Assembly (NCBI RefSeq): GCF_003570925.1
Contig: NZ_QXIS01000030.1
Coordinates: 1-64,000 of the forward strand
Source: Candidatus Cryosericum terrychapinii
GTDB lineage: Bacteria; Caldisericota; Caldisericia; Cryosericales; Cryosericaceae
Reading direction: 5' to 3'
Length of the DNA: 64,000 nucleotides
Under the pieces are notes generated by a model, which did no database searches, was not told where the DNA came from, and saw only the letters and a list, made by a program, of their open reading frames with translations. Position numbers and translations under genes: made by a program. The first letter of the stretch is position 1. Every line of letters begins with the position of its first letter. Below are positions 1 to 64,000 of this stretch, in pieces.

Positions 1-55
1 GCCAACATGAAGTGGCATTAGCCGCCAAGCTGACAGATCGATAGCTCTGACGTCG

Positions 56-84
56 TTGACAAACGGCAGACTGGCAGCACAATT
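56..84 (+). promoter_or_regulatory. Candidate promoter of the HD-GYP gene
   Basis: A perfect -35 hexamer TTGACA (56-61) is followed 17 bases later by a weak -10, ACAATT (79-84). It lies 47 bases before the proposed TTG start at 131. The -10 is poor, so this is only a candidate. The rest of 1-130 holds no gene I can support. Confidence 0.4.
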
Positions 85-130
85 AGAGGTGCTGGTCGAT
101 GCCTGACGTCGCATCGGTGGAGGTCTGCCA

Positions 131-1468
131 TTGAGTGACCGTGTTTCTGCTCGCGGGATTGTCTATATATGTGCGGTTGCACTGATAGGCGTAGCCGTGG
201 TTGTGTTCAGCCCGAGGCTTTTGGGGGCCACACCGCTGTTTTCCTGGTTCTGGGCTGCGTTCTTCCTTGCAGTCGCAATCCTCGCGGAGACGTTCCCTAT
301 CGTGTGGCAGGCTTATGGTGTGTCGAAGATGGAGATCTCGGTTTCCATGGCTGTCACCTTTGCAGCCGCCTGTCTGTTTCCACCCCAAGTTGCTGCAGGC
401 ATTGCCGTCGTTGGGACACTGGTGGGCGATCGGCTGACGCACAAAGAGGGGATCAAGACCATCTACAACATGGCCGAGTATGCCATAGCAGTTGGCGGGG
501 CAAGTTTTGTTTATCATCGTTTTGTAGACGTATCGCTGGACTTTCTGGCCATAGAGAACGGGCGGGCACTTGTGCTCTCGGCCGTCTGGTATCTTGGAAG
601 CGAGTACCTGCTTCTTGCTGGTTTGTTTTTACTGCTGTCTCGTGGTAGCTTCGTCCGTACGTTGGGTTCGCTTGTGAGGACGACATGGCTCACCAACCTG
701 ACGTTGCTTCTTCTCGGGATGGTCATCACCGTTCTGTACTGGCAGGACCCATGGACTGTCCTGTTTCTGGTTCCTGTCTTCGTCGTACTGTCCTATGCTC
801 TCAAAAGAGAGCAGACCCTACGAAGCCAAACACAGACGATTCTTGAGAAGTTGGTTGATGTCCTGGAAAGCAAGAGCCCCGAGACCGCACAGCACTCGAA
901 GCGCGTGCGGGCGTGGGTTGAAGATATGTGTGATGAGCTTGGCATGGAGAGTGGCGAAGCGGACATGGTACTGCAGGCTGCCGTGCTGCACGACCTGGGG
1001 AAGGTCGGGCTGGACGACAACTTGCTGCGCAAACCTGGTCTCAGTGCAGAGGAGTTCCATCAGATCATGGAACATCCCGCGGTGTCTGCCGGCTTGCTTG
1101 AGGGGCTGACGCTGTTCCAGGGCGGACGGGACATTGTCCTGCACCACCATGAGCGATACGATGGCAATGGTTACCCGGACCATCTCGCGGGCGAGAGCAT
1201 TCCTCTTGGTGCGCGTATCATTACTGTTGCAGATTCATTCGATGCCATGGTGAGTATGCGACCCTACCGGGCCAAGAGCCTCACAGTCACTGAAGCTCTG
1301 AAGATCCTGGACCACGAGCGCGGGGCACAGTTCGATCCAGAGCTCGTGGTCACATTCACGAAGCTTGTTCGTGAACACCTTGCGACAGGAGACATGACCA
1401 ATTTTCCCTCCGCCGTTCAGATCGACTCGACGGACGAAGTCAGCATCGCAGCGGGCGCTCAAGTCTAG
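131..1468 (+). CDS. Membrane-anchored HD-GYP domain protein (putative cyclic-di-GMP phosphodiesterase)
   Basis: A 445-residue protein. Residues about 10-223 form six or seven hydrophobic segments, a membrane sensor region. Residues about 240-415 are an HD-GYP domain with the metal-binding HDLGK (287-291) and the signature HHERYDGNGYP (339-349). HD-GYP proteins hydrolyse cyclic-di-GMP, so this is probably a signal-responsive phosphodiesterase at the inner membrane face; the sensed signal is unknown. The start is a TTG preceded by GGTGGAGGT at 116-124 with six-base spacing. The next gene starts two bases after the stop, suggesting co-transcription. All key HD-GYP residues are intact, so enzymatic activity is plausible. 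No GGDEF gene is in the window. Confidence 0.88.
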   Translation: MSDRVSARGIVYICAVALIGVAVVVFSPRLLGATPLFSWFWAAFFLAVAILAETFPIVWQAYGVSKMEISVSMAVTFAAACLFPPQVAAGIAVVGTLVGDRLTHKEGIKTIYNMAEYAIAVGGASFVYHRFVDVSLDFLAIENGRALVLSAVWYLGSEYLLLAGLFLLLSRGSFVRTLGSLVRTTWLTNLTLLLLGMVITVLYWQDPWTVLFLVPVFVVLSYALKREQTLRSQTQTILEKLVDVLESKSPETAQHSKRVRAWVEDMCDELGMESGEADMVLQAAVLHDLGKVGLDDNLLRKPGLSAEEFHQIMEHPAVSAGLLEGLTLFQGGRDIVLHHHERYDGNGYPDHLAGESIPLGARIITVADSFDAMVSMRPYRAKSLTVTEALKILDHERGAQFDPELVVTFTKLVREHLATGDMTNFPSAVQIDSTDEVSIAAGAQV

Positions 1469-1469
1469 C

Positions 1470-2048
1470 ATGCTGGTTCTGGCTGTCCTGGGTGTTGCAC
1501 TGGTTTCCAGTCTGCTCACCGGGGGACGGCTGGAGTATGCCCGAAACTGGCAGCTCAAGGGACTATGGATGGCTCTGGGGGCGTTTGCGGTCCAGACAGC
1601 TCTGTTCACTCAGTGGGGAACAGGTTTCGTCGGCGAGGCGCTGGTCCCTGTCGTTTACGTCGTCACGCTGAGCGCTTTGGTGGTATTTCTGGTTGTCAAT
1701 CGACGTGTTCTGGGTGTTCCGATTCTCTTGGCCGGGTTGATGCTCAATATGCTTGTCATCAGTGCCAATGCTGGACGGATGCCTGCTTCTGTGGCGGCAC
1801 TTACCGGAGCGGGCCGCGTCGAGGAGGCGGATTTGCTGCGATTGCGTGGAGCAGCTGCCAACTGCATCCTGATGAGTGATTTCACAAGGCTGAACATGCT
1901 GGGGGACAACATCGTGATTCGACTGGGTGGGCCAGTCGGTTCAGCATACAGCGTCGGTGATCTGGTTGCACTTGCTGGTGAAGCCGTGGTCGTGTTCGGC
2001 GTGTTGAGAGCGAAACCGGCAGGTCATCAATCGGAAGAAAGGGTGTGA
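1470..2048 (+). CDS. DUF5317-like integral membrane protein (copy 1)
   Basis: A 192-residue, strongly hydrophobic protein that opens with a membrane segment followed by a GGRLEY motif. The conserved stretch MSDFTRLNMLGDNI, near residue 140, recurs in the next gene as MSDRTHLNFMGDYI. The two proteins are clearly paralogous over their whole length, and both look like the DUF5317 family of small bacterial membrane proteins of unknown function. It starts two bases after the HD-GYP stop, so translation is probably coupled. The link to the upstream HD-GYP gene suggests a role in signalling or the envelope, but this is inference from position only. Confidence 0.7.
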   Translation: MLVLAVLGVALVSSLLTGGRLEYARNWQLKGLWMALGAFAVQTALFTQWGTGFVGEALVPVVYVVTLSALVVFLVVNRRVLGVPILLAGLMLNMLVISANAGRMPASVAALTGAGRVEEADLLRLRGAAANCILMSDFTRLNMLGDNIVIRLGGPVGSAYSVGDLVALAGEAVVVFGVLRAKPAGHQSEERV

Positions 2049-2180
2049 CTAGCCTACTTTCACTATAGCGACGGAAACTGTTCGGAAGTTCTACCATATC
2101 GGAGAAAACTGGGGTGCGAGGATGATGACTGAAAACGCGTTTCTTGTGAGTGATGCTGTTCCAGCAGGGGAAGGCTAACC

Positions 2181-2777
2181 GTGTTTGTCCTTGTCGTTCT
2201 CGCGTCTGCCCTCTCCCTGAGTCTGGTTACCGGCGGACGGCTGCGCTACATCGAAAACTTTCACCTGAAGGCCCTGCCTCTCGGAGTGGGGGCGTTCGTG
2301 GTTCAGCTGCTCATTTTTACGTCCCGCGGGGAATCTCTGCTTGGCACGCTGCTTCCCGCAGTCTATGTCCTGACCCTTCTTGCGCTCCTGGCGTTTCTGC
2401 TGGTGAACCGCAGGGTTTTTGGCGTTCCGTTCCTCCTGGCCGGGCTGGTGTTGAACGTCGTTGTCGTCGGCGCAAACCATGGGCGTATGCCGACTGATCC
2501 GCAGGCACTTGTCGCCACTGGACAGGGCTCCCATGCAGAGGAGCTGGTCAGGGATGGTGCCGCAGCCAACGTTGTTCTCATGAGTGACCGGACGCACCTC
2601 AATTTTATGGGAGACTATATCGTCCTGCCGTTTCTCGGCGACATGGGTTCGGCCTACAGCGCGGGCGATCTTCTGGCTCTTGCGGGAGAAGCCGCTCTGG
2701 TGTACGGGATGGTACGAGCGGGCAGAACAGCACACGCTGGTTCAACCGAGGACCGGCTTTCTGAAACCGGAAGCTAG
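2181..2777 (+). CDS. DUF5317-like integral membrane protein (copy 2)
   Basis: A 198-residue paralogue of the preceding gene. It shares the N-terminal GGRLRYIEN motif, the central VNRRVFGVP helix (copy 1: VNRRVLGVP) and the C-terminal YSAGDLLALAGEA block. The start is GTG at 2181 with a purine-rich CAGGGGAAGG site upstream. A 132-base spacer separates it from copy 1 and holds no other gene I can identify. Function unknown; tandem duplication followed by divergence is the simplest reading. Confidence 0.7.
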   Translation: MFVLVVLASALSLSLVTGGRLRYIENFHLKALPLGVGAFVVQLLIFTSRGESLLGTLLPAVYVLTLLALLAFLLVNRRVFGVPFLLAGLVLNVVVVGANHGRMPTDPQALVATGQGSHAEELVRDGAAANVVLMSDRTHLNFMGDYIVLPFLGDMGSAYSAGDLLALAGEAALVYGMVRAGRTAHAGSTEDRLSETGS

Positions 2778-2805
2778 TCCTGGGTCTTTTCCCCTGGCAG
2801 GTCGC

Positions 2806-2835
2806 TTGTCGGTTCGGCCGTTCGTGGCGTATACT
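2806..2835 (+). promoter_or_regulatory. Candidate promoter of the Nif3-like gene
   Basis: TTGTCG (2806-2811), an 18-base spacer and a consensus-like -10, TATACT (2830-2835), lie about 37 bases before the ATG at 2873. Spacing and -10 match are good; the -35 is weaker. Confidence 0.5.
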
Positions 2836-2872
2836 CTTGTCGAAAGCAATGTGCTGACACAGGAGGTGCGCA

Positions 2873-3979
2873 ATGCGCATCCGGGAATTGTATGATCTCA
2901 TCGATATTGTGGCCCCGTTTCGGCTGCAGGAGGAGTATGACAACGCAGGACTGATCGTCGGTTCAATGGACGACGAGGTACGTGGGGTCCTCCTTTGTCT
3001 GGATGTCACGCACGAGACGGTCGAGGAAGCGGACCGGGTTGGCGCCAATCTCATTCTGTCCCATCATCCCCCCATCTTCAGGGCGATCAAGAAGCTGGAC
3101 CCGATCCAGCACTCGGCGCTGTTGGCCGCCATTCGTATGGACATGGCTCTGTTGGCAGTACACACGAACTTCGACGCTGCGCCGGACGGTCTCAACACAT
3201 TTGTGGTGCGTCAGATGGGCCTCACTGACCTGTGTATCCTTGAGCTTCACGAGTCGGAACGGTTGTACAAAGTCGTCACCTTTATTCCTCCCGAATTCAG
3301 GGAACAGGTCCTGGAAGCGATGTTTGCCGCCGGGGCAGGGCACACCGGTTCCTATTCGCATGCGTCGTTCCGGGCCACTGGGACGGGCGGGTTCGTGCCT
3401 GACCCCGGGGCGCATCCCTTCGTGGGTGAGGAGAATGCTATGACCAGCGTGGCCGAGGACCGCGTCGAAACCATCGTGTCCGGCCGGGACCTGGCATCTG
3501 TCCTGAAGGCCCTGCGCGGGGCTCACCCATATGAGGAGCCGGCAGTCGACGTTTTCGAGGAACATCTTCCCGGGGGCCCAGTTGCTGGGTTCGGACACAT
3601 GGGGAGGCTGCCTCATGTCATGGATCCGGAAGAGTTCATCACGTTCATCAAGTCGTTCTTCGCTCTTGCGGTGTTGCCGGTGGCGGGGACTCTACCGAAG
3701 GCCATCGAACGCGTGGCCTTCTGTTCCGGAGCGGGATTGTCGCTTCTCCCAGCTGCAAGCAGAGCGGGAGCCCAGGTACTGATCACGGGAGATGTCACAT
3801 ATCACGAGGCGCTCGACGTGTCTCAGGGAGGAGGCTGTGTAGCTATTGTCGACCACTACAGCTCTGAGTGTTTCTTCGCAGCTGCGATGGAAGAAGCGTT
3901 GCGGAGCGCGGCAGGAGACAGGGAGTTGCCACCACTGCACCAGTCGACCATAGACTATCAGCCCGTCAGGTTCTGGTAG
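2873..3979 (+). CDS. Nif3-like dinuclear metal centre protein (YqfO type)
   Basis: A 368-residue protein of the Nif3/GTP cyclohydrolase I type 2 family. Metal ligands are visible as LSHHPP (about 63-67) near the N-terminus and as DHYSSE near the C-terminus. The length and the central insert (about residues 130-235, containing a GAHPYEEPAVDV block) match the long YqfO form, which carries a PII-like domain between the two halves. Members form hexameric toroids with a two-metal site; the cellular role is poorly defined. The start ATG follows an excellent AGGAGGT at 2861-2867. A hairpin terminator follows the stop. Confidence 0.85.
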   Translation: MRIRELYDLIDIVAPFRLQEEYDNAGLIVGSMDDEVRGVLLCLDVTHETVEEADRVGANLILSHHPPIFRAIKKLDPIQHSALLAAIRMDMALLAVHTNFDAAPDGLNTFVVRQMGLTDLCILELHESERLYKVVTFIPPEFREQVLEAMFAAGAGHTGSYSHASFRATGTGGFVPDPGAHPFVGEENAMTSVAEDRVETIVSGRDLASVLKALRGAHPYEEPAVDVFEEHLPGGPVAGFGHMGRLPHVMDPEEFITFIKSFFALAVLPVAGTLPKAIERVAFCSGAGLSLLPAASRAGAQVLITGDVTYHEALDVSQGGGCVAIVDHYSSECFFAAAMEEALRSAAGDRELPPLHQSTIDYQPVRFW

Positions 3980-3985
3980 GACGGG

Positions 3986-4071
3986 CAGCAAAGAAAACAG
4001 CCCGAAGCGCGATTGCGGTCCGGGCTGTTTTCGAAGGAGGGCATGTAACCGATAACAAAGTTACCGATTAC
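3986..4071 (-). ncRNA. Candidate small RNA: two hairpins with an exposed CCUCC segment
   Basis: On the minus strand a strong promoter (4078-4105) predicts a start near 4071. The transcript would open with a 12-bp stem (4060-4071 with 4045-4056) and a UUU loop. Two of the pairs are G-U wobbles that only pair in minus-strand RNA; in plus-strand RNA they are A/C mismatches. A single-stranded AUGCCCUCCUUCG (4044-4032) follows, then an 11-bp terminator stem (3994-4031) ending in TTTTCTTT. The CCUCCUU resembles the anti-Shine-Dalgarno end of 16S rRNA, as in C-rich regulatory small RNAs. No protein of useful length is encoded. An operator for alr is the main alternative. Confidence 0.5.
3994..4031. 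terminator. Bidirectional intrinsic terminator
   Basis: A perfect 11-bp inverted repeat, AAAACAGCCCG (3994-4004) and CGGGCTGTTTT (4021-4031), with a 16-base loop. It ends the Nif3-like transcript (stop at 3979). Read on the minus strand it is followed by CTTT and would end the candidate small RNA. Confidence 0.8.
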
Positions 4072-4077
4072 ACCGCT

Positions 4078-4105
4078 ACTATACGGAATACCTGATTCTT
4101 GTCAA
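4078..4105 (-). promoter_or_regulatory. Strong minus-strand promoter with no protein gene downstream
   Basis: TTGACA (4105-4100) and TATAGT (4083-4078) are separated by 16 bases. It points toward the 3' end of the Nif3-like gene, where there is no minus-strand ORF, only the terminator hairpin at 3994-4031. This is the main support for the candidate small RNA. Confidence 0.6.
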
Positions 4106-4179
4106 TGGCAACGTTTGCATAGTTGGCGGTGGCCATGGACAGTATGCCTGCAGAGTGTGTATCAGTGAGTATTCTTGTG

Positions 4180-4207
4180 TTGAACGCCCTCTGAATCGTG
4201 CTATGGT
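4180..4207 (+). promoter_or_regulatory. Candidate promoter giving a leaderless alr mRNA
   Basis: TTGAAC (4180-4185), 16 bases, then TATGGT (4202-4207). The expected transcription start, about seven bases past the -10, coincides with the ATG at 4214. No Shine-Dalgarno sequence precedes that ATG, which fits a leaderless message. Confidence 0.45.
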
Positions 4208-4213
4208 TTTGTC

Positions 4214-5371
4214 ATGAAGAGAGAGGACAGTGTTTTAGTCGAGCAATTCGGGCGTCCTACGTGGCTGGAGATCGATCTGGCTTGCGTACGGGGTAACTAT
4301 CATGTCATCCGTGGGATGGTGCCGGCGAAGACCCATGTTCTGTGTGTCGTCAAGGACGATGCCTATGGGCATGGGGCGGTAGATGTGGCGCGAGTCCTCC
4401 AGGAAGAGGGTGCCGACTGGTTCGCGCTTGCCACGCTGGAAGAGGCTCTTGAGCTTCGACGGGCCGGCATCAAAGGTCACATGCTCGTGTTTGGCTATAT
4501 CCCCGCATCAGGAGTTCAGGAGGCAATCGCTCAGGGTATTACACTCAGCATCCCCAACGACGACGTGGCACGCGAACTCGTCGGAGCAGCTGCCGGAAAG
4601 CAGTTGACGGTCCATCTCAAGGTGGATACGGGCATGGGAAGAAACGGCGTTCTTGCAGAAGGGGCGCTGGACGTGCTGCACAAGCTGAACGGCATGAAAG
4701 GTCTTGTGGTAGAGGGGATCTATTCGCACTTTTCCTGTGCGGACTCTGACGAATCCTACTCGTCCATGCAACTGCGCAGGTTCGAGAAAGTTCTCCATCA
4801 GTCGACCGTGGAGGGCATGCGCCCTCCTGTTGCCCATTTCTGCAACTCGGCAGGCATCCTGACCATGAAGGCTGCGACCTTCGAAGGGGTTCGTCCGGGG
4901 TTGCTGCTCTATGGTTGTTCGCCCCTCGAAGGTGTGCCGATCGCGGGATTGCGGCCCGCGATGTCGATGAAGTCCCGGGTGATAGCGTTCAAACAGGTTC
5001 CTGCCGGCTACGGCATCAGCTATGGGCGCAGCTACTTGACCTACAAGCCGACGATGGTGGGAATCCTTCCAGTCGGCTACACGGATGGGTATTCCCGCAT
5101 GTTGTCCAACAAGGCCTCGGTGCTCATCCGTGGCAAGCGAGCGCCGGTCATAGGACGGGTGACCATGGATCAGACCATGATCGACCTGTCGGACGTGCAA
5201 GGTGTGACGGTGGGCGACGAAGCTGTGCTCATGGGTGAAGCCGGAAACCAGCGCATCACCGCGGGTGATCTGGGATCACTCGCCCAGACGATCAGCTACG
5301 AGGTCCTCTCCACAGTCGGCAAGCTGGTTCGCCACGTATACCGCGACCGGCCGAAGCCCGAGACGGAATGA
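4214..5371 (+). CDS. alr: Alanine racemase
   Basis: A 385-residue, PLP-dependent fold-type III enzyme that interconverts L- and D-alanine for peptidoglycan. The PLP lysine is in VVKDDAYGHG (Lys about 47; the family usually has KANAYGHG). The second catalytic residue lies in GYGISYGRSY in the C-terminal half, and the MGRNG, HFCNSAG and GRVTMDQ blocks are all present. Length is normal. The ATG lacks a ribosome site and sits seven bases after a -10 element, so the mRNA may be leaderless. The stop overlaps the start of the next gene (ATGA), implying coupled translation with a beta-lactamase-like protein. Confidence 0.93.
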   Translation: MKREDSVLVEQFGRPTWLEIDLACVRGNYHVIRGMVPAKTHVLCVVKDDAYGHGAVDVARVLQEEGADWFALATLEEALELRRAGIKGHMLVFGYIPASGVQEAIAQGITLSIPNDDVARELVGAAAGKQLTVHLKVDTGMGRNGVLAEGALDVLHKLNGMKGLVVEGIYSHFSCADSDESYSSMQLRRFEKVLHQSTVEGMRPPVAHFCNSAGILTMKAATFEGVRPGLLLYGCSPLEGVPIAGLRPAMSMKSRVIAFKQVPAGYGISYGRSYLTYKPTMVGILPVGYTDGYSRMLSNKASVLIRGKRAPVIGRVTMDQTMIDLSDVQGVTVGDEAVLMGEAGNQRITAGDLGSLAQTISYEVLSTVGKLVRHVYRDRPKPETE

Positions 5372-6204
5372 ACCAGGACACCCGGTACCTTCCCGTTCAG
5401 AAAGCGCTTCGAGGGGTTCTTGCGACGGTGGCATTTCCATGCGCCGTGCACGCTGAGCTCTTGAGCACAGAAGACCGCTGTCTCATCTTCTCTCAGAACA
5501 GCAATCTCCCGTTCGGAGCTGCGTCGATCATCAAGCTCCCGCTCCTGGTCTGCGTTGCGCAACTGGTGGAACTGGGTGAGCTAGCATGGGACCGGGCTAT
5601 TCGTCTGACAGTAGCAGCCCCTCACGGGACCGGCCTTCTCGAGTATCTGGACAAGTCTGGCCCGTGGTCGGTCCAGGATTTGTGCATCATGATGATGGGT
5701 GTGTCCGACAACATGGCCTGCAACCAGCTTATCGAGGAGATCGGCATAGAGCGTCTGAACGATGTCCTGCACGATCTTGGGTATGAGGCGACAAGTATCC
5801 GACGTCAGATGATGGACCGTGAGACGCTCGCTCGTGGAATCGACAATAGCGTGACCGCCGCCGATATCGCCGACATGCTGGCGCGACTACATGCCCATCG
5901 TCTGGTCTCGAACGCGGCGAGTGAACGCATACTTGGCTATCTGCGCATGAACCAGCTGAGAGACCTGGTCGCCTGGCCGCTTCCTGGCAGTGCTGCCCTG
6001 GCGGGAAAGACGGGTGGCATGAGTGGTTCGCTTCTCGACGCAGAGCTCATCACCGTGTCGGGAGGACCCACTTATTCGCTCTGCGTTTTTGCGTCAGGTT
6101 TTGAACGGGCCGCTCAGGCGAAACGCGTCATGGCCGAGGTGTCGGAGATGATCTACAGCGCCGTCTCAGGCAGCAGGAGCGGTGAACGAGCCGGCTCAGC
6201 CTAA
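5368..6204 (+). CDS. Class A beta-lactamase-like serine hydrolase
   Basis: A 278-residue protein with the three penicillin-recognising motifs in order: SIIK (Ser53, Lys56), SDN (113-115) and KTG (214-216). Glu152 in MDRETL is a candidate for the deacylating glutamate. No signal peptide is evident at the N-terminus, which is unusual for a penicillin-interactive enzyme and may mean a cytoplasmic hydrolase of another substrate or an atypical export route. Its start overlaps the alr stop by four bases, linking it to cell-wall metabolism. Its stop overlaps the convergent nrdG stop by three bases. Family assignment is firm; activity as a true beta-lactamase is not shown. Confidence 0.8.
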   Translation: MNQDTRYLPVQKALRGVLATVAFPCAVHAELLSTEDRCLIFSQNSNLPFGAASIIKLPLLVCVAQLVELGELAWDRAIRLTVAAPHGTGLLEYLDKSGPWSVQDLCIMMMGVSDNMACNQLIEEIGIERLNDVLHDLGYEATSIRRQMMDRETLARGIDNSVTAADIADMLARLHAHRLVSNAASERILGYLRMNQLRDLVAWPLPGSAALAGKTGGMSGSLLDAELITVSGGPTYSLCVFASGFERAAQAKRVMAEVSEMIYSAVSGSRSGERAGSA

Positions 6205-6905
6205 ATGCCGCCTCGTGTGCTGATGTGGAGGAGAGGGTAGAGCAAGCGCGTGTGGTCCGCAATGGTCTCGAGGTCTCCGGGCTCAAATCCTCTGGCGTGG
6301 AGAAGGTTCGGGTCGAGGGTCTTGGTAGGGACGAAGTTCTGGATGACGTAGCGCGATCCAGGGGGCAGCATGCGGGCGATATTGTCGACGTCGACTTCGC
6401 TGAACAGCAAAGGCAAGATGGTCGTCCGGTACTCATGGACGGTGTCACATTGGGCCAGAAGCCGTATTGAGGTCTCCGCGAGGACGAGAGCATACGGGTT
6501 GCCCGTCACGTCACTGTATCGTGAGGGAGGGGCTTTCACATCCATGGCAACGTAGTCCAGAGAGCCTGTTTCCAGAAGGTGCCCAAGCGTCTCGGGGTTG
6601 GATCCGTTGGTATCCAGCTTGACAGCGTAGCCTAAAGCGCGGATGCGGCCGACGAATCCGGCCAGATCGGCATGAAGCGTCGGTTCTCCCCCGGTGATGC
6701 AGACGCCGTTGAGTTTGCCCCTGCGGCGTTCGAGAAAAGCGAAGAATGCGTCTTCAGTCAGTTGCGGCGTATCCTCCATCGCGGTGACGAGCTCAGGGTT
6801 GTGGCAGTACGGACATGTGAAGTTGCAGCCGACCGTGAACACGGTTGTGGCCAGTCTACCCGGGAAGTCACTGAGCGATAGTGGTTCATAGTGCGCCAGT
6901 CTCAT
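6201..6905 (-). CDS. nrdG: Anaerobic ribonucleotide reductase activating protein (radical SAM)
   Basis: A 234-residue radical-SAM enzyme with the cluster motif CNFTCPYC (Cys27, Cys31, Cys34) and the SAM-binding GGEPTLH. It uses SAM and a 4Fe-4S cluster to place a glycyl radical on the class III ribonucleotide reductase. It is the last gene of the minus-strand set nrdD, SH3 protein, glycyl-radical domain, nrdG. Members of this length are often annotated NrdG-like or pyruvate-formate-lyase-activating; the neighbours favour NrdG. The target glycine would lie in the separate 65-residue protein encoded just upstream. Confidence 0.85.
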   Translation of the reverse strand: MRLAHYEPLSLSDFPGRLATTVFTVGCNFTCPYCHNPELVTAMEDTPQLTEDAFFAFLERRRGKLNGVCITGGEPTLHADLAGFVGRIRALGYAVKLDTNGSNPETLGHLLETGSLDYVAMDVKAPPSRYSDVTGNPYALVLAETSIRLLAQCDTVHEYRTTILPLLFSEVDVDNIARMLPPGSRYVIQNFVPTKTLDPNLLHARGFEPGDLETIADHTRLLYPLLHISTRGGI

Positions 6906-7008
6906 GTCTCTGTTTTCTCACCAATGGGTGCTTCCCGCGTGACGATATGAAAACGTCGCTGACAGTCCTGCAGGAGGACCATGTCCAGCGGCGTTTCACC
7001 CATTACGT

Positions 7009-7206
7009 TCATTGTGCCGTGTTGTGTTGGGTCTTGACCTCGAAGCATATTCTGTCGGCCCACTCCGCCTTCTTTCCCTTGTTCCACTGGGAAACAGGCC
7101 TCAGATAGCCAACCACGCGGCTGTAAACCTCAGTCCTTGTACGCCTGCACGCTGGTACTGTCATTCCATTGTCCAGCAACAGGTCCCCATTCTCTAGTTC
7201 CTTCAC
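7009..7206 (-). CDS. Detached glycyl-radical domain of anaerobic ribonucleotide reductase
   Basis: A 65-residue protein whose residues 23-52 match the extreme C-terminus of class III NrdD: TEVYSRVVGYLRPV, then WNKGKKAEWADR. The radical glycine would be Gly33 in RVVGY. It starts at GTG 7206 behind a strong AGGAGGT (7211-7217), so it is a genuine translated gene, not a leftover. The large NrdD encoded at 8694-10745 stops just after its zinc site and lacks this motif. The two polypeptides therefore probably assemble into one enzyme, with the glycine activated by NrdG from the next gene. Short stand-alone NrdD-type proteins are known, but a body lacking the domain makes this one essential in trans. 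Confidence 0.8.
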   Translation of the reverse strand: MKELENGDLLLDNGMTVPACRRTRTEVYSRVVGYLRPVSQWNKGKKAEWADRICFEVKTQHNTAQ

Positions 7207-7245
7207 TCGCCACCTCCTCTCACCGAGTAGAGTATAGTCAGAACG

Positions 7246-8679
7246 TCAATTGGATACAGTGACACTGCCCGTTGCTACGAACGCCTTCGTTCCCGACGGC
7301 AGCAGAATTTGGATTGCCCGTTTGTCCGCAGTCATTCCCAGCGCAACGACGTTGTCGCCTTTTGCAAGTACTGTCGTAGCCGTTCCGCTGAGACTCTCGT
7401 CGAGGTAGACCTTGACGGATGTGGAGGCCGTCACCCTGGCAAACGGCACATACGTTGTCGATCCACGCGTTATTCTGGCGTATCCGCCATAGACCCAGCC
7501 GGTCTTTCCCTTCGCCTGACCGAGTCCCTTCGCCTGAACCCAGCCCTGGCCCAGCCCAAGTGCAGTTCGGGTCTCCGTGGGCGCGGCTACTTCGAGGACG
7601 GTGCTGTCGATTGTAATGGGTCGGTCCCTGAACATGAGTCCCGTTTCGGTCGTGAGCGTCGCGCCCGGTTGCTTGCCGGCGGCAACGGGTGCACTGCCGC
7701 CCGTGAACTGATAGGCGAATAGCGATGGGACGCTGCTCTTGACGATGAGCTTGGGGCTGCGGGAGCCCTCGACGTACTGCCATGTCTCATAGGTCAGCGG
7801 GGCGGTCTTGCCATCGGCGCTCGTGCCGGAACCGTAGATGCCAAGTTCGTAGACAAGTGTCTTGCCATCGGTTGTCCGTGACGCGCCACGGACGAACGGC
7901 TGGAGGATTCCGGTTGAGGTGGGCGGGGGAGTCACGCTCGTGACCTTGCCGTCCTTGGTCTTGATGCCGAGGAACGTCCCCTTCGTATCCTGCATGGGGC
8001 CAAAGAACGTGCCGTCGGCAAACGTGACTCCTGTGGGGCCGAGAAAAGTATGAGTCGTGTCGAAGCCGAGGCTTGAGGTGATGATAGTGATAGTCCAGAT
8101 GCCGCCGGGAGAGACGATGAGAGGTGTCGATCCGTCCAGAATCAGTCGCGTGGTCCGATCAAACTGCTCTTTTGTCAGTGGAACCTGCGTCCAGAATGAG
8201 CCATTGGTCGTGCCATCATAGCTCACAGAGGTTATGTTCAGTTGCAGCAGCCGCGGAGTCGTCGTCGACGAAGCCTCGACCAGCAGGACGCCGCTTGAGG
8301 AGCACAGCACCTTGGGCGACATCTCGGTTTTTCCTTGGTAGATTACCAGTTCCTGCTTGGACGCGAGCTTGCGGTCGACAGCCTTGTACGAACCGTCGGC
8401 TTCGCTGGTCATGTAGACGAGCTCTCCTCCGGCGGGGTGCCAGTCGAAGGCGATGATCGTGCCCACCTTGGTCAGCTGTGTCTTGCGCCCATTCACCCAT
8501 TGCCAGAGGTCGCCCTTGTCCAAATACACGCCGACATCGTTCTTCGAGGGGCTTGCCGTGGTCCCTGGTGTGCTGTTCGAATTCAGGTTGTGTGCGACGA
8601 GGAGCACAGAGACAGTAAGAAGCAGAACGGCGACGGCAAGGAAAATGGCTTTCTTCTTGAGACGACGAAATCTTCTCAT
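7246..8679 (-). CDS. Membrane-anchored secreted protein with SH3-like C-terminus
   Basis: A 477-residue protein. A basic N-terminus and a hydrophobic segment (about residues 11-30) form an uncleaved anchor or signal peptide, followed by a Ser/Thr/Pro linker. The middle (about 45-330) has blade-like repeats (WQWVNGRKTQLT, FDWHPAGGELVYM) resembling a TolB/WD-type propeller. The C-terminus (about 345-477) holds two bacterial SH3-like segments (GWVYGGYARI, AFVATGSVTV) with likely wall-binding roles. It starts at ATG 8679 after AGAGGTG and lies 14 bases after nrdD. Its position between the NrdD body and the glycyl-radical gene is unexpected for an envelope protein. Function unknown. Confidence 0.65.
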   Translation of the reverse strand: MRRFRRLKKKAIFLAVAVLLLTVSVLLVAHNLNSNSTPGTTASPSKNDVGVYLDKGDLWQWVNGRKTQLTKVGTIIAFDWHPAGGELVYMTSEADGSYKAVDRKLASKQELVIYQGKTEMSPKVLCSSSGVLLVEASSTTTPRLLQLNITSVSYDGTTNGSFWTQVPLTKEQFDRTTRLILDGSTPLIVSPGGIWTITIITSSLGFDTTHTFLGPTGVTFADGTFFGPMQDTKGTFLGIKTKDGKVTSVTPPPTSTGILQPFVRGASRTTDGKTLVYELGIYGSGTSADGKTAPLTYETWQYVEGSRSPKLIVKSSVPSLFAYQFTGGSAPVAAGKQPGATLTTETGLMFRDRPITIDSTVLEVAAPTETRTALGLGQGWVQAKGLGQAKGKTGWVYGGYARITRGSTTYVPFARVTASTSVKVYLDESLSGTATTVLAKGDNVVALGMTADKRAIQILLPSGTKAFVATGSVTVSN

Positions 8680-8693
8680 GGGAAAAACACCTC

Positions 8694-10745
8694 TTAGCGT
8701 TCAGGACGGGTTGCAAACGAGACGTCTCCAGAGGCAGGGCCCGCAGCCACCTTTTGTGCCTCGACGACCAGCTCTTCGTCGCACCTGGGGCAAAATGGAT
8801 GGTTGCCGACGATGTACCCGTGTTTGGGGCATACGGAGAACGTGGGTGTAAGCGTGAAGTAAGGCAGTCGGTAGCTGTTCGTGACTGAGCGGACCAGCTG
8901 CTTGGCCTGGTCTGCGCTTTCCAGGCGTTCGCCGAGGAACAGATGGACGACCGTGCCTCCTGTATATTTGACCTGAAGAGGATCCTGGAGGTCAAGCGCT
9001 TCGAACGGGTCGGTCGTGTACGCCACGGGCAACTGCGTGGAGTTCGTGTAGTAGGGGTCAGCACCGTTCTTGACGGCCTCTTCGTTTGCCACGAGGATGT
9101 CCGGGTACAGAGCCTTGTCTTGTTTGGCCAGCACATAGGTTGCTGATTCGGCGGGAGTCGCTTCAAGGTTATAGAGTTGTCCGCTTTCGTGCTGGAACTC
9201 CTCGAGCTTGCCCAGCATGAAGTCCATGATCTCAAGCGCCAGACGTCGTCCATCGGGTTCGGCAATCGTGACGCTGGCGAAGTTAAGGAGGAGTTCGTTC
9301 ATACCGTTGATGCCGATCGTGTTGAAATGGTTGGTCCAGTAAAGCCCGTTGCGCTGCTTGACTGCATCAAGGTAATGACGCGAATAAGGGTAGAGCCCTG
9401 CCGCCGTCAGGTTCTCGATGATCTTGCGCTTGATCTCGAGCGATGTGCGAGCGACGTTCATGACGTGGGACAGGCGCTCAAACAGTTCGTCCTTGCTGTG
9501 AGAGAGGTAGCCGATGCGCGGGAGGTCGATGGTGACCACCCCAATGGAGCCGGTGAGAGGGTTGGACGCAAACAGTCCTCCTCCTCTCTTCTGCAGTTCG
9601 CGCGTGTCCAGGCGAAGCCTGCAGCACATGGAGCGTGTGTCGTCCGGATCCATGTCGCTGTTCACGAAGTTGCTCCAGTACGGGATGCCGAACTTGGCGG
9701 TCATCTCAAAAATGGGGTCGTAGACAGGGTTCTGCCAGTCGAAGTCCTTGGTAATATTGTACGTGGGGATGGGGAACGAGAAGACACGGCCCTTGGCGTC
9801 GCCGGCAAGCATGACTTCGGCGAACGCACGGTTGAACATGTCCATCTCTGGCTGGAAGTCCGCGTAGGTCTCGGGAACAGGCTTTCCGCCGATGATAGCT
9901 GCCTCGCGGGCCGTCGCGCCGTGCGGGTGCAGATCCAGGGTGATGTTGCTGAAGGGGGACTGGAAGCCTGACCGTGTGGGGACATTCATGTTGAACACGA
10001 ATTCCTGCACGGCCTGCTTGACCTCGTCGTAGCACAGGCGATCGTAGCGGATGAAGGGCGCGAGATAGGTGTCGACCGAGCTGAACGCCTGTGCGCCGGC
10101 CGCCTCGCCCTGCATGGTGAAGATAAAGTTGACCATCTGCCCGAGCGCCGAGCGGAAATGCTTGGCAGGCTTGCTTTCGACCTTACCGTACACGCCCCCG
10201 AGTCCTCTCAGGAGAAGGTCCTTGAGGTCCCAGCCGACACAGTAGGCAGCCAGGTACCCCAGATCGTGCATGTACATGTCGCCGTTGACGTGCGCATCCC
10301 GTACTTCCGGCGGATAGACCTCGTTCAACCAGTACCGGCTCACGACACTGGTTGCAAGGTGCATGTTGAGCCCCTGAAGAGAGTAGCCGGTGTTGGAGTT
10401 CTCGTTGACCCGCCAGTCGAGTTTCTCCAAGTACTTCTGGATGGTCTCGCGTGGGTCGAGAAGCGTTTTGAGGTCGCGCAGCTTTCGGTGCTGCTCGCGG
10501 TAGAGGATGTAGGCTTTGGCTGTCTTGTGATGGCGCGACTCCATGAGCGTCTGCTCGACGAGGTCCTGGATCTGTTCGACCGTGGCGATGTCGTCGGGGA
10601 TTTGGGCGACGATGATGCGCGTCAGGCGTTCCGGTTCAGTTTCGTCGAATTCTTTCGTAGCCTTTCCGGCTTTCGTGATGGCCATGCGAATTTTGGCTTG
10701 GTCGAAGGGTACTTTCTCACCTGTGCGCTTGATTACATATCGCAT
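8694..10745 (-). CDS. nrdD: Anaerobic ribonucleoside-triphosphate reductase, catalytic body without glycyl-radical domain
   Basis: A 683-residue class III reductase that makes deoxynucleotides without oxygen. Residues 1-90 are an ATP-cone allosteric domain (YVIKRTGEKVPFD). The ten-stranded barrel contains the SMCCRLRLD active-site cysteine block. Near the C-terminus lies the zinc site CPKHG (639) with CPRC (652-655). In normal NrdD the zinc site is followed at once by EVYSRVVGY with the radical glycine; here an unrelated 28-residue tail ends the protein. The missing segment is encoded separately at 7009-7206. Activity would need that small protein. A strong promoter with an overlapping palindrome lies upstream. 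Confidence 0.9.
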   Translation of the reverse strand: MRYVIKRTGEKVPFDQAKIRMAITKAGKATKEFDETEPERLTRIIVAQIPDDIATVEQIQDLVEQTLMESRHHKTAKAYILYREQHRKLRDLKTLLDPRETIQKYLEKLDWRVNENSNTGYSLQGLNMHLATSVVSRYWLNEVYPPEVRDAHVNGDMYMHDLGYLAAYCVGWDLKDLLLRGLGGVYGKVESKPAKHFRSALGQMVNFIFTMQGEAAGAQAFSSVDTYLAPFIRYDRLCYDEVKQAVQEFVFNMNVPTRSGFQSPFSNITLDLHPHGATAREAAIIGGKPVPETYADFQPEMDMFNRAFAEVMLAGDAKGRVFSFPIPTYNITKDFDWQNPVYDPIFEMTAKFGIPYWSNFVNSDMDPDDTRSMCCRLRLDTRELQKRGGGLFASNPLTGSIGVVTIDLPRIGYLSHSKDELFERLSHVMNVARTSLEIKRKIIENLTAAGLYPYSRHYLDAVKQRNGLYWTNHFNTIGINGMNELLLNFASVTIAEPDGRRLALEIMDFMLGKLEEFQHESGQLYNLEATPAESATYVLAKQDKALYPDILVANEEAVKNGADPYYTNSTQLPVAYTTDPFEALDLQDPLQVKYTGGTVVHLFLGERLESADQAKQLVRSVTNSYRLPYFTLTPTFSVCPKHGYIVGNHPFCPRCDEELVVEAQKVAAGPASGDVSFATRPER

Positions 10746-10828
10746 GCGTATCGCCCCCAGCTACTGTTGATGGTCTTGACTTATTCTGCGCCAGATACTT
10801 CAGACTGTCGCACCCTCAGCAGGCACAT

Positions 10829-10843
10829 CACCATTTTATGGTG
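10829..10843. promoter_or_regulatory. Palindromic operator candidate over the nrdD -10 box
   Basis: CACCAT and ATGGTG form a perfect 6-bp inverted repeat around TTT. It covers the whole predicted -10 box of nrdD, a typical position for repressor binding. It does not resemble the usual NrdR box. Confidence 0.4.
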
Positions 10844-10860
10844 GCAGGGGAGTGCGTCAA
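10833..10860 (-). promoter_or_regulatory. Promoter of the nrdD operon
   Basis: TTGACG (10860-10855), 16 bases, then TAAAAT (10838-10833), predicting a start near 10826 and an 80-base leader before nrdD. Confidence 0.6.
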
Positions 10861-10937
10861 GCATTGTGAAGAGGCGGCTCGGGGGCTTGACAGAACCAAA
10901 ATACCTGTTCTGAGAAGGACATCCCGCGCTGAATTAT

Positions 10938-11198
10938 CTACTTGATTGTGACGACGCGCGAATCGGAGGACCGCTTGCTCTCAATCTCGGTCTTGACGGC
11001 GGCGGCGACGAGACTCCTGTACGCATCCCGGCACGCGATAGCCTGCTGGGGCTGAACGTCCTGATCGGAGTAGCGGGCCAGGTAGAATGCCGTCACAAGG
11101 AGGTCCAGAAAGGAAGCGACGGATTCGGACTGTTCACGGGCCCGTATCACCAGCTCTTCGGGGGTCTCGCCGCAAGCGAGGATATAAGGATTGCGCAT
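10938..11198 (-). CDS. Small hypothetical protein
   Basis: An 86-residue, predicted soluble, helix-rich protein with no motif I recognise. It begins MRNPYILACGETPEEL and ends in a basic SKRSSDSRVVTIK. The ATG at 11198 has only a weak purine run before it. It lies upstream of nrdD on the same strand but outside the predicted nrdD promoter, so it is probably a separate unit. Codon use looks coding (third-position GC high), and no better ORF covers the area. Function unknown. Confidence 0.45.
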   Translation of the reverse strand: MRNPYILACGETPEELVIRAREQSESVASFLDLLVTAFYLARYSDQDVQPQQAIACRDAYRSLVAAAVKTEIESKRSSDSRVVTIK

Positions 11199-11414
11199 CC
11201 TGCGACGCGGAGAATTCTCCTCATGCCGCCCTCACGCGTCCACGCCCTGCCTTGTATATAGTCCCGAGTGCCTCATGCCACGACCACCTCTTTGCCAGTC
11301 GGTCACGTGCTGCAGACTACGGGTATTGTACGGCGCCGGGGCTGATTTGCAATGCTGGAGCGGTGTAAGAGGATGTCACAGTGGCACCGGGGGCGAGTTC
11401 CCAACCTTGGCTGG

Positions 11415-11443
11415 TTGTTGTGGATCGTCTTTTCTGGTAAACT
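11415..11443 (+). promoter_or_regulatory. Candidate promoter of the first DegV gene
   Basis: TTGTTG (11415-11420), 17 bases, TAAACT (11438-11443), about 31 bases before the ATG at 11475. The rest of 11199-11474 shows no gene. Confidence 0.4.
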
Positions 11444-11474
11444 ATACAAGTAAATACGCGGAGGTGAACGACAC

Positions 11475-12317
11475 ATGATACGAGTTGTCATGGACACGAC
11501 GACAGGCATGACCAGACAGGAGTTCGACCAGTCCGGCATAACGATGATCCCTCTCTACGTCCGGGACGGTGACAAGCTCTACCGGGAACAGATGGATATT
11601 TTTCCCGACGAGTTCTACCGGCGGGAAAGGGCGGGTCTCATTTATGAGACCGCTCAGACGAATCCTGCAGACCTGGTTTCCGTGTTCAAGCCCATCGTGG
11701 AAGCTGGCGACGAAGTCGTATGTGTGCTCATCTCAAGCGCCATTTCGGGTTCTGTGAACGCAGCACATGTCGCTGCCCAGATGCTCGGGGCCGAAGAAAG
11801 GATCACGATCGTAGATTCTCTGGAATCCGGCTACGGTGAGGCATACCTTGGTCACACGGCAAAGAACATGGCCGATGCCGGCGAAAATCGCGTGGAAATT
11901 GTTCGGGCTCTTGCCGACATTCGGAGTCGGACGCGCACGTACTTCATCATGGAATCACTCAAGTGGCTGTTCCACGGGGGTCGCCTGACGGGAGCACAGT
12001 ACTTCGTTGGATCCGTGATCAAGCTGAACCCGATTGTCTGGTTCGACGAGGCTGGACGCATGACGTCCTACGACAAGACACGAACCATCAAGGTTGCCAA
12101 GGATCACATGCGCCAGCTTGTCGCAGACTGCGGTAAGAACGGGGTCGAGGCTGCGACCCTGCATTGGCCGGACAATCTGGATGAGGCTCAGGGGTTCCAC
12201 GCCGAGATGGAGGAAATCCTCCAGGCTCCCGTGTCATATACCAAGCTGTCGTGTGTACTGGGCGTGCACACGGGCCCTGACCTTCTCGGGCCTTGCATCG
12301 TCATGAAGGCGTCGTGA
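11475..12317 (+). CDS. DegV family fatty-acid-binding protein (type A, copy 1)
   Basis: A 280-residue DegV/FakB-type protein. The N-terminal domain begins IRVVMDTTTGM (family form VTDST) and contains SSAISGSVNAA, the lipid head-group loop; the C-terminal half has GGRLTGAQY and LGVHTGPDLLGPC. DegV proteins hold a fatty acid in a tunnel, and FakB members present it to the kinase FakA for phospholipid synthesis. A clear GCGGAGGTG ribosome site precedes the ATG. It pairs with the next gene, about half identical by eye. These two form a subtype distinct from the four copies at 30.6-34.3 kb (VMD in place of VTD; LTGA in place of IGKA). Confidence 0.85.
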   Translation: MIRVVMDTTTGMTRQEFDQSGITMIPLYVRDGDKLYREQMDIFPDEFYRRERAGLIYETAQTNPADLVSVFKPIVEAGDEVVCVLISSAISGSVNAAHVAAQMLGAEERITIVDSLESGYGEAYLGHTAKNMADAGENRVEIVRALADIRSRTRTYFIMESLKWLFHGGRLTGAQYFVGSVIKLNPIVWFDEAGRMTSYDKTRTIKVAKDHMRQLVADCGKNGVEAATLHWPDNLDEAQGFHAEMEEILQAPVSYTKLSCVLGVHTGPDLLGPCIVMKAS

Positions 12318-12447
12318 CCACATCATCCAGTCGGACCAGCCGGCGACGCCGACCCTCATGCTGTCGTGTAGCACGATGGACGCGTTTGCAAGTGACAACA
12401 GAAAATGGTGACAGGCGGTCCATAGAGGGGCCCTGGAAAGGAGTCGA

Positions 12448-13314
12448 ATGATCAGAATCGTCATGGACTCGACGTGTGGCATGACTATCGAGGACTTCGA
12501 GAAGGCAGGCATTGTCATGGCGCCTCTCTACATCCGTGAAGGAGAGACTCTCTATCGCGACGGCGTGGACATGAAGCCGGCCGAGTTCTACAAGAAGGAG
12601 CGGGAGGGCGTCATCTTCGAGAGCGCGCAGACCAATCCTGACGATTTGGTGCGGATCTTCGGGCCAATCCTGGAGGTTGGAGACGAGATCGTCTGTGTCA
12701 TGATATCGGGAGCAATTTCGGGGTCCGTCAATGCGGGGCGCGTTGCCGCCCAGACGCTGGAGGCCGAGGATCGGATTTCCATCGTGGACTCTCGCCAAAG
12801 CGGTTACTGCCAGCTTACGATGGGCAGGCTGGCCAAGAGCATGGCAGATGAGGGCAAGAGTCGTGCTCAGATCGTCGAAGCGCTCAGCGAGCTGCGGGAC
12901 CGCACGTGGGTCTACTTCATAATGGAATCGCTCCACTGGCTATACAAGGGCGGCCGTCTCACAGGGGCGCAGGCCCTCATCGGGACGATCATCCAGCTCA
13001 AACCTATCGTCTGGTTTGACGACCTTGGCCGCATGGTAACACACGACAAGATTCGCACAATCAAAGCGGGCAAGGAACGGCTCAAGGAGCTGGTTCTGGA
13101 AATGGCCTCGTATGGTGTAGTGTCTGCAGGGTTACACTGGGCCGACAACTGGGATGAAGCCAAAGAGTTCGGAGACTGGATGGAATCGGTGCTCCACGTA
13201 CCAGTCGAGTACAACAGGGTCTCCTGTGTCGTCGGCTGTCACGTGGGGCCGACGGTTCTGGGGCCCGTCGTCGTCATGAAGGAGAAGCCAAAAGCGAAGA
13301 ATCGCGTAGACTGA
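12448..13314 (+). CDS. DegV family fatty-acid-binding protein (type A, copy 2)
   Basis: A 288-residue paralogue of the preceding gene with the same landmarks: RIVMDSTCGM at the start, SGAISGSVNAG, GGRLTGAQA, and a terminal VGCHVGPTVLGP. It starts at ATG 12448 after AAAGGAGTCG. The last 41 bases overlap the 3' end of the convergent DMT transporter gene, so its charged tail KEKPKAKNRVD is encoded within that overlap. Role as for copy 1: probable cytoplasmic fatty-acid carrier. Confidence 0.85.
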   Translation: MIRIVMDSTCGMTIEDFEKAGIVMAPLYIREGETLYRDGVDMKPAEFYKKEREGVIFESAQTNPDDLVRIFGPILEVGDEIVCVMISGAISGSVNAGRVAAQTLEAEDRISIVDSRQSGYCQLTMGRLAKSMADEGKSRAQIVEALSELRDRTWVYFIMESLHWLYKGGRLTGAQALIGTIIQLKPIVWFDDLGRMVTHDKIRTIKAGKERLKELVLEMASYGVVSAGLHWADNWDEAKEFGDWMESVLHVPVEYNRVSCVVGCHVGPTVLGPVVVMKEKPKAKNRVD

Positions 13315-14173
13315 GCAGGACGCCCAGAAGGACGACGGCTCCGCCGGCCAGCTGCATCACTGTCACTGTTTCGTGCAGCACGACCCAGGAGGTCAGCACA
13401 CCGAAGACCGGGATAAGGTTGAGGATGTTGACCGCTTGGGTCGATGCCATTCGCGCGACCCCATAGTTGTACAGGGAGTACCCTCCGACCGAACAGAAGA
13501 CCGCCAGATAGATGACAGCCCAGACAGCTGCGGCGGGGACTGGGAAGACCGGCCGCTCGAATACCCCTGCCAGAGGAAGCAGGACGACACTGCCGAACGC
13601 CATTTGAAACATCGCAGTCCTGCTGGCTGAGCTGTTTGTGGACAGGTTCTTGACCAGGATGCTGTAGAATGCCCAGCAGATGCCCGAGAGGATAATGAGT
13701 CCATCGCCAAGCAGGCGTTTCCCTCCCAGGGTCCCTCCCAGCGAACGTGGGTCGACGATGAGGACGACGCCGACGACGGACAGCGCAATGCCCGCGACGG
13801 TGGTATGGGAGAACCTCCTGTGGTACGCCAGACCCTCCACCAGGAGTGACAGCACGGGAAAGACGCCCATCATGAGCGAGATCTCGGAGGCCGTCGACAG
13901 GACAAGTCCCACGTTCTCGAAGAGGTGGTTCAGCGCATAGCCCAGAACTCCTCCCAGCATCATGGCGCCGAATGCCCGGCGGTCCAGGCGGAGGTTTTCG
14001 TGACGAAAGAGCAGCCAGACGAGCAGGATCGTGCTTGCAAGTACGAAGCGTATCCACGCGAGCCAAAGCGGGGGAATAGAGCGCAGAGCCAGCTTGGAAA
14101 CGGCGAAGGACGTTCCCCAGACGAACGCCGATCCAACGACGGACGCTATGCTGCTGGTTCTGCTTGTTCGCAT
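13274..14173 (-). CDS. EamA/DMT superfamily transporter
   Basis: A 299-residue membrane protein with about ten helices in two EamA repeats (about 10-140 and 155-290). Landmarks are FVWGTSFAVSKLAL at the start and PVFGVLTSWVVLHE near the end, a typical EamA signature. Such proteins export amino acids or metabolites; the substrate cannot be read from sequence. The ATG lies ten bases after a -10 box and has no adequately spaced ribosome site, so the mRNA is probably nearly leaderless. It overlaps the convergent DegV gene by 41 bases. Confidence 0.82.
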   Translation of the reverse strand: MRTSRTSSIASVVGSAFVWGTSFAVSKLALRSIPPLWLAWIRFVLASTILLVWLLFRHENLRLDRRAFGAMMLGGVLGYALNHLFENVGLVLSTASEISLMMGVFPVLSLLVEGLAYHRRFSHTTVAGIALSVVGVVLIVDPRSLGGTLGGKRLLGDGLIILSGICWAFYSILVKNLSTNSSASRTAMFQMAFGSVVLLPLAGVFERPVFPVPAAAVWAVIYLAVFCSVGGYSLYNYGVARMASTQAVNILNLIPVFGVLTSWVVLHETVTVMQLAGGAVVLLGVLLSLRDSSLLASPS

Positions 14174-14182
14174 GATTGAACG

Positions 14183-14211
14183 ATGGTACCTCTCTCAGCA
14201 GCTCTTGTCAA
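14183..14211 (-). promoter_or_regulatory. Promoter of the DMT transporter
   Basis: TTGACA (14211-14206), 17 bases, TACCAT (14188-14183). The expected transcript start is only about three bases before the ATG at 14173. Confidence 0.5.
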
Positions 14212-14255
14212 AGAGTAGGACGCAAGGCTGCACCTGCACTGCCGAGAACGAGAGA

Positions 14256-14282
14256 AACCCCGGCGGTTCATGTTCGGGGCTT
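14256..14282 (-). terminator. Terminator of the two-component operon
   Basis: On the minus strand, AAGCCCCG and CGGGGTT pair across a 12-base loop and are followed by TCTC. It lies 36 bases after the response-regulator stop. Confidence 0.5.
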
Positions 14283-14317
14283 CGTAGTGTGAGGAGATCA
14301 GTTGCAGGATGTTGTCG

Positions 14318-15772
14318 CTACTGGTCCCGCTCCTGCAGCTTGTAGTCCCGGATTTTGTTGAACAGCGATTTGCGGGAGATGCCGAGGATCTGGGCGGCCT
14401 TGGTCTTGTTGCCGCCGGATTCGTGCAACGCCTTGCGAATCATATTGATCTCCATTTGCTGGATGGCGTCTGACAGGCGAAGCCCACCGTTCCCGTCTGC
14501 GGCGACGGGCTGCGGCTGCCCGGGTTGTGCCACCAGCGGCTGATCCTGAGGAGCCGGAGACTCCTCGCGCCGGCGCAGAATAGGCTGAGAGCAAAGGTCC
14601 ACTGTTTCGGGAAGGAGCACGTGTGCCTGGGAGATGATGACTGCCCGGGCGATGACGTTTTCCAGCTCCCTGACATTCCCTGGCCAGTCGTATGCATCGA
14701 GGCGCTCCAGGGTTTGATCCGCAATCTCGGTGACATCGCGCCCGTACTTGGCGGTGTATTTTCTGAGGAAGTGGCGAGCCAGCAACGCGGTATCACCGCG
14801 CCGGTCGCGCAGCGGGGGAAGCCGTAGCGTAATCACGTTGAGCCGGTAGAACAGGTCCTCGCGGAACTTGCGTTCAGAGACTAATCTGGTCAGGTCCTGG
14901 TTCGTGGCCGCGATGACGCGTGCCGAAGACGTCAAGTGCTCTCGGCCGCCGACGCGTTCGAAGCCTCCGTCCTGCAGGATTCGCAGCAGTTTGGCCTGAA
15001 GTGGCAGAGACATGTCGCCGATCTCGTCGAGGAAGATGGTGCCACTGGATGCTTGCTCGAACTTGCCGATGTGTGTCTCGAAGGCATCAGTGAAGGCTCC
15101 CTTTTCGTGACCGAACAGCTCGCTCTCGAGAAGGTTCTCCGGGATGGCCGCGCAGTTGACGACGACGAACGCACGGTCCTTCCGATGGCTGTTATTGTGA
15201 ACAGCCTTGGCGACCAGCTCCTTGCCTGTGCCTGACTCGCCGAGAACAAGAACGGTCGCGTCCGAGCTGGCGACCTTGCCGATCTGCTTGTAGACTTCCT
15301 GCATGAGTGGACTCTGGCCGACCAGCTCGTCGCTGTTGATGATGGGAAGGTCCTCGGGGCGGGTCCGTCCTGAGAGGGATGACAGCTCGCGAAGCTCGAG
15401 AGCCCTCTTCACCTTGATTCTGACCTCATCGATGTCAAACGGTTTGGTCAGGTAGTCATAGGCGCCGGACTTCATGGCGGAAATGGCGAGATCCGACGAG
15501 CCGAACGCTGTCAGGAAAATTACGGGGAGATCGGGCTGGGACTCCTTGATCTTGAGAAAAGCATCCATGCCGCTCATGACGGGCATCTTGACGTCCATCA
15601 GGACGGTGTCCGGACTCATGGCTCTGACCTTCTCGACTGCTTCCTGGCCGTTCTTGGCGACGTTGACGCGATAGCCCTCGTCTTCAAGTGATTCGCGGAG
15701 CAGTTCGCGTATGTTTTCCTCGTCGTCTACGACCAGAATGAGCTTGGTTTGGATTTTCATAGGCAATTGCAT
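14318..15772 (-). CDS. NtrC-family sigma-54-dependent response regulator
   Basis: A 484-residue regulator with three domains: receiver (about 10-125, phosphoacceptor Asp60 in LMDVKMP), AAA+ activator (about 147-385, Walker A GESGTGKE at 178-185, ATPase FLDEIGD), and a Fis-type helix-turn-helix at the C-terminus (KTKAAQILGISRKSLFNKI). The sigma-54 contact loop reads GAFTDA (225-230) rather than the standard GAFTGA. It is encoded 24 bases after the histidine kinase, so the two form a cognate pair. An internal ATG four codons in is an alternative start. Its targets should be sigma-54 promoters; I saw no rpoN in the window. Confidence 0.9.
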   Translation of the reverse strand: MQLPMKIQTKLILVVDDEENIRELLRESLEDEGYRVNVAKNGQEAVEKVRAMSPDTVLMDVKMPVMSGMDAFLKIKESQPDLPVIFLTAFGSSDLAISAMKSGAYDYLTKPFDIDEVRIKVKRALELRELSSLSGRTRPEDLPIINSDELVGQSPLMQEVYKQIGKVASSDATVLVLGESGTGKELVAKAVHNNSHRKDRAFVVVNCAAIPENLLESELFGHEKGAFTDAFETHIGKFEQASSGTIFLDEIGDMSLPLQAKLLRILQDGGFERVGGREHLTSSARVIAATNQDLTRLVSERKFREDLFYRLNVITLRLPPLRDRRGDTALLARHFLRKYTAKYGRDVTEIADQTLERLDAYDWPGNVRELENVIARAVIISQAHVLLPETVDLCSQPILRRREESPAPQDQPLVAQPGQPQPVAADGNGGLRLSDAIQQMEINMIRKALHESGGNKTKAAQILGISRKSLFNKIRDYKLQERDQ

Positions 15773-15796
15773 AGTTTACCGGTTTCGAAGTTCGAG

Positions 15797-17194
15797 TCAA
15801 ACATCAGGATTGATGATTCGCTGCATGTTGACAGTGAAAGTGGTGCCTGCTCCCTCCGTACTCTCATAGGTGATGGCTCCATTGTGAAAGGACGCGATTT
15901 TCTGGGAAATGGGAAGGCCAAGGCCTGTGCCGTGTTCCTTGGTCGTGAAGAACGGGGTGAACATCTTGGGCCTGTCCTCATTCCTGATACCGACACCGAC
16001 ATCGCATACCTCGAGGATGACGCGATCCGCTTCGGTTTTTGCAGTGACGGTAACGGTTCCGCCGTTCTTGTCCTGCATCGACTGTATGGCGTTCTGCAGC
16101 AGGTTCATGAACATCTGCTCGGTCTGGCGCGCATCCCAGGTGACCATGACGTGTGGCACCTGGAGGTCGAGCGTCGCGTGGCCGTCCTCGAACTGCTGTG
16201 CCATGAGCTCTCCCATCGATTCGAAGAACCCGCGCAGGTCAAACTCGACCGGCTGCGGCGGCGCAGGGCGCCCGAAGGTGAGGAGGTCCTTGACCAGCAA
16301 TTCGAGACGGTCGGCTTCGTTGCGGATGGGGATGATGTACTTGGCTTCGGGACGCCCCTGCAACTTCTTCTCCAGAAGACTTGCATATCCCTTGATGCTT
16401 GTGAGCGGGTTGCGTACCTCGTGGGCGATGCCGGTCGTAAAGATGCCGAGCGTCTTGAGGGCCTCGGTCTGTTTCGCTTCTTCGATACTCCGCTTGAGTG
16501 AGTGTGCCAGGTCGGCGACAGCGCGCGAGATCTCTCCCAGCTCCCCTCCACCGCGTGGCACGCGCGTGTCCAGGTTGGTCTTGAGTCGGACGACGCTGCG
16601 GCGCAGAGACAGCAACCGTATCAGGAAGAAGGTCAGCAAGACTATTGTCGCTGCGCCGCTCAGCCCGATGGAGACAGTTGAAGTCTTGAAGGCCTCGAAA
16701 CGGACGCGCTGCAACGGAGCGAGGACCTGAGGCATGTCCCTGTCGACGACCAGATAGCCGATAGTTTGTGTGCCTGCCTTCAAGGGAAGAGCGACGGTCA
16801 GCCTAGGTAGTGGGTTGCGCGACCCGTCGGTCAGGTAGACGAGACTTGGTGTGAAGAGGTTGATCTGGTACCCGATGCTGATACTGGGGAAGTTGTCCTT
16901 AAAAACGTTAATGTAGTCATAATAGGGCTTGGAGAGGAAGATGCTCACCAACTCGTTCTGCTTGTTCTGGCTCAACTTGTCGAACTTATAGCTGTTGGAC
17001 AGTTCGCGGTACATTCGGTTCCAGCGGTCGACAGCCTGCGACCCTATAGCCTGGAGGGTCTCGTTTTCCTTCTTGATGAGCTCGTCCTGAAACTCAACAA
17101 TGAGGCGGTTGCTCAGAATCGCCATCGAGACGCCCACGATGAGCAGGGCAGTCACAATAATCTGGAAGGTCAGCGACTTGAAGACTCGACCCAA
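15797..17194 (-). CDS. Membrane sensor histidine kinase
   Basis: A 465-residue NtrB/ZraS-like kinase. Helices at about 9-27 and 172-195 enclose an extracytoplasmic sensor of about 145 residues. HAMP-like sequence follows, then the phosphoacceptor His258 in GIAHEVRNPL, and a full ATPase domain (LLQNAIQSM, DVGVGI, GTGLGLPI). It starts at TTG 17194 after GGGAGG. It is the first gene of the pair with the sigma-54 regulator and probably responds to an envelope or extracellular cue. It lies 25 bases downstream of the phosphofructokinase stop on the same strand, so read-through from the PFK operon is possible. Confidence 0.9.
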   Translation of the reverse strand: MGRVFKSLTFQIIVTALLIVGVSMAILSNRLIVEFQDELIKKENETLQAIGSQAVDRWNRMYRELSNSYKFDKLSQNKQNELVSIFLSKPYYDYINVFKDNFPSISIGYQINLFTPSLVYLTDGSRNPLPRLTVALPLKAGTQTIGYLVVDRDMPQVLAPLQRVRFEAFKTSTVSIGLSGAATIVLLTFFLIRLLSLRRSVVRLKTNLDTRVPRGGGELGEISRAVADLAHSLKRSIEEAKQTEALKTLGIFTTGIAHEVRNPLTSIKGYASLLEKKLQGRPEAKYIIPIRNEADRLELLVKDLLTFGRPAPPQPVEFDLRGFFESMGELMAQQFEDGHATLDLQVPHVMVTWDARQTEQMFMNLLQNAIQSMQDKNGGTVTVTAKTEADRVILEVCDVGVGIRNEDRPKMFTPFFTTKEHGTGLGLPISQKIASFHNGAITYESTEGAGTTFTVNMQRIINPDV

Positions 17195-17219
17195 TTGGTC
17201 CTCCCGGGATGAAGCAAGA

Positions 17220-18179
17220 CTAGATGGATACTCTCTTCAGTAGTTCCACAAGCTCTGGCTTGAGAAGGTTGCGCCGCGTGACTGCTTCGAGTGTTTCCTG
17301 AAGGACAATATGTCCGTCGCGTGTTCCTGCGACGACACCCGAGTGGCCTTCATTGAGGGCGACAACAGCCGCTTCGCCCGATGTGCTGGCCAGGATGCGG
17401 TCGAAACGTGTAGGGCTCCCTCCTCGCTGGACGTAGCCAAGGACGGTCGCCCTGCATTCCACCGGCAGGTTGGCGCTGATGTAATGAGACAGCTCTTCCG
17501 CATGTCCTGCGCCTTCTGCCATGACGATGATGTGGTGTTTCTTGTGTGCCATGACGTCGTCGTGCAGGCGTGTGATGAGTTTGGGTATGCTGAAGGGTAG
17601 TTCTGGGGTCAGAACGATGTCGGCGCCCGTCGCCAGAGCGGCTTCGAGTGCAATGGAGCCGTTGTCTCTGCCCATGACCTCGACGACGAACACGCGGTCG
17701 TGAGACTCCGCCACGTCGCGAATGCGGTCGATGGCATCAATGGCAATGTTGACGGCAGTGTCGAACCCGATGGTGTAGTCGAATCCATACAGATCATTGT
17801 CGATGGTCGACGCGACCCCGACGACGGGAACGCCCAACTGACCGAGCAGGTAACCACCAGTCTGTGAGCCATTGCCCCCAATGATGACCATGCCGTCCAG
17901 CCGGTTCTGCTGGACGACGAGGGCCGCCTGCTTGCGACCTTCCTCAGTTCGGAACAGTTCACTGCGGGCACTCTTGAGCATTGTGCCTCCGAGTTCCAGG
18001 ATGCCGGAGACGCTGCGTGCGTTGAGTTCTACCCATGTGTTGGATACCAGTCCGTCGTAGCCGCGCTCGAACCCGACAGCCTCGACTCCCATAGACGCCG
18101 CCGTGCGTGCAACTGCGCGGATGGCAGCGTTCATGCCGCTGGCATCGCCGCCGCTCGTCAGAAGTCCGATGCGTTTCAT
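17220..18179 (-). CDS. 6-phosphofructokinase (ATP-like, variant nucleotide site)
   Basis: A 319-residue PFK with the start set at MKRIGLLTSGG, five bases from the upstream PFK stop. Family blocks are TSGGDASGMN, GGNGS (101-105), TIDND (125-129) and GYVQRGGSP. In E. coli numbering, Gly104 is kept, which favours ATP over pyrophosphate. Asp103, a magnesium-contacting residue, is Asn here, and position 124, Gly in ATP enzymes and Lys in pyrophosphate enzymes, is Ser. The phosphoryl donor and the activity are therefore uncertain. It forms a two-gene operon with the pyrophosphate-type PFK just upstream. Confidence 0.85.
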   Translation of the reverse strand: MKRIGLLTSGGDASGMNAAIRAVARTAASMGVEAVGFERGYDGLVSNTWVELNARSVSGILELGGTMLKSARSELFRTEEGRKQAALVVQQNRLDGMVIIGGNGSQTGGYLLGQLGVPVVGVASTIDNDLYGFDYTIGFDTAVNIAIDAIDRIRDVAESHDRVFVVEVMGRDNGSIALEAALATGADIVLTPELPFSIPKLITRLHDDVMAHKKHHIIVMAEGAGHAEELSHYISANLPVECRATVLGYVQRGGSPTRFDRILASTSGEAAVVALNEGHSGVVAGTRDGHIVLQETLEAVTRRNLLKPELVELLKRVSI

Positions 18180-18181
18180 GA

Positions 18182-19201
18182 CTACTTTGAGAAGACCTTC
18201 AGGAGGTCGACCCACTCCTGAGGGACTGTCTTGAGCTTGCCGACAGCCTCGGTGAGCGGAATTGCGATCACTTCGGTGCCGCGGAGGGCTGCCATCTTGC
18301 CAAAGTCGCCGTCATGGACCATCTCGACGGCTTTCACACCGACGCGGGATCCCAGAATGCGGTCGAACAGAGTGGGGCTGCCTCCCCGCTGGATGTGCCC
18401 TATCGTGGCCGAACGCGTCGAGACCCCCGTCTTCTCCTCGAGGATCCTGGCCACTTCTGGCCCCACACCCCGGTTCTGCAGCAGCATGTGGCCAAAGTCG
18501 TCCAGTTTCTCGACGCTGGCCTGCGTCGTGACTTCTACTCCCTCGCTCACGACAATGAAGGCGTACTTCTTGCGCTTGTAGGCGGTCATGACCTGTCGCA
18601 CCATGACATCCCAGTCGACGGGGACCTCGGGGATGAGTGTGTAATCGGCTCCTGAGCCGATGCCGGTGTAGAGCGCAACCCATCCGGCGTGCCTGCCCAT
18701 GACTTCCAGGACGATGATGCGCCGATGGGACAGTGCAGTGTCCTTCAGCCTTCGCGAAGCGTCGAGGGCAACATTCACTGCCGTGTCGAATCCGAATGTG
18801 AAGTCCGTTCCTGACAGGTCATTGTCCATCGTCTTCGGAACGCCGACGACCTTGACGCCCAGCGCTGCAAGCTTGGTGGCTACACCCAGCGTATCGTCCC
18901 CGCCGATGGCGATGACGGCATCCAGACCCAGGGCCGCGATGTTGGTGATCGTCTGCTGGACAAGAGTGGTGTCCTTGAACGGGTTGGTCCTGGAGGTGCC
19001 CAGAATCGTGCCACCCCGGTCGATGATCTCGTCGACGCGGACCAGGTCAAGGGGCTCCGTCTCACAGGACAGCAGTCCTTGCCAGCCTTCAACGATACCG
19101 ACACACTCGTCTCCATAGTCGAGCGCTCTGAACACCGCACCGCGTATCGCCGGGTTGAGCCCGGAGCAATCCCCGCCACCTGTCAGGATTCCGATTTTCA
19201 T
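18182..19201 (-). CDS. Probable pyrophosphate-dependent phosphofructokinase
   Basis: A 339-residue PFK. It has GGDD (100-103) and PKTMDND (122-128): the Asp/Lys pair (positions 104 and 124 in E. coli numbering) that marks pyrophosphate-using enzymes. Other blocks are TGGGDCSGLN, GRHAGW and GHIQRGGSP. The start is set at MKIGIL because the longer reading frame overlaps the promoter -10 box at 19254-19259. Pyrophosphate-linked PFK is reversible and serves both glycolysis and gluconeogenesis, which fits PckG elsewhere in the window. First gene of an operon with the second PFK. Confidence 0.87.
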   Translation of the reverse strand: MKIGILTGGGDCSGLNPAIRGAVFRALDYGDECVGIVEGWQGLLSCETEPLDLVRVDEIIDRGGTILGTSRTNPFKDTTLVQQTITNIAALGLDAVIAIGGDDTLGVATKLAALGVKVVGVPKTMDNDLSGTDFTFGFDTAVNVALDASRRLKDTALSHRRIIVLEVMGRHAGWVALYTGIGSGADYTLIPEVPVDWDVMVRQVMTAYKRKKYAFIVVSEGVEVTTQASVEKLDDFGHMLLQNRGVGPEVARILEEKTGVSTRSATIGHIQRGGSPTLFDRILGSRVGVKAVEMVHDGDFGKMAALRGTEVIAIPLTEAVGKLKTVPQEWVDLLKVFSK

Positions 19202-19574
19202 CTGTAAGTCGACCCCCATTCGTACATACAAATAGTAGATGTAACGCGCCTCCATTGTAGGGTAGCGTCAGGATGAGTCAAGGCGACGTTGTGTAGTGCG
19301 AATCTCGTGGTCGATCGTCGGTCAAAGGGGCGTTCATGTCGGTTGGGGAGGTTGCCACGAATTGTAGATGGGTTGTTCTGGTCCTGCTCATAATTACCGC
19401 AGCAGGCTGCAGACCAGGGACCGTACGTACCTAGGTGTAGTGCATGTTGTCCCTTGATCCTAACTCAAAACTCAAGGCACAAAATGCATCCTTGCCTCTT
19501 TGTTCCTTACCAGCATAATGATATTGTCGATCATAACGTAAATTAGGCGTATTGACAGAAGAGGGTGAATTGCT
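19202..19574. other. Intergenic region, no gene seen
   Basis: This 373-base divergent spacer holds the PFK promoter near its left end and the ribosome site AGAGGGTGA of the flavodoxin-like gene at its right. I see no convincing ORF, RNA or repeat in between. The right half is more AT-rich and marks the edge of the foreign-looking patch. Confidence 0.6.
19254..19281 (-). promoter_or_regulatory. Promoter of the PFK operon
   Basis: TTGACT (19281-19276), 16 bases, TACAAT (19259-19254). The predicted start near 19247 gives a 46-base leader to the MKIG start and rules out longer N-termini. Confidence 0.7.
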
Positions 19575-20228
19575 ATGAAAGTAATCGCCGTCAACGGAAG
19601 TCCGAGAAAAACCTGGAATACCGCTACATTACTACAAAAAGCTCTTGATGGAGCCAGATCTGTGGGAGCGCAAACGGAATTCATCCATTTGTATGACTTG
19701 AATTTCAAGGGTTGTATCAGCTGTTTCACCTGTAAAAGGAAGGGCGCTGTGCATGCTGGGCGCTGTGCTATGCGGGATGACCTGACGAATGTCCTCGAAA
19801 GAATTCTGGGATGTGATGTTCTCCTGCTGGGTTCACCCATCTATTTCGGCAATATCACCGGAGAAATGGACTCTTTCTTAGAACGCCTGCTGTTTTCAAA
19901 TCTTTCTTATAACAGCACCAGTCATCGATCCGTTTTTCAAGGCAAGCTGTCTTCGGGTTTCATCTATACGATGAACGCTCCGGAGGAGTTCCTGAAACAA
20001 ACCAACTACCAAGAAGCGGTATTCCACCATTACAGAGATCTCCTGCAAAGATTATTCAACGGAACTTCAGAATTCTTGCTCTCCACCGATACCTATCAGT
20101 TTGTGGATTACTCCAAGTATGAAGCATCCAACTTCAACGAAAAACATAAGTCTCAAGTGAGAGCGGAACAATTCCCAATTGATAGTCAGAAAGCCTTTGA
20201 CATGGGTGTCAGGCTGGCAAGCATCTAA
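19575..20228 (+). CDS. Flavodoxin-fold NAD(P)H-dependent oxidoreductase
   Basis: A 217-residue flavoprotein with the FMN phosphate loop VNGSPRKTWNT (6-16) and a GCISCFTC cysteine cluster near residue 47, seen in the iron-sulfur-flavoprotein/NADPH-FMN reductase family. SPIYFGNITGEMDSFLER is the typical flavin-binding second block. Likely a cytoplasmic quinone or nitro-compound reductase; the substrate is unknown. Base composition and codon use are clearly more AT-rich than the surroundings (for example AAA, TTT, TCT codons), as in a recently acquired gene, perhaps from Firmicutes. The ATG follows AGAGGGTGA. Confidence 0.82.
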   Translation: MKVIAVNGSPRKTWNTATLLQKALDGARSVGAQTEFIHLYDLNFKGCISCFTCKRKGAVHAGRCAMRDDLTNVLERILGCDVLLLGSPIYFGNITGEMDSFLERLLFSNLSYNSTSHRSVFQGKLSSGFIYTMNAPEEFLKQTNYQEAVFHHYRDLLQRLFNGTSEFLLSTDTYQFVDYSKYEASNFNEKHKSQVRAEQFPIDSQKAFDMGVRLASI

Positions 20229-20255
20229 GACCTAGGTGAACAGGAGTTTTCACTA

Positions 20256-20285
20256 AATCCTGCAACCCGCCGAGGGTTGCGGATT
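20256..20285 (+). terminator. Hairpin terminator candidate
   Basis: AATCC-T-GCAACCC (20256-20268) pairs with GGGTTGCGGATT (20274-20285) as a 12-bp stem with one bulge. No T-run follows, so termination strength is uncertain. Confidence 0.5.
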
Positions 20286-20343
20286 GAACCTGTCATTTGA
20301 CCTATCTGCTCGCTTTTGTATAAGATTAAGACCGCGCGAGCGG

Positions 20344-20907
20344 TCACACGTAGGTTGGCCACTTCACCATTTTTCTCTTGAGGTTGATGGTTCTGCCGTC
20401 GACCACGAAGGTGCCGTCCCCGTTGTGATGGATCGTCCGGCGTTCCTTGCGCTCCGGATCAGTCCAGGCCTTGACTACTTCCAGGATGAAGAGATTGTAC
20501 TTGTCGACCAGGCTGTTGTCTGACACCCGGCATTCGAGATTGGCGAGACACTCGGCCACGAGTGGCGACTTCACCTTTTGGGCTGACACCGGCGTCAGAC
20601 CAAAGGCATCGAACTTGTCGACGTCATCACCCGAACAGTTGCCGATCTCGACCACTTTGGATGCGAGATCGACCGTGGGAACAGCGATCACGCATTCTCC
20701 GGTCGTGCATAGTGCCGTGAAACTGTGATCCCAAGGTCCGATGCTGCAGCCGATCAAAGGCACGCTGCCGTCCTCGCTGCCGTCCTGTATGATCATGTAA
20801 TAACTCATCGTCATGATGTTAGTGTTCCCTTTATACGCAGTCGTCACCAGTACGACCGGACCCGGTTCAAGGAAGCGGTATGCCTTAGATAAAGAAAGTT
20901 CGTTCAT
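20344..20907 (-). CDS. Flavin reductase family (FMN-binding split-barrel) protein
   Basis: A 187-residue protein of the flavin-reductase-like family. FLEPGPVVLVTT and MTMSYYMII at the N-terminus, then SPLVAECLANLECRV, are family landmarks; it probably binds FMN as a dimer. The start at MNELSL is preferred because AGAGAG is correctly spaced for it, whereas an ATG three codons upstream abuts that site. Convergent with the flavodoxin-like gene and divergent from the VOC gene. A weak promoter candidate, TTGTCT-16-TATTTC, lies at 20938-20965. Composition is intermediate. It may supply reduced flavin or act on a nearby substrate. Confidence 0.78.
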   Translation of the reverse strand: MNELSLSKAYRFLEPGPVVLVTTAYKGNTNIMTMSYYMIIQDGSEDGSVPLIGCSIGPWDHSFTALCTTGECVIAVPTVDLASKVVEIGNCSGDDVDKFDAFGLTPVSAQKVKSPLVAECLANLECRVSDNSLVDKYNLFILEVVKAWTDPERKERRTIHHNGDGTFVVDGRTINLKRKMVKWPTYV

Positions 20908-21073
20908 AATGACCATCTCTCTTTCGACCTCAGTTATGAAATAATCGTAACAGCGTAAGAGACAAATTACAATTTTGGGGACACACCTGGTTTTGTAACA
21001 TTTATAAATTGCATGCCAGGGGCTCCATGGTAGGATGCTTGTGGAACATTCGCAGTCCGGCAGAGGTGCCTAT

Positions 21074-21517
21074 ATGAAACCAGTTATTGACCATATTCAT
21101 GTTACTGTTGCTGATCTTGAACGCGCAGAGAGATTCTATGATAGGCTCCTGCCGTTGCTGGGATTTGATCTGGCGAACAAGGAACGCAACGCTGTTCCTG
21201 AACACGAATACGCCATCGTCGAATACCACCACAGTAGTTTTTCCTTCGGCATCGTCAGCCCACGGTCTGCATACACCAATGAAACGATAAGTAGAAGGAA
21301 GCCGGGTGCGCTCCATCACCTTGCATTCCATGCAGACTCGCGTGCGGAGGTAGACAGACTTTATCTGCAAGTAAAAGCCCTTGGTGCAGAGATCGTCCAT
21401 GAGCCGCGGTTGTATCCGGAGTATTGCAAGGATTACTACGCTTTCTTTTTCAAGGATTCCGAGGGCATCGAATATGAGATCGTGCGTTTTGATCGGGCAG
21501 ACTATTTTCCCCTGTAA
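21074..21517 (+). CDS. VOC/glyoxalase superfamily protein
   Basis: A 147-residue protein with the two beta-alpha-beta-beta-beta modules of the vicinal-oxygen-chelate fold. HIHVTVADLERAERFYD opens the first module, HHLAFHADSRAEVDRLY the second, and DSEGIEYEIV ends it. Potential metal ligands are His7, His79 and the C-terminal Glu. The start MKPVID has GCAGAGGTG before it. AT-leaning like the neighbouring flavodoxin-like gene, so probably part of the same acquired patch. Substrate unknown; lactoylglutathione-lyase-like or antibiotic-resistance-like roles are both possible. Confidence 0.78.
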   Translation: MKPVIDHIHVTVADLERAERFYDRLLPLLGFDLANKERNAVPEHEYAIVEYHHSSFSFGIVSPRSAYTNETISRRKPGALHHLAFHADSRAEVDRLYLQVKALGAEIVHEPRLYPEYCKDYYAFFFKDSEGIEYEIVRFDRADYFPL

Positions 21518-21590
21518 CATTAACTAGCGGAGCAGCAGCGATCTTGACACATGCCGGCGTCTGAAGACAAAGGGCGTAGCTGCTGTTAAT

Positions 21591-23039
21591 CTAGTACGCT
21601 AGGTAGGTTATCGTGATCGTTCTGGCTGTCTGGTTGTAGCCAACAGTGGCCCCCAGCGATTCTGCGACAAAGCGGACTGGAAGGAGCATACGTCCTGCGA
21701 CGATGAGCGGGACGACCTTCGTATTTGTATCGATAGGAGTGTCCAGACCATTGACAATGGCGGTTGCTTTGCCAAGGGTCAACTTGAGGGTGCTTATGCC
21801 TCCTGTTATGGTCGCGGTGCGCGCTGTTGCATCCCAGGCGACGGTGACGCCAAATGCTTCAGCGACAGCCCGCAGAGGCACCAGCGTTCTGTTGCCTGTA
21901 CCTAGGAGCGGGGCGGCATCCAGCGTTGTTGTCGTTGCACTTCCATCCCGCGGGGCCACGGTCATTCGCTTGTCGTTCAGGATAAGTGTCAGAGTAACGT
22001 CAAGCGAGGGAGTCATCACGGCGGCACGACGGAAGAGCTTATTGTCGTCAGTCCTCCAAGCATAGGCGGTCGCGTTGGATCCTGTTCCAACTGTCATATT
22101 CCATAACCATATGTTCTGCGCCGTCAGGCCCGTGAAGGCGGAAGCCCAGTGACCGCCGTTGTCGTCGGAGCGAACAATACCGGCTGCCGTCGCTGCATAC
22201 AGTGTGCGATCTCCTTTCGCGTCGACGGCTAGATGGAGAAGGATCGATTGACCCCAGATTCTTGTCCAGTGAGACCCCTGATCATCCGAGCGGAGGATCG
22301 AATAGTCTCCCGGTGGGGTCGACGTCCCTACGTAGATGGTAGCGGGCTTCACGGGGTCGACAACGATTTGTGCAACATATGTGGGGCCAGACGTGCTGAG
22401 CCGTTTCCAATGAGCACCCCGGTCCGTAGACCGCAGCACGCCCATCTGGTCTCCAGCATAGATTGTTGTTGGCGTTGTGGGGTCGACGGCCATCACGTCT
22501 GCCGATATGGCTGTCCAATGGGTACCGCTGTCGGTAGATCGCCAGAAGAGGGCTCCCTGTGTACTGAGCGTCATAGCGTACAGAACAGCGGGCGTCAATG
22601 AGTCAACGACAATGTCATTGATGTTCTTCCCCTGAAGGCTGCCCGAGCAGTTCGTCCAGTGTGCCCCTTGATCTGTGGAACGGAAGATGCCCTTGTCTGT
22701 CGCCGCGTACATTGTGTTTGGCTGTGTTGAGGCAGCGGCAATAAAGCCGACCTTCCCTCCTGTAAGGCCAACCGAGATATTCGTCCAGTTGAGGCCACCA
22801 TCATCAGAACGGAAGGCAGCAGCACTTGTCCCGCTCGAACCTCCGGCATACAGCCTATCCGAGTTCGTTGGATCGGCTGTCAACGTCGTCAAAGACGTGA
22901 CTGGAACTGTCGAAACCTGCTCCCAGTGGTCGGCAGGAGTAGCCTGTGCTGCCAGAGCAGTAGTGTTCGGCAATAGCAAAGCGCCGGCGAGTACGAAAAC
23001 CAAAACAACCTGCAAGACCCAAAGAATTTTATGTTGCAT
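21591..23039 (-). CDS. Secreted BNR-repeat beta-propeller with copper-amine-oxidase-like domain
   Basis: A 482-residue exported protein. The signal peptide ends at TALA-AQ (about residue 30). Residues about 40-330 carry at least six repeats of the type FRSDDGGLNW, FRSTDQGAHW, WRSTDSGTHW, a sortilin/BNR-like propeller. Residues about 365-480 hold the copper-amine-oxidase-N-like module (VPLRAVAEAFG, LPVRFVAESLGA), common in cell-surface proteins of anaerobes. The start MQHKIL has a perfect AGGAGG; a longer upstream frame lacks one. Likely surface-located binding protein; ligand unknown. Confidence 0.85.
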   Translation of the reverse strand: MQHKILWVLQVVLVFVLAGALLLPNTTALAAQATPADHWEQVSTVPVTSLTTLTADPTNSDRLYAGGSSGTSAAAFRSDDGGLNWTNISVGLTGGKVGFIAAASTQPNTMYAATDKGIFRSTDQGAHWTNCSGSLQGKNINDIVVDSLTPAVLYAMTLSTQGALFWRSTDSGTHWTAISADVMAVDPTTPTTIYAGDQMGVLRSTDRGAHWKRLSTSGPTYVAQIVVDPVKPATIYVGTSTPPGDYSILRSDDQGSHWTRIWGQSILLHLAVDAKGDRTLYAATAAGIVRSDDNGGHWASAFTGLTAQNIWLWNMTVGTGSNATAYAWRTDDNKLFRRAAVMTPSLDVTLTLILNDKRMTVAPRDGSATTTTLDAAPLLGTGNRTLVPLRAVAEAFGVTVAWDATARTATITGGISTLKLTLGKATAIVNGLDTPIDTNTKVVPLIVAGRMLLPVRFVAESLGATVGYNQTARTITITYLAY

Positions 23040-23353
23040 GTGTTCCGCCTCCTTCGTGTATCTCAACTCTTCTATATATTACAGGGAGTGTTTTAAGTCA
23101 AGTAAAGCAAGCATAAAGTGATGAAGACGGATGGCTTGGATACACCGTCTCCAACCACTTTGGTGCATGTGTCAGAGCTCTGATACATATACAACTCCTT
23201 TCCTCCGGGACTTGGCGAAGAGCCCCGGAGGTCTTCGTTTGCAGGAGTCATCGTGGTTTCCACGCCAAGGATGTGTATAGTAATATATATAATGTCAGGT
23301 GGACGTGATGAGCAAGCACCATGTCGGGGTCCGGGGCTCCGGCGAGGAGATGA
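23040..23353. other. Divergent intergenic region with palindrome and hairpin
   Basis: No gene seen. It contains the palindrome at 23167-23188, a hairpin at 23202-23231 (CCTCCGGG/CCCGGAGG) and a consensus -10, TATAAT, at 23288-23293 about 60 bases before the SdpI-like start. Confidence 0.5.
23167..23188. promoter_or_regulatory. Large palindrome, operator candidate
   Basis: ATGTGTCAGAG and CTCTGATACAT form an 11+11 palindrome without a loop and with one mismatched pair; the inner 12 bases TCAGAGCTCTGA are perfect. It lies between the divergent propeller and SdpI-like genes. Confidence 0.45.
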
Positions 23354-24046
23354 ATGCTGATGGAGAATGTTCTAGCAAGCCTTGGGCTGGCGCTGCTGTT
23401 TATAGTTCTTGGGGTTCCACTCATGCTGGGCAAGGTGAAGCGCAACAGCCTGTACGGCGCCCGGTTCCCTGCCACTATGGCGGACGACCGCGTCTGGGAC
23501 GTCGTGAATCGGAAGACGGGACTTATGTTTGTCGCGGGGGGAGCGGTGGCAGGGATCGTCGACCTGCTTGCGGTCGCCGGGGTCGTCACGCGGGATGTGG
23601 GGCAATACGTTGTAGGAGCTCTTGTCGTGTACATCCTCATCGCGAGTGTCTGGTTGTGGCGCTATTCCGAACGGGTCGCGCGGGACAGGGGCGTTACTGC
23701 GCGTGACATGGAGGTCGGCAGGACCACACCTCTCCTGGTCGCCATCGGCTGTTTTGCCGTCGCCGTCGCCGGGGTTCTGTCAGCATTCTCTACACCCAAC
23801 CCATGGCTTGGGTTTCGCGTGCCTGCGACGTTCGCCGATCCGGCTGTCTGGCATCAGGTCAACCTCAAGGCAGGCCTGACTCTTTCCGTTTTGTCCGGCG
23901 TCTTCGGGTTCATGTTCCTCGGCCTGCGCAGCATGACTGAGAGCGAGCGCAAGCGGCTGTTCTCGGGACTCTTCATCGGCTGGCTCGCCGCAATCCTCCT
24001 CGTGGCAGTCGCCGGCACCTTGTTTGCAAACAGCCTCGCACGCTGA
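23354..24046 (+). CDS. SdpI-like membrane protein with duplicated motif
   Basis: A 230-residue protein with about six membrane helices. The SdpI signature occurs twice: NSLYGARFPATMADDRVW near residue 31 and NPWLGFRVPATFADPAVW near 147. B. subtilis SdpI is the immunity protein and signal receptor for the SDP killing peptide, and most members carry a single motif. Two copies suggest internal duplication. The ATG follows GAGGAGAT. Two PH-like membrane proteins follow with 13- and 17-base gaps, forming one operon. Possible role in resistance to membrane-active peptides; unproven. Confidence 0.75.
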   Translation: MLMENVLASLGLALLFIVLGVPLMLGKVKRNSLYGARFPATMADDRVWDVVNRKTGLMFVAGGAVAGIVDLLAVAGVVTRDVGQYVVGALVVYILIASVWLWRYSERVARDRGVTARDMEVGRTTPLLVAIGCFAVAVAGVLSAFSTPNPWLGFRVPATFADPAVWHQVNLKAGLTLSVLSGVFGFMFLGLRSMTESERKRLFSGLFIGWLAAILLVAVAGTLFANSLAR

Positions 24047-24059
24047 GAAGGAGACTACT

Positions 24060-24593
24060 ATGCGCTTCGGGCTATCACTTAGTGGTGGTGCTGCGGTTGT
24101 GGCGGCATTTTCCATTGGCTTGCCGCTCCTCATCTGCCTCGCGACAGTATTCAGCCTGAGAAGCATCCCGCGGTCCCAGCGTATCGCCGTGACCACGTTT
24201 GTCGCCTGCGTCACCTTGTCCGTCGGTGCTCTCGGTGCGTTCTTCCTGGTCGGTGAACTCCGTACGGGAGTCGTCGTCGGTGACCAGATGGTCGTCGAGA
24301 CCCCTCCGTTTGCCTCGGTCAGTGTCGAGCGGGCCAACATCCTTCGGGCCTATATTGTAGCCGATCGGGCGCAGGAACCGGACTTGGCCATTGCCATCAG
24401 AACAAACGGCACGGCCGTCGGTTCGTATCTCGTGGGGAACTTCAGACTCGAGGACGGGCGCTCTGCTGTCCTGATGCTGTCTGGACCAGCATGTGTTGTG
24501 ATCGAGCTTAAAGACAGGGTCCTGATGCTGGCTCCTGACGACCTTGACGGGTTTGTCCGGGCATTGCGGGCATGGGGAGTCCTGGCGCTGTGA
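24060..24593 (+). CDS. PH-like domain membrane protein
   Basis: A 177-residue protein. Two N-terminal helices (about 12-35 and 45-70) are followed by an extracytoplasmic or cytoplasmic beta-rich domain (about 75-177) resembling the bacterial PH fold, ending LMLAPDDLDGFVRAL. The start MRFGLS has AAGGAGA ahead of it. It sits between the SdpI-like gene and a second PH-like protein of the same length. Bacterial PH proteins are often near SdpI or membrane-stress genes. Precise function unknown. Confidence 0.6.
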   Translation: MRFGLSLSGGAAVVAAFSIGLPLLICLATVFSLRSIPRSQRIAVTTFVACVTLSVGALGAFFLVGELRTGVVVGDQMVVETPPFASVSVERANILRAYIVADRAQEPDLAIAIRTNGTAVGSYLVGNFRLEDGRSAVLMLSGPACVVIELKDRVLMLAPDDLDGFVRALRAWGVLAL

Positions 24594-24610
24594 CCGGGGA
24601 GGAGACAGGC

Positions 24611-25144
24611 ATGGTTGAACTGACAGAGGAGGGCCGCGTCTTTCGTCCGCGCGTGAGTGGATGGACCCATGCTTCCACCTGGCTGCTTGCAGTCGTGCTG
24701 ACAATTCCGTCCATCAGCCTCATCATCGCGGCGCATGATGCCTGGGGCGAGGTATGGTGGGCGGTTCTCATGATAGCTGTCATGGCGGTCGCCGCGATCG
24801 CGGTGTCGGTGAATACGGTCGGCGTCGTCCGCACGCTGCGCTACATCCTGACCACAGAAGCAGCGGAGATACGTGCGGGGCGCAATCTGCGCCGGATACC
24901 ATACAAGGACATCGTCCGCGTCGAGGTGGTCAATCTCGCGTTCAACCTCATTTCCAGCTATCGTCTTCCCGGTCTGGCACTGTATGATGTTCTCTATAGT
25001 GACGAGGGCATCGTGACTATGTTTTCGACACACGCCCTCAGGGACGTCGTCCTCATAGAGACCGCCGATCATCACAAATACGGCATCTCGCCTGATGACG
25101 AAGCCGAATTCGTGACTGATCTGCGTTCCCGACTCCAATTGTGA
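24611..25144 (+). CDS. Bacterial PH-domain membrane protein
   Basis: A 177-residue protein with two helices at about 20-42 and 48-72, then a PH-like domain (RYILTTEAAEIRAG, YKDIVRVEVV, ISPDDEAEFVTDL). The start MVELTEE has GGGGAGGAG. It is the third gene of the SdpI operon. Its stop lies inside a 10-bp inverted repeat (25136-25181). Role unknown; context suggests a membrane or peptide-resistance module. Confidence 0.65.
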   Translation: MVELTEEGRVFRPRVSGWTHASTWLLAVVLTIPSISLIIAAHDAWGEVWWAVLMIAVMAVAAIAVSVNTVGVVRTLRYILTTEAAEIRAGRNLRRIPYKDIVRVEVVNLAFNLISSYRLPGLALYDVLYSDEGIVTMFSTHALRDVVLIETADHHKYGISPDDEAEFVTDLRSRLQL

Positions 25145-25181
25145 ACACCATTGTACCAGGTACTTTCGGTATTCACAATTG
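25136..25181. repeat. Inverted repeat at the end of the SdpI operon
   Basis: CAATTGTGAA (25136-25145) and TTCACAATTG (25172-25181) are perfect complements across 26 bases that include a smaller palindrome, GTACCAGGTAC (25153-25163). No T-run follows, so this could be an operator pair for the next gene or a weak terminator. Confidence 0.5.
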
Positions 25182-25250
25182 TACTATGACGCTGTCGACG
25201 TATCCTGAACGCAAGGCGGCCGTGGATAGCCTGCCTGTGGAGGAACGCTG

Positions 25251-25979
25251 ATGTGCAGGATGTTCGGAATGGTCACCACGACACCACAATCCATAGCTCC
25301 ATGGATGACTGACACTCAGCCCTCACTACGTTCACTGGCGGTTGCCGACAAATCTGGTGAGGCCAATCCTGACGGTTGGGGTATCGGATGGTATGACGGT
25401 GAACAGGACTGTCCCCATGTTGTCAAGAATCCGGAACCTGCCGACGAATCGCCGCTCTTCGAGCTGACCGCGCGCGAAGTCAATGCTCGCATTGCTCTTG
25501 CTCACATCCGCCGCAGCAGTGGTACGTCTCGCCGGCTGGTCAACACGCACCCGTTCGTCGCGGGACGCTGGACATTCTGCCATAACGGGCACTGCTCGCG
25601 CGAACGTCTGATGGAGCATCTGCTGCCCAGGTTCAAGAATGGCATCAAGGGTGAAACCGACAGTGAAGTCTACTTCGCGTTGCTGTTGCAGCACCTTGAG
25701 TCGGCGACCGACCCCCTCAACGCTCTGAGAAGTGCTGTCCGCGAGGTGGCGTCCGTCGGGGACTTCACCGGCCTCAACTTCCTCCTGTGCGACGGACGAC
25801 GCATGTACGCCTTCCACTACAGCACCGATCCGGACCGACATAGCATGTACCTGCAGCATCAGAGTGGCAAGGAACTCGTGGCCAGTGAACCCCTTGGCGC
25901 CGGTTCCTGGGAATGGTTGCCCAACGGCTCGCTGGCTGTCCTGACGCCCGCAGGTCATACACTCGTCTCGCTGGTCTGA
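25251..25979 (+). CDS. Class II glutamine amidotransferase (YafJ-like)
   Basis: A 242-residue Ntn-type amidotransferase. The catalytic nucleophile is Cys2 (MCRMFGM), exposed by removal of the initiator methionine. RRSSGTSR and THPFVAGRWTFCHNG are family blocks that bind glutamine, and TDSEVYFALLL follows. It stands alone, without a synthetase domain, as in the YafJ/GATase_4 group, whose role is poorly known; gamma-glutamyl amide metabolism is one possibility. The ATG follows GTGGAGGAA. Confidence 0.85.
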   Translation: MCRMFGMVTTTPQSIAPWMTDTQPSLRSLAVADKSGEANPDGWGIGWYDGEQDCPHVVKNPEPADESPLFELTAREVNARIALAHIRRSSGTSRRLVNTHPFVAGRWTFCHNGHCSRERLMEHLLPRFKNGIKGETDSEVYFALLLQHLESATDPLNALRSAVREVASVGDFTGLNFLLCDGRRMYAFHYSTDPDRHSMYLQHQSGKELVASEPLGAGSWEWLPNGSLAVLTPAGHTLVSLV

Positions 25980-26104
25980 AGCTAGGCCACAGGGGCCGGC
26001 CTGCAGAAAGATTCGGCGGTTTCCTGGAAGCTGCGCCTTTGCTTTTTGGAAGCGTTTGTCTACCATATGTCATGTGGTTGACGTCATACCTGGAGGCACC
26101 ACTG

Positions 26105-26920
26105 ATGGTACTGTGGAAAAGCATTGTGCTCGGAATTGTACAGGGGTTGACCGAATTCCTGCCTGTCAGCAGCTCGGGGCATCTGGTCGTGTTCTCGGGA
26201 CTCCTCAAGGCCGGTTCGACGCTGGCCTTTGACGTGGCTTTGCACTTCGGCAGCCTGATCGCACTGGTGATCTTCTTCTGGGGTGACATTGCGGGCTTGT
26301 TCCGGGGATTCCTTTGTACCTTCCGCGGCAAACTGTCTCATGAGGAAGCGCGCAAGCGCAACATGTTCTGGCTCATTGTCGCGGCCATTATTCCGTCTGG
26401 AGTTATTGGTGTCATGTTCAGTGCGACCATAGAGAAGGCTTTTGCCAGTCTGTATGTCGTGGCGGCCATGTTCCTGGTCACTGCCGCCCTGTTGTTTCTG
26501 CAGTATTTTGCGTCGACGACCAGAACTATCCGTGAGGTCGGCTGGAAGGATGCACTGGCCATCGGAATCGGCCAGGTATTTGCGCTGCTGCCGGGTCTTT
26601 CGCGCAGTGGCACGACGATGTCCGTGGGCGTCTACAGGGGTCTCAAGCAGGAGGATGCCGCCCATTTCAGTTTCCTCATGGCCATCCCGACCATCGCGGG
26701 CGCTGCGATCTTCAAGCTCAAGGATTTCCTGCAGGCGGGGATGTCCTCAGGTGCCCTCACCGAAATCGGCACCGGTGTCGTCGTCAGCGTACTGACTAGC
26801 CTCGTCGCGATCGGGTTGCTGCTCAAGGTTGCGCGGAAAGGCAAGATGCAATGGTTTGCGCTCTATTGTGTTGCCGCGGCAGTTTTCACGTTTGCAGCTC
26901 ACTATTTTGGATTTATCTGA
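26105..26920 (+). CDS. uppP: Undecaprenyl-diphosphate phosphatase
   Basis: A 271-residue membrane enzyme of the BacA family with the two conserved motifs LTEFLPVSSSGHL (about 15-27) and LPGLSRSGTT (about 164-173). It dephosphorylates undecaprenyl pyrophosphate to recycle the lipid carrier of cell-wall synthesis and gives bacitracin resistance when abundant. The start is ATG 26105 after CTGGAGG; an upstream in-frame extension of 64 residues overlaps the amidotransferase gene and is not membrane-like. Length is normal. Confidence 0.93.
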   Translation: MVLWKSIVLGIVQGLTEFLPVSSSGHLVVFSGLLKAGSTLAFDVALHFGSLIALVIFFWGDIAGLFRGFLCTFRGKLSHEEARKRNMFWLIVAAIIPSGVIGVMFSATIEKAFASLYVVAAMFLVTAALLFLQYFASTTRTIREVGWKDALAIGIGQVFALLPGLSRSGTTMSVGVYRGLKQEDAAHFSFLMAIPTIAGAAIFKLKDFLQAGMSSGALTEIGTGVVVSVLTSLVAIGLLLKVARKGKMQWFALYCVAAAVFTFAAHYFGFI

Positions 26921-26994
26921 GTCCTGCCCGGTGCGCAGGAACCGGATTGAAGGTACAATAATGAAACGTACCACGTGAAAGGGGAGTGTGACCT

Positions 26995-28698
26995 ATGTTT
27001 GAAAAGGCAACTGACAAGAAAGACATTGGCAGTCTTGCGCTGTCGCTCGGTATCCGTGATGAGGAAGTCGATTTCTTTGGCAGGTACATGGCCAAGATCG
27101 ATTACCATATCCTCAATCGCTTGCAGGATAAACCGGATGGCAAGTACATCGATGTGACAGCTATCACGCCGACACCGTTTGGTGAAGGAAAGACCGTCAC
27201 AACCATTGGGCTGGGCATGGCGCTGAACAAGCTTGGATTCAAGACGGTCAACACACTGCGCGAACCGTCCATGGGTCCAGTCTTTGGTATCAAGGGCGGT
27301 GGAACAGGTGGTGGTAAGTCGTCTCTCTTTCAGATGGAGCAGATCAACCTGCACTTCACGGGGGACATCCATGCAGTAGAGACAGCGACCAACCTGCTGG
27401 CCGCCGTGGTGGACAACCACATCTTTCAGGGAAACGAACTGGACATTGATCCTCAGAGCATCAGCTGGCGCCGGACCATGGATGTAGAGGACCGGTCGAT
27501 GCGCAAGCTCACGATTCAGTTGACAGAGAAGAAAGATGGCGTCAAGACGGAGACGTCGTACGACACCGGTTTCGACATTGCTGCCGCTTCGCCGATCATG
27601 GCCATCATGGGCCTGACGACAGGATTTGAAGATCTGCACCAGCGTCTATCGGAGATTGTCGTTGCGCACAGCCGCAGTGGAAAGGTCATAACGGTCGCGG
27701 ACTTGCGGGCAACCGGGGGCCTGACTGCTGTCCTCAAGGATGCTATCTATCCCAATCTGGTTCAGACCGAAGAAGGCACGCCCTCCTTTGTTCACATTGG
27801 ACCATTCGCCAACATCGCTTTTGGCAACAACTCGGTGCTGTCCGACCGTATTGCACTGAAACTTGGTGACTATGTCGTGACAGAGAGTGGGTTTGGTGCC
27901 GACATGGGTTTCGAGAAACTCATGGACATCAAGCTTCGACAGGCCGGTATGAAGGCGCCTGACTGTGTGGTCATCGTTGCTACGATCCGCGCGCTCAAGA
28001 TGCACGGCGGTGCGTATACCATCAAGCCAGGCAAGAAGCTTGATCCTGCTCTTGTTTCAGCAGTCAATATGCCGGCACTCGAGCTGGGCTGTGAGAACCT
28101 TCGGGTGCATATCGAGAATGTTCGTTCCTATGGCCTGCCAGTTGTTGTCGCTGTCAACAGATTCCCGGATGACACGGCCGAAGAGGTAGCGATGGTCCAG
28201 GCCAAAGCCCTGCAGTTTGGTGCATTGGCCGCCGTTCCGCACACGTTCTTTGTGGATGGCAGCGAGGGTGGTCTGGAGCTGGCACGCGCTGTCCAGGAAG
28301 CGGCATCGACATTCAAGGTGGGCGCTGTCCACTATCCATATGAATTGACCGATACCATCGAGGACAAGATGCGCAGACTGGTCCGCATGATCTATCGTGC
28401 CAGTGATATCGATCTGACGCCTGTGGCGGCCGAGCGCATCAAGGAGTTCACCGCGGCCGGCTATGACAAGTGGCCCATCTGCATGGCAAAGACACATCTG
28501 TCTATCAGCCATGATCCCGATGTCAAGGGCGCACCCTCCGGGTACCTGTTCCCAATTCGCGACATTCGTGCTGCGACCGGGGCGCGTTTTCTGTATCCAT
28601 TGGGTGGAACGATGCAGACGATGCCGGCACTCTCCAAGGTCCCTGCACTGGTGAATATTGACGTGACCGGAGACGGGGTCATCACCGGCCTTCGCTAA
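26995..28698 (+). CDS. fhs: Formate-tetrahydrofolate ligase
   Basis: A 567-residue enzyme that makes 10-formyl-tetrahydrofolate from formate, THF and ATP. The P-loop is TPFGEGKTV (about 59-67). EPSMGPVFGIKGG, ATGGLTAVL and VVVAVNRFPDD follow in family order, and length matches (about 555-560). In anaerobes it either feeds one-carbon synthesis or runs in the acetogenic or formate-producing direction; neighbours do not settle which. The ATG at 26995 follows AAAGGGGAG. No other Wood-Ljungdahl gene is seen here. Confidence 0.96.
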   Translation: MFEKATDKKDIGSLALSLGIRDEEVDFFGRYMAKIDYHILNRLQDKPDGKYIDVTAITPTPFGEGKTVTTIGLGMALNKLGFKTVNTLREPSMGPVFGIKGGGTGGGKSSLFQMEQINLHFTGDIHAVETATNLLAAVVDNHIFQGNELDIDPQSISWRRTMDVEDRSMRKLTIQLTEKKDGVKTETSYDTGFDIAAASPIMAIMGLTTGFEDLHQRLSEIVVAHSRSGKVITVADLRATGGLTAVLKDAIYPNLVQTEEGTPSFVHIGPFANIAFGNNSVLSDRIALKLGDYVVTESGFGADMGFEKLMDIKLRQAGMKAPDCVVIVATIRALKMHGGAYTIKPGKKLDPALVSAVNMPALELGCENLRVHIENVRSYGLPVVVAVNRFPDDTAEEVAMVQAKALQFGALAAVPHTFFVDGSEGGLELARAVQEAASTFKVGAVHYPYELTDTIEDKMRRLVRMIYRASDIDLTPVAAERIKEFTAAGYDKWPICMAKTHLSISHDPDVKGAPSGYLFPIRDIRAATGARFLYPLGGTMQTMPALSKVPALVNIDVTGDGVITGLR

Positions 28699-28800
28699 CC
28701 GGTAGAATTGTGCCTGGTACCATGAAGGATGGCTTCTGTGCCAGACGACCGGACTGTGTATACTGTTTTCAGTACTAGAGCTATGACAAGGAGGTTAGCG

Positions 28801-29379
28801 TTGAAACAGACATTTCTCAATCTGGGTGCAGCTTTTGTAGGTGAATCCATGGCTCGCAACCGGTATACCATGTACAACAAGGTGGCCCGGACCGAGGGAT
28901 ATGAGCAGATAGCTGGGATCTTCGCCGAGACAGCTGATCAGGAACGGGAGCATGCCAGCATCCTGTTTCATTTTCTCCAGGACATCAAGAAAAAGAACGG
29001 TGGCGAACTGAAGCTCGCAAACGTGGAAGTTCCGCTGGTGCTGGGGACAACGGCCGAGAACCTGCAGGCGGCCATCGACGGTGAACACTATGAGACGACC
29101 ACGATGTATCCGGACTTTGCAGACGTCGCCGATCAAGAAGGCTACAAGGCAATCGCGGAGCGCCTGCGCGCCATTGCGGTAGCCGAGGCCCACCATGAGG
29201 AACGGTACAGGAAGCTCCTCAAGGAAGTCAAGGCCCACTCCGTTTTCAAGAAGGGGCACAAGGTGGTCTGGGTCTGCCGCGAGTGTGGGTATGTTCATGA
29301 AGGGGTGGAGGCACCGGATGTGTGCCCGGCGTGTCACCATGCGCAGAGCTTCTACCAGGTCAAGTCGGAGGACTACTAG
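28801..29379 (+). CDS. Rubrerythrin
   Basis: A 192-residue peroxide-reducing non-haem iron protein. An N-terminal ferritin-like four-helix domain carries the di-iron ligands ([29 protein letters not shown]). A C-terminal rubredoxin domain has [11 protein letters not shown] and VCPACHHA, the FeS4 cysteines. It protects anaerobes from peroxide. The start is TTG 28801 with an excellent AAGGAGG; the longer frame runs into the promoter region, where a TATACT at 28759-28764 is the likely -10. Complete. Confidence 0.93.
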
Positions 29380-29472
29380 CGTCAGAAAGACAGTCATGGG
29401 GCCTGCAGAAGCAGGTCCCTTTGCGTCAGACCGAAATGGTCAACTTGGAGACTGTCAGGAGCACAACCACGG

Positions 29473-30144
29473 ATGAGTACCAACAATAGGAAAGCTACAC
29501 CGAAGACGAGTCGGACGCAGGAGCTGCAGAAGAAGTATCCGGACCACAAGCCCATTCCGCTGAGGACGCGGACAGTAGTCATCACGCTGGCAGCGACAGT
29601 CATCGTGTCGATGTTGCTGGTATTCGCCTTCCTCGAGGAGGCTCAGGCCCCACAGGTGGTGGGCAACAAGTACGTTGTGCTGGAGACAAGCATGGGCACG
29701 ATCAAGCTTGAACTCTACGGGGACAAGGCTCCCAGGACCGTCACCCAGTTCCTCGAGAACGTCGTGGCAGGCAAGTACGATGGACTTACCTTCCATCGGG
29801 TCATGAAGGGATTCATGATCCAGGGCGGGGACCCAAATGGCAACGGTATGGGAGGCGGAACGGCCTCCTTTGAGAAAACCGGCATCAGCCACGTCCGGGG
29901 CGTCATCTCCATGGCAGCGTCACAGGCTGGCATAACGCAGTCGGACATGCAGTTCTTTATCATGCAGGGAGACACAACCTCTCTGGATGGGAAGTATGCT
30001 GCGTTCGGCAAGGTCATCGATGGTATGGATGTCGTCGACAAGATTGCGAATGTGCCGGTCGGAGAGAATCCCAGTGTACCCGGCGAGATGTCGGCCCCTC
30101 TCACCAAGATCACCATCATCCGGGCGACCGAAGTCGCCAACTAG
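29473..30144 (+). CDS. Membrane-anchored cyclophilin-type peptidyl-prolyl isomerase
   Basis: A 223-residue protein. A basic, Thr/Lys-rich N-terminus and one helix (about 35-56) anchor it in the membrane; residues about 63-222 form a cyclophilin domain outside. Catalytic landmarks are FHRVMKGFMIQGGDP and the QFFIMQ block. It probably assists folding of exported proteins. The next gene is a cytoplasmic paralogue nine bases later. The ATG follows CAGGAG. Confidence 0.9.
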   Translation: MSTNNRKATPKTSRTQELQKKYPDHKPIPLRTRTVVITLAATVIVSMLLVFAFLEEAQAPQVVGNKYVVLETSMGTIKLELYGDKAPRTVTQFLENVVAGKYDGLTFHRVMKGFMIQGGDPNGNGMGGGTASFEKTGISHVRGVISMAASQAGITQSDMQFFIMQGDTTSLDGKYAAFGKVIDGMDVVDKIANVPVGENPSVPGEMSAPLTKITIIRATEVAN

Positions 30145-30153
30145 GAGCGTCAC

Positions 30154-30639
30154 ATGGAAGAAAAGAACAGAGTTGTCCGTATGGAGACGTCCAAGGGCAC
30201 GATGACACTCGAGCTGTACGCCGCTCGGGCGCCCAAGACCGTCGAGCGGTTCATGGCGGCTGTCAACGCCGGCAAGTATGACGACCTCAAGTTCCATCGC
30301 ATCATCAAGGACTTCATGGTTCAGGGCGGCGACCCACAGGGCACCGGCATGGGTGGCGGCAACGTCAAGTTCGAGGGCTCCGATGTCAAACACGTTCCCG
30401 GAGTCATCAGCATGGCGGCTCAGCAGGCCCACGTTGACCAATCCGACATGCAGTTCTTCATTATGACCAGCACGTCTGACCAGCTGGATGGCAACTATAC
30501 CGCGTTCGGACACGTCACTGAAGGTATGGACGTTCTTGGGGCCATCGCGGCGACACCCGTCGCCCAGGCGCAGCGGGGCGAACGTTCACGTCCCGTCGAG
30601 GACGTGTGCATCGTTAAGGTGTCCGAGATTCTCGACTAG
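30154..30639 (+). CDS. Cytoplasmic cyclophilin-type peptidyl-prolyl isomerase
   Basis: A 161-residue single-domain cyclophilin with no signal or anchor. FHRIIKDFMVQGGDPQGTG contains the catalytic arginine, and MQFFIM and YTAFGHV complete the site. It is paralogous to the anchored copy upstream, together covering both sides of the membrane. The ATG follows TAGGAG, and the stop is 19 bases before the first tandem DegV gene, so all may be co-transcribed. Confidence 0.92.
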   Translation: MEEKNRVVRMETSKGTMTLELYAARAPKTVERFMAAVNAGKYDDLKFHRIIKDFMVQGGDPQGTGMGGGNVKFEGSDVKHVPGVISMAAQQAHVDQSDMQFFIMTSTSDQLDGNYTAFGHVTEGMDVLGAIAATPVAQAQRGERSRPVEDVCIVKVSEILD

Positions 30640-30658
30640 GAGGAATTGGAAGACCCTT

Positions 30659-31501
30659 ATGGCTATTCAGATTGTAACGGACTCCACAAGCTATCTTCCC
30701 ATTGGTTTTGCCGAACAGCACGACCTTCCCGTCGTGCCGCTCAAGGTTTCGGTTGACGGAGTATTCTTCCGCGAGTTCGTGGAGATATCTGCTGATGTCT
30801 TCTACGCGAAGCAGAGAGCTGGAGCCAAGTCTGGCACCACGCAGCCCGGCCCTGAGGAGTTCATCGCGGTCTACACCAGGTTGCTCACAAACCCGGACGA
30901 CCAAGTGCTGAGCATTCATCTGTCATCCGGCATGAGTGGGACACTCAACAGCGCGTACATTGCAGCCGAGCAGACCGATCCCACGCGCATCCGTCTCTAC
31001 GATGTGCGGACGTCAGGTCTCGGACTCGGGTTCATGGTCATGCAGGCCGTTAAGCTTGCTGCGAGTGGAGCCGGCATCGACAGCATCATCACGATGCTGG
31101 ACGGGATGCAGCCACGCACGCACCTCTACTTTCTCGTTGGCACAATGAAGTATCTCATCGAGGGCGGGCGCATCGGCAAGGCAGCGGGCGTCGCAGCCAG
31201 CATTCTGCAGATCAAGCCCATCCTCACGGTCAAGGACGGTATCGTTGACGTCTTCGAACGGCCGCGCACCATGCGGACAGCCCGAGACCGCATGTGGGCA
31301 CTCATCGACCAGGCGGTCGTACGGGGCATCGAGCACATTGGGTTCCACTATGCGGGTAACAGAGCCGAGGTCGAGGCATGGCAGACTGAGTTCACGAGGC
31401 GCACAGGTATTCCGTCCGTCCTCAGCCAGCTGGGCCCTTGCATCGGGTGTCACACGGGGCCCGAGGCCATGGCAGTCGTCATTGTTGATAAAGCAGTCTG
31501 A
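30659..31501 (+). CDS. DegV family protein (type B, tandem copy 1)
   Basis: A 280-residue DegV/FakB-like fatty-acid-binding protein. It begins AIQIVTDSTSYLP, has LSSGMSGTLNSAY, GGRIGKAAGVAAS and QIKPILTVKDG, and ends GCHTGPEAMAVVIV. It starts at ATG 30659 with AGGAGG well placed; the longer frame overlaps the cyclophilin. It is about 90% identical by eye to the next gene. Starts of copies 1, 2 and 3 are exactly 907 bases apart, showing tandem duplication. A probable cytoplasmic lipid carrier. Confidence 0.88.
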   Translation: MAIQIVTDSTSYLPIGFAEQHDLPVVPLKVSVDGVFFREFVEISADVFYAKQRAGAKSGTTQPGPEEFIAVYTRLLTNPDDQVLSIHLSSGMSGTLNSAYIAAEQTDPTRIRLYDVRTSGLGLGFMVMQAVKLAASGAGIDSIITMLDGMQPRTHLYFLVGTMKYLIEGGRIGKAAGVAASILQIKPILTVKDGIVDVFERPRTMRTARDRMWALIDQAVVRGIEHIGFHYAGNRAEVEAWQTEFTRRTGIPSVLSQLGPCIGCHTGPEAMAVVIVDKAV

Positions 31502-31601
31502 ACAAGAAGGTCAACGTGGGCGCAGCGGTGAGTACAGACAACGTGGGTCGGAGAAGGGGCCGAGCGTGAACATTCATATTGTAACAGATTCAACGAGCTA
31601 T
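31497..31601 (+). repeat. Direct repeat, first copy (spacer plus DegV start)
   Basis: This 105-base stretch, covering the end of DegV copy 1, the spacer and the first 12 codons of copy 2, recurs at 32404-32508 with only a few differences. It marks the duplication unit of 907 bases. Confidence 0.75.
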
Positions 31602-32408
31602 CTTCCCATTGGTTTTGCCGAACAGCACGACCTTCCCGTCGTGCCGGTCAAGGTCTCGGTCGACGAAGTATTCTTCCGCGAGTTTGTGGAGATATCTCCT
31701 GATGTTTTCTACGCGAAACAAAAAGCTGGAGCCAAGTATGGCACCACGCAGCCCGGTCCTGAGGATTTTATCGCGGTCTACACCAAGTTGTTGGCAAACC
31801 CGAACGACGAAGTGCTGAGCATTCACCTGTCATCCCGCGTGAGTGGCACGCTCAACAGCGCGTACATTGCAGCCGAGCAGACCGATCCTAGGCGTGTCCA
31901 TCTCTATGATTCGCGGACGTCCGGTCTCGGGCTCGGGTTTATGGTCATGCAGGCCGTCAAGCTTGCTGCGAATGGAGCCGGCATCGACGACATTATCAAG
32001 GCGCTGGACGGGATGCAGCCACGCACGCATATCTACTTCCTTCTCGGTACCATGAAGTATCTCATCAAGAGCGGGCGCATCGGCAAGGCGGCGGGCGTCG
32101 CTGCCAGCATCCTGCAGATCAAGCCCATTCTCACGGTCAAGGACGGTATGATCGATGTGTTCGAGCGGCCGCGCACCATGCGGGCCGCCCTGGACCGCAT
32201 GTGGGCACTCATCGACCAGGCGGTTGTACGGGGCATCGAGCATATTGGGTTCCACTATGTGGGCAACAGGGTCGAGGTCGAGGCAATGCAGACTGAGTTC
32301 ACGAGGCGCACAGGCATTCCGTCCGTCCTCAGCCAGCTGGGGCCAGGCGTCGGGTGTCACATGGGGCCCGAGACCGTGGCAGTCGTCATCGTCGAAAAAG
32401 CAGTCTGA
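31566..32408 (+). CDS. DegV family protein (type B, tandem copy 2)
   Basis: A 280-residue near-duplicate of copy 1 over its full length, differing by scattered substitutions (for example SSRVSGTLNSA for SSGMSGTLNSA and IKSGRIGKA for IEGGRIGKA). Loss of Met-Ser-Gly in the head-group loop and Gly to Ser in the GGR loop could alter ligand choice. It starts with GTG at 31566 behind GGAGAAGGGG. Longer upstream frames run back into copy 1 and are not real. Confidence 0.88.
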   Translation: MNIHIVTDSTSYLPIGFAEQHDLPVVPVKVSVDEVFFREFVEISPDVFYAKQKAGAKYGTTQPGPEDFIAVYTKLLANPNDEVLSIHLSSRVSGTLNSAYIAAEQTDPRRVHLYDSRTSGLGLGFMVMQAVKLAANGAGIDDIIKALDGMQPRTHIYFLLGTMKYLIKSGRIGKAAGVAASILQIKPILTVKDGMIDVFERPRTMRAALDRMWALIDQAVVRGIEHIGFHYVGNRVEVEAMQTEFTRRTGIPSVLSQLGPGVGCHMGPETVAVVIVEKAV

Positions 32409-32508
32409 ACAAGATGGCCAACGTGGGCGCAGCGGTGAGTGCAGACAACATGGGTCGGAGAAGGAGCCGAGCGTGAGCATTCATATTGTAACAGATTCAA
32501 CGAGCTAT
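32404..32508 (+). repeat. Direct repeat, second copy
   Basis: Second copy of the 31497-31601 repeat. It ends at codon 12 of DegV copy 3; beyond this point copy 3 diverges sharply from copy 2, so this is a recombination boundary candidate. Confidence 0.7.
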
Positions 32509-33315
32509 TTGCCGGGGGGTTACGCAGATCAGCACGGAATCGACGTTGTTCCCCTCCGGGTTACGATTGATGGGGTGCTTTACCGGGAATTCGTGGACAT
32601 CGCTTCAGATCAATTCTATGTGAGACAGAAGTCCGGCGCGAAGGCTGTAACATCGCAGCCGGGACCGGAGGATTTTGTCGGGCTCTACAAGAGGTTGTTG
32701 CAGAACCCGGAGGATGAGGTTCTCAGTATTCATATCTCCAGTCTCATGAGTGGAACACTGAACAGTGCGCATGCTGCAGCCGCGATGATAGAGTCGCAGC
32801 AGGTGGTCCTGTATGACAGCAGAATGAGTGGCCTGGGTCTTGGATTCATGGTCATGGAAGCCGCTCATCTGGCTGAGACGGGAGCAGCCGTGTCTGACAT
32901 TGTGGCTGCGTTGGATGCGATGCAGGCTCGCATACATATCTACTTTCTGGTGGGCACACTGGAATATCTCGTGGCGGGGGCTCGTATCGGCAAAGCGGCC
33001 GGAGTCGCGGGCAGCATCCTGCAGATCAAGCCAATCCTGACGATCAAGGACGGCATGATCGATGTGTATGACAGGCCGCGCACCATGCGTGTCGCGAGGG
33101 AGCACCTCTGGGTGCTTATCGACGACGCGGTTGGGCACGGAGTTGAGTATGTGGGATTTCACTATGCGGGCAACCGTGCCGAAGTCGAGGCTCTTCAACA
33201 GGAGTTTGAACGCCGGACAGGTATTCCGTCTATCCTGAGCCAGCTAGGCCCTGTCGTCGGCGGCAATACGGGACCTGAGACGTTGGGCGTTGTCATCGTC
33301 GAAAAAGCAGTGTAA
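32473..33315 (+). CDS. DegV family protein (type B, tandem copy 3)
   Basis: A 280-residue DegV protein of exactly the same length as copies 1 and 2, but only moderately similar beyond the first dozen codons (LPGGYADQHGIDVVPLRVTIDG in pieces against LPIGFAEQHDLPVVPLKVSVDG). Landmarks are SSLMSGTLNSAH, AGARIGKAAGVAGS and GGNTGPETLGVVIV. The GTG start at 32473 has GAAGGAG. The 5' end and spacer are nearly identical to copy 2, so the gene looks like a mosaic. Confidence 0.87.
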   Translation: MSIHIVTDSTSYLPGGYADQHGIDVVPLRVTIDGVLYREFVDIASDQFYVRQKSGAKAVTSQPGPEDFVGLYKRLLQNPEDEVLSIHISSLMSGTLNSAHAAAAMIESQQVVLYDSRMSGLGLGFMVMEAAHLAETGAAVSDIVAALDAMQARIHIYFLVGTLEYLVAGARIGKAAGVAGSILQIKPILTIKDGMIDVYDRPRTMRVAREHLWVLIDDAVGHGVEYVGFHYAGNRAEVEALQQEFERRTGIPSILSQLGPVVGGNTGPETLGVVIVEKAV

Positions 33316-33417
33316 TGTGAAGCGAGGGGAGAGAAGCCTTCCCCATTCAGGGGCACGTGAGCAGTTCCGTTGTCTCCGCCGGCGGGACAAATGCGCAAGC
33401 GGAGAAAGGAGTCGACA

Positions 33418-34266
33418 ATGGCCATCCACGTCGTAACAGACAGCACGGCGTGTCTGCCGCAAGGGTATGCCGAAGAGCACGGTGTCACCGTCGTTCCACT
33501 CAAGGTTTCACTCGATGGCGAGTACTTCCGCGATGGCGTCGACATTGCAAACGATGAGTTCTACCGCCGTCTCGTGGCAGGCGCAAAAGCGGGCAGCACA
33601 CAGCCGTCACCCGAAGAGTTCGCCTCGGCATATCGCGCCATTCTGGACAAAGATCCCGAAGGAGACATCGTCTCGCTTCACATCAGTTCCCGCATGTCGG
33701 GCACGCTCAACTCGGCTCTCACCGGGCGCAACCAGCTGGACACGGTTCACGTTCGGCTTGTGGACACTTGGAATGCTGCTCTCGGTGTCGGATTCCCGAC
33801 GATGCGAGCAGTGGAGCTCGCCGAAGCAGGGGTGCCGTTGTGGCAGGTCGTCGCTGAGGTGGAGGCGCTGTGTCTGCGGACCCATACCTACTTCGTGCTC
33901 GACTCCCTCAAATATCTCGAGAGGGGCGGGCGCATCGGAAAGGCCGCTGCTATCGCCGCCAGCGTCCTGAAGATCAAGCCCGTCCTCACCTACATCGAGG
34001 GGGTCACAGATGTCGTGGACCGTCCCCGTACCAAGAAGGTTGCGCTGGAACATCTGTGGGCAATCATTGACAAGTATGCGCAGAAGGGGATCGAATACAT
34101 CGGGTTCCACTATGGCGCCAACCGGGTCGAGCTGGAGGACTTCCAGTGTGAGTTCACGACCAGGTACAACCTTCCAAGCATTCTGACCCAGCTTGGGCCT
34201 GTGGTCGGGACGTATTCGGGGCCCGACATGATCGGAGTCGTCATTACGGAGAAGAAGTCACAATAG
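33418..34266 (+). CDS. DegV family protein (type B, tandem copy 4)
   Basis: A 282-residue DegV protein, the most diverged of the tandem set. It starts AIHVVTDSTACLPQG at ATG 33418 after GAAAGGAG; SSRMSGTLNSAL, GGRIGKAAAIAAS and TYSGPDMIGVVIT are its landmarks. The spacer before it (102 bases) is unrelated to the 64-base spacers between copies 1 to 3. It is followed 22 bases later by the TPR/CofE-like gene, so the set may be one operon with that gene. Confidence 0.87.
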   Translation: MAIHVVTDSTACLPQGYAEEHGVTVVPLKVSLDGEYFRDGVDIANDEFYRRLVAGAKAGSTQPSPEEFASAYRAILDKDPEGDIVSLHISSRMSGTLNSALTGRNQLDTVHVRLVDTWNAALGVGFPTMRAVELAEAGVPLWQVVAEVEALCLRTHTYFVLDSLKYLERGGRIGKAAAIAASVLKIKPVLTYIEGVTDVVDRPRTKKVALEHLWAIIDKYAQKGIEYIGFHYGANRVELEDFQCEFTTRYNLPSILTQLGPVVGTYSGPDMIGVVITEKKSQ

Positions 34267-34288
34267 GCGATAACGGACGGGAGAAACC

Positions 34289-35593
34289 ATGATGTACGCC
34301 ATCGCCTCGCTGTGCGACTGGTTTGGCGCCAAGCATGTCGCCATGCGATTGTTCGCTGCTGCTCCACGTTCAGACTATGCCGCATGGTGGGGTGCGGTCG
34401 GTCTTATGCAGACCGGCAAGGACGAGGAGGCACTAGGCCTCCTGACACGTGTACGTGCTACTCATCCCGGATGGAAACGCAGCAAGCGCCTTCTGGCAAC
34501 ACTGTACCTTCGTCGCGACCCCGAGAAAGCCGTCCAGCTCTACAGTCCTCCGATGGGCATCTGGGAAGAGGTCTTCCTGGGTGACATGCTGTACTTTTTT
34601 CTTTACCGCGAGAACGAGGGAGCTCAATGGTGGCGCAAGGCGTATGAGAGGGTGGACTGGAAGAGCGCCCGCGAACTGGATAATCCCGCGCGTCTCCTGC
34701 TCAAGAGGCTGTGTCGCGTCACCAGAGACCCCGTGCTGCTCGAGCGGTTTGCGGAGCTGGACACCGACAACTTCCGCCAGCAGGACATCGTTGCCTACGC
34801 TGACATCCTGGCATCACGCGGCGAGATGGACAAGGCGAGGGAGATGCTCGACCGTGGTTTCTACCTCTATCGCGGGGACTCGATGCTGACAACGTGCTGG
34901 GAGAGGCTCGGATTCGGCCAGCTTCCTCCGTACAAGGTGAAGACCTCGGGGACGGCGGCCATCCGACATAATGTGTACACCGGGTTGCTCACCGAGGCGA
35001 GCGATCTCTCGTCGATCGTGGACAGGGTCCACCAGGAGCATCCGACGGGCGTCGTTACGATTGCGAGCAGTGTGATGTCCATGTGCGAGGGGACGCTGAT
35101 GTGGATTGGCACATTCAAGCCGTCACGTCTCGCCCGGTTCCTCGGCCCGTACACGGGGCATGGGAACGGCACCTTCGTGCACTGGTACAGCTATCCAAAG
35201 GAGGCGGCGTGGAAGGTGCAGGCGTACATCGAACTCGCGGGGACGTTCCGCGTCCTTCTTGGGGCGGGCGCCACAGTACTGGGGAAGCTGCTGCACGGCA
35301 AGGGATGGTTCTATGCGGTCGTTGGTCCCGTGGCCAAGGCCGTGGACAGCGATAAGGTCATGCCCTACGATGCGTGCCTCGTCCCCGGCCCGCTCGACGT
35401 AGAGAAGAGTATTGCCGCCCTGGCATGCAATGGAGCTCACATCAGCGTGGTCGACGTCAATGATGTCTTTGGCGCGGAGATCGTCGCGTCGACTGAAGGC
35501 GTCGACGAGGACTGGCTCAGGCGCTCGCTGGAGGACAATCCGGCGGGCAACGACGACTCGATGACACCTATCGTCGTGGTGATGCCGGAGTAG
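34289..35593 (+). CDS. TPR-like / CofE-like fusion protein
   Basis: A 434-residue protein. Residues about 1-200 are helical and TPR-like (AWWGAVGLMQTGKDEEALGLL, DILASRGEMDKAREMLD; pieces of repeat). Residues about 215-434 resemble coenzyme F420-0:gamma-glutamyl ligase (CofE/FbiB): YKVKTSGTAAIR, then VTIASSVMSMCEG, and the typical end VVDVNDVFGAEIVAS, DNPAGNDD, TPIVVV. CofE-like domains occur in bacteria without F420 and then have unknown substrates. No other F420 gene is in the window. The TPR arrangement ahead of the domain is unusual. The ATG follows GGGAGAAA. Confidence 0.6.
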   Translation: MMYAIASLCDWFGAKHVAMRLFAAAPRSDYAAWWGAVGLMQTGKDEEALGLLTRVRATHPGWKRSKRLLATLYLRRDPEKAVQLYSPPMGIWEEVFLGDMLYFFLYRENEGAQWWRKAYERVDWKSARELDNPARLLLKRLCRVTRDPVLLERFAELDTDNFRQQDIVAYADILASRGEMDKAREMLDRGFYLYRGDSMLTTCWERLGFGQLPPYKVKTSGTAAIRHNVYTGLLTEASDLSSIVDRVHQEHPTGVVTIASSVMSMCEGTLMWIGTFKPSRLARFLGPYTGHGNGTFVHWYSYPKEAAWKVQAYIELAGTFRVLLGAGATVLGKLLHGKGWFYAVVGPVAKAVDSDKVMPYDACLVPGPLDVEKSIAALACNGAHISVVDVNDVFGAEIVASTEGVDEDWLRRSLEDNPAGNDDSMTPIVVVMPE

Positions 35594-35618
35594 CCGACAC
35601 GGAATATGCGCAATGAAA

Positions 35619-35646
35619 AAGGCGGGAGCAGCGATGCCCCCGCCTT
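35619..35646. terminator. Bidirectional intrinsic terminator
   Basis: AAGGCGGG (35619-35626) and CCCGCCTT (35639-35646) pair across a 12-base loop. On the minus strand it is followed by TTTCATTG and ends the small secreted-protein gene; on the plus strand it ends the DegV/CofE-like transcript. Confidence 0.75.
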
Positions 35647-35668
35647 GTGCAGTTCCTGTGTCGTGAGG

Positions 35669-36175
35669 TCAGTTGGCGGCTGAGGTGCTGGGCAGGACAC
35701 CGGCATAGACGACGAGTTGGGTTGCCTCCGTCGTCGTGCCGTCGGACGATACCGGCGTCACAACCAGGACCACGAGCGAGTCCTTGGCATACCCCTCACA
35801 GACCGTCGTGTCGCCAAAGCTGTTGTTTTCGGTGTCACCTGCAAAACCTTGCTGGCGCAGCCAGGCATCGATGTTCACGGCTTCGTCCGAGGTCGCCGAC
35901 TTGGCCATCATGACGACGCCCGAGAGGCTCAACTGTGTCGGGTTGCCCTGGCCGTTGGCGACATACCAGTCAAAGCCGTGCGGCACAGCCATCGAAAATT
36001 TGAGGCTGCTGTTCGCTTTCAGGTCGCTCAGGAGCTGCCGTGCAGGTGTGATGTCTGTTGTCGGAACCTGCGTTCCTGGCTGCTGGCCTCCGTGGCCGAG
36101 CATGTACCATGCGACCCCGGCTGCAACGATCAGCACCACCAGCAGAACGACTAGCACCTTGATTGCGATTTTCAT
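35669..36175 (-). CDS. Membrane-anchored hypothetical protein
   Basis: A 168-residue protein with one N-terminal helix (about 5-24, IKVLVVLLVVLIVAAGVAW) and an extracytoplasmic domain of about 140 residues with a single Cys in TTVCEGYA. The start MKIAIK is preferred over an ATG nine codons upstream because GGGGGTC precedes it and the anchor begins at once. No family recognised. It stands alone, with its own terminator. Confidence 0.6.
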   Translation of the reverse strand: MKIAIKVLVVLLVVLIVAAGVAWYMLGHGGQQPGTQVPTTDITPARQLLSDLKANSSLKFSMAVPHGFDWYVANGQGNPTQLSLSGVVMMAKSATSDEAVNIDAWLRQQGFAGDTENNSFGDTTVCEGYAKDSLVVLVVTPVSSDGTTTEATQLVVYAGVLPSTSAAN

Positions 36176-36309
36176 ACAGCAAGACCCCCAGACTCTTGTC
36201 AAATGGATGGTTCATTGTACCACATCCACCACCGCTTCAACCTTGGAAAAGCGATGATGCTCCAATGACATTGACGTTGCCCGGGGCGCTAAAGTTCCAC
36301 AGCGACGTG

Positions 36310-36337
36310 TTGACGTTTTGTCCAGCAGGCCTAGCAT
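36310..36337 (+). promoter_or_regulatory. Candidate promoter of the 36375 gene
   Basis: TTGACG (36310-36315), 16 bases, TAGCAT (36332-36337), about 38 bases before the ATG. Confidence 0.35.
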
Positions 36338-36374
36338 AATTGGTACAGGCCTGTCGAAGGCGGAGGTGTATCGC

Positions 36375-37034
36375 ATGCAGATCGAAATGGCGTGGCGCGA
36401 CGAACGGGTCAACGTGTTCGCTCTGAGTGGCGTGAGCATGGGCATACGTCTGGAGCCGCAGTTGTTCGTGTGCAAGAAGCGCCCCATCGGACACCGTGGC
36501 CCGTTCGTCCTCGACCCGCGCAAGGGTCGCCCTCGGTTTCAGTTGTCGCAGCTCGGCGCCACAGCTCAGGAGACAGCCAATCAGACCGAGTATGTCCTGT
36601 CCTACTTGGCCGAAGTGGACAGCTACCTGCATATCCCCGTCACCTACGACGTATTTGCGGGACTGTGCGCTGAGGGCTGGTTCTCATTGTGGAACCCGTC
36701 GGCGCCGCTAGCCTACTTTGAAGATCTGCATGACGGTTACCTCGCGCTGATGCGGGTCTCACGCCTGGATGCGGAGATCCCCGAGCAACTGCTCGAGCAT
36801 GGCAGGTCGGGTGCCAACTTTGTCTACTACCTCGACCCACCTGTCACCGTGCAGAAGCTGCACCCCGTCCTCCGTCCCGACATGTATGAGCGCCGCAAGG
36901 GCGACCTCAAGGCCTTCCTGTCTGGCCACAACTGGCTCCTCGGCGAGGAAGGTCCGACTGCGTCAGGAGAACTGGAGACAGAAAGCTTGTTTGACGCGTC
37001 GGAGTTGCCTGAGAGACCTGCTCGAAGAAAATAG
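36375..37034 (+). CDS. Hypothetical protein upstream of nuclease-like gene
   Basis: A 219-residue soluble protein without a motif I recognise. It contains EMAWRDERVNVFALSG near the start and ends in an acidic then basic tail (ASELPERPARRK). The start is ATG 36375 after GGCGGAGGT; a GTG/ATG further upstream lacks a site and overlaps the promoter. It lies 12 bases before the nuclease-like gene and is probably co-transcribed with it, so it could be a partner or regulator. Function unknown. Confidence 0.55.
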   Translation: MQIEMAWRDERVNVFALSGVSMGIRLEPQLFVCKKRPIGHRGPFVLDPRKGRPRFQLSQLGATAQETANQTEYVLSYLAEVDSYLHIPVTYDVFAGLCAEGWFSLWNPSAPLAYFEDLHDGYLALMRVSRLDAEIPEQLLEHGRSGANFVYYLDPPVTVQKLHPVLRPDMYERRKGDLKAFLSGHNWLLGEEGPTASGELETESLFDASELPERPARRK

Positions 37035-37046
37035 GAGAGGACCAAC

Positions 37047-37787
37047 ATGAAGCAGCACGAAGCCGTTATCGAGGCGATGGAGCGCGAAGGTGGATATGCG
37101 ACACTCGGGCGACTCTATCAGGTCGTACCAACCATCACAGAGTGCACATGGGCGACAAAGACGCCCTTCGCATCGATTCGCAGGATCGTACAGGACCCGC
37201 GTTTCTTCTTCAGAATTCGTCCGGGCCTTTGGGCACTGAACGACTGGCGAGATCGCCTGCCAAGAAGCATCCTGCCATCCGGGAAGACCCCTGTCGCCAA
37301 AGTGAATGAGAACACTCATGCATACTACCAGGGCCTGCTGGCCGAAGTTGGTGCGATGCGCCACATGGAGACTTTTGTGCCCTTGCAGGACAAGAATAAG
37401 CCGTTCATGCGACGAACCTTGGCATCGGTCACAACTGTTTCGGTAATGTACAAGTTCACGTATGACGAGATGCTGAGAAAGGCTCAGACCGTGGACGTTG
37501 TGTGGTTCAACGAAAGGAAGATGCCTGACGCCTTCTTTGAGGTTGAGAACTCGACCGATATGCTGAATGCACTGTCAAAGTTCGTTCAGTTGCAGGATTT
37601 CGCAGCCCGCTTTTTCATTGTGGCTGACGCCTTGCGGCGGCGCGAATTTACGGACAAGATCGCTTTGACAGCATTCCGTGACATGCGCAGTCGAGTTCTG
37701 TTTGAAAGCTATGAACATGTTGCAGTTCTACATGCAAAGCTCTCTGAGTTGGCCCTCCTCGGACAAGGCGAGCAGCAAATACTGTAA
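37047..37787 (+). CDS. Winged-helix / PD-(D/E)XK nuclease-like protein
   Basis: A 246-residue protein. Residues about 1-70 look like a HARE-type winged helix (EAMEREGGYATLGRLYQ, then FASIRRIVQDP and GLWAL). Residues about 90-200 look like a restriction-endonuclease fold: QGLLAEVG (Glu100), VDVVWF (Asp150) and FFEVENST (Glu165, Glu167), a common D...ExE variant of PD-(D/E)XK. HARE-nuclease combinations are known to recognise modified DNA. No methyltransferase of DNA type is adjacent. The ATG follows AGGAGAG. Could be a type IV-like restriction enzyme or a defence effector; assignment by eye only. Confidence 0.5.
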   Translation: MKQHEAVIEAMEREGGYATLGRLYQVVPTITECTWATKTPFASIRRIVQDPRFFFRIRPGLWALNDWRDRLPRSILPSGKTPVAKVNENTHAYYQGLLAEVGAMRHMETFVPLQDKNKPFMRRTLASVTTVSVMYKFTYDEMLRKAQTVDVVWFNERKMPDAFFEVENSTDMLNALSKFVQLQDFAARFFIVADALRRREFTDKIALTAFRDMRSRVLFESYEHVAVLHAKLSELALLGQGEQQIL

Positions 37788-37901
37788 CAAGCTGGCTTGC
37801 TTCTCCGGCTGCCAGTGTTCGGCTACGAGCATGCCAAGACGTTGCGGCAAGCTGCCATGCCCCGCAACTTGCGGCTGCGGGGTACGGATCTCGTGGTTGT
37901 G

Positions 37902-38294
37902 CTATTTGACCGTGACCGTGATGGTCCTGGTCTGGGCAGGGGGGACGCTCTCCCATGGGCGGGCGTAGGCCAGCGTGATTGTTGTCGTTCCCTTGCCGAC
38001 AGCCTTGAACGTGAAGGTGTCGGTGCCGCCTCCTCCGACAACCTGAGGGTCGGTGGCTGTTGCCATATATGCGTTGTCGACGTACGCAACCACGTTCGTG
38101 TCCTTTGTCGTCTGACTCCAGTTGTATCCGGTGGAGGCGTTCGCGTCGAGTGCGATGGTGAACGTCTTCCCGGTGGTTGTTTCGAAGGTGTCCCCGGTGA
38201 CCTTGTTCCCTCCAGAGGCTCGGGTCAGCACCAGGGTGACGACGACGGCAACCGCCACTACAGCCAAGACAACAACCAAAATTCTTCTCTTCAT
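37902..38294 (-). CDS. Chagasin-like (I42) cysteine-protease inhibitor
   Basis: A 130-residue exported or anchored protein: helix at about 4-23, then an I42 inhibitor domain. The three inhibitory loops of chagasin are visible: ANASTGYNW (52-60), GGGGTDTFTFKA (87-98) and ARPWE (111-115). Such proteins block papain-type (C1) cysteine proteases. The start MKRRIL has AAGGAG upstream; the longer frame has no site. No C1 protease is seen in the window, so the target may be a secreted or foreign protease. Confidence 0.82.
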   Translation of the reverse strand: MKRRILVVVLAVVAVAVVVTLVLTRASGGNKVTGDTFETTTGKTFTIALDANASTGYNWSQTTKDTNVVAYVDNAYMATATDPQVVGGGGTDTFTFKAVGKGTTTITLAYARPWESVPPAQTRTITVTVK

Positions 38295-38441
38295 CCCTTC
38301 ATCTCCTTGAACCAGTCTGTATTTCCGACTGTCATCCGTAGGACGTAAGGAGTGCCGGCACGGTTCCCGGGGAATACCTTGACAACCGTGGACTCTGACC
38401 GAACCTGGTATATCCTGATAGCATCTGACAGGAGGTGTTCC

Positions 38442-38768
38442 ATGGCGACGAACGAACTTCACGGTAAACCGGCACGGCTGGTCGATCTCATTGTAGTCCA
38501 GCCGGGGGCAGTTGTCAGCAAGACGCTGGTCGACCGTCCAACGGGAACCATTACGCTGTTCGCGTTTGACAAGGGGCAGAAGCTGAGTGAGCACACGGCT
38601 CTATTCGATGCACTGGTGACGGCACTGCAGGGGAGCGTCGATATCATCCTGGACAGCGTGCATCACACCTTGACAGCGGGAGACGCCATCATCATGCCGG
38701 CCGGCGTCGTCCATGCCGTCGATGCGCTGGAGCCATGTATCTGGCTGCTGACGATGATCCGGTCCTGA
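38442..38768 (+). CDS. Cupin-domain protein
   Basis: A 108-residue single-domain cupin. Motif 1 is degenerate (LSEHTALFDALVTALQG) and motif 2 is AGDAIIMPAGVVHAV. Metal ligands would be His40 and Glu39 or nearby, and His85. The start MATNEL has a perfect AGGAGGTG. Small cupins of this kind often act as binding or regulatory proteins or sugar isomerases. Stand-alone gene. Confidence 0.8.
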   Translation: MATNELHGKPARLVDLIVVQPGAVVSKTLVDRPTGTITLFAFDKGQKLSEHTALFDALVTALQGSVDIILDSVHHTLTAGDAIIMPAGVVHAVDALEPCIWLLTMIRS

Positions 38769-38861
38769 CACCTGGAAGAGACTCAAACCCGTTTTACGAT
38801 ATCACGGCCCCCGCCGTCTTCGCACGTGAACTCAATCCGAAAGTGCTTGCGAACTGATGAT

Positions 38862-38904
38862 TCGACTGGTCAGTCGATAGCTGTGCTCTGTGCGTTTCCG
38901 CACA
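38862..38904. promoter_or_regulatory. Two small palindromes upstream of pckG
   Basis: TCGACTG-GT-CAGTCGA (38862-38877) and TGTGCG-TTTC-CGCACA (38889-38904) lie 63-105 bases before the pckG start. They may be operators; I could not place a convincing promoter among them. Confidence 0.35.
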
Positions 38905-38966
38905 ATGGTGTACGATATTGAAGTAGTGACAATGGCCGGTGGGCCAATATCGACGGAGGTGTGTAC

Positions 38967-40859
38967 ATGGACGACAACGTCGCCAAGTTTCTGAAGGAAC
39001 GGCTCGGCGGAGAGCAGTACGCGAAGCTCAGCAGGATCTCAAATGGGAAGCTGTACGATTTCATTGCCCTCTTCATCAAGTTGCTCGATCCAGCGAGTGT
39101 CTTCGTCTGTGATGACTCGACCCAGGATCTCTCCTACATCAGCGAGAAGGCCATCCACGATGGTGAGGAGCAGCGCTTGGCAATGAATGGCCATACGATT
39201 CACTTCGATTCGCCTCTCGACCAGGGCCGCGACAAGGAGCATACGAACATCCTGGTGGATCCGGGCGAAGAGATGGGTCCCGACATCTCCACGCGTGATC
39301 GCACCGAGGGTCTCAAGGACATAGGCGAGGTCATGGACGGCATCATGCGCGGACGTCAGATGCTGGTCGTCTTCGCTACGCTGGGGCCGAACGGTTCCAC
39401 GTTCGCCATCCCTGCAGTTCAGCTTACCGACAGCCCCTACGTCGCACATTCGGAGAAGCTGCTGTATCGGCCGGGCTATGAGGAGTTTATCCGACAAGGT
39501 CAGCAGGCACACTTTTTCAAGTTCGTGCACTCCGAGGGCGAGCTGACCGAGAGCAAGACGACGAAGAACATCGACAAGCGCCGCATCTACATCGACCTCA
39601 AGGATGATACTGTCTACAGTGCCAACACGCAGTATGCCGGCAACACGCTGGGCATGAAGAAGATGGCCATGCGCCTTGCCATCCACCGTGGGTCGCAGGA
39701 GGGCTGGCTGTGCGAGCACATGCTGGTCATGGGCATCCACGGGCCTCATGATCGTGTCACCTACTTCACGGGCGCGTTCCCTTCGATGTGTGGCAAGACC
39801 TCGACCGCCATGCTGGACGGAGAGAGCATCATTGGCGACGACATCGCGTATCTCCGCAAAATCGATGGCGTCGTGCGAGCAGTCAACTGCGAGCACGGCA
39901 TGTTTGGCATCATCCTGGGCATCAACAGCAAGGACGACCCTATCCAGTGGAAGGCACTGCATGCGCCCGGTCATCAAGTCATCTTCAGCAACGCTCTCAA
40001 GACGGATGACGGCGGTGTGTACTGGGATGGCAAGAACGCGGCAGTTCCGGACCATGGTGTCAACTTCAAGGGCGAGTGGACCCCGGACAAACTCGACAAG
40101 GACGGCAAGCCCGTTCCCGCCTCTCATGCAAATGCCCGCTTCACGCTGAGCTTGAGCATGCTTGAGAACCTGGACAAGAATGTGGACAATCCTGATGGTG
40201 TCGAGGTCAGCGCATATGTCTACGGCGGTCGCGATTCAGACACATGGGTCCCGGTACAGGAGTCCATCGACTGGGCTCACGGCATCGTCGCCTTCGGCGC
40301 TTCTATCGAGTCCGAAACGACAGCTGCAACCATTGGCAAGGCCGGCGTACGTCAGCACAACCCGATGTCCAACCTGGACTTCCTGTCTATCCCGCTGGGC
40401 AAGTACCTGCAAGTCAATGTCGATTTTGCCAAGGGAGCCAAGCGGCTGCCAAAGATCTTCGGCGTCAACTACTTCCTCGAGAGCCGTGACGGCAAGTTCC
40501 TCAACGGGAAGAATGACAAAAAGGTCTGGTACAAGTGGATGGAGCTGCGCTGCAACGGTGACGTCAAGGCTATCAAGACCGCAACGGGCTGGATCCCGGA
40601 GTACAAAGACCTTGCCCCGTTGTTCAAGGACATCATCGGTCGCGAGTACACGCACGAGGAGTATGAGGCCGAGTTCTCTCTCCGCATCTCCGAGAACCTG
40701 AGCAAGATCGACCGCGTCATCGCGAGTTGGAAGAACAGCACGCACGACACGCCCGAGGTCCTGTTCACCGAGCTCGAGGCCCAGCGGGCGCGTCTGCTGG
40801 AAGCACAGAAGACCTTGGGCGACGAGGTTAAGCCGTCGCAGTGGAGTGTGATCGCCTAG
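38967..40859 (+). CDS. pckG: Phosphoenolpyruvate carboxykinase (GTP)
   Basis: A 630-residue GTP-type enzyme interconverting oxaloacetate and PEP. Landmarks are the P-loop FPSMCGKTST (271-280, with the reactive Cys275; usual form FPSACGKTN), metal-binding GDDIAYLR, and NPMSNLDFLS. Length is typical. The ATG at 38967 is preferred over a GTG six bases earlier because GGAGGT then has normal spacing. With pyrophosphate-type PFK and PtsI it forms the PEP node; in anaerobes it can run in either direction. A long hairpin follows the stop. Confidence 0.95.
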   Translation: MDDNVAKFLKERLGGEQYAKLSRISNGKLYDFIALFIKLLDPASVFVCDDSTQDLSYISEKAIHDGEEQRLAMNGHTIHFDSPLDQGRDKEHTNILVDPGEEMGPDISTRDRTEGLKDIGEVMDGIMRGRQMLVVFATLGPNGSTFAIPAVQLTDSPYVAHSEKLLYRPGYEEFIRQGQQAHFFKFVHSEGELTESKTTKNIDKRRIYIDLKDDTVYSANTQYAGNTLGMKKMAMRLAIHRGSQEGWLCEHMLVMGIHGPHDRVTYFTGAFPSMCGKTSTAMLDGESIIGDDIAYLRKIDGVVRAVNCEHGMFGIILGINSKDDPIQWKALHAPGHQVIFSNALKTDDGGVYWDGKNAAVPDHGVNFKGEWTPDKLDKDGKPVPASHANARFTLSLSMLENLDKNVDNPDGVEVSAYVYGGRDSDTWVPVQESIDWAHGIVAFGASIESETTAATIGKAGVRQHNPMSNLDFLSIPLGKYLQVNVDFAKGAKRLPKIFGVNYFLESRDGKFLNGKNDKKVWYKWMELRCNGDVKAIKTATGWIPEYKDLAPLFKDIIGREYTHEEYEAEFSLRISENLSKIDRVIASWKNSTHDTPEVLFTELEAQRARLLEAQKTLGDEVKPSQWSVIA

Positions 40860-40890
40860 CCTTGTAACATGGGGGACAGATCGTATCAGT

Positions 40891-40926
40891 ATCACAGCGC
40901 CTCTCCGTATGGAGGGGCGCTGTGAT
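40891..40926. terminator. Long hairpin after pckG
   Basis: The 16-base arms 40891-40906 and 40911-40926 pair (ATCACAGCGCC with GGCGCTGTGAT, then CTCC with GGAG) around GTAT. There is no T-run, so it may protect the 3' end as well as terminate. Confidence 0.6.
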
Positions 40927-41039
40927 CATCTCTGGTCGGCACCTTCTGCTGATGCGAACTGGTCTGTCAGCGTGATCGGTGTTGACCCAAGGGCGGGCTG
41001 GTGCTAGATTGGCTGAAAGCGCACTGGCGGGAGGTTTGC

Positions 41040-41798
41040 ATGGAGTCGTCCTACACGGCACCATTTGCACAGGCATACAATCAACGATGGACCGGGTTCG
41101 TGACGCTGGTCGGGCCGAAGCTGCGGACCTTGTACGAACAGGTCTGCTCCCGGGGCGAGCGGTCGGTGCTCGACGTCTGCTGTGGCACTGGACAGCTGGC
41201 GCTGCACTTCCTGCAGGCGGGGTATGTCGTGACGGGCCTGGACAATTCGGAACCCATGCTAGCTCATGCGCGCATCAATTGCGCTTCGTTCGTATCCTCT
41301 GGCGAGATGTCCTTTGTCCAGGCTGACGCCGCTGACTTCTCGCTGTCCTCGCGGTTTGGGTTTGCTGTGTCGACGTTCGATGCCCTCAACCATCTGTCCG
41401 GCATCGACACCTTGCTGTCCTGTTTTTCCTGTGTGCACCAGTGCCTGCTGCTGGGAGGCCTGTTTGCGTTTGACCTCAATACGGTGATGGGACTGCGACG
41501 CTGGAACAATGTGACCGTGGAGGATGCCCCGGACGCCATGGTCATCAACCGCGGCATGTACGACGAAGACAAGCGTCAGGGACGCATCAAGATCTCCGGA
41601 TTTGTCCGGCAGGAGTTGGGCAATTGGCTTCGCTTCGACGAGACATTTGTGGAAAACGCGTGGCCAGTGCGAGAGGTGACCACGGCGCTGCTGGAGGTCG
41701 GGTTCAGTGCGGTCTACCAGGCGCGTGCCGCAGACCTGACCGTACCTCTTGCCGACCCGGAGTCCGAGCCCCGTGTCTTCTTCGTCGCTCGGGTGTAA
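41040..41798 (+). CDS. SAM-dependent methyltransferase
   Basis: A 252-residue class I methyltransferase. The SAM loop is LDVCCGTGQLALHFL (about 42-56), followed by the acidic GLDNSEPML and the DALNHL block. Residues after about 160 form a substrate-binding insert. The start MESSYT follows GGGAGGT. No substrate clue in the neighbours. It converges on ptsI across a shared terminator. Confidence 0.83.
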   Translation: MESSYTAPFAQAYNQRWTGFVTLVGPKLRTLYEQVCSRGERSVLDVCCGTGQLALHFLQAGYVVTGLDNSEPMLAHARINCASFVSSGEMSFVQADAADFSLSSRFGFAVSTFDALNHLSGIDTLLSCFSCVHQCLLLGGLFAFDLNTVMGLRRWNNVTVEDAPDAMVINRGMYDEDKRQGRIKISGFVRQELGNWLRFDETFVENAWPVREVTTALLEVGFSAVYQARAADLTVPLADPESEPRVFFVARV

Positions 41799-41836
41799 CG
41801 GAGGTGAGGTCTGCCCCCATTGTTTCACTGCAGTAG

Positions 41837-41872
41837 CAGAACCGGCCCCGCCTTTGAACGGAGCCGGTTCTG
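41837..41872. terminator. Bidirectional terminator
   Basis: CAGAACCGGC (41837-41846) and GCCGGTTCTG (41863-41872) are perfect complements between the convergent methyltransferase and ptsI genes. Confidence 0.7.
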
Positions 41873-41892
41873 TTCCACGAGAAAAGAGGCAG

Positions 41893-43518
41893 CTAGAGGG
41901 ACAGGATGATCTGCTTGGCGCGAGGGATTTTTGCGGAGGACATGGACAGTTGGTCGATGCCCATGGCGATGAGAACGGGGATCGCCTGCGGGGCTCCCGC
42001 CAATTCACCACAGATGCCCGCCCATTTGCCATGGGAGTGTGCTGCCTCGATGGTCATGCGGATGAGGAACAGCACGGCCGGGTGCAGCGGCTGGTATAGA
42101 TAGTTGAGGTCGCGGTTCGTTCGATCGGCGGCAAAGGTGTACTGTGTCAGGTCGTTGGTACCGATTGAGAAGAAGTCGACCCTGTCCGCAAGACGCTCCG
42201 CATCGAGCGCCGCAGACGGGATTTCCACCATGACGCCGACCTCGAGGTCATGGTCATAAGGGATATCTTCTGCGTCCAGTTCCTTGCGCACGCTCTGGAG
42301 TAGAAGATTGGCTTGTTCGATCTCTTCAGCGACGGCGATCATCGGGTACATGATTCGCGTCGTGCCAGCCGTGCTCGCCCGCAGAATGGCGCGCAACTGA
42401 GTCTTGAACAGTGTTGGTCTGCGCAGGCCAAGGCGGGTCGCGCGCACGCCGAGGAACGGGTTGGCCTCGGCGGGCAGGTGCAGGTATGGAATCTGTTTGT
42501 CTCCTCCGATATCAAGGGTCCGGATGATGACAGGCCTGCTGCCAAACGCAGTGAGAACAGAGCGGTACGCTTCGACCTGCTCTTCCTCGGTGGGTGGGCT
42601 GTCCCGGTCGAGGAACAGGAACTCCGTGCGATATAGGCCGACTCCGTCCGCGCCGAACCGCAGGGCCGTGGCGACGTCACCAGGGCCGCCGATGTCGGCA
42701 GAAACCTCAATGCGCTTGCCGTTCCCGAGGACTGCTTCTTTATCCTTGTACTGGGTCAGGAGCTCCTGTTCTGCTGCAAGGGCGCGGGCGCCTTCTTCGA
42801 GGGTCGCACGTTCCTCGGGGGTGGGGTCCAGAACAACCGTCCCGGCGGCTCCGTCGACGCCCAGGCGTGCGTGTTCATCGACGTCTGCAAGCGCTGTGCC
42901 CAAGCCGACAACGGCGGGAAGGCCGAGTGCCTGAGCAAGGATAGCCGTATGGCTTGTTGTGCTACCCTGTTCTGTCACAAAGCCCAGCACATTCTCGCGG
43001 TCGACGGATGCGGTATCCGCTGGGGCAAGGTCACGTGCAACGACGATCGCCGGGTATGGCAGGGCGCGCAGGTCGGCCTTGGGCATCCCCAGGAGGGCAC
43101 GGACCACACGATCCCCGACATCCCGGATATCCTTGGCCCGCTCACGGAAGTAGGCGTCGGCCAAGTTGTCCATGAGCTGAACACTGTCCTCATAGGCACG
43201 GTGTACGGCTGCTGCGGCGCTGTATCCTTCCCGCACATACCGTTCCATGGCCTCTTGCAGCGTCGGGTCGTCCAGAAACATCTCATAGGCGGAGAAGATC
43301 TCGGCTTCCTTGCTCTTGCCCTGTTCTTCCATATGTGCGTGCAGTGCTTTGACCTGATGATGGACGCTCTCGGTCGCCAGACTGATTGCTTTGAGTTTCT
43401 CCTCCACGGAGACTGAGTCGTGAGATTCGAGATCCAGGATGACGTCGTCCGGGCGGTAGATGTACACGCGACCGATGGCGATTCCTGCCGATGCAGCGAT
43501 TCCTTTGAGAGTGCTCAT
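41893..43518 (-). CDS. ptsI: PEP-protein phosphotransferase (enzyme I)
   Basis: A 541-residue enzyme I that moves phosphate from PEP to HPr. The phosphorylated His190 lies in GSTTSHTAIL; the C-terminal PEP-binding barrel has GIGTNDLTQY-type sequence (FSIGTNDLTQY) and GICGELAG. Its ATG overlaps the HPr stop (ATGA), so the two are translationally coupled. No enzyme II sugar permease is in the window, so the pair may act with distant permeases or in a regulatory phosphorelay. Confidence 0.95.
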   Translation of the reverse strand: MSTLKGIAASAGIAIGRVYIYRPDDVILDLESHDSVSVEEKLKAISLATESVHHQVKALHAHMEEQGKSKEAEIFSAYEMFLDDPTLQEAMERYVREGYSAAAAVHRAYEDSVQLMDNLADAYFRERAKDIRDVGDRVVRALLGMPKADLRALPYPAIVVARDLAPADTASVDRENVLGFVTEQGSTTSHTAILAQALGLPAVVGLGTALADVDEHARLGVDGAAGTVVLDPTPEERATLEEGARALAAEQELLTQYKDKEAVLGNGKRIEVSADIGGPGDVATALRFGADGVGLYRTEFLFLDRDSPPTEEEQVEAYRSVLTAFGSRPVIIRTLDIGGDKQIPYLHLPAEANPFLGVRATRLGLRRPTLFKTQLRAILRASTAGTTRIMYPMIAVAEEIEQANLLLQSVRKELDAEDIPYDHDLEVGVMVEIPSAALDAERLADRVDFFSIGTNDLTQYTFAADRTNRDLNYLYQPLHPAVLFLIRMTIEAAHSHGKWAGICGELAGAPQAIPVLIAMGIDQLSMSSAKIPRAKQIILSL

Positions 43519-43784
43519 TCCTCTTGGCCAATGCCCGTTGTCAGCAGAGTCTCCAGAGCGTCGAGTGCCGCACTTTCGTCAGCCCCTTCAGCCTCCACCT
43601 CGATGACTGAGTTCTTGCCGGCGCCGAGGGAAAGCACACCGAGGATGTTTTTGGTATCTACTGTACGGCCTTCACGGGTGACTTCGATCTTCGACTTGAA
43701 GCGCGCTGCTGTTTGAACGAACAATGTGGCAGGACGTGCATGCAACCCAGTCTTGTTGTGAACAGTAAGCGTTCGCGCTGTCAT
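43515..43784 (-). CDS. ptsH: HPr phosphocarrier protein (Ser46 replaced by Asn)
   Basis: An 89-residue HPr with the phosphorylated His15 in TGLHARPA. The regulatory position 46, Ser in Gram-positive HPr and phosphorylated by HprK, is Asn here (TKNILGVLSLG), so HprK control is unlikely. The start MTARTL has GGGGAGG upstream; a longer frame has none. A weak promoter candidate, TTGTAA-15-TACACT, lies at 43845-43871. First gene of the ptsHI pair. Confidence 0.9.
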   Translation of the reverse strand: MTARTLTVHNKTGLHARPATLFVQTAARFKSKIEVTREGRTVDTKNILGVLSLGAGKNSVIEVEAEGADESAALDALETLLTTGIGQEE

Positions 43785-43915
43785 CGTGCTGTCGCCTCCC
43801 CTGGCTTTCCCCACGTTTTCCGTCGTGGTGGGGCGTCGACTGTCAGTGTACTTCCGAGGCAGGAATTACAACGCAGAATCGTGAACAGCAGCGAACGGCC
43901 GTTGTCGGCCCGCCC

Positions 43916-44971
43916 TCAGTCTTCGTGTATAGCTGCGCGCGGAGCCGCTGGGGTCCGGAACGTGGTATCCGACCCTGTCGTGAGGCTGCCATCTGGTGCG
44001 ACCCGCACCAGGCGCGTGTGATACAGCGTACTTGGTTTGAGCCCCACAACTGCAAGGTCGACATTGTAAGTCATGTTTCCGAGGAGTGGACCTTGCTTGT
44101 CCGTGGCGTAGTTGTAGATTTCGGAAACACCATATTCGAAGAACCAGAGGGCCGGTTCACCATCAGGCTTGATGACTCCGTTCAACACTACCGACGCCGA
44201 CGTTACCGATGAAGGGACAAGTGTCGTGGCAAGGCTTTCGAGCTCGACTGGAGCGGACTGAGGCGTGAGAATCGTCGCGGGGACCGAACTTCTCGTTGTC
44301 ACGGCAGGTTTGGCCACGACGGCTGTTTTCGCCGAAGTCGCAGGTTTGGTCACGACGGCTGTCTTCACTGGAGTTGCAGGCTTGGGAGCTACTGCAATAG
44401 TGATCGGCGACTTGACGATGTGGTAGTATGTGACGTACGTCCAGCCGCTGAACAGCCAACCGAGGGTTGTCCTCTTCCGATCATACGTGTGGGCGTTGAA
44501 GAGGGGTTGGCCGTTCGACTGCTTGGCCGAGACAAACACGGCGTGACGCTGGCCCAGCCAGTTGCCAAAAATGGCAACGTCGCCAGGTTGCAGGCCGGTC
44601 GGCGCACGTAAACTCGAGGACGTCTTCCAGACAGTGGCTTTGAGGGTGTTCGTCAGGAAGGCATCCAGGTTTGTGCACTGCGCAATGCTTCCGCTCTTGT
44701 CGACCGAAGGGCTTGTGCGCAGGTTGAGGCCGCCTGCGATAAGGCACTGTGAAACGAAGTTGGCACAATCATTGAAGCCGTAGCTCTGGAACTTGGGATT
44801 GCGCTTGTTCCACCACTGGTCGGCATACTGGATGGCTTTAAGAGGGTTATACGTCCCAGCGCTGACGCGTGGGGCAGGAGAGAGAACCATCGCGGAGGCG
44901 GTCGCCACGATGATGGCCAGGACGACGACGATCTGCCTTCTCCACCGTGCACCTGGTTTCGAGTTTATCAC
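43916..44971 (-). CDS. Secreted amidase-domain protein with FN3-like C-terminus
   Basis: A 351-residue exported protein. The signal peptide ends near VSA-GT (38-40). Residues about 41-205 match the Amidase_6 domain: YNPLKAIQYADQWW, then the catalytic Cys69 in GFNDCANFVSQ, and GQRHAVFVS with the histidine. A Lys/Pro/Ala/Thr-rich linker (KPATPVKTAVV repeated) joins a C-terminal domain resembling fibronectin type III. Likely hydrolyses cell-wall peptides. The start is GTG 44971 with AGAGGAG; the longer frame crosses the promoter at 45048-45075. Confidence 0.8.
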   Translation of the reverse strand: MINSKPGARWRRQIVVVLAIIVATASAMVLSPAPRVSAGTYNPLKAIQYADQWWNKRNPKFQSYGFNDCANFVSQCLIAGGLNLRTSPSVDKSGSIAQCTNLDAFLTNTLKATVWKTSSSLRAPTGLQPGDVAIFGNWLGQRHAVFVSAKQSNGQPLFNAHTYDRKRTTLGWLFSGWTYVTYYHIVKSPITIAVAPKPATPVKTAVVTKPATSAKTAVVAKPAVTTRSSVPATILTPQSAPVELESLATTLVPSSVTSASVVLNGVIKPDGEPALWFFEYGVSEIYNYATDKQGPLLGNMTYNVDLAVVGLKPSTLYHTRLVRVAPDGSLTTGSDTTFRTPAAPRAAIHED

Positions 44972-45047
44972 AGTACAACTCCTCTCTTCCCGCGTGGTCG
45001 GACTTGGGATGGCCAGATAAGGGGTACCCTTCCCTTCTGCCGAGTTC

Positions 45048-45075
45048 ATTAAAGCCGAGCCGGTTGTCTTGTCAA
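45048..45075 (-). promoter_or_regulatory. Promoter of the secreted amidase gene
   Basis: TTGACA (45075-45070), 16 bases, TTTAAT (45053-45048), giving a leader of about 70 bases. Confidence 0.6.
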
Positions 45076-45107
45076 GAGTGCCAGGGTACGATCTGCCGCT
45101 TCCGTCG

Positions 45108-46385
45108 CTAACGAAGGAGATTGCGAAGCGTGTCGACCAGGAGAAGGACGTTGAGGCCACTGACGACGACGGTCGTCGTCCACAGGAAGACGCGGTCGAG
45201 TACAGTGTTTACATGCTTTCCCATCACACGCGGGTTTGAGGTGAGCAGAATCTGCAGGACGATCGTCCACGGTAGCTGAATGGAGAGTGCTATCTGGCTG
45301 AAGATCAGGCCCTTGAACGGGTTGGTGATCACGAGTGTAAACAGCAGAGCCCCAAGCAGTGTTATCATGATGCCCAGCTTGGTATGATTGTCCGACGGAT
45401 CATAGGGTTCCCCCGACATGCCGGCAACAATACTGCCGCCTGCCATGCCCGCAGTGACCGAAGATGAGAGGCCGGCCATGAGCAGTGCTCCACCGAAGAC
45501 GATGGCGGCTGCCCGGCCCAGCATCGGCCGCAACATGGCTTGAGCCTGTCCAAGTTCTGTGACGGCGGTTCGGCTGGCAAAGAAGGTCGCTGCGGCAAGG
45601 ATGATCATGGAGCTGTTGATGGCCCAGCCGATCACCATGGAGTTCAGGGTGTCCACGAACTCGAACCGGAGTTGCTTTTCTATGACGTCTGCGCCCTTCT
45701 GGTTCAGCTGGCGGCTCTGGATGATCTCGCTGTGCAGGAAGAGATTATGCGGCATGACGACCGCGCCGAGGACACTCATGATGACAGGAATGGAGCCCAG
45801 GGGTATGGCGGGGGTAACCCATCCGGTCGCCACCTCTGCCCAGGGGATATGCACAAGCGACAACTCATACAGGAAAGAAAGCCCTATCAGCGACACGAAT
45901 GCGATGATGAGCTTCTCGATACGCCGGTAGCCGTTGCTGAGAAGGAGCCAGATGACAGCGGCCGACACGAGAATGGCGCCGATACGCAGAGGCAGCTTGA
46001 ACAGCAGGTTAAGCCCGATGGCGGCTCCCATGATTTCCGCAAGGGCCGTGGAGATGCAGGCGGCAACGGCCGAGCCCAGAACAAGGCGGGCGAACCAGGG
46101 ACGCATGAACTTCGTGGCTGCCTCGGAGATGCACAGGCCCGTAACGATGCCAAGGTGGGCGGCATTGTGTTGCAAGACGATAAGCATCAGTGTCGACAGT
46201 GTCACCATCCACAGGAGGCGGTAACCATAGAGGGAGCCTGCAGCAACATTCGAGGCCCAGTTGCCAGGGTCGATGAAACCCACGGTGACGAGAAAGCCGG
46301 GACCAATGTACTTCAGGAGCTCCAATGCCTGAAGACGCGGATTGTGACCACTGAATGCTTCCTGGATCTGTGTGCGCAGACTCAT
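45108..46385 (-). CDS. Nramp divalent metal transporter (canonical Mn/Fe type)
   Basis: A 425-residue SLC11-type transporter with about eleven helices. Helix 1 has the metal-binding DPGNW and helix 6 has MPHNLFLHS, the full canonical set for transition metals, so proton-coupled Mn2+ or Fe2+ uptake is likely. The ATG lies seven bases after the -10 box with only a GAGGT directly abutting it, so the mRNA is probably leaderless. A second, divergent Nramp is encoded at 52706-53983. Confidence 0.92.
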   Translation of the reverse strand: MSLRTQIQEAFSGHNPRLQALELLKYIGPGFLVTVGFIDPGNWASNVAAGSLYGYRLLWMVTLSTLMLIVLQHNAAHLGIVTGLCISEAATKFMRPWFARLVLGSAVAACISTALAEIMGAAIGLNLLFKLPLRIGAILVSAAVIWLLLSNGYRRIEKLIIAFVSLIGLSFLYELSLVHIPWAEVATGWVTPAIPLGSIPVIMSVLGAVVMPHNLFLHSEIIQSRQLNQKGADVIEKQLRFEFVDTLNSMVIGWAINSSMIILAAATFFASRTAVTELGQAQAMLRPMLGRAAAIVFGGALLMAGLSSSVTAGMAGGSIVAGMSGEPYDPSDNHTKLGIMITLLGALLFTLVITNPFKGLIFSQIALSIQLPWTIVLQILLTSNPRVMGKHVNTVLDRVFLWTTTVVVSGLNVLLLVDTLRNLLR

Positions 46386-46391
46386 GACCTC

Positions 46392-46419
46392 AGTATACGT
46401 GGTCCAAGTGTGCCATCAA
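46392..46419 (-). promoter_or_regulatory. Promoter giving a leaderless Nramp mRNA
   Basis: TTGATG (46419-46414), 16 bases, TATACT (46397-46392). The expected start coincides with the A of the ATG at 46385. Confidence 0.55.
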
Positions 46420-46461
46420 GCGTCTGCAGGCGGGTTGTGTCCGTTCCTCTTGAAGTTGTGG

Positions 46462-46489
46462 TTGTACCGCGCCTGACAACTCCTATAAT
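46462..46489 (+). promoter_or_regulatory. Promoter of the orphan cas6 gene
   Basis: TTGTAC (46462-46467), 16 bases, consensus TATAAT (46484-46489). It predicts a leader of about 105 bases that contains a palindrome, CGTTCGAACG (46508-46517), and a stem at 46518-46540 (AGC-A-CCCC with GGGG-C-GCT). Confidence 0.65.
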
Positions 46490-46600
46490 AATATATCTAC
46501 GGCAGGACGTTCGAACGAGCACCCCAGTGGATGGGGCGCTTCATGGCCATAATGGCTCACCTTTCCGGTTGTCTGTTCTCTGAATTGAGTGGAGGTTTCT

Positions 46601-48253
46601 ATGCGTATCAGGATCGAAGTACAGAGCGCTCTCGACAAGTTCATTTTACCTCAGGGGTACAACCCCTATGTGCAGGGGCTTGTCAATGCGTGCATCCCCG
46701 AAGACATCAAGTGGTCTGGCATCGCGACGGGCACGGAAGAAGCCCATTTCAAGCTCTTCACCTTCTCACAGCTGTATGCGAAGTCGGTGGAGCGTATCGA
46801 TATTGCCCCGCGTGATGGAGTTGAAGCGGACGGACACGTTCACTATCAGCTGGTGATGTCATCACCTGCCTGGTTCTACCTGTCGTCGCCCAGTCCCGAG
46901 TTCATCGAGGCGCTTGTGCCTCGCCTGGAACAGGCCCATGACCTTCACCTTGAGCGGAACCTAGTGCAATCGGTACGTGTTGTCGCAGCCTACCCCGTTA
47001 CCATCCCCACTCACGGGCTGGTCACATGGCGAATTCGCACCATCAGCCCCATCACCGTGTACCAGAGCGAGGGCAAGGATAACAACTCCGCACACTACTT
47101 TGCGCCCGATGACCCGTTGTTCGCCAAGCTTGTCCTGGATAATGCCGTTCGCAAGTACTACGCCTGGACACAGGAGAAGGCCCCCAGCGATGGGTTCAGC
47201 ATCAGTTGTCTCGACCATACACCGCATCTTGCCGTCATTTCGTTCAAGGACACGCCTGTGCATGGCTATACCGGACGTTTCCAGTTGACTGGAGATGCCA
47301 AGCTGTTGTCGTTCCTGTACGAATCCGGCCTGGGAGGCAAGAACTCTCATGGCTTCGGGATGTTCGACATCGCGCCTGAGGGAGAGGACGACGCTCATTG
47401 GCATCGCAGGACAGAAGAAGACACTCGTGAGGTGCACAGGACACCTCCGACGCCTATGGCTGCGGCCGACCAGGAAAGACCGGGCCGCCATGAGCGGTCG
47501 GACAGTCGTGGGCAGGAAGGACACGTGTGGCACGGCGAGCATCACAGTGCCACCGGCGAGAGCAGCTCCTCGAGGAGCACAGGGTCCAGAGACGACCGGA
47601 CGCATGCCAGCCGCCCGCATCTCCAAGGTGAGCATTCAGACCGCCCGTATTCAGACAGGCCGCATACAGAACGGTCTGCGTCGGACCGTCCACATACAGA
47701 TAGACCATATTCGGATCGGGCGCGCACCGACAGGCCGTACTCTGACCGGCCCAAGGCGGAGGGACCTCGACTCGACGGCACGCCAGGGACGAGCCGCGGA
47801 ACGGGACGTCCAGGTAAGGACAGTCGAGGGTCTCAGGCTTCTCCGCGCGGTGGTTCTTCTGATCACAGAGGTCCTCGTGGCACAGAGGAACCGCGTCGCA
47901 AGTTTGTCAGCCGCTATGCTCCCGACATCAAGCCGGTGAGCCACGAGAAGGCGGCTACCGGTTCCTACAGCATCTGGGATGGCAAGGCGAAGACCGAACT
48001 GCCGCGGTTCGTCCGTCCGGACGGCACCGAGAGCACCGGCGGTCCTCGTCCAAACGAGCATCGTGGGGGACCTCGTCCTGGTGTTTCTGGTCGTTCTTCA
48101 AGCGGAGACGCGCGTTCTCAGAGCGACAGACGTGGTGGGAGTTTCGGTGCTTCGAGACCAGGCGGAAGCCCCGGTTCGGTGCACCGCCCCAGCGGAGGGC
48201 ACGGTGATCCGCGCGATCACAGGGGCAGCAAGGGCGGTCCCTACAACCACTAG
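46601..48253 (+). CDS. cas6: Orphan Cas6-like CRISPR RNA endonuclease with long disordered repeat tail
   Basis: A 550-residue protein. Residues 1-258 resemble Cas6: KLFTFSQL (51-58) in the first ferredoxin-like domain and the glycine-rich RNA-binding end GLGGKNSHGFGMF (243-255). Cas6 cuts CRISPR transcripts and is usually 220-280 residues. Residues about 265-550 are a disordered tail rich in Arg, Ser, Gly, Asp, His and Pro, with SDRPYSDRPHTER-type repeats at 346-384 and RGG-like pieces near the end. The usual catalytic histidine region (LHxEG) reads SGIATG; His49 just before KLFTFS is a possible substitute. No array or other cas gene is in the window. ATG after GGAGG. Confidence 0.75.
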   Translation: MRIRIEVQSALDKFILPQGYNPYVQGLVNACIPEDIKWSGIATGTEEAHFKLFTFSQLYAKSVERIDIAPRDGVEADGHVHYQLVMSSPAWFYLSSPSPEFIEALVPRLEQAHDLHLERNLVQSVRVVAAYPVTIPTHGLVTWRIRTISPITVYQSEGKDNNSAHYFAPDDPLFAKLVLDNAVRKYYAWTQEKAPSDGFSISCLDHTPHLAVISFKDTPVHGYTGRFQLTGDAKLLSFLYESGLGGKNSHGFGMFDIAPEGEDDAHWHRRTEEDTREVHRTPPTPMAAADQERPGRHERSDSRGQEGHVWHGEHHSATGESSSSRSTGSRDDRTHASRPHLQGEHSDRPYSDRPHTERSASDRPHTDRPYSDRARTDRPYSDRPKAEGPRLDGTPGTSRGTGRPGKDSRGSQASPRGGSSDHRGPRGTEEPRRKFVSRYAPDIKPVSHEKAATGSYSIWDGKAKTELPRFVRPDGTESTGGPRPNEHRGGPRPGVSGRSSSGDARSQSDRRGGSFGASRPGGSPGSVHRPSGGHGDPRDHRGSKGGPYNH

Positions 48254-48276
48254 CTTCGATCGAGATTGAGTTGACC

Positions 48277-48304
48277 AAGGGAGGCGCCATACGGCGCCTC
48301 CCTT
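48277..48304. terminator. Hairpin after cas6
   Basis: AAGGGAGGCGCC (48277-48288) and GGCGCCTCCCTT (48293-48304) are perfect 12-bp complements around ATAC. No T-run follows. Confidence 0.6.
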
Positions 48305-48329
48305 CCGTATGTGGGATCCATGCCATTTC

Positions 48330-48357
48330 TTGTTCGTAGTACGAATAAGGGTATACT
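48330..48357 (+). promoter_or_regulatory. MATE promoter with embedded palindrome
   Basis: TTGTTC (48330-48335), 16 bases, TATACT (48352-48357). The palindrome TTCGTA-G-TACGAA (48333-48345) overlaps the -35 and the spacer, a typical repressor-site position for drug pumps. Confidence 0.6.
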
Positions 48358-48410
48358 ACTAGACGTCTGAAGCAGGTGTGGGTTCGTGCCCCCGCCGTCT
48401 GGAGGAGTCT

Positions 48411-49871
48411 GTGGCAAGAACTGCATCAAGAAAAGAGATACTCGAGGGACCCATCGTCCGGACCATGTTCAGACTGGCATGGCCGTTGATGATTTCCAGC
48501 CTGCTGCACTACCTGTATAATATGGCCGACACCTTCTGGGTAGGCCACTTGCCCGTGTCGGAGAATGCCTCCGCTGTCGCCGGACTCCAGATAGCGGGCC
48601 CGGTCATTTTCTTCCTCATGGCATTTGCCTTCGGGTTCAACTCCGGAGGGCTGGCGCTCGTGTCCCAGTACATGGGTGCTCATCGAAAAGAGGAAGCGAA
48701 TACGGCAGCCGCCAAGACGCTTTCCCTGTCGATTGCCTTCGGGCTGTTCATCATGGTTACAGGCGTCATCTTCTCGCCTGCCCTGCTGAGGCTCCTCACC
48801 TCAGACCCTGCTGTCGCCCGCGCCGGAATGGTCTACACGCGTATCATCTTCATAGGCATGCCCTTTGAGTTCGTCGCCGCGGCGTACGCCCAGGTCATGG
48901 CAGCCTACGGGGATACGATCACGCCCATGCTCGTGAACCTGGCGACCGTTCTCGCCAATGTCGTCCTGGACCCATTCATGATCTTCGGTTGGGGGCCCTT
49001 CGCGCGCATGACGGTTGCAGGGGCTGCGTGGGCGACCATTATCTGCCAGGCGCTCGCCGCCGCCATCTCGCTGGTCGTCCTGTTCCGGGGACGACACGGT
49101 CTTCGCGTCGACTGGCGGAGCCTTCTGCCAGACTGGTCCTGGTACAGGCGTATTCTCAGGATCGGCCTTCCCGCATCTATTGGGATGTCCGGAACGTCAT
49201 TCGGATTCCTGGTTCTGACGGGCATCATCGGCCGTGTGTCCAACGCGACGGTAGCACTTTCGGCGTATGGCATCGGGGACCGCTTCATCAACATCAGTTT
49301 CATTGCCATCGATGGTCTGTCACTGGCCATCTCGACGATGGTTGGGCACGCTTTGGGCGGGGACCTGCGGAAACGAGCCAACCGTGTCGTATGGACCGGC
49401 ACAGCGCTGATGTTCGGCATGCTTGTGGGTGAAGGGGCCCTTCTGTGGATACTTACGCCATGGTTATTCAGGGCCTTCATTCCGACACAACCGGCGATCA
49501 TCAGCGAAGGCATCCTGTTCATGACCCTGTTCCTGCCCTCGATTCCGTTCTTCGGCATCGTCAGCGGGGTCCAGGCAGCATTTCAGGGTTCAGGACACAA
49601 CGGGCCGCCCATGATCATGCAGCTCGTACGTCTCTGGGGTCTTCGCGTCCCGCTGTCATGGTTCTTCGGGTTTGCCCTGCACATGGGATCGCGCGGCATC
49701 TGGACCGGCATGCTGGTCAGCAACGTCCTTGCGGCCATACTCGCTCTCGTGTTCCTGGCGACAGTCGACTGGCACCACAAGGTAATTGAACACTCTCCCT
49801 CTGTTGCGGGCGAAGTCTCTGAGGGAGGAACCCCTGACGTGTCGGCTGTCCCAGCTGAACCCCAGGCATAG
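48411..49871 (+). CDS. MATE family efflux transporter (copy 1)
   Basis: A 486-residue transporter with twelve predicted helices in two bundles. It begins RKEILEGPIVRTMFRLAWP, and has YNMADTFWVG and AYAQVMAAYGDT, typical of NorM/DinF-like MATE proteins that export drugs or toxic cations using Na+ or H+. The GTG at 48411 follows TGGAGGAG; the longer frame has no site. Regulated probably through the palindrome in its promoter. A paralogue follows nine bases later. Confidence 0.9.
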   Translation: MARTASRKEILEGPIVRTMFRLAWPLMISSLLHYLYNMADTFWVGHLPVSENASAVAGLQIAGPVIFFLMAFAFGFNSGGLALVSQYMGAHRKEEANTAAAKTLSLSIAFGLFIMVTGVIFSPALLRLLTSDPAVARAGMVYTRIIFIGMPFEFVAAAYAQVMAAYGDTITPMLVNLATVLANVVLDPFMIFGWGPFARMTVAGAAWATIICQALAAAISLVVLFRGRHGLRVDWRSLLPDWSWYRRILRIGLPASIGMSGTSFGFLVLTGIIGRVSNATVALSAYGIGDRFINISFIAIDGLSLAISTMVGHALGGDLRKRANRVVWTGTALMFGMLVGEGALLWILTPWLFRAFIPTQPAIISEGILFMTLFLPSIPFFGIVSGVQAAFQGSGHNGPPMIMQLVRLWGLRVPLSWFFGFALHMGSRGIWTGMLVSNVLAAILALVFLATVDWHHKVIEHSPSVAGEVSEGGTPDVSAVPAEPQA

Positions 49872-49880
49872 AAGAAGGGT

Positions 49881-51353
49881 ATGAGCGATCGCTCCAGAAT
49901 GCCCACGCGCGAGGAGATCCTCCACGGTCCGGTTGTCAGGACCATGTTCCGTCTCTCGTGGCCTGTCATGGTAAGCTCCCTGCTCAACATGGTGTACAAC
50001 ATGACCGACACGTTCTGGGTCGGGCACCTTCCAAAGGCCGAGAATGCGGCGGCAGTCGCCGGGCTGCAGGTGGCAGGACCGGTCGTATGGTTCCTCGTCG
50101 CATTTGCGTTCGGATTCGGGTCCTCGGGTCTCGCTCTCGTTTCCCAGTTCATGGGAGCGCACAACGAGGTTGATGCGGAGAAGGCGGCCGGTCAGACCAT
50201 GTCTCTGGCAATCATGCTTGGATTTGCCGTGGCGGTCATCGGCGTTGTGCTGTCGCCGATTCTTCTTCCCGTCCTGACTCCAAACCGCGCCATTTCAGCG
50301 AACGCGATAAGTTACACACGGATCATCTTCATCGGAATGCCCGCCATCTTCGTCTCGGCCGTGTACGCGCACATCATGAATGCCTATGGAGATACAGTGA
50401 CGCCGATGCTTATAAACGCGATCACTGTCGGTCTGAATGTCTTCCTGGACCCACTGATGATCTTCGGGTGGGGCCCGTTCGCCCACATGGGGGTAGCCGG
50501 CGCCGCTCTTGCGACCGTCCTGTGTCAGGTCCTGTCCGCCGTTATCTCGCTCCGGGTTCTCATGACCGGGAGACGAAAGCTGAGAGTGACCTGGCGCGAC
50601 CTGCGTCCTGAGACAGCTTGGGTCAAACGCATCCTTCGCATCGGCCTTCCCGCTTCAGTCGGGGCATCCGGCACGTCCTTTGGGTTCATTGTCCTGACGG
50701 GAATCATCGGCCGGGTTCCCAACGCCACGATAGCGTTGTCCGCCTACGGGATCGGGGACAGGATGTTCAGCATTACCTCCCTCATCAACGACGGGGCAGG
50801 TGTGGGCATTGCCACCATGGTGGGACAGGCGCTGGGTGCCGGCATGAAGGACCGGGCCACAACCGTCGTGCGGCAGGGAACGATCGCCATCGTCGGCCTG
50901 ATGGGGGGTGCGAGCGTTCTTCTGCGCCTCATCACGCCCATGGTGTTCCGGGCGTTCATCCCGAGCCAGCCGGAAATCATCGCCGAAGGAGTCCTCTTCA
51001 TGTCCATCTTCCTCTGGGCCAATCCGTTCTTTGGGCTCATGATGGGTGTCCAATCGGCGTTCCAGGGCTCAGGGCACAACGTTCCAAATATGATCCTTGA
51101 CCTGGTCCGGTTATGGGGTCTGCGCGTGCCGCTGGCGTGGCTTTTCGCCATGGTCCTGAAACTCGGATCACGTGGCGTGTGGATTGGCATGACTGTGAGC
51201 AACGTGGCGGCGGGCCTGCTCTCGCTCATTCTCATGTTCGCAGTGGACTGGCGCCAGAACGTCATCGAGCACTTGCCTCTTCCTGAGGCTCTCCTCATGG
51301 GTGAGGAAGCCATATCGTCCGTCTCCGGAATTGAGGTCGACGACCGTCTGTAG
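49881..51353 (+). CDS. MATE family efflux transporter (copy 2)
   Basis: A 490-residue paralogue of the preceding gene, about 60% identical by eye over its length (TREEILHGPVVRTMFRLSWP; YNMTDTFWVGHLPKAENAAAVAGLQ pieces). It starts at ATG 49881 with a poor AGAAGGGT, so coupling to copy 1 is likely. Two adjacent full-length MATE proteins might form a heterodimer or have separate substrates; both look intact. Confidence 0.9.
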   Translation: MSDRSRMPTREEILHGPVVRTMFRLSWPVMVSSLLNMVYNMTDTFWVGHLPKAENAAAVAGLQVAGPVVWFLVAFAFGFGSSGLALVSQFMGAHNEVDAEKAAGQTMSLAIMLGFAVAVIGVVLSPILLPVLTPNRAISANAISYTRIIFIGMPAIFVSAVYAHIMNAYGDTVTPMLINAITVGLNVFLDPLMIFGWGPFAHMGVAGAALATVLCQVLSAVISLRVLMTGRRKLRVTWRDLRPETAWVKRILRIGLPASVGASGTSFGFIVLTGIIGRVPNATIALSAYGIGDRMFSITSLINDGAGVGIATMVGQALGAGMKDRATTVVRQGTIAIVGLMGGASVLLRLITPMVFRAFIPSQPEIIAEGVLFMSIFLWANPFFGLMMGVQSAFQGSGHNVPNMILDLVRLWGLRVPLAWLFAMVLKLGSRGVWIGMTVSNVAAGLLSLILMFAVDWRQNVIEHLPLPEALLMGEEAISSVSGIEVDDRL

Positions 51354-51405
51354 GTCATCTGCACCTGCGTTCGTCGACCTGATTGTCGCGTTGCCATGCG
51401 TATGC

Positions 51406-51434
51406 TTGACACCAGAAGCCATCATGCATAGCAT
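51406..51434 (+). promoter_or_regulatory. Promoter of the MgtE-like/Nramp pair
   Basis: TTGACA (51406-51411), 17 bases, TAGCAT (51429-51434), about 38 bases before the ATG at 51473. Confidence 0.55.
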
Positions 51435-51472
51435 ACAGGCGCTGCGTTATTCTCTCGCCCCAGGAGGCGCGA

Positions 51473-52696
51473 ATGTTCTACCTCAGCAACATTCTTGGCA
51501 TGCGCGTTCTGGATCGAAAGCAAGCCGTAGTCGGCTCGATAGCTGATCTTGAAGTGGCGACCGGCGAGAAGTTCCCGGCCGTTATGGCTGTCCTCGTCAC
51601 GACGCGGCGGGGCTTGACGCGCGTGGCATGGCACAACGTGCGCGGCTTGGGCATCACAGAGTGCACTCTCAAACTCGCTGATGCAGAACTTCAGCCTAAC
51701 TTCAAGCTGGAAGACACCTCCATGCTGTTGCTCAACCATGTCCTCGACAAACAGATTGTCGACATCCAAGGTGCCAAGGTCGTACGTGTGAACGATATCG
51801 AGTTGGCGGAAAGTCATGGGCAGCTGCGTGTCATAGCGGCCGATGCCGGGTTCCGGAGCTTCATGCGCAGGGCTGGGTTCGCATGGCTCATCCATGTTGT
51901 CGAACAGAGACGCCATCACAAGATTGGCGAGAACTCGATTCCGTGGAGCTTTGTGAAGCCCCTTGGGCGTGATGTTCGCAGCGTGCAGGTGAGGGCGACC
52001 TGGAAAGAGCTCTCGAAACTGCACCCTTCGGACCTGGCGGACATTGTGGACGACCTGGATTTCAACGAGCGCGACGCTTTGTTCAAGGCGCTCAACGACG
52101 AGCAGGCGGCCGATACGCTGGCCGAACTGGAGGACGACAAGGTCAAGGTCACCATCTTGGAACGGCTCGGCGTAGCCCGCGCAGCCGACATTCTCGAGGA
52201 GATGGACCCGGATGACGCTGCGGACATCCTGCAGGACACGCGGGCTGAAACGCAGGAGGCGATGCTTCAGGAAATGGAGCCGGAAGAACGTGCGGACGTT
52301 CGTGAACTGCTTGCCTATGATGAGAACACGGCCGGCGGCCTCATGACCAACGACTATCTCGAGATTAGACAGGAAATGTCGGCCGCGCAGGTCATCGAGC
52401 TTCTCCGTCGGGAAGCTCCAGACACGGAGACCATTTACTACCTGTACGTAACTGACGATGACGGGCATCTGGCGGGGATCCTGTCGCTTCGGGCCCTGAT
52501 TGTCGCGCAGCCCGGCACCATCGTGGCTGACATCATGCAGAAACGCACCGTTTCACTGTTCGTGGACGACCCGAAGGGCAAAGTGGCCGAGATCATCGGA
52601 AAGTACAGCTACCTTGCGCTGCCGGTTGTTGACCACGAGGGCGTCTTGCAAGGCATTGTCACGGTCGATGACGTCCTCGACCAGGCGATGGATTAG
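51473..52696 (+). CDS. PRC-barrel / MgtE-N / CBS-pair protein lacking a membrane domain
   Basis: A 407-residue soluble protein. Residues about 1-80 are PRC-barrel-like (LGMRVLDRKQAVVGSIADL pieces), 170-280 are an MgtE N-domain (LHPSDLADIVDDLD, EEMDPDDAADILQ), and 285-405 are two CBS domains. This equals the cytoplasmic Mg2+-sensing part of MgtE without its pore. The Nramp-like gene starts nine bases later. It therefore probably gates or senses for that transporter. The ATG follows AGGAGGCG. Confidence 0.85.
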   Translation: MFYLSNILGMRVLDRKQAVVGSIADLEVATGEKFPAVMAVLVTTRRGLTRVAWHNVRGLGITECTLKLADAELQPNFKLEDTSMLLLNHVLDKQIVDIQGAKVVRVNDIELAESHGQLRVIAADAGFRSFMRRAGFAWLIHVVEQRRHHKIGENSIPWSFVKPLGRDVRSVQVRATWKELSKLHPSDLADIVDDLDFNERDALFKALNDEQAADTLAELEDDKVKVTILERLGVARAADILEEMDPDDAADILQDTRAETQEAMLQEMEPEERADVRELLAYDENTAGGLMTNDYLEIRQEMSAAQVIELLRREAPDTETIYYLYVTDDDGHLAGILSLRALIVAQPGTIVADIMQKRTVSLFVDDPKGKVAEIIGKYSYLALPVVDHEGVLQGIVTVDDVLDQAMD

Positions 52697-52705
52697 CCTG
52701 GCGCC

Positions 52706-53983
52706 ATGGCACGAATCTGGGAACGCGTCAGGGGCAGGGCCCGGCGTTTCGCGCTGACGCTGCCCATCATGCTCGCCGTTCTTGGACCCGGCATCATCAC
52801 GGGCAACGTCGACAACGATGCAGGGGGCATTACTACCTACAGTGTCATCGGGGCCAGGTTCGGGTACTCCATGTTGTGGATGCTCGTGCTGATTACGTTC
52901 ACGCTGGCCATGATCCAGGAGATGTCCGCCCGCATGGGCGTCGTCACGGGCAAGGGACTGGCAGACCTGATCCGTGAACGGTTTGGCATTCGCGTGACCA
53001 TGGTCGTCATGCTGCTGCTGGTGTTTACCAACCTGACCAACACCATGGGAGAATTTGCTGGAGTAGCGGGAGCCAGCTCGATTCTGGGCCTGAACCGTTT
53101 CCTCGTCATTCCTGTGGTTGCATTTTTCGTCTGGCTTCTAGTCGTCAAGGGTTCATATCGCGCTGTGGAGAAGGTTCTACTCGTGTTCTGTATCCTGTTT
53201 CTGACCTATGTCATCAGTGCTTTCATGGCACATCCCAACTGGGGGGCCGTTGCCAGATCCACTGTCGTTCCGAGTTTCCAGATGAACCCCGAGTTCATCT
53301 CGCTGTTCATCGCGACAATAGGAACCACGATTGCGCCCTGGATGCAGTTCTACCAGCAGTCTTCGGTCGCGGAGAAGGCGATCGACCTGAAGCACTACCG
53401 CTATGAGGTTCTGGACACCTATATCGGCAGTTTCCTCACCAACTTCGTCTCCTTTTTCATCGTCGTCGCATGCGCGAGTACTCTGTTTGTTGCGGGCGTC
53501 CGGGTCAATACTGCGGCAGAAGCGGCAGGCGCGCTGGCGCCACTCGCGGGAAAATATGCGTCGATTCTCTTTGCCGTTGGCCTGATCAACGCCTCGATCA
53601 TGGCCGCTGGGGTCCTTCCTCTCTCGACGGCGTATTCCGTGGCCGAAGCATTTGGCTGGGAGTCGGGGGTCGGAAAGTCATTCCGTGACGCCCCTCTCTT
53701 CTATGGTCTGTATACGGCTCTCATCGTTCTGGGTGCGGGAATGATCATGTTCGTACCGGAGAGCAAGCTCATCGGCATCATGCTGTTTTCGCAGGCGGCG
53801 AACGGTGTTCTGCTTCCCCTGATACTCGTCCTCATGCTGAAGCTGATCAATGACAAGTCATTGATGGGTGAATACGTCAACAGTCGAGGCAAGAACATCG
53901 CGGTATGGGCGCAGGCGATCGTCATGATCATCCTGGCGGCAACGCTGACGGTCCAGACCATGCTCCAGATGGTGAGGAACTAG
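52706..53983 (+). CDS. Divergent Nramp, probable NRMT-like Mg2+ transporter
   Basis: A 425-residue SLC11-fold transporter. The helix-1 site DPGN is DNDA here, and the helix-6 MPHN is APWM (IAPWMQFYQQ). Loss of the Met ligand and of Asn is as expected for the NRMT branch that carries Mg2+ rather than Mn2+ or Fe2+. Encoded directly after an MgtE-type sensor, which supports Mg2+ transport. No clear ribosome site; translation is probably coupled. Compare the canonical Nramp at 45108-46385. Confidence 0.85.
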   Translation: MARIWERVRGRARRFALTLPIMLAVLGPGIITGNVDNDAGGITTYSVIGARFGYSMLWMLVLITFTLAMIQEMSARMGVVTGKGLADLIRERFGIRVTMVVMLLLVFTNLTNTMGEFAGVAGASSILGLNRFLVIPVVAFFVWLLVVKGSYRAVEKVLLVFCILFLTYVISAFMAHPNWGAVARSTVVPSFQMNPEFISLFIATIGTTIAPWMQFYQQSSVAEKAIDLKHYRYEVLDTYIGSFLTNFVSFFIVVACASTLFVAGVRVNTAAEAAGALAPLAGKYASILFAVGLINASIMAAGVLPLSTAYSVAEAFGWESGVGKSFRDAPLFYGLYTALIVLGAGMIMFVPESKLIGIMLFSQAANGVLLPLILVLMLKLINDKSLMGEYVNSRGKNIAVWAQAIVMIILAATLTVQTMLQMVRN

Positions 53984-54055
53984 GTTCTTGATTCTACAAC
54001 AACGAGAGTAGACTGTAACCATCGGATAATTCGGTTAGCGAAAGGAAGAGACTGA

Positions 54056-55378
54056 GTGAACATTCGAAAGCGGCTGCCGGCTTTTGAGTCCAAAGACTAC
54101 CGGCTCTGGTTTGCCGGCCAGAGTGTATCTCTTATCGGCACGTGGCTCCAGACCACCGGACAGTCCTGGCTGGTTCTCAAGCTGACAAACTCACCCCTCA
54201 AGCTCGGGCTGCTGACCAGCATCCAGTTTCTCCCATCTCTGATCCTCTCGGTGTTCATTGGACCAATCATCGATCGTTATCCAAAGCGCTCGATCCTGTT
54301 GTTCACGCAGATCATGTTTGCACTGGCTGCTGCTGCTCTGGCCGTGGTGGCGTTCGGGGGTCATGCGCAGTACTGGCAGGTGCTGGTTATTGCCACTTTC
54401 ACAGGTTTCATCAGTGTTATCGACTGGCCGACCAGACATTCGTTCGTGGTCGAACAGGTGAACGACAGGTCCGCGGTCGCTAATGCTGTTGCGCTGAACA
54501 GCACGATGTTCAACATCGCCCGTGTCATCGGTCCTGGCATCGGCGGGGTCCTGATCGCTGCCGTGGGCATCCCGTGGACGTTTACCCTGAACTCGATCAG
54601 TTTCATTGCCGTTATCGTCAGCTTGCTCCTGATGAAAGCAGGCCGCAAGCCGACCAAGAGCAACAAGGGGAGCTATGCCCAGGAGATCCGCGAGGGCACC
54701 CAGTATATTGCCAGAAATCAAGTCATCATGAATCTCTTGACGATAGCGGGCATCATCAGCCTGTTCCTGTTCAATTTCAACATCTTCATCCCCAGCTTTG
54801 CCAAGCTGACTCTTGGTCTGCAGGCAGATGGCTACGGGGGACTGCTGTCGGCAATGGGGGTCGGGGCGCTGGCGGCAGGAGTGCTCCTGTCCCTCGGTGG
54901 AGCACGCTTGGAACCGACCCCTGCTTATATCTATGGTTCGGGGTTTATCCTCGCGGTTGCGATGGTTCTCGTCGGAATACAGCGAAATTTCTACGTGACC
55001 AGCCTGCTGCTCGTCTTCTGTGGATTCGGTATGTCGATATTGTCGACGACATGCAACACCGCGCTCCAGTTGCAGTCGCCCGACAGCATGCGCGGCCGCG
55101 TCATGGCTGCCTTCAACCTCGTTCTCGTTGGTTCGACCCCCATTGGCGCGCTCTATGCGGGCAAGATCTGCGATGCTCTTGGCGCCAATATGGGCTTCTT
55201 CGTCAGCGGCGTCATTGGCGTCGTGTTCCTTGGTGTGATGATGGCCTTCGTGACCCGCCGCACCTTCCGGGGTCTGCGAACATTCGCTGTGGCTAGCGCA
55301 TCCGTCGGAGGTGGTTCTCAGACGGTCGGTTCCTCCGACGGGTTGGACGCCCGAGCGGCTGGGGTGGACAAAGACTGA
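54056..55378 (+). CDS. MFS exporter (EntS-like)
   Basis: A 440-residue major-facilitator protein with about twelve helices. LWFAGQSVSLIGTWLQTTGQSWLV and DWPTRHSFVVE (in pieces) mark the MFS_3/EntS-like group, which exports siderophores or drugs. The GTG at 54056 has AGGAAGAG. The last 61 bases overlap the 3' end of the convergent hybrid kinase gene, so its tail (about 20 residues) is encoded in the overlap. Confidence 0.88.
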   Translation: MNIRKRLPAFESKDYRLWFAGQSVSLIGTWLQTTGQSWLVLKLTNSPLKLGLLTSIQFLPSLILSVFIGPIIDRYPKRSILLFTQIMFALAAAALAVVAFGGHAQYWQVLVIATFTGFISVIDWPTRHSFVVEQVNDRSAVANAVALNSTMFNIARVIGPGIGGVLIAAVGIPWTFTLNSISFIAVIVSLLLMKAGRKPTKSNKGSYAQEIREGTQYIARNQVIMNLLTIAGIISLFLFNFNIFIPSFAKLTLGLQADGYGGLLSAMGVGALAAGVLLSLGGARLEPTPAYIYGSGFILAVAMVLVGIQRNFYVTSLLLVFCGFGMSILSTTCNTALQLQSPDSMRGRVMAAFNLVLVGSTPIGALYAGKICDALGANMGFFVSGVIGVVFLGVMMAFVTRRTFRGLRTFAVASASVGGGSQTVGSSDGLDARAAGVDKD

Positions 55379-57600
55379 CGCACACGTGTGGCCAGTTCCT
55401 GAAGCGTGTAAGGTTTCGGGATGAAGGCCACGAATCCCGTACTGGTGAAAGGAGTGTCAGTCGCATCATAGCCGGACATCAGGATTGCGGCCACCGATGG
55501 GTTGATCTCACGAAGCTTCTCGAACAGGTCCTTGCCATTCATGTGTGGCATCATCATGTCGATCAGGACCAGGTCGATAGACCGCCATGAATCCTTGTAG
55601 ATGGCCAGCGCGTTCACTGGATCGGCCGTGTCGGTGACATGATATCCGAGACTCGAGAGGACCTTGACGGCGACACTGCGGACAACATCTTCGTCATCCA
55701 CGATGAACACCGATTCTCCCCGGATAGACCTTGGCAGTGATCCGAAGATGGGCGTCTGGCGGGCCCTTTCTTGTGCTTCGGCCCGGGAAACAGCCGGAAG
55801 GTATAGCGTGAACGTCGTTCCCTGGTTTGGCACTGAAGCCACCGTGATGGTTCCTCCGTGGTCGTGCACGACGCGCCAGACGATGGACAGTCCCAACCCG
55901 GTTCCTTCAGGCCGCGTCGTGAAGAACGGTTCGAACAGGTGATCCCTGGCCTCAGGTGATAGACCGCACCCGGTGTCTGACACCCTTATCTGCACGTAGC
56001 TGCCGTTTGGCAGGACAGGAACGCCGTGGCTGGTGCAGAAGGATTCGTCGATGATAACGTTGCAGGCGTCGACCGTGAGCGTGCCATCGTGGTGTCCCAT
56101 GGCATCGCGGGCATTAATGACCAGGTTCAGGATGACCTCTTCCAGCTGCGTCCGGTCACCGGGAACATATGCCAGATCTGGAGAGATGCTCTGCACCAGG
56201 ACAATGCGTTTGTCGAAGCCCGGCATGGCGATCGAGAGCGTATCCGCCAGGACCCCGCCGACATCGACGTCGGCGATGGTCGGCGTGCCGTTGCGCGAGA
56301 AGGACAGCAACCGGTGCGTCAGTTCAGCGGCGCGCCTGGCGGTGTGTTCAATGGTGTCCAGTCCCTGGTAGAGTTCGGTCCCTTCCGTAGCGTCGACCCT
56401 GAGCAGCGACGCATGCCCCATGATCCCGCCCATGAGGTTGTTGAAGTCGTGTGCGATTCCCCCTGCGAGTCTCCCGACCGCTTCCATCTTCTGTGACTGC
56501 AAGAGCTCTTTTTCCAGCTGCCGCGCTCGTTTCTCTGTGAGTCGCTGTTCTGTGACGTCCCGGAAGATTCCTTGGACAATGGACGCCCCGGCAGATGGTA
56601 TGGATTTCAGGGAAGCCTCACAGATGACCTGACGGCCGTCATGGGTGACAAAGGCCCAGTCAAACCGCTGTGCCTGGCCGGCAAGGGCCTGGTCTTCGAA
56701 CGTGCGCATGGCGTCACCAGATAGACGACCGTCGGGCTGTACAGCGGGACTGATATCGGGGACGATCTTTCCCATCAACTGTTCGGTTGTGGTGCCAAGA
56801 ACTCGCCCTGCGGCGGTGTTTGCCTGTGCAATGACATAGTTGCTGAGGATCAGAATGGGATCGGGAGCTTCGTCGAACAGGGCGTGATACTGCTGGTACG
56901 CCGTGCGAACGGTCTGTTCGGCTTTGAGCTGATCCCGCAGGTCACGGGCGACGATGAGCGCACGTTTGCTGGGACCCGGCAGGTTTGACATCATGACTTC
57001 GACAGGGATGAGGGATCTGTCGGATGCGACAAACTGCCACCGCGTTGACGTCAGACTTCGGTCCAGCAGAGACGTCAGAGTTTTCGACATATCTGCCTGT
57101 CCGACGAACATGATGGACCCCAGTGTAGCGCCGAGCAGGTCAGAGTCCTTGCGAGCAAGCAGAGTGCACAGGGCTCCATTGACGGCCTCGATGCGCAGCT
57201 GTCCGTCAGCGTCGTCCACAAGCAGAGCTGGTTCCGGGACTGCGGCAAACAGCTGCTGATAGTAAGCGGCCCGGTCACGGGCGGCACGCGCCGCGCGTTC
57301 ACGTGAAGCAAGCAGGAAGACGGCGAGCAGGACGAGCGCGATGCCCCCGAGCACTAGCAGTGTCGTTCTCAACCGATCGCTGCCGAGATTCACGAGATCG
57401 ACGTCGAATCCGACCAGATGGCCGTCACGCGGAAAAGCCAAGGGTTCGTAGACGTTCGCGGCAACCACCAGCTGGGGAGAAGCCGAGACCGGAGTGGTGG
57501 CATGGACCTGGGATGTTGGTTCGAGAAGGAGGACTGCGACGGCAGCAAGCGCGACTATTCGATGCAGAGCGTACTGCGTCCCAACTGCTTCCCGCCGCAC
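55318..57600 (-). CDS. Hybrid sensor histidine kinase with truncated solute-binding sensor
   Basis: About 760 residues if started at GTG 57600. Signal peptide (1-34), then 44-71 matches only the first strands of a family 3 solute-binding domain (ANVYEPLAF, GFDVDLVN) before running directly into a membrane helix (79-98). Two PAS-like domains (113-223, 236-351) follow, then His384 in GGIAHDFNN, an ATPase domain (GTGLGLSI) and a receiver with Asp681 in LIDMMMP. About 200 residues of the binding domain are missing in frame. The start is uncertain: GGGAGGG lies 24 bases before the GTG. The promoter excludes longer frames. Confidence 0.82.
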   Translation of the reverse strand: MRREAVGTQYALHRIVALAAVAVLLLEPTSQVHATTPVSASPQLVVAANVYEPLAFPRDGHLVGFDVDLVNLGSDRLRTTLLVLGGIALVLLAVFLLASRERAARAARDRAAYYQQLFAAVPEPALLVDDADGQLRIEAVNGALCTLLARKDSDLLGATLGSIMFVGQADMSKTLTSLLDRSLTSTRWQFVASDRSLIPVEVMMSNLPGPSKRALIVARDLRDQLKAEQTVRTAYQQYHALFDEAPDPILILSNYVIAQANTAAGRVLGTTTEQLMGKIVPDISPAVQPDGRLSGDAMRTFEDQALAGQAQRFDWAFVTHDGRQVICEASLKSIPSAGASIVQGIFRDVTEQRLTEKRARQLEKELLQSQKMEAVGRLAGGIAHDFNNLMGGIMGHASLLRVDATEGTELYQGLDTIEHTARRAAELTHRLLSFSRNGTPTIADVDVGGVLADTLSIAMPGFDKRIVLVQSISPDLAYVPGDRTQLEEVILNLVINARDAMGHHDGTLTVDACNVIIDESFCTSHGVPVLPNGSYVQIRVSDTGCGLSPEARDHLFEPFFTTRPEGTGLGLSIVWRVVHDHGGTITVASVPNQGTTFTLYLPAVSRAEAQERARQTPIFGSLPRSIRGESVFIVDDEDVVRSVAVKVLSSLGYHVTDTADPVNALAIYKDSWRSIDLVLIDMMMPHMNGKDLFEKLREINPSVAAILMSGYDATDTPFTSTGFVAFIPKPYTLQELATRVRQSLSTPAARASNPSEEPTV

Positions 57601-57660
57601 GGAACGACCAGTATTTATCGAGGTTTCCCTCCCTGCTCTGCCCGCTGTCAACACATATAT

Positions 57661-57688
57661 ATGATACCCCGCAAACCTCCTCTGTAAA
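57661..57688 (-). promoter_or_regulatory. Promoter of the hybrid kinase
   Basis: TTTACA (57688-57683), 16 bases, TATCAT (57666-57661), with a start expected near 57654. Confidence 0.55.
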
Positions 57689-57837
57689 GCTGAAATCTGA
57701 CGTGTGTGGCTGCTCCACCACCCTTTCAGCGGCTCAGCATCAGGAGAAAGTCCTGACAAGTGGGGATGCGGAACATGCGGAGAGGCTCGGCCGTCTAAGA
57801 TACGTGTATACACTGTTTGCGCAGGAGGTGTTGTGAA

Positions 57838-59325
57838 ATGTTGCATAGGCTCAGGGTCTTGTCTCGAAAAGCGTTGTGTGGTGTCGTGACATTGATGCTC
57901 TTATGTGCGCCGGCGCCGGCTGTGCGCGCTCGAAGCACGACAGTTGTTCTTACGACGGGAAGTGCTCGGGCGGTTGTGGACGGTCGCCTGGTAACTATGC
58001 TCATCCCCCCGGTGACCGACCAGGCCTCTCAACAGACGCTCGTCCCAATCGGATTTGTCGCGAGGCAATTCGGTTTTGGTGTGTCGTCCGTGCCCCAGAG
58101 CGTGGGCATCACGCTTTCAAGCGCCGAGCACACAGTACGCGTGACTCCAGGCAGTCTCGAGACTCTCGTAGACGGGTACATCGTCGGGCTCTCCGCAACC
58201 CCGCGAGGGTTGCTCGGCGAAGTGCTGGTCGCTGCTGCCGATGTGCAGCTGTTGCTCCCGGTGCAGTATTCCCGCGGTTCGGTCGACCGGGAGTCGGTCT
58301 TCACGAGGTTTACCCCGGATCCAGTTGTGGAGGGGCCTGTCGACTATGGCGCCGTCACTCTCGAGACTCGTCGCGAACAAGTGTTCACGCAGACAGTGGA
58401 CTTCAATATCGTTCGTATCAACATGGCGGGCAAGGGAATCCGCGTTCTGAGCTGCCAGTCGGTGGGTGGTCTGGGAACGGGTCGCTACCCATCCGCATAC
58501 GTGGACAGTCTGAAACCGCTTGTGCTCATGAACGCGACACCCTTCAATATGACGAGTTACATCATGAGCGGATCGGTTCAGAACCAGGGCACCCCAGTCT
58601 ACTACTCAGGAACGTATATCTCGACGATCGGCATTGACGCAGACAACACTCCCTTTTACGTCGAGGGCACGGCTCGCGCCGTCGTGCGGCTGGACACAGG
58701 CAAGGAGCTTCCGGTGGTCCGGGTCAACCAATCCCCGGCCGAACCGTCGTCACAATCGCTTTCTGTGTACTCCAACTACTTCACTGGCGGCCTGTCCGTC
58801 AGTGCGACCGAAGTGCTTGCGGTGCTTTGGGAAGGAAGGGTCGTCCGACTCGTGTCCGGCGGATATTTTACGCCGCGGACGCTGGCTGCGGGACAGATAG
58901 CACTATATGCACGAAACCCTGTGGTAGCCGCGGCCCTGCGAGCGTCGGCCGGGGCAGAACTGCGCTCCTACGTGGGTACGCGTGATTGCACCGGCTCTAC
59001 GTTCGTGCAGTGTGGACCCGTCGTTGTGCGCGGAGGCAAGCCGTACATCGACTATCGGACGTACAAGGACATCGGTCGCACGTCGAAGCTTGGTTCCCGT
59101 GCATTTGTCGGCATAGACGACCAGAAGCATCTGTATTTCATCGTGACGCCGGCATACGTGCGCCTGCAGTTTGGCGACGTCAGCCTGGCGCTGTCCCGGC
59201 TCGGACTCTTCACAAACGTGGTGACGCTTGACGGTGGAAGCTCCACGACCCTGTACTTCAAGGGACAGTACATCATCAAAGGGACTCGAGCGTTGACCAA
59301 CGTGTTGTGCGTGCCATCAATGTAG
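57838..59325 (+). CDS. Secreted NAGPA-type phosphodiester glycosidase-domain protein
   Basis: A 495-residue exported protein. The signal peptide ends near AVRARS (about 32). Residues about 40-150 resemble the copper-amine-oxidase-N module (LVPIGFVARQFGF). Residues about 180-495 match the NAGPA domain: MNATPFNM, RAFVGID, and the hallmark VTLDGGSSTTLYF. NAGPA proteins cleave phosphodiester-linked sugars and in bacteria act on envelope polymers. The ATG follows AGGAGGTG. It is divergent from the hybrid kinase, which may regulate it. Confidence 0.85.
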   Translation: MLHRLRVLSRKALCGVVTLMLLCAPAPAVRARSTTVVLTTGSARAVVDGRLVTMLIPPVTDQASQQTLVPIGFVARQFGFGVSSVPQSVGITLSSAEHTVRVTPGSLETLVDGYIVGLSATPRGLLGEVLVAAADVQLLLPVQYSRGSVDRESVFTRFTPDPVVEGPVDYGAVTLETRREQVFTQTVDFNIVRINMAGKGIRVLSCQSVGGLGTGRYPSAYVDSLKPLVLMNATPFNMTSYIMSGSVQNQGTPVYYSGTYISTIGIDADNTPFYVEGTARAVVRLDTGKELPVVRVNQSPAEPSSQSLSVYSNYFTGGLSVSATEVLAVLWEGRVVRLVSGGYFTPRTLAAGQIALYARNPVVAAALRASAGAELRSYVGTRDCTGSTFVQCGPVVVRGGKPYIDYRTYKDIGRTSKLGSRAFVGIDDQKHLYFIVTPAYVRLQFGDVSLALSRLGLFTNVVTLDGGSSTTLYFKGQYIIKGTRALTNVLCVPSM

Positions 59326-59661
59326 CAACTGAAGCTCGGGCTGTGGTTTACAGGGTAGCTAACCGCCTTCTGTCGTGACCGAGACCGTCCTCCTTTGCTT
59401 TTGACCAATTTCGACTACGATAATATCGTATTCCTGACAGATTGGTCAACTCGCAATGCTGGTTGACTGTGGAGGAACGAGAAATGGGCGAACACAAGAA
59501 CAAGGCCGGTTCGCCGGTACGAAATGGTCGGCACGGTTCGGAGCCGTACACACGACAGACCTGATCGACGATGGACAATGTCGCGAAGCGTCTGCTCATG
59601 GCCGTATTGGTCGTGATGGCAGGAGCTCTTCTGTCCATGGTACCCGGGGCAAGGATTCCAG
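59326..59661. other. Intergenic region with nested inverted repeats
   Basis: No intact gene. It contains the nested repeat at 59401-59449 and then sequence that may be the decayed 5' third of the HAD pseudogene, too altered to align with confidence. Confidence 0.5.
59401..59449 (+). promoter_or_regulatory. Promoter-like site with nested palindromes
   Basis: Outer arms TTGACCAAT (59401-59409) and ATTGGTCAA (59441-59449) enclose ACGATA-A-TATCGT (59417-59429). TTGACC and TATCGT (59424-59429) are spaced 17 bases as -35 and -10. The arrangement suggests cooperative repressor binding. Confidence 0.5.
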
Positions 59662-60273
59662 GATCCGTTTGATGGGCACATCATTGTTGAGTGGAATCTC
59701 GCAGGTTCTGTGGTAGGAGGGGTCCTCGATCTTCTGCGACGTGGCCCATACGATTTCAACTTTTTTCTGTTGAAAGGCAAGGACGTCGTGCTCTACAAGA
59801 ATGCCGCCGCACCCTTGTTCCTGGAGAACACGCCATATGCGAAACTGAATTCGCGTTTTGAGGATATTGGGGCCCGGAAGACGCACGATACGGAGGGCTA
59901 TCGCAAGCTTGCCATCCGGTGTCACCTGGAAGAGACGGACGCTCTCGAGCTGGACCTGGAGCACGTAGTTGGAGTCACTGCGACGGTCGTGAAAGCCGAC
60001 GTAAACTGTATCGACGCCATGGGGGGCAGGTGTCAGCAAAGGCAGCGCCGTCTCAACCTTGTCCTCCATGCTTGGCGTGGAGATGAAGAACATCATGGTT
60101 CTGGCAGACAATGAGTCGGACGCCAGCATGTTCAAGGTGGCAGGGGTTTCCGTAGCCATGGCCAACGGGGATCCCCGGTGATTCGTATGGCTCGGTATAT
60201 GGCCCCGTCGAACGATGAACGGGGCGTCGTTGCCGCTGTTCAGCGATTTGTGAGCGGCGAGTATCACGCCTGA
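59662..60273 (+). pseudogene. Frameshifted HAD (Cof-type) hydrolase pseudogene
   Basis: The reading DPFDGHIIVEW (from 59662) through VVKADVNCIDAMG aligns along its length with the intact HAD gene at 60287-61120 (DPQNGLILMER; VVKADRNFVNIMD). In the G6 run at 60021-60026 one extra G shifts the frame; beyond it GAGVSKGSAV and VLADNESDASMF continue in the +1 frame. Near 60180 a missing base shifts back, and APSNDERGVV continues to the TGA at 60271-60273. The N-terminal DxD region is unrecognisable. A decayed tandem duplicate; both shifts could be assembly errors, but the lost N-terminus argues against that. Confidence 0.75.
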
Positions 60274-60286
60274 ACCAGAGGTCTCG

Positions 60287-61120
60287 ATGCATATCCAAAA
60301 ACTTGCGGTCTTTGATCTCGATCGGACGCTTCTTGACGACCGGTCGGCCATTTCCGATGAGACAGCGGTACGTCTGCGAGCTGCCAGTGCTCCTGGGTTT
60401 GCATGTACAGTTGCATCCGGGCGTGATCTTGAGCGCATCGCACCATACGTTCAGCAGCTAGGTTGGCTCTCAGTTCCCGTCATCGCAGAACAGGGGGCAG
60501 TAGTCGTCGACCCACAGAATGGGCTCATTCTCATGGAGCGAGCCATATCTCCAGAGGTTCTCCTCGGGTCGGTGGAGACGGTGCGCTCGATGGACATTCC
60601 TGTCAATATGATCCTATATGGTCGGGGCGACCCACAGGTGTTCCGGAACGCGGGCGCACCCAGTTTTATCGACGAGTGGAAGTCTAGCTGGTATACCAGT
60701 CACTTGCGCTATATTCCAGCGACAAGGGAGATCGCAACAGACGGGGTGCGGAAAATCTCCATCGTGTGCCTGCCTGAGAATACCGATGCCGCCAGGCAAC
60801 TTATTGCCGAGAGTCTGGAACCCCGGGCGAACGTGGTCAAGGCTGACCGGAACTTCGTCAACATTATGGACGCAGGCGTCAGCAAGGGTGCTGCACTTCG
60901 CTGGTTGATCGACTATCTTGGGCTCGAGAGTTCCCACGTGATGGCCGTGGGCGATTGCGAGGCAGATCGAAGCATGTTTGGAGTAGCCTTGGTATCGGTT
61001 GCGGTCGCAAATGCAGACGAACAGACACGGTCCTTGGCGAGGTTCGTGGTGCCGTCGAACAATGAGCAGGGTGCGGCGGTGGCGCTGGAGAGGTTTGCCG
61101 CAGGCGAGTTTGGGGTCTGA
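60287..61120 (+). CDS. HAD superfamily (Cof-type) phosphatase
   Basis: A 277-residue phosphatase with nucleophile Asp10 in VFDLDRTLLDD, motif II in TVASGRDLE, the lysine in MDAGVSKGAAL and motif IV VGDCEADRSMF. The cap domain is C2-type (about 85-195). Likely acts on sugar phosphates. It starts at ATG 60287, only 14 bases after the pseudogene paralogue. The stop overlaps the frame of a SIS-domain pseudogene. Confidence 0.88.
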   Translation: MHIQKLAVFDLDRTLLDDRSAISDETAVRLRAASAPGFACTVASGRDLERIAPYVQQLGWLSVPVIAEQGAVVVDPQNGLILMERAISPEVLLGSVETVRSMDIPVNMILYGRGDPQVFRNAGAPSFIDEWKSSWYTSHLRYIPATREIATDGVRKISIVCLPENTDAARQLIAESLEPRANVVKADRNFVNIMDAGVSKGAALRWLIDYLGLESSHVMAVGDCEADRSMFGVALVSVAVANADEQTRSLARFVVPSNNEQGAAVALERFAAGEFGV

Positions 61121-61440
61121 GACGACGATCGAGGTGGCTGACCTTGTTCTGGATACGTGTGGCGAACCAGGTGATGCTCTGGTCTCTATCGAAGGTAGCC
61201 CAGCTAAGGCCGGTCTTGGCTCGACAATCGCGGGGGCCGTGCTGGTCGATAGCATGATGGTCGAGGGGCATGGAATTGCTGGCCAAGAGAGGTGCCACTC
61301 CCGACATTCTGCACAGCAGCAACAATGATGACAAAGCAGGTGCACTTGAGAATGCGCGTGTTGCTTCTGACTTCGCCCACAAGTTCAGCGAGCGGCAGGT
61401 TCGGATGCAGTTGCGTACCAGGGAGGACCTCGCATCCTAG
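61119..61440 (+). pseudogene. C-terminal remnant of a SIS-domain (UPF0309-like) protein
   Basis: The frame starting ETTIEVADLVLDTCGEPGDA and continuing GSTIAGAVLVDSM resembles the C-terminal half of SIS-domain sugar-phosphate proteins of the UPF0309 type. One extra base near 61270 shifts the frame, after which MELLAKRGATPDILHSSNND and a stop at 61438-61440 follow. The first about 130 residues are absent, replaced by the end of the HAD gene. A truncated and frameshifted remnant. Confidence 0.6.
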
Positions 61441-61840
61441 ACAGAGTTTGGAATTCACAATCGGAGGGACCCTGGCCGGGAGTGCTATCTGCTCACGGCC
61501 GTCCTTCACGCCTGGAGCTTGACATCCAGTTGTCCTCCGGTACATTGTTACGGCTTCATTCGCACGAGCATTGACAATCAGGAGGTGGCTCATGGACGAA
61601 GACAGCATGATGAGGAAGGCCACGCGGCCCATCGAGAAGAACCGCCGGACACGTAGCAAACCAGCGAAGATCCGGCACCTTCAGAAACAGCAGAAGCTGT
61701 GGATGGTGTCCAAGATGGAATGGCGCAAGCCCGGGACAAAACCAGGACTTGCGCCTTCTTCATTTCCGGGGTTGCCGTTCGCCTGGAGCACGGCACGTGC
61801 GATGGCGAACGGCTGCTTCTGGCCTCTGCTGTAGAGGGGG
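61441..61840. other. Non-coding, probably decayed region
   Basis: No gene I can support. A plus-strand frame (61571-61834) is basic and low in family resemblance. On the minus strand, YSRGQKQPFAIARAVL (around 61830-61785) resembles an ABC-transporter signature helix but lacks the rest of the domain. Confidence 0.45.
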
Positions 61841-62527
61841 CTACCAGGCGATGCTGTACTTGCCTTCGTTGAGGCGAGAGACGGTTGCCTTGCCCGAGAG
61901 CTGACGCGCAGTGACCATGGCGTTCGCCAGGCAGATGCCAATGTCTGGGAAACGGCCGGTATCACACTTGATGACGATCTGTGTGTCTGATGTTACTTCG
62001 AAGTTCCAGGGTTGGTGGTTCATGGCGGAGGGGGCAAGGCGGGCAGACTCCAGAACCGTGCGCACCAGTGGTGACGAATGTTCGGGAATGCCACCCGTGA
62101 CCAGCTGTTCCAGCGACTTGCGCATCTGTCCCCGTGACAGAGTACCCATGACCACTGATCGGACCCCTCGCGCGGCCGGCCTGCCGACAGTTATTGAGCA
62201 AGGGCTGCCGGGCATCCGCATCATTGCATACCAGCAAGTTCCCCATCCGTCCGCGAGCAACGCCAGAACAATCTGCTCGCCCTGGTAACCATATTCGGCC
62301 AGCTCCTCGTCGGACGTGCCGCACTCGGCATACACGAGACCGCTGCACCCCATGGGTGAGCGGTCGGCGATCTTCCACTTAAGGCGAACAGTGCTGTTGA
62401 GCGGGACTGCGCTGGCGACCGCTTCCATGATCTGCGTCCTGTCGGCGTCAGTCAACGTGTGCTGTTCATAGTCGCGTGCCGAATGGCGCGTGCGTATCAG
62501 GTCGATGTAGTTGAGTTCCTTTTTCAT
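61841..62527 (-). CDS. Nitroreductase-family protein
   Basis: A 228-residue FMN-dependent nitroreductase-like protein. RTRHSARDYEQHTLT near the N-terminus is the FMN-phosphate block and LAPSAMNHQPWNFEV in the second half is the other conserved block; the order matches the TM1586-like two-repeat subgroup. The ATG follows AGGAGGCTC. It starts 12 bases after the urocanase stop, so the two are co-transcribed. Substrate unknown. Confidence 0.82.
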   Translation of the reverse strand: MKKELNYIDLIRTRHSARDYEQHTLTDADRTQIMEAVASAVPLNSTVRLKWKIADRSPMGCSGLVYAECGTSDEELAEYGYQGEQIVLALLADGWGTCWYAMMRMPGSPCSITVGRPAARGVRSVVMGTLSRGQMRKSLEQLVTGGIPEHSSPLVRTVLESARLAPSAMNHQPWNFEVTSDTQIVIKCDTGRFPDIGICLANAMVTARQLSGKATVSRLNEGKYSIAW

Positions 62528-62539
62528 TGGCCGAGCCTC

Positions 62540-64000
62540 CTATTTGAGTGACGGCATGCGAATGCCGTGGTCCTTGGCAAACTGGATGGCTTTCGGATAC
62601 CCTGCATCAGCGTGCCGTACGATGCCCATGCCTGGGTCATAGGTGAGAACACGCGACAGCCGTTTGGCCGCAGCATCCGTGCCGTCGGCGACGATCACCA
62701 TGCCGGCGTGGATGGAGTAACCGATCCCGACACCGCCGCCGTGATGCACGGAGACCCAGGTAGCTCCTCCGATCGTATTGAGGAGAGCGTTGAGGATGGG
62801 CCAGTCGGCGATGGCGTCACTGCCGTCCATCATCTTCTCCGTCTCACGGTTGGGTGAGGCGACAGAGCCACAGTCAAGATGATCGCGTCCGATGACGATA
62901 GGTGCAGAGATCTTGCCGGATTTCACGAGGTCGTTGATGATGAGGCCAAACCGCTCACGCTCGCCATATCCCAACCAGCAGATGCGGGCAGGAAGCCCCT
63001 GGAACTGGACCTGGTCATGCGCCATCTGGATCCATTTCACCAAGTGCTGATCATAGGCGAACTCCTTCAGGATAACCTCGTCGGTCGTCCAGATGTCCTT
63101 CGGGTCCCCTGAGAGTGCTGCCCAGCGGAAGGGGCCCTTGCCTTCCTCGAACAGAGGACGGATATACTTCGGGACGAAGCCGTCGAACTTGAATGCGTCT
63201 TCGTACCCGTTTGCCAGGGCCTGGCCACGGATGTTGTTGCCATAGTCGAAGACGACAGCGCCACGGTCCTGCAGACCGACCATCGCCTTGCAGTGGACCG
63301 TGATAGCGTCCAGCGCGCGTCTCTCGTACTCGGTAGGGTTGCTCTCGCGCAGAGCGTATGCTTCCGCGAGGGGCATGCCGTTGGGGACGTAGCCATTCAG
63401 CGTATCGTGGGCAGACGTCTGGTCGGTGACGACGTCCGGGATGATGCCACGGCGCAACAGTTCGGGAAACACATCGGCCGCGTTGGCGACGAGTCCGATG
63501 GACAAAGGGCGCTTCTCTGCAACGGCTTTCTGGACCATCAGCAGCGCCTCGTCCAGGTCGGTCATCATCATATCTATGAACTTGGCGTCGAGACGTTTCT
63601 GGATTCGGGCCGGGTCACACTCGACAATCAGTCCAACGCCCCCGTTCATGGTGATGGCCAGAGGCTGTGCGCCGCTCATGCCACCGCAGCCACCTGTGAG
63701 GACGAACCGTCCACTCAGGTCTTGCCAACCGGCCTGCTGCGCGGCAGCGGCCAGCGTCTCATAGGTACCCTGCAGGATGCCCTGAGCCCCGATGTAAATC
63801 CAGGAGCCGGCGGTCATCTGGCCGTACATGATCAGTCCCTTGTCTTCCAGCTTGTGGAATTCGTCCCAGGTGGCCCAGTGTGGAACCAGCATCGAATTGC
63901 TGATAACGACACGTGGCGCGTCGATGTAAGTCTTCCAGACGGCGACAGGCTTGCCGGACTGTACGACCAGCGTATCGTCGACGTCCATGCTCTGGAGTGT
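62540..64000 (-). CDS. hutU: Urocanate hydratase (N-terminus beyond window)
   Basis: At least 486 residues of urocanase; the frame is open to the window edge and about 70 residues should lie beyond. NAD-binding [12 protein letters not shown] and the active-site [12 protein letters not shown] are intact, with [16 protein letters not shown] near the C-terminus. It converts urocanate to imidazolonepropionate in histidine breakdown. No other hut gene is visible in the window; they may lie just beyond the right edge. Followed by the nitroreductase gene. Confidence 0.95.

Follow-up and report, generated by a model that had tools for sequence, protein, structure and literature searches.

A Cas6b-type protein kept outside CRISPR across Candidatus Cryosericum, with a degenerate active site and a disordered tail bearing a conserved block

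The catalytic triad of the PfuCas6 endoribonuclease consists of Tyr31, His46 and Lys52, and the Y31A and H46A variants show no detectable activity (PMC3652601). Departures from this arrangement have been described: the Cas6 protein of S. solfataricus lacks the catalytic His and still cleaves RNA through a network of basic residues, and the RAMP protein PfuCas6nc (PDB 3UFC) is described as non-catalytic (PMC3652601). The entry title of PH0350 (PDB 3QJJ) reads 'One RAMP protein binding different RNA substrates'. At a broader scale, reviews of CRISPR exaptation document reuse mostly of effector modules or guide RNAs (PMC12669027, PMC8730458). Our search of the open-access literature returned no report of an orphan Cas6 with a disordered tail or of a lone Cas6 retained in the manner presented below, and no report on CRISPR in Cryosericum. 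The orphan gene analysed here is best explained, with a probability of roughly 0.6, as a Cas6b taken out of CRISPR that is probably deficient in cleavage and serves as an adaptor or regulator, binding RNA and presenting a docking motif on its tail.

The gene lies in a 64-kb window (the whole stretch of DNA analysed), which corresponds to contig 24 in an assembly of 1.49 Mb and 81% completeness. It encodes a protein of 550 amino acids and has an ATG start with a GGAGG motif 5 nt upstream (Table 1). The sequence-only reading of this DNA had recognized a Cas6 in the N-terminal half, and both profile and structure comparisons agree. Residues 1 to 258 match Pfam Cas_Cas6_C (E=1.3e-26, above the cut-off) and NCBIfam cas_cas6 (TIGR01877; E=3.4e-26, above the curated cut-off), and PADLOC matches Cas6b over residues 1 to 257 (E=7e-46). 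An AlphaFold model of the whole protein, computed from an alignment of 24 relatives, exhibits good confidence over most of the Cas6 domain and pLDDT values below 50 for nearly all positions beyond residue 263. The best Foldseek matches in the PDB are all Cas6 structures (5YI6, 3UFC, 3QJJ, 3I4H and 3PKM), and structure prediction returned no different fold for residues 1 to 258. The protein is a member of the Cas6 family by both fold and sequence. Elsewhere in the window, at positions 43916-45160 of the reverse strand, a gene adjoining HPr and PTS enzyme I-like genes encodes a protein in which an Amidase_6 domain is accompanied by a repetitive segment of Ala, Thr, Lys and Pro.

Table 1. Features of the orphan cas6 locus, with positions in the 64-kb window.
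Feature	Position	Strand	Basis or remark
TATAAT, probable -10 box of a promoter belonging to the gene (tentative)	46484..46489	+	sequence; TATA-rich box conserved in genus alignment
Conserved structured 5' leader, ~104 nt	46497..46600	+	89-90% mean column identity
Leader outer stem	46500-46509 with 46574-46582	+	alignment fold
Leader inner hairpins	46519-46539, 46545-46557, 46559-46569	+	alignment fold
Orphan Cas6 with disordered tail, 550 aa	46601..48253	+	probably monocistronic
Cas6 (tandem RAMP) domain, residues 1-258	46601..47374	+	profiles, AlphaFold/Foldseek, PADLOC; dN/dS 0.05-0.12
Degenerate active site (His to G19, Tyr to N29, His to I41, Lys-Arg to E47-A48), with K51 retained	46655..46753	+	alignment column counts
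Glycine-rich loop GLGGKNSHGFGM, residues 243-254	47327..47362	+	retained, in common with CRISPR-type Cas6
Variable disordered linker, residues 259-343	47375..47629	+	alignment, dN/dS, AlphaFold
SDRP[Y/H]/TDRP repeat region, residues 344-391	47630..47773	+	lineage-specific
Disordered Arg/Gly/Ser segment, residues 392-427	47774..47881	+	dN/dS, AlphaFold
56-residue conserved block (TEEPRRKFVSRYAPDIKPVSHEKAATGSYSIWDGKAKTELPRFVRPDGTESTGGPR), residues 428-483	47882..48049	+	89-100% identical across genus; dN/dS 0-0.15
Gly/Ser/Arg-rich disordered C-terminus, residues 484-550	48050..48250	+	alignment, AlphaFold, composition
Hairpin with 10-bp stem and ATAC loop after the stop codon; the transcript probably ends here	48279..48302	+	sequence and alignment; kept in relatives

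The absence of any array or other cas gene from the 64-kb window, already remarked upon in the sequence-only reading, was confirmed and extends to the assembly and the genus. A scan for spaced repeats of three copies, covering 1,486,584 of 1,487,053 assembly positions (the assembly has N at 2,940, one entire 2.5-kb contig included), identified no CRISPR array, and the same script recovered the arrays of G014, the positive control. The cas operons that might have been located elsewhere in this genome were likewise not found, and the assembly yielded no Cas1, Cas7 or RAMP gene. Two matches of the array scan were rejected as CRISPR, the first being a 51-bp tandem hairpin repeat and the second a repeat within a coding-like stretch. 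On contig 13 of this genome (L085:9124-9270), a strong hairpin, GAGACCCCGACCGTACTTCGGAAGGGGTCTC, occurs three times in a row as a 51-bp tandem repeat and resembles a triplicated terminator, and contig 32 (L109:15550-15760) bears a coding-like stretch with tandem repeats rich in Pro/Glu/Val or Ser/Pro/Lys.

Within the genus, Cas1, RAMP-superfamily and Cas7 proteins are absent from 14 of the 15 genomes, three of which are 91-97% complete. The sole genome with CRISPR is G014, which retains the orphan Cas6 at its usual locus. Its contig C44 (L124) carries a type I-B operon encoding Cas6, Cas8b, Cas7, Cas5b, Cas3 and Cas1b next to a 44-repeat array; this is the only I-B system seen in the 15 Cryosericum genomes, and it possesses its own tail-less Cas6. 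A type III locus of G014 encodes an RT-Cas1 fusion (815 aa) and a separate Cas6 of 346 aa. This locus spans contigs C40 and C19, with genes on the reverse strand at L125:2241-4685, L125:4685-5722 and L126:1222-11245, and the two contigs probably adjoin because their arrays share one repeat. Also encoded are one CARF and one Cas10-like protein, together with RAMP proteins of unusual length (515, 796 and 810 aa), for which gRAMP and III-D models give matches. No look-alike of either G014 repeat was detected in the genome under study at up to 25% mismatch, nor did shuffled controls give any, and no phage or viral-contig relative was found.

These results bear on whether the protein could be a CRISPR Cas6 still in service, acting in trans on arrays carried by plasmids, by phages or by regions absent from the assembly. 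The majority of type III loci are believed to rely on a Cas6 provided in trans (PMC12669027), and the assembly is 81% complete. However, the 91-97% complete genomes show the same absence of Cas1, Cas7 and RAMP genes, no relatives on phages or viral contigs were found, and the canonical active site has been lost, as detailed below; this explanation is largely excluded.

Among named records, the relatives are Candidatus Cryosericum hinesii, Ca. C. septentrionale and other Caldiserica assemblies. Protein matches to the orphan Cas6 were obtained in 14 of the 15 Ca. Cryosericum genomes, and in the fifteenth, which is 61% complete, the leader of the gene is present at a contig end. Every relative with a long enough contig, including the most divergent, UBA4822, keeps the gene order NRAMP transporter, Cas6-tail gene, MATE, MATE and CBS/MgtE-like gene. 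Given this fixed order and the genus-wide presence, the orphan cas6 is therefore an inherited genus-core gene and not a mobile fragment. The gene is under strong purifying selection: pairwise dN/dS values (Nei-Gojobori; synonymous sites are saturated in the most divergent pair) are mostly 0.1-0.3 in the tail outside the conserved block, with those of the Cas6 domain and the block listed in Table 1. Interspecies indels in the tail are in-frame. A check for frame shifts, which the sequence-only reading had named as potential evidence against translation of the tail, revealed nothing contrary to it. The copy in G001 is broken, and since a run of N sits at the break, this reads as an assembly gap. 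The gene is translated over its full length and is not degenerating. That it is the decaying remnant of a CRISPR locus since lost, as its solitary position among non-CRISPR neighbours might suggest, is refuted by these selection data, together with the complete copies free of stop codons, the retention in 15 of 15 genomes, and the fixed locus and leader.

Conservation also extends to the non-coding flanks. The assignment of the -10 element is tentative because no full sigma-70 consensus on the forward strand passed the promoter scan. In the leader, 98.2% of the pair cells of the alignment are standard pairs, as compared with 38-53% in slid controls; three pairs have both partners changed, in one sequence apiece and mainly in one divergent sequence, and the folding energy of the leader's own sequence (z=0.37) was not better than that of shuffles. 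The leader structure is thus supported, not proven. When the genus was searched with a covariance model, convincing matches were found only upstream of the orphan cas6 gene, the three extra matches being weak (E 0.1-0.7), and the 64-kb window contains no Rfam match. This leader would be a candidate autoregulatory target of the orphan Cas6. Judging from its sequence, the hairpin downstream of the gene may act as a terminator, one without a strong T run.

To place the orphans among their relatives, a maximum-likelihood tree was sampled from the class Caldisericia only, and sister relations are to be judged within that class. The orphans group in one clade (support 100/99), whose sister is the I-B Cas6 of G014 (100/99; 37-38% identity to the orphans). 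The stem of the orphan clade measures 1.54 changes per site, versus 0.16-0.18 at its first internal split, and such a long stem followed by a short split is as expected for a functional shift and subsequent constraint. Complete Cas6 proteins elsewhere in the class comprise about 250-320 residues and lack an orphan-type tail or block. The sister relation to the I-B Cas6 and the rarity of CRISPR in the genus would suit an endogenous CRISPR antagonist, that is, an inactive Cas6 competing for crRNA repeats or effector docking against an incoming I-B system. This is very unlikely, since G014 holds both the orphan and an I-B locus with a 44-repeat array, the genome under study has no repeat-like sequence, and the conserved block of the tail would be left unexplained.

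The active site was compared through column counts over 15 CRISPR-type and nine orphan sequences, which reveal the changes that fall on the stem of the orphan clade. The His of the PxHY motif, present in 14 of the 15 CRISPR-type proteins, is replaced by Gly19 in the orphans, and the Tyr found in all 15 by Asn29. The catalytic-His column (12 His and 3 Tyr in CRISPR-type proteins) holds Ile41 or Asp, and the Lys-Arg pair preceding FKLFTF has become Glu47 followed by Ala, Val or Gly at position 48. This active-site cluster is lost in all nine aligned orphans, so that of the canonical triad of PfuCas6 only the Lys is kept; Lys51, the core structural motifs and the glycine-rich loop are retained, and the C-terminal loop sequence GLGGKNSHGFG is invariant in orphans. 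Two hallmarks of a CRISPR endoribonuclease are absent from the orphan, namely the canonical catalytic triad and a CRISPR context of array and cas effector genes. Elsewhere in the class, tail-less Cas6 proteins from three genomes of one genus (L150, L151, L152 and L155) have Tyr in the catalytic-His column, with LYLEGF in place of LHxEGF, possibly a second atypical active site in Caldisericia.

The orphan Cas6 has probably ceased to cleave RNA efficiently. This inactivity is likely, not proven, because the S. solfataricus enzyme is active without its His (PMC3652601), although, of the basic network of that enzyme, only the equivalent of Lys51 is clearly present in the orphan. An RNase that remains active through a rearranged catalytic centre and processes cellular non-CRISPR RNA would accord with this precedent, with the retained Lys51 and glycine-rich loop, and with the strong conservation of the protein. 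We nevertheless consider it improbable, as five active-site positions, including the change from Lys-Arg to Glu-Ala, are altered jointly in all orphans, the domain charge is negative, and the region matching the catalytic lysines 25/28 of SsoCas6 contains no Lys.

The net charge of the orphan Cas6 domain ranges from -3 to -6, versus 0 to +16 for CRISPR-type Cas6 of the same class. More than any other observation, this cautions against taking RNA binding for granted, and it argues against strong binding. Accordingly, the Cas6 fold could have moved off RNA to become a protein-protein or dimerisation module, the work being done by the tail block and its Arg-rich flanks; the disappearance of basic residues from the active site and the constraint on the block point the same way. 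The retention of the glycine-rich loop and of R2, K51, K185, K216 and K247 speaks against such a module, which we regard as similarly improbable. Under the preferred reading, in which the domain still contacts RNA, the retained glycine-rich loop would bind structured RNA, possibly including the gene's own leader for autoregulation; we put this forward tentatively, as a proposition almost as probable as its opposite.

The tail comprises 292 residues, slightly more than the 285 originally counted, and its disorder was upheld (pLDDT about 26-50); it ranks among the most hydrophobic-poor 100-residue stretches of the genome's ORFs. The repeats attributed to it fared unevenly. Units of the form [ST][DE]R[PS] number 7 against 0.3 expected, a count reached in 0 of 2000 shuffles, and the varied codons across the SDRP units were confirmed; RGG occurs 3 times against 0.9 expected, and 103 of 2000 shuffles reach this number. 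Thus, SDRP alone is clearly above chance. The emphasis on these repeats as the functional part was not supported in that form; they are lineage-specific. SDRP-region copy number differs between species in 5-residue steps, the [ST][DE]R[PS] count drops to 3 in G006 and 1 in UBA4822/G004, most units are missing in G012, and clustered RGG repeats are not conserved, with none in G006 or G004. We therefore rejected RGG-driven condensation as a conserved core function, and the lost active-site cluster and negative domain charge further weaken a simple reading as an RNA-binding protein plus RGG condensate. Condensate formation by the low-complexity flanks is unlikely and is not needed by the preferred explanation.

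A non-repetitive block within the tail, overlooked by the sequence-only reading, is its most constrained segment. Between the protein under study and that of G004 the block is 89% identical, versus 18-39% for the flanking tail. A search for the tail among Cas6 homologues, as that reading had advised, showed that the complete Cas6 proteins found elsewhere in the class are without this tail and that the block is confined to the orphans, with no other occurrence in 54 genomes of the phylum; it has no Pfam or PDB relative. Its disorder in the AlphaFold model fits a motif that may fold on a partner, and the shallow alignment may also explain it. We envisage, again tentatively, that the tail is a flexible arm whose 56-residue block docks a conserved partner, with the ribosome, RNA polymerase or an RNA-decay enzyme as candidates, making the protein an RNA-binding adaptor or regulator.

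Taken together, genome content, phylogeny, synteny and selection provide good support for an exaptation of Cas6 outside CRISPR; the RNA target, the docking partner and autoregulation are matters of inference. In the Ca. Cryosericum ancestor, a Cas6b-type CRISPR RNA endoribonuclease would have been removed from CRISPR, to be kept throughout from then on as a single, vertically inherited gene. A more specific reading, possible although less likely than not, is that a nuclease-dead Cas6 was domesticated as a non-CRISPR, genus-core RNA regulator, the first such single-subunit case, which would bind its own leader and other cellular RNAs and be linked through the block to the gene-expression machinery. 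If true, an individual crRNA-binding subunit can exit CRISPR and join general cell physiology. The orphan is a natural protein in which to test the chaperone-like, non-catalytic role of Cas6 proposed in PMC3652601, and these uncultured-type bacteria have kept a Cas6 genus-wide though nearly all members are without detectable CRISPR.

Among known systems, the type I-B Cas6b proteins (the C44 operon of G014; PADLOC Cas6b; TIGR01877) share with the orphan the fold, the glycine-rich loop, Lys51 and the sequence family. Unlike them, the orphan is unlinked to any cas gene or array, has lost the catalytic His and Tyr and the adjacent Lys-Arg, and carries a negative net charge and a long tail with a conserved block. 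The Cas6 of S. solfataricus (Sso1437) resembles it in lacking the catalytic His and Tyr and keeping the Lys51 equivalent, but is active on crRNA, serves CRISPR and has no tail. RNase E-type disordered scaffold regions with conserved microdomains (PMC4435900) would be comparable only in how they work, with a disordered arm, short conserved elements and an RNA-acting domain; they have no sequence relation to the orphan. PfuCas6nc (3UFC) and PH0350 (3QJJ) are among the nearest solved folds to the orphan domain. The non-catalytic Pyrococcus proteins differ in being about 240 residues long and tail-less, and in that PfuCas6nc has a catalytic Cas6 paralogue within its own organism; by analogy of function, they would be its nearest precedents.
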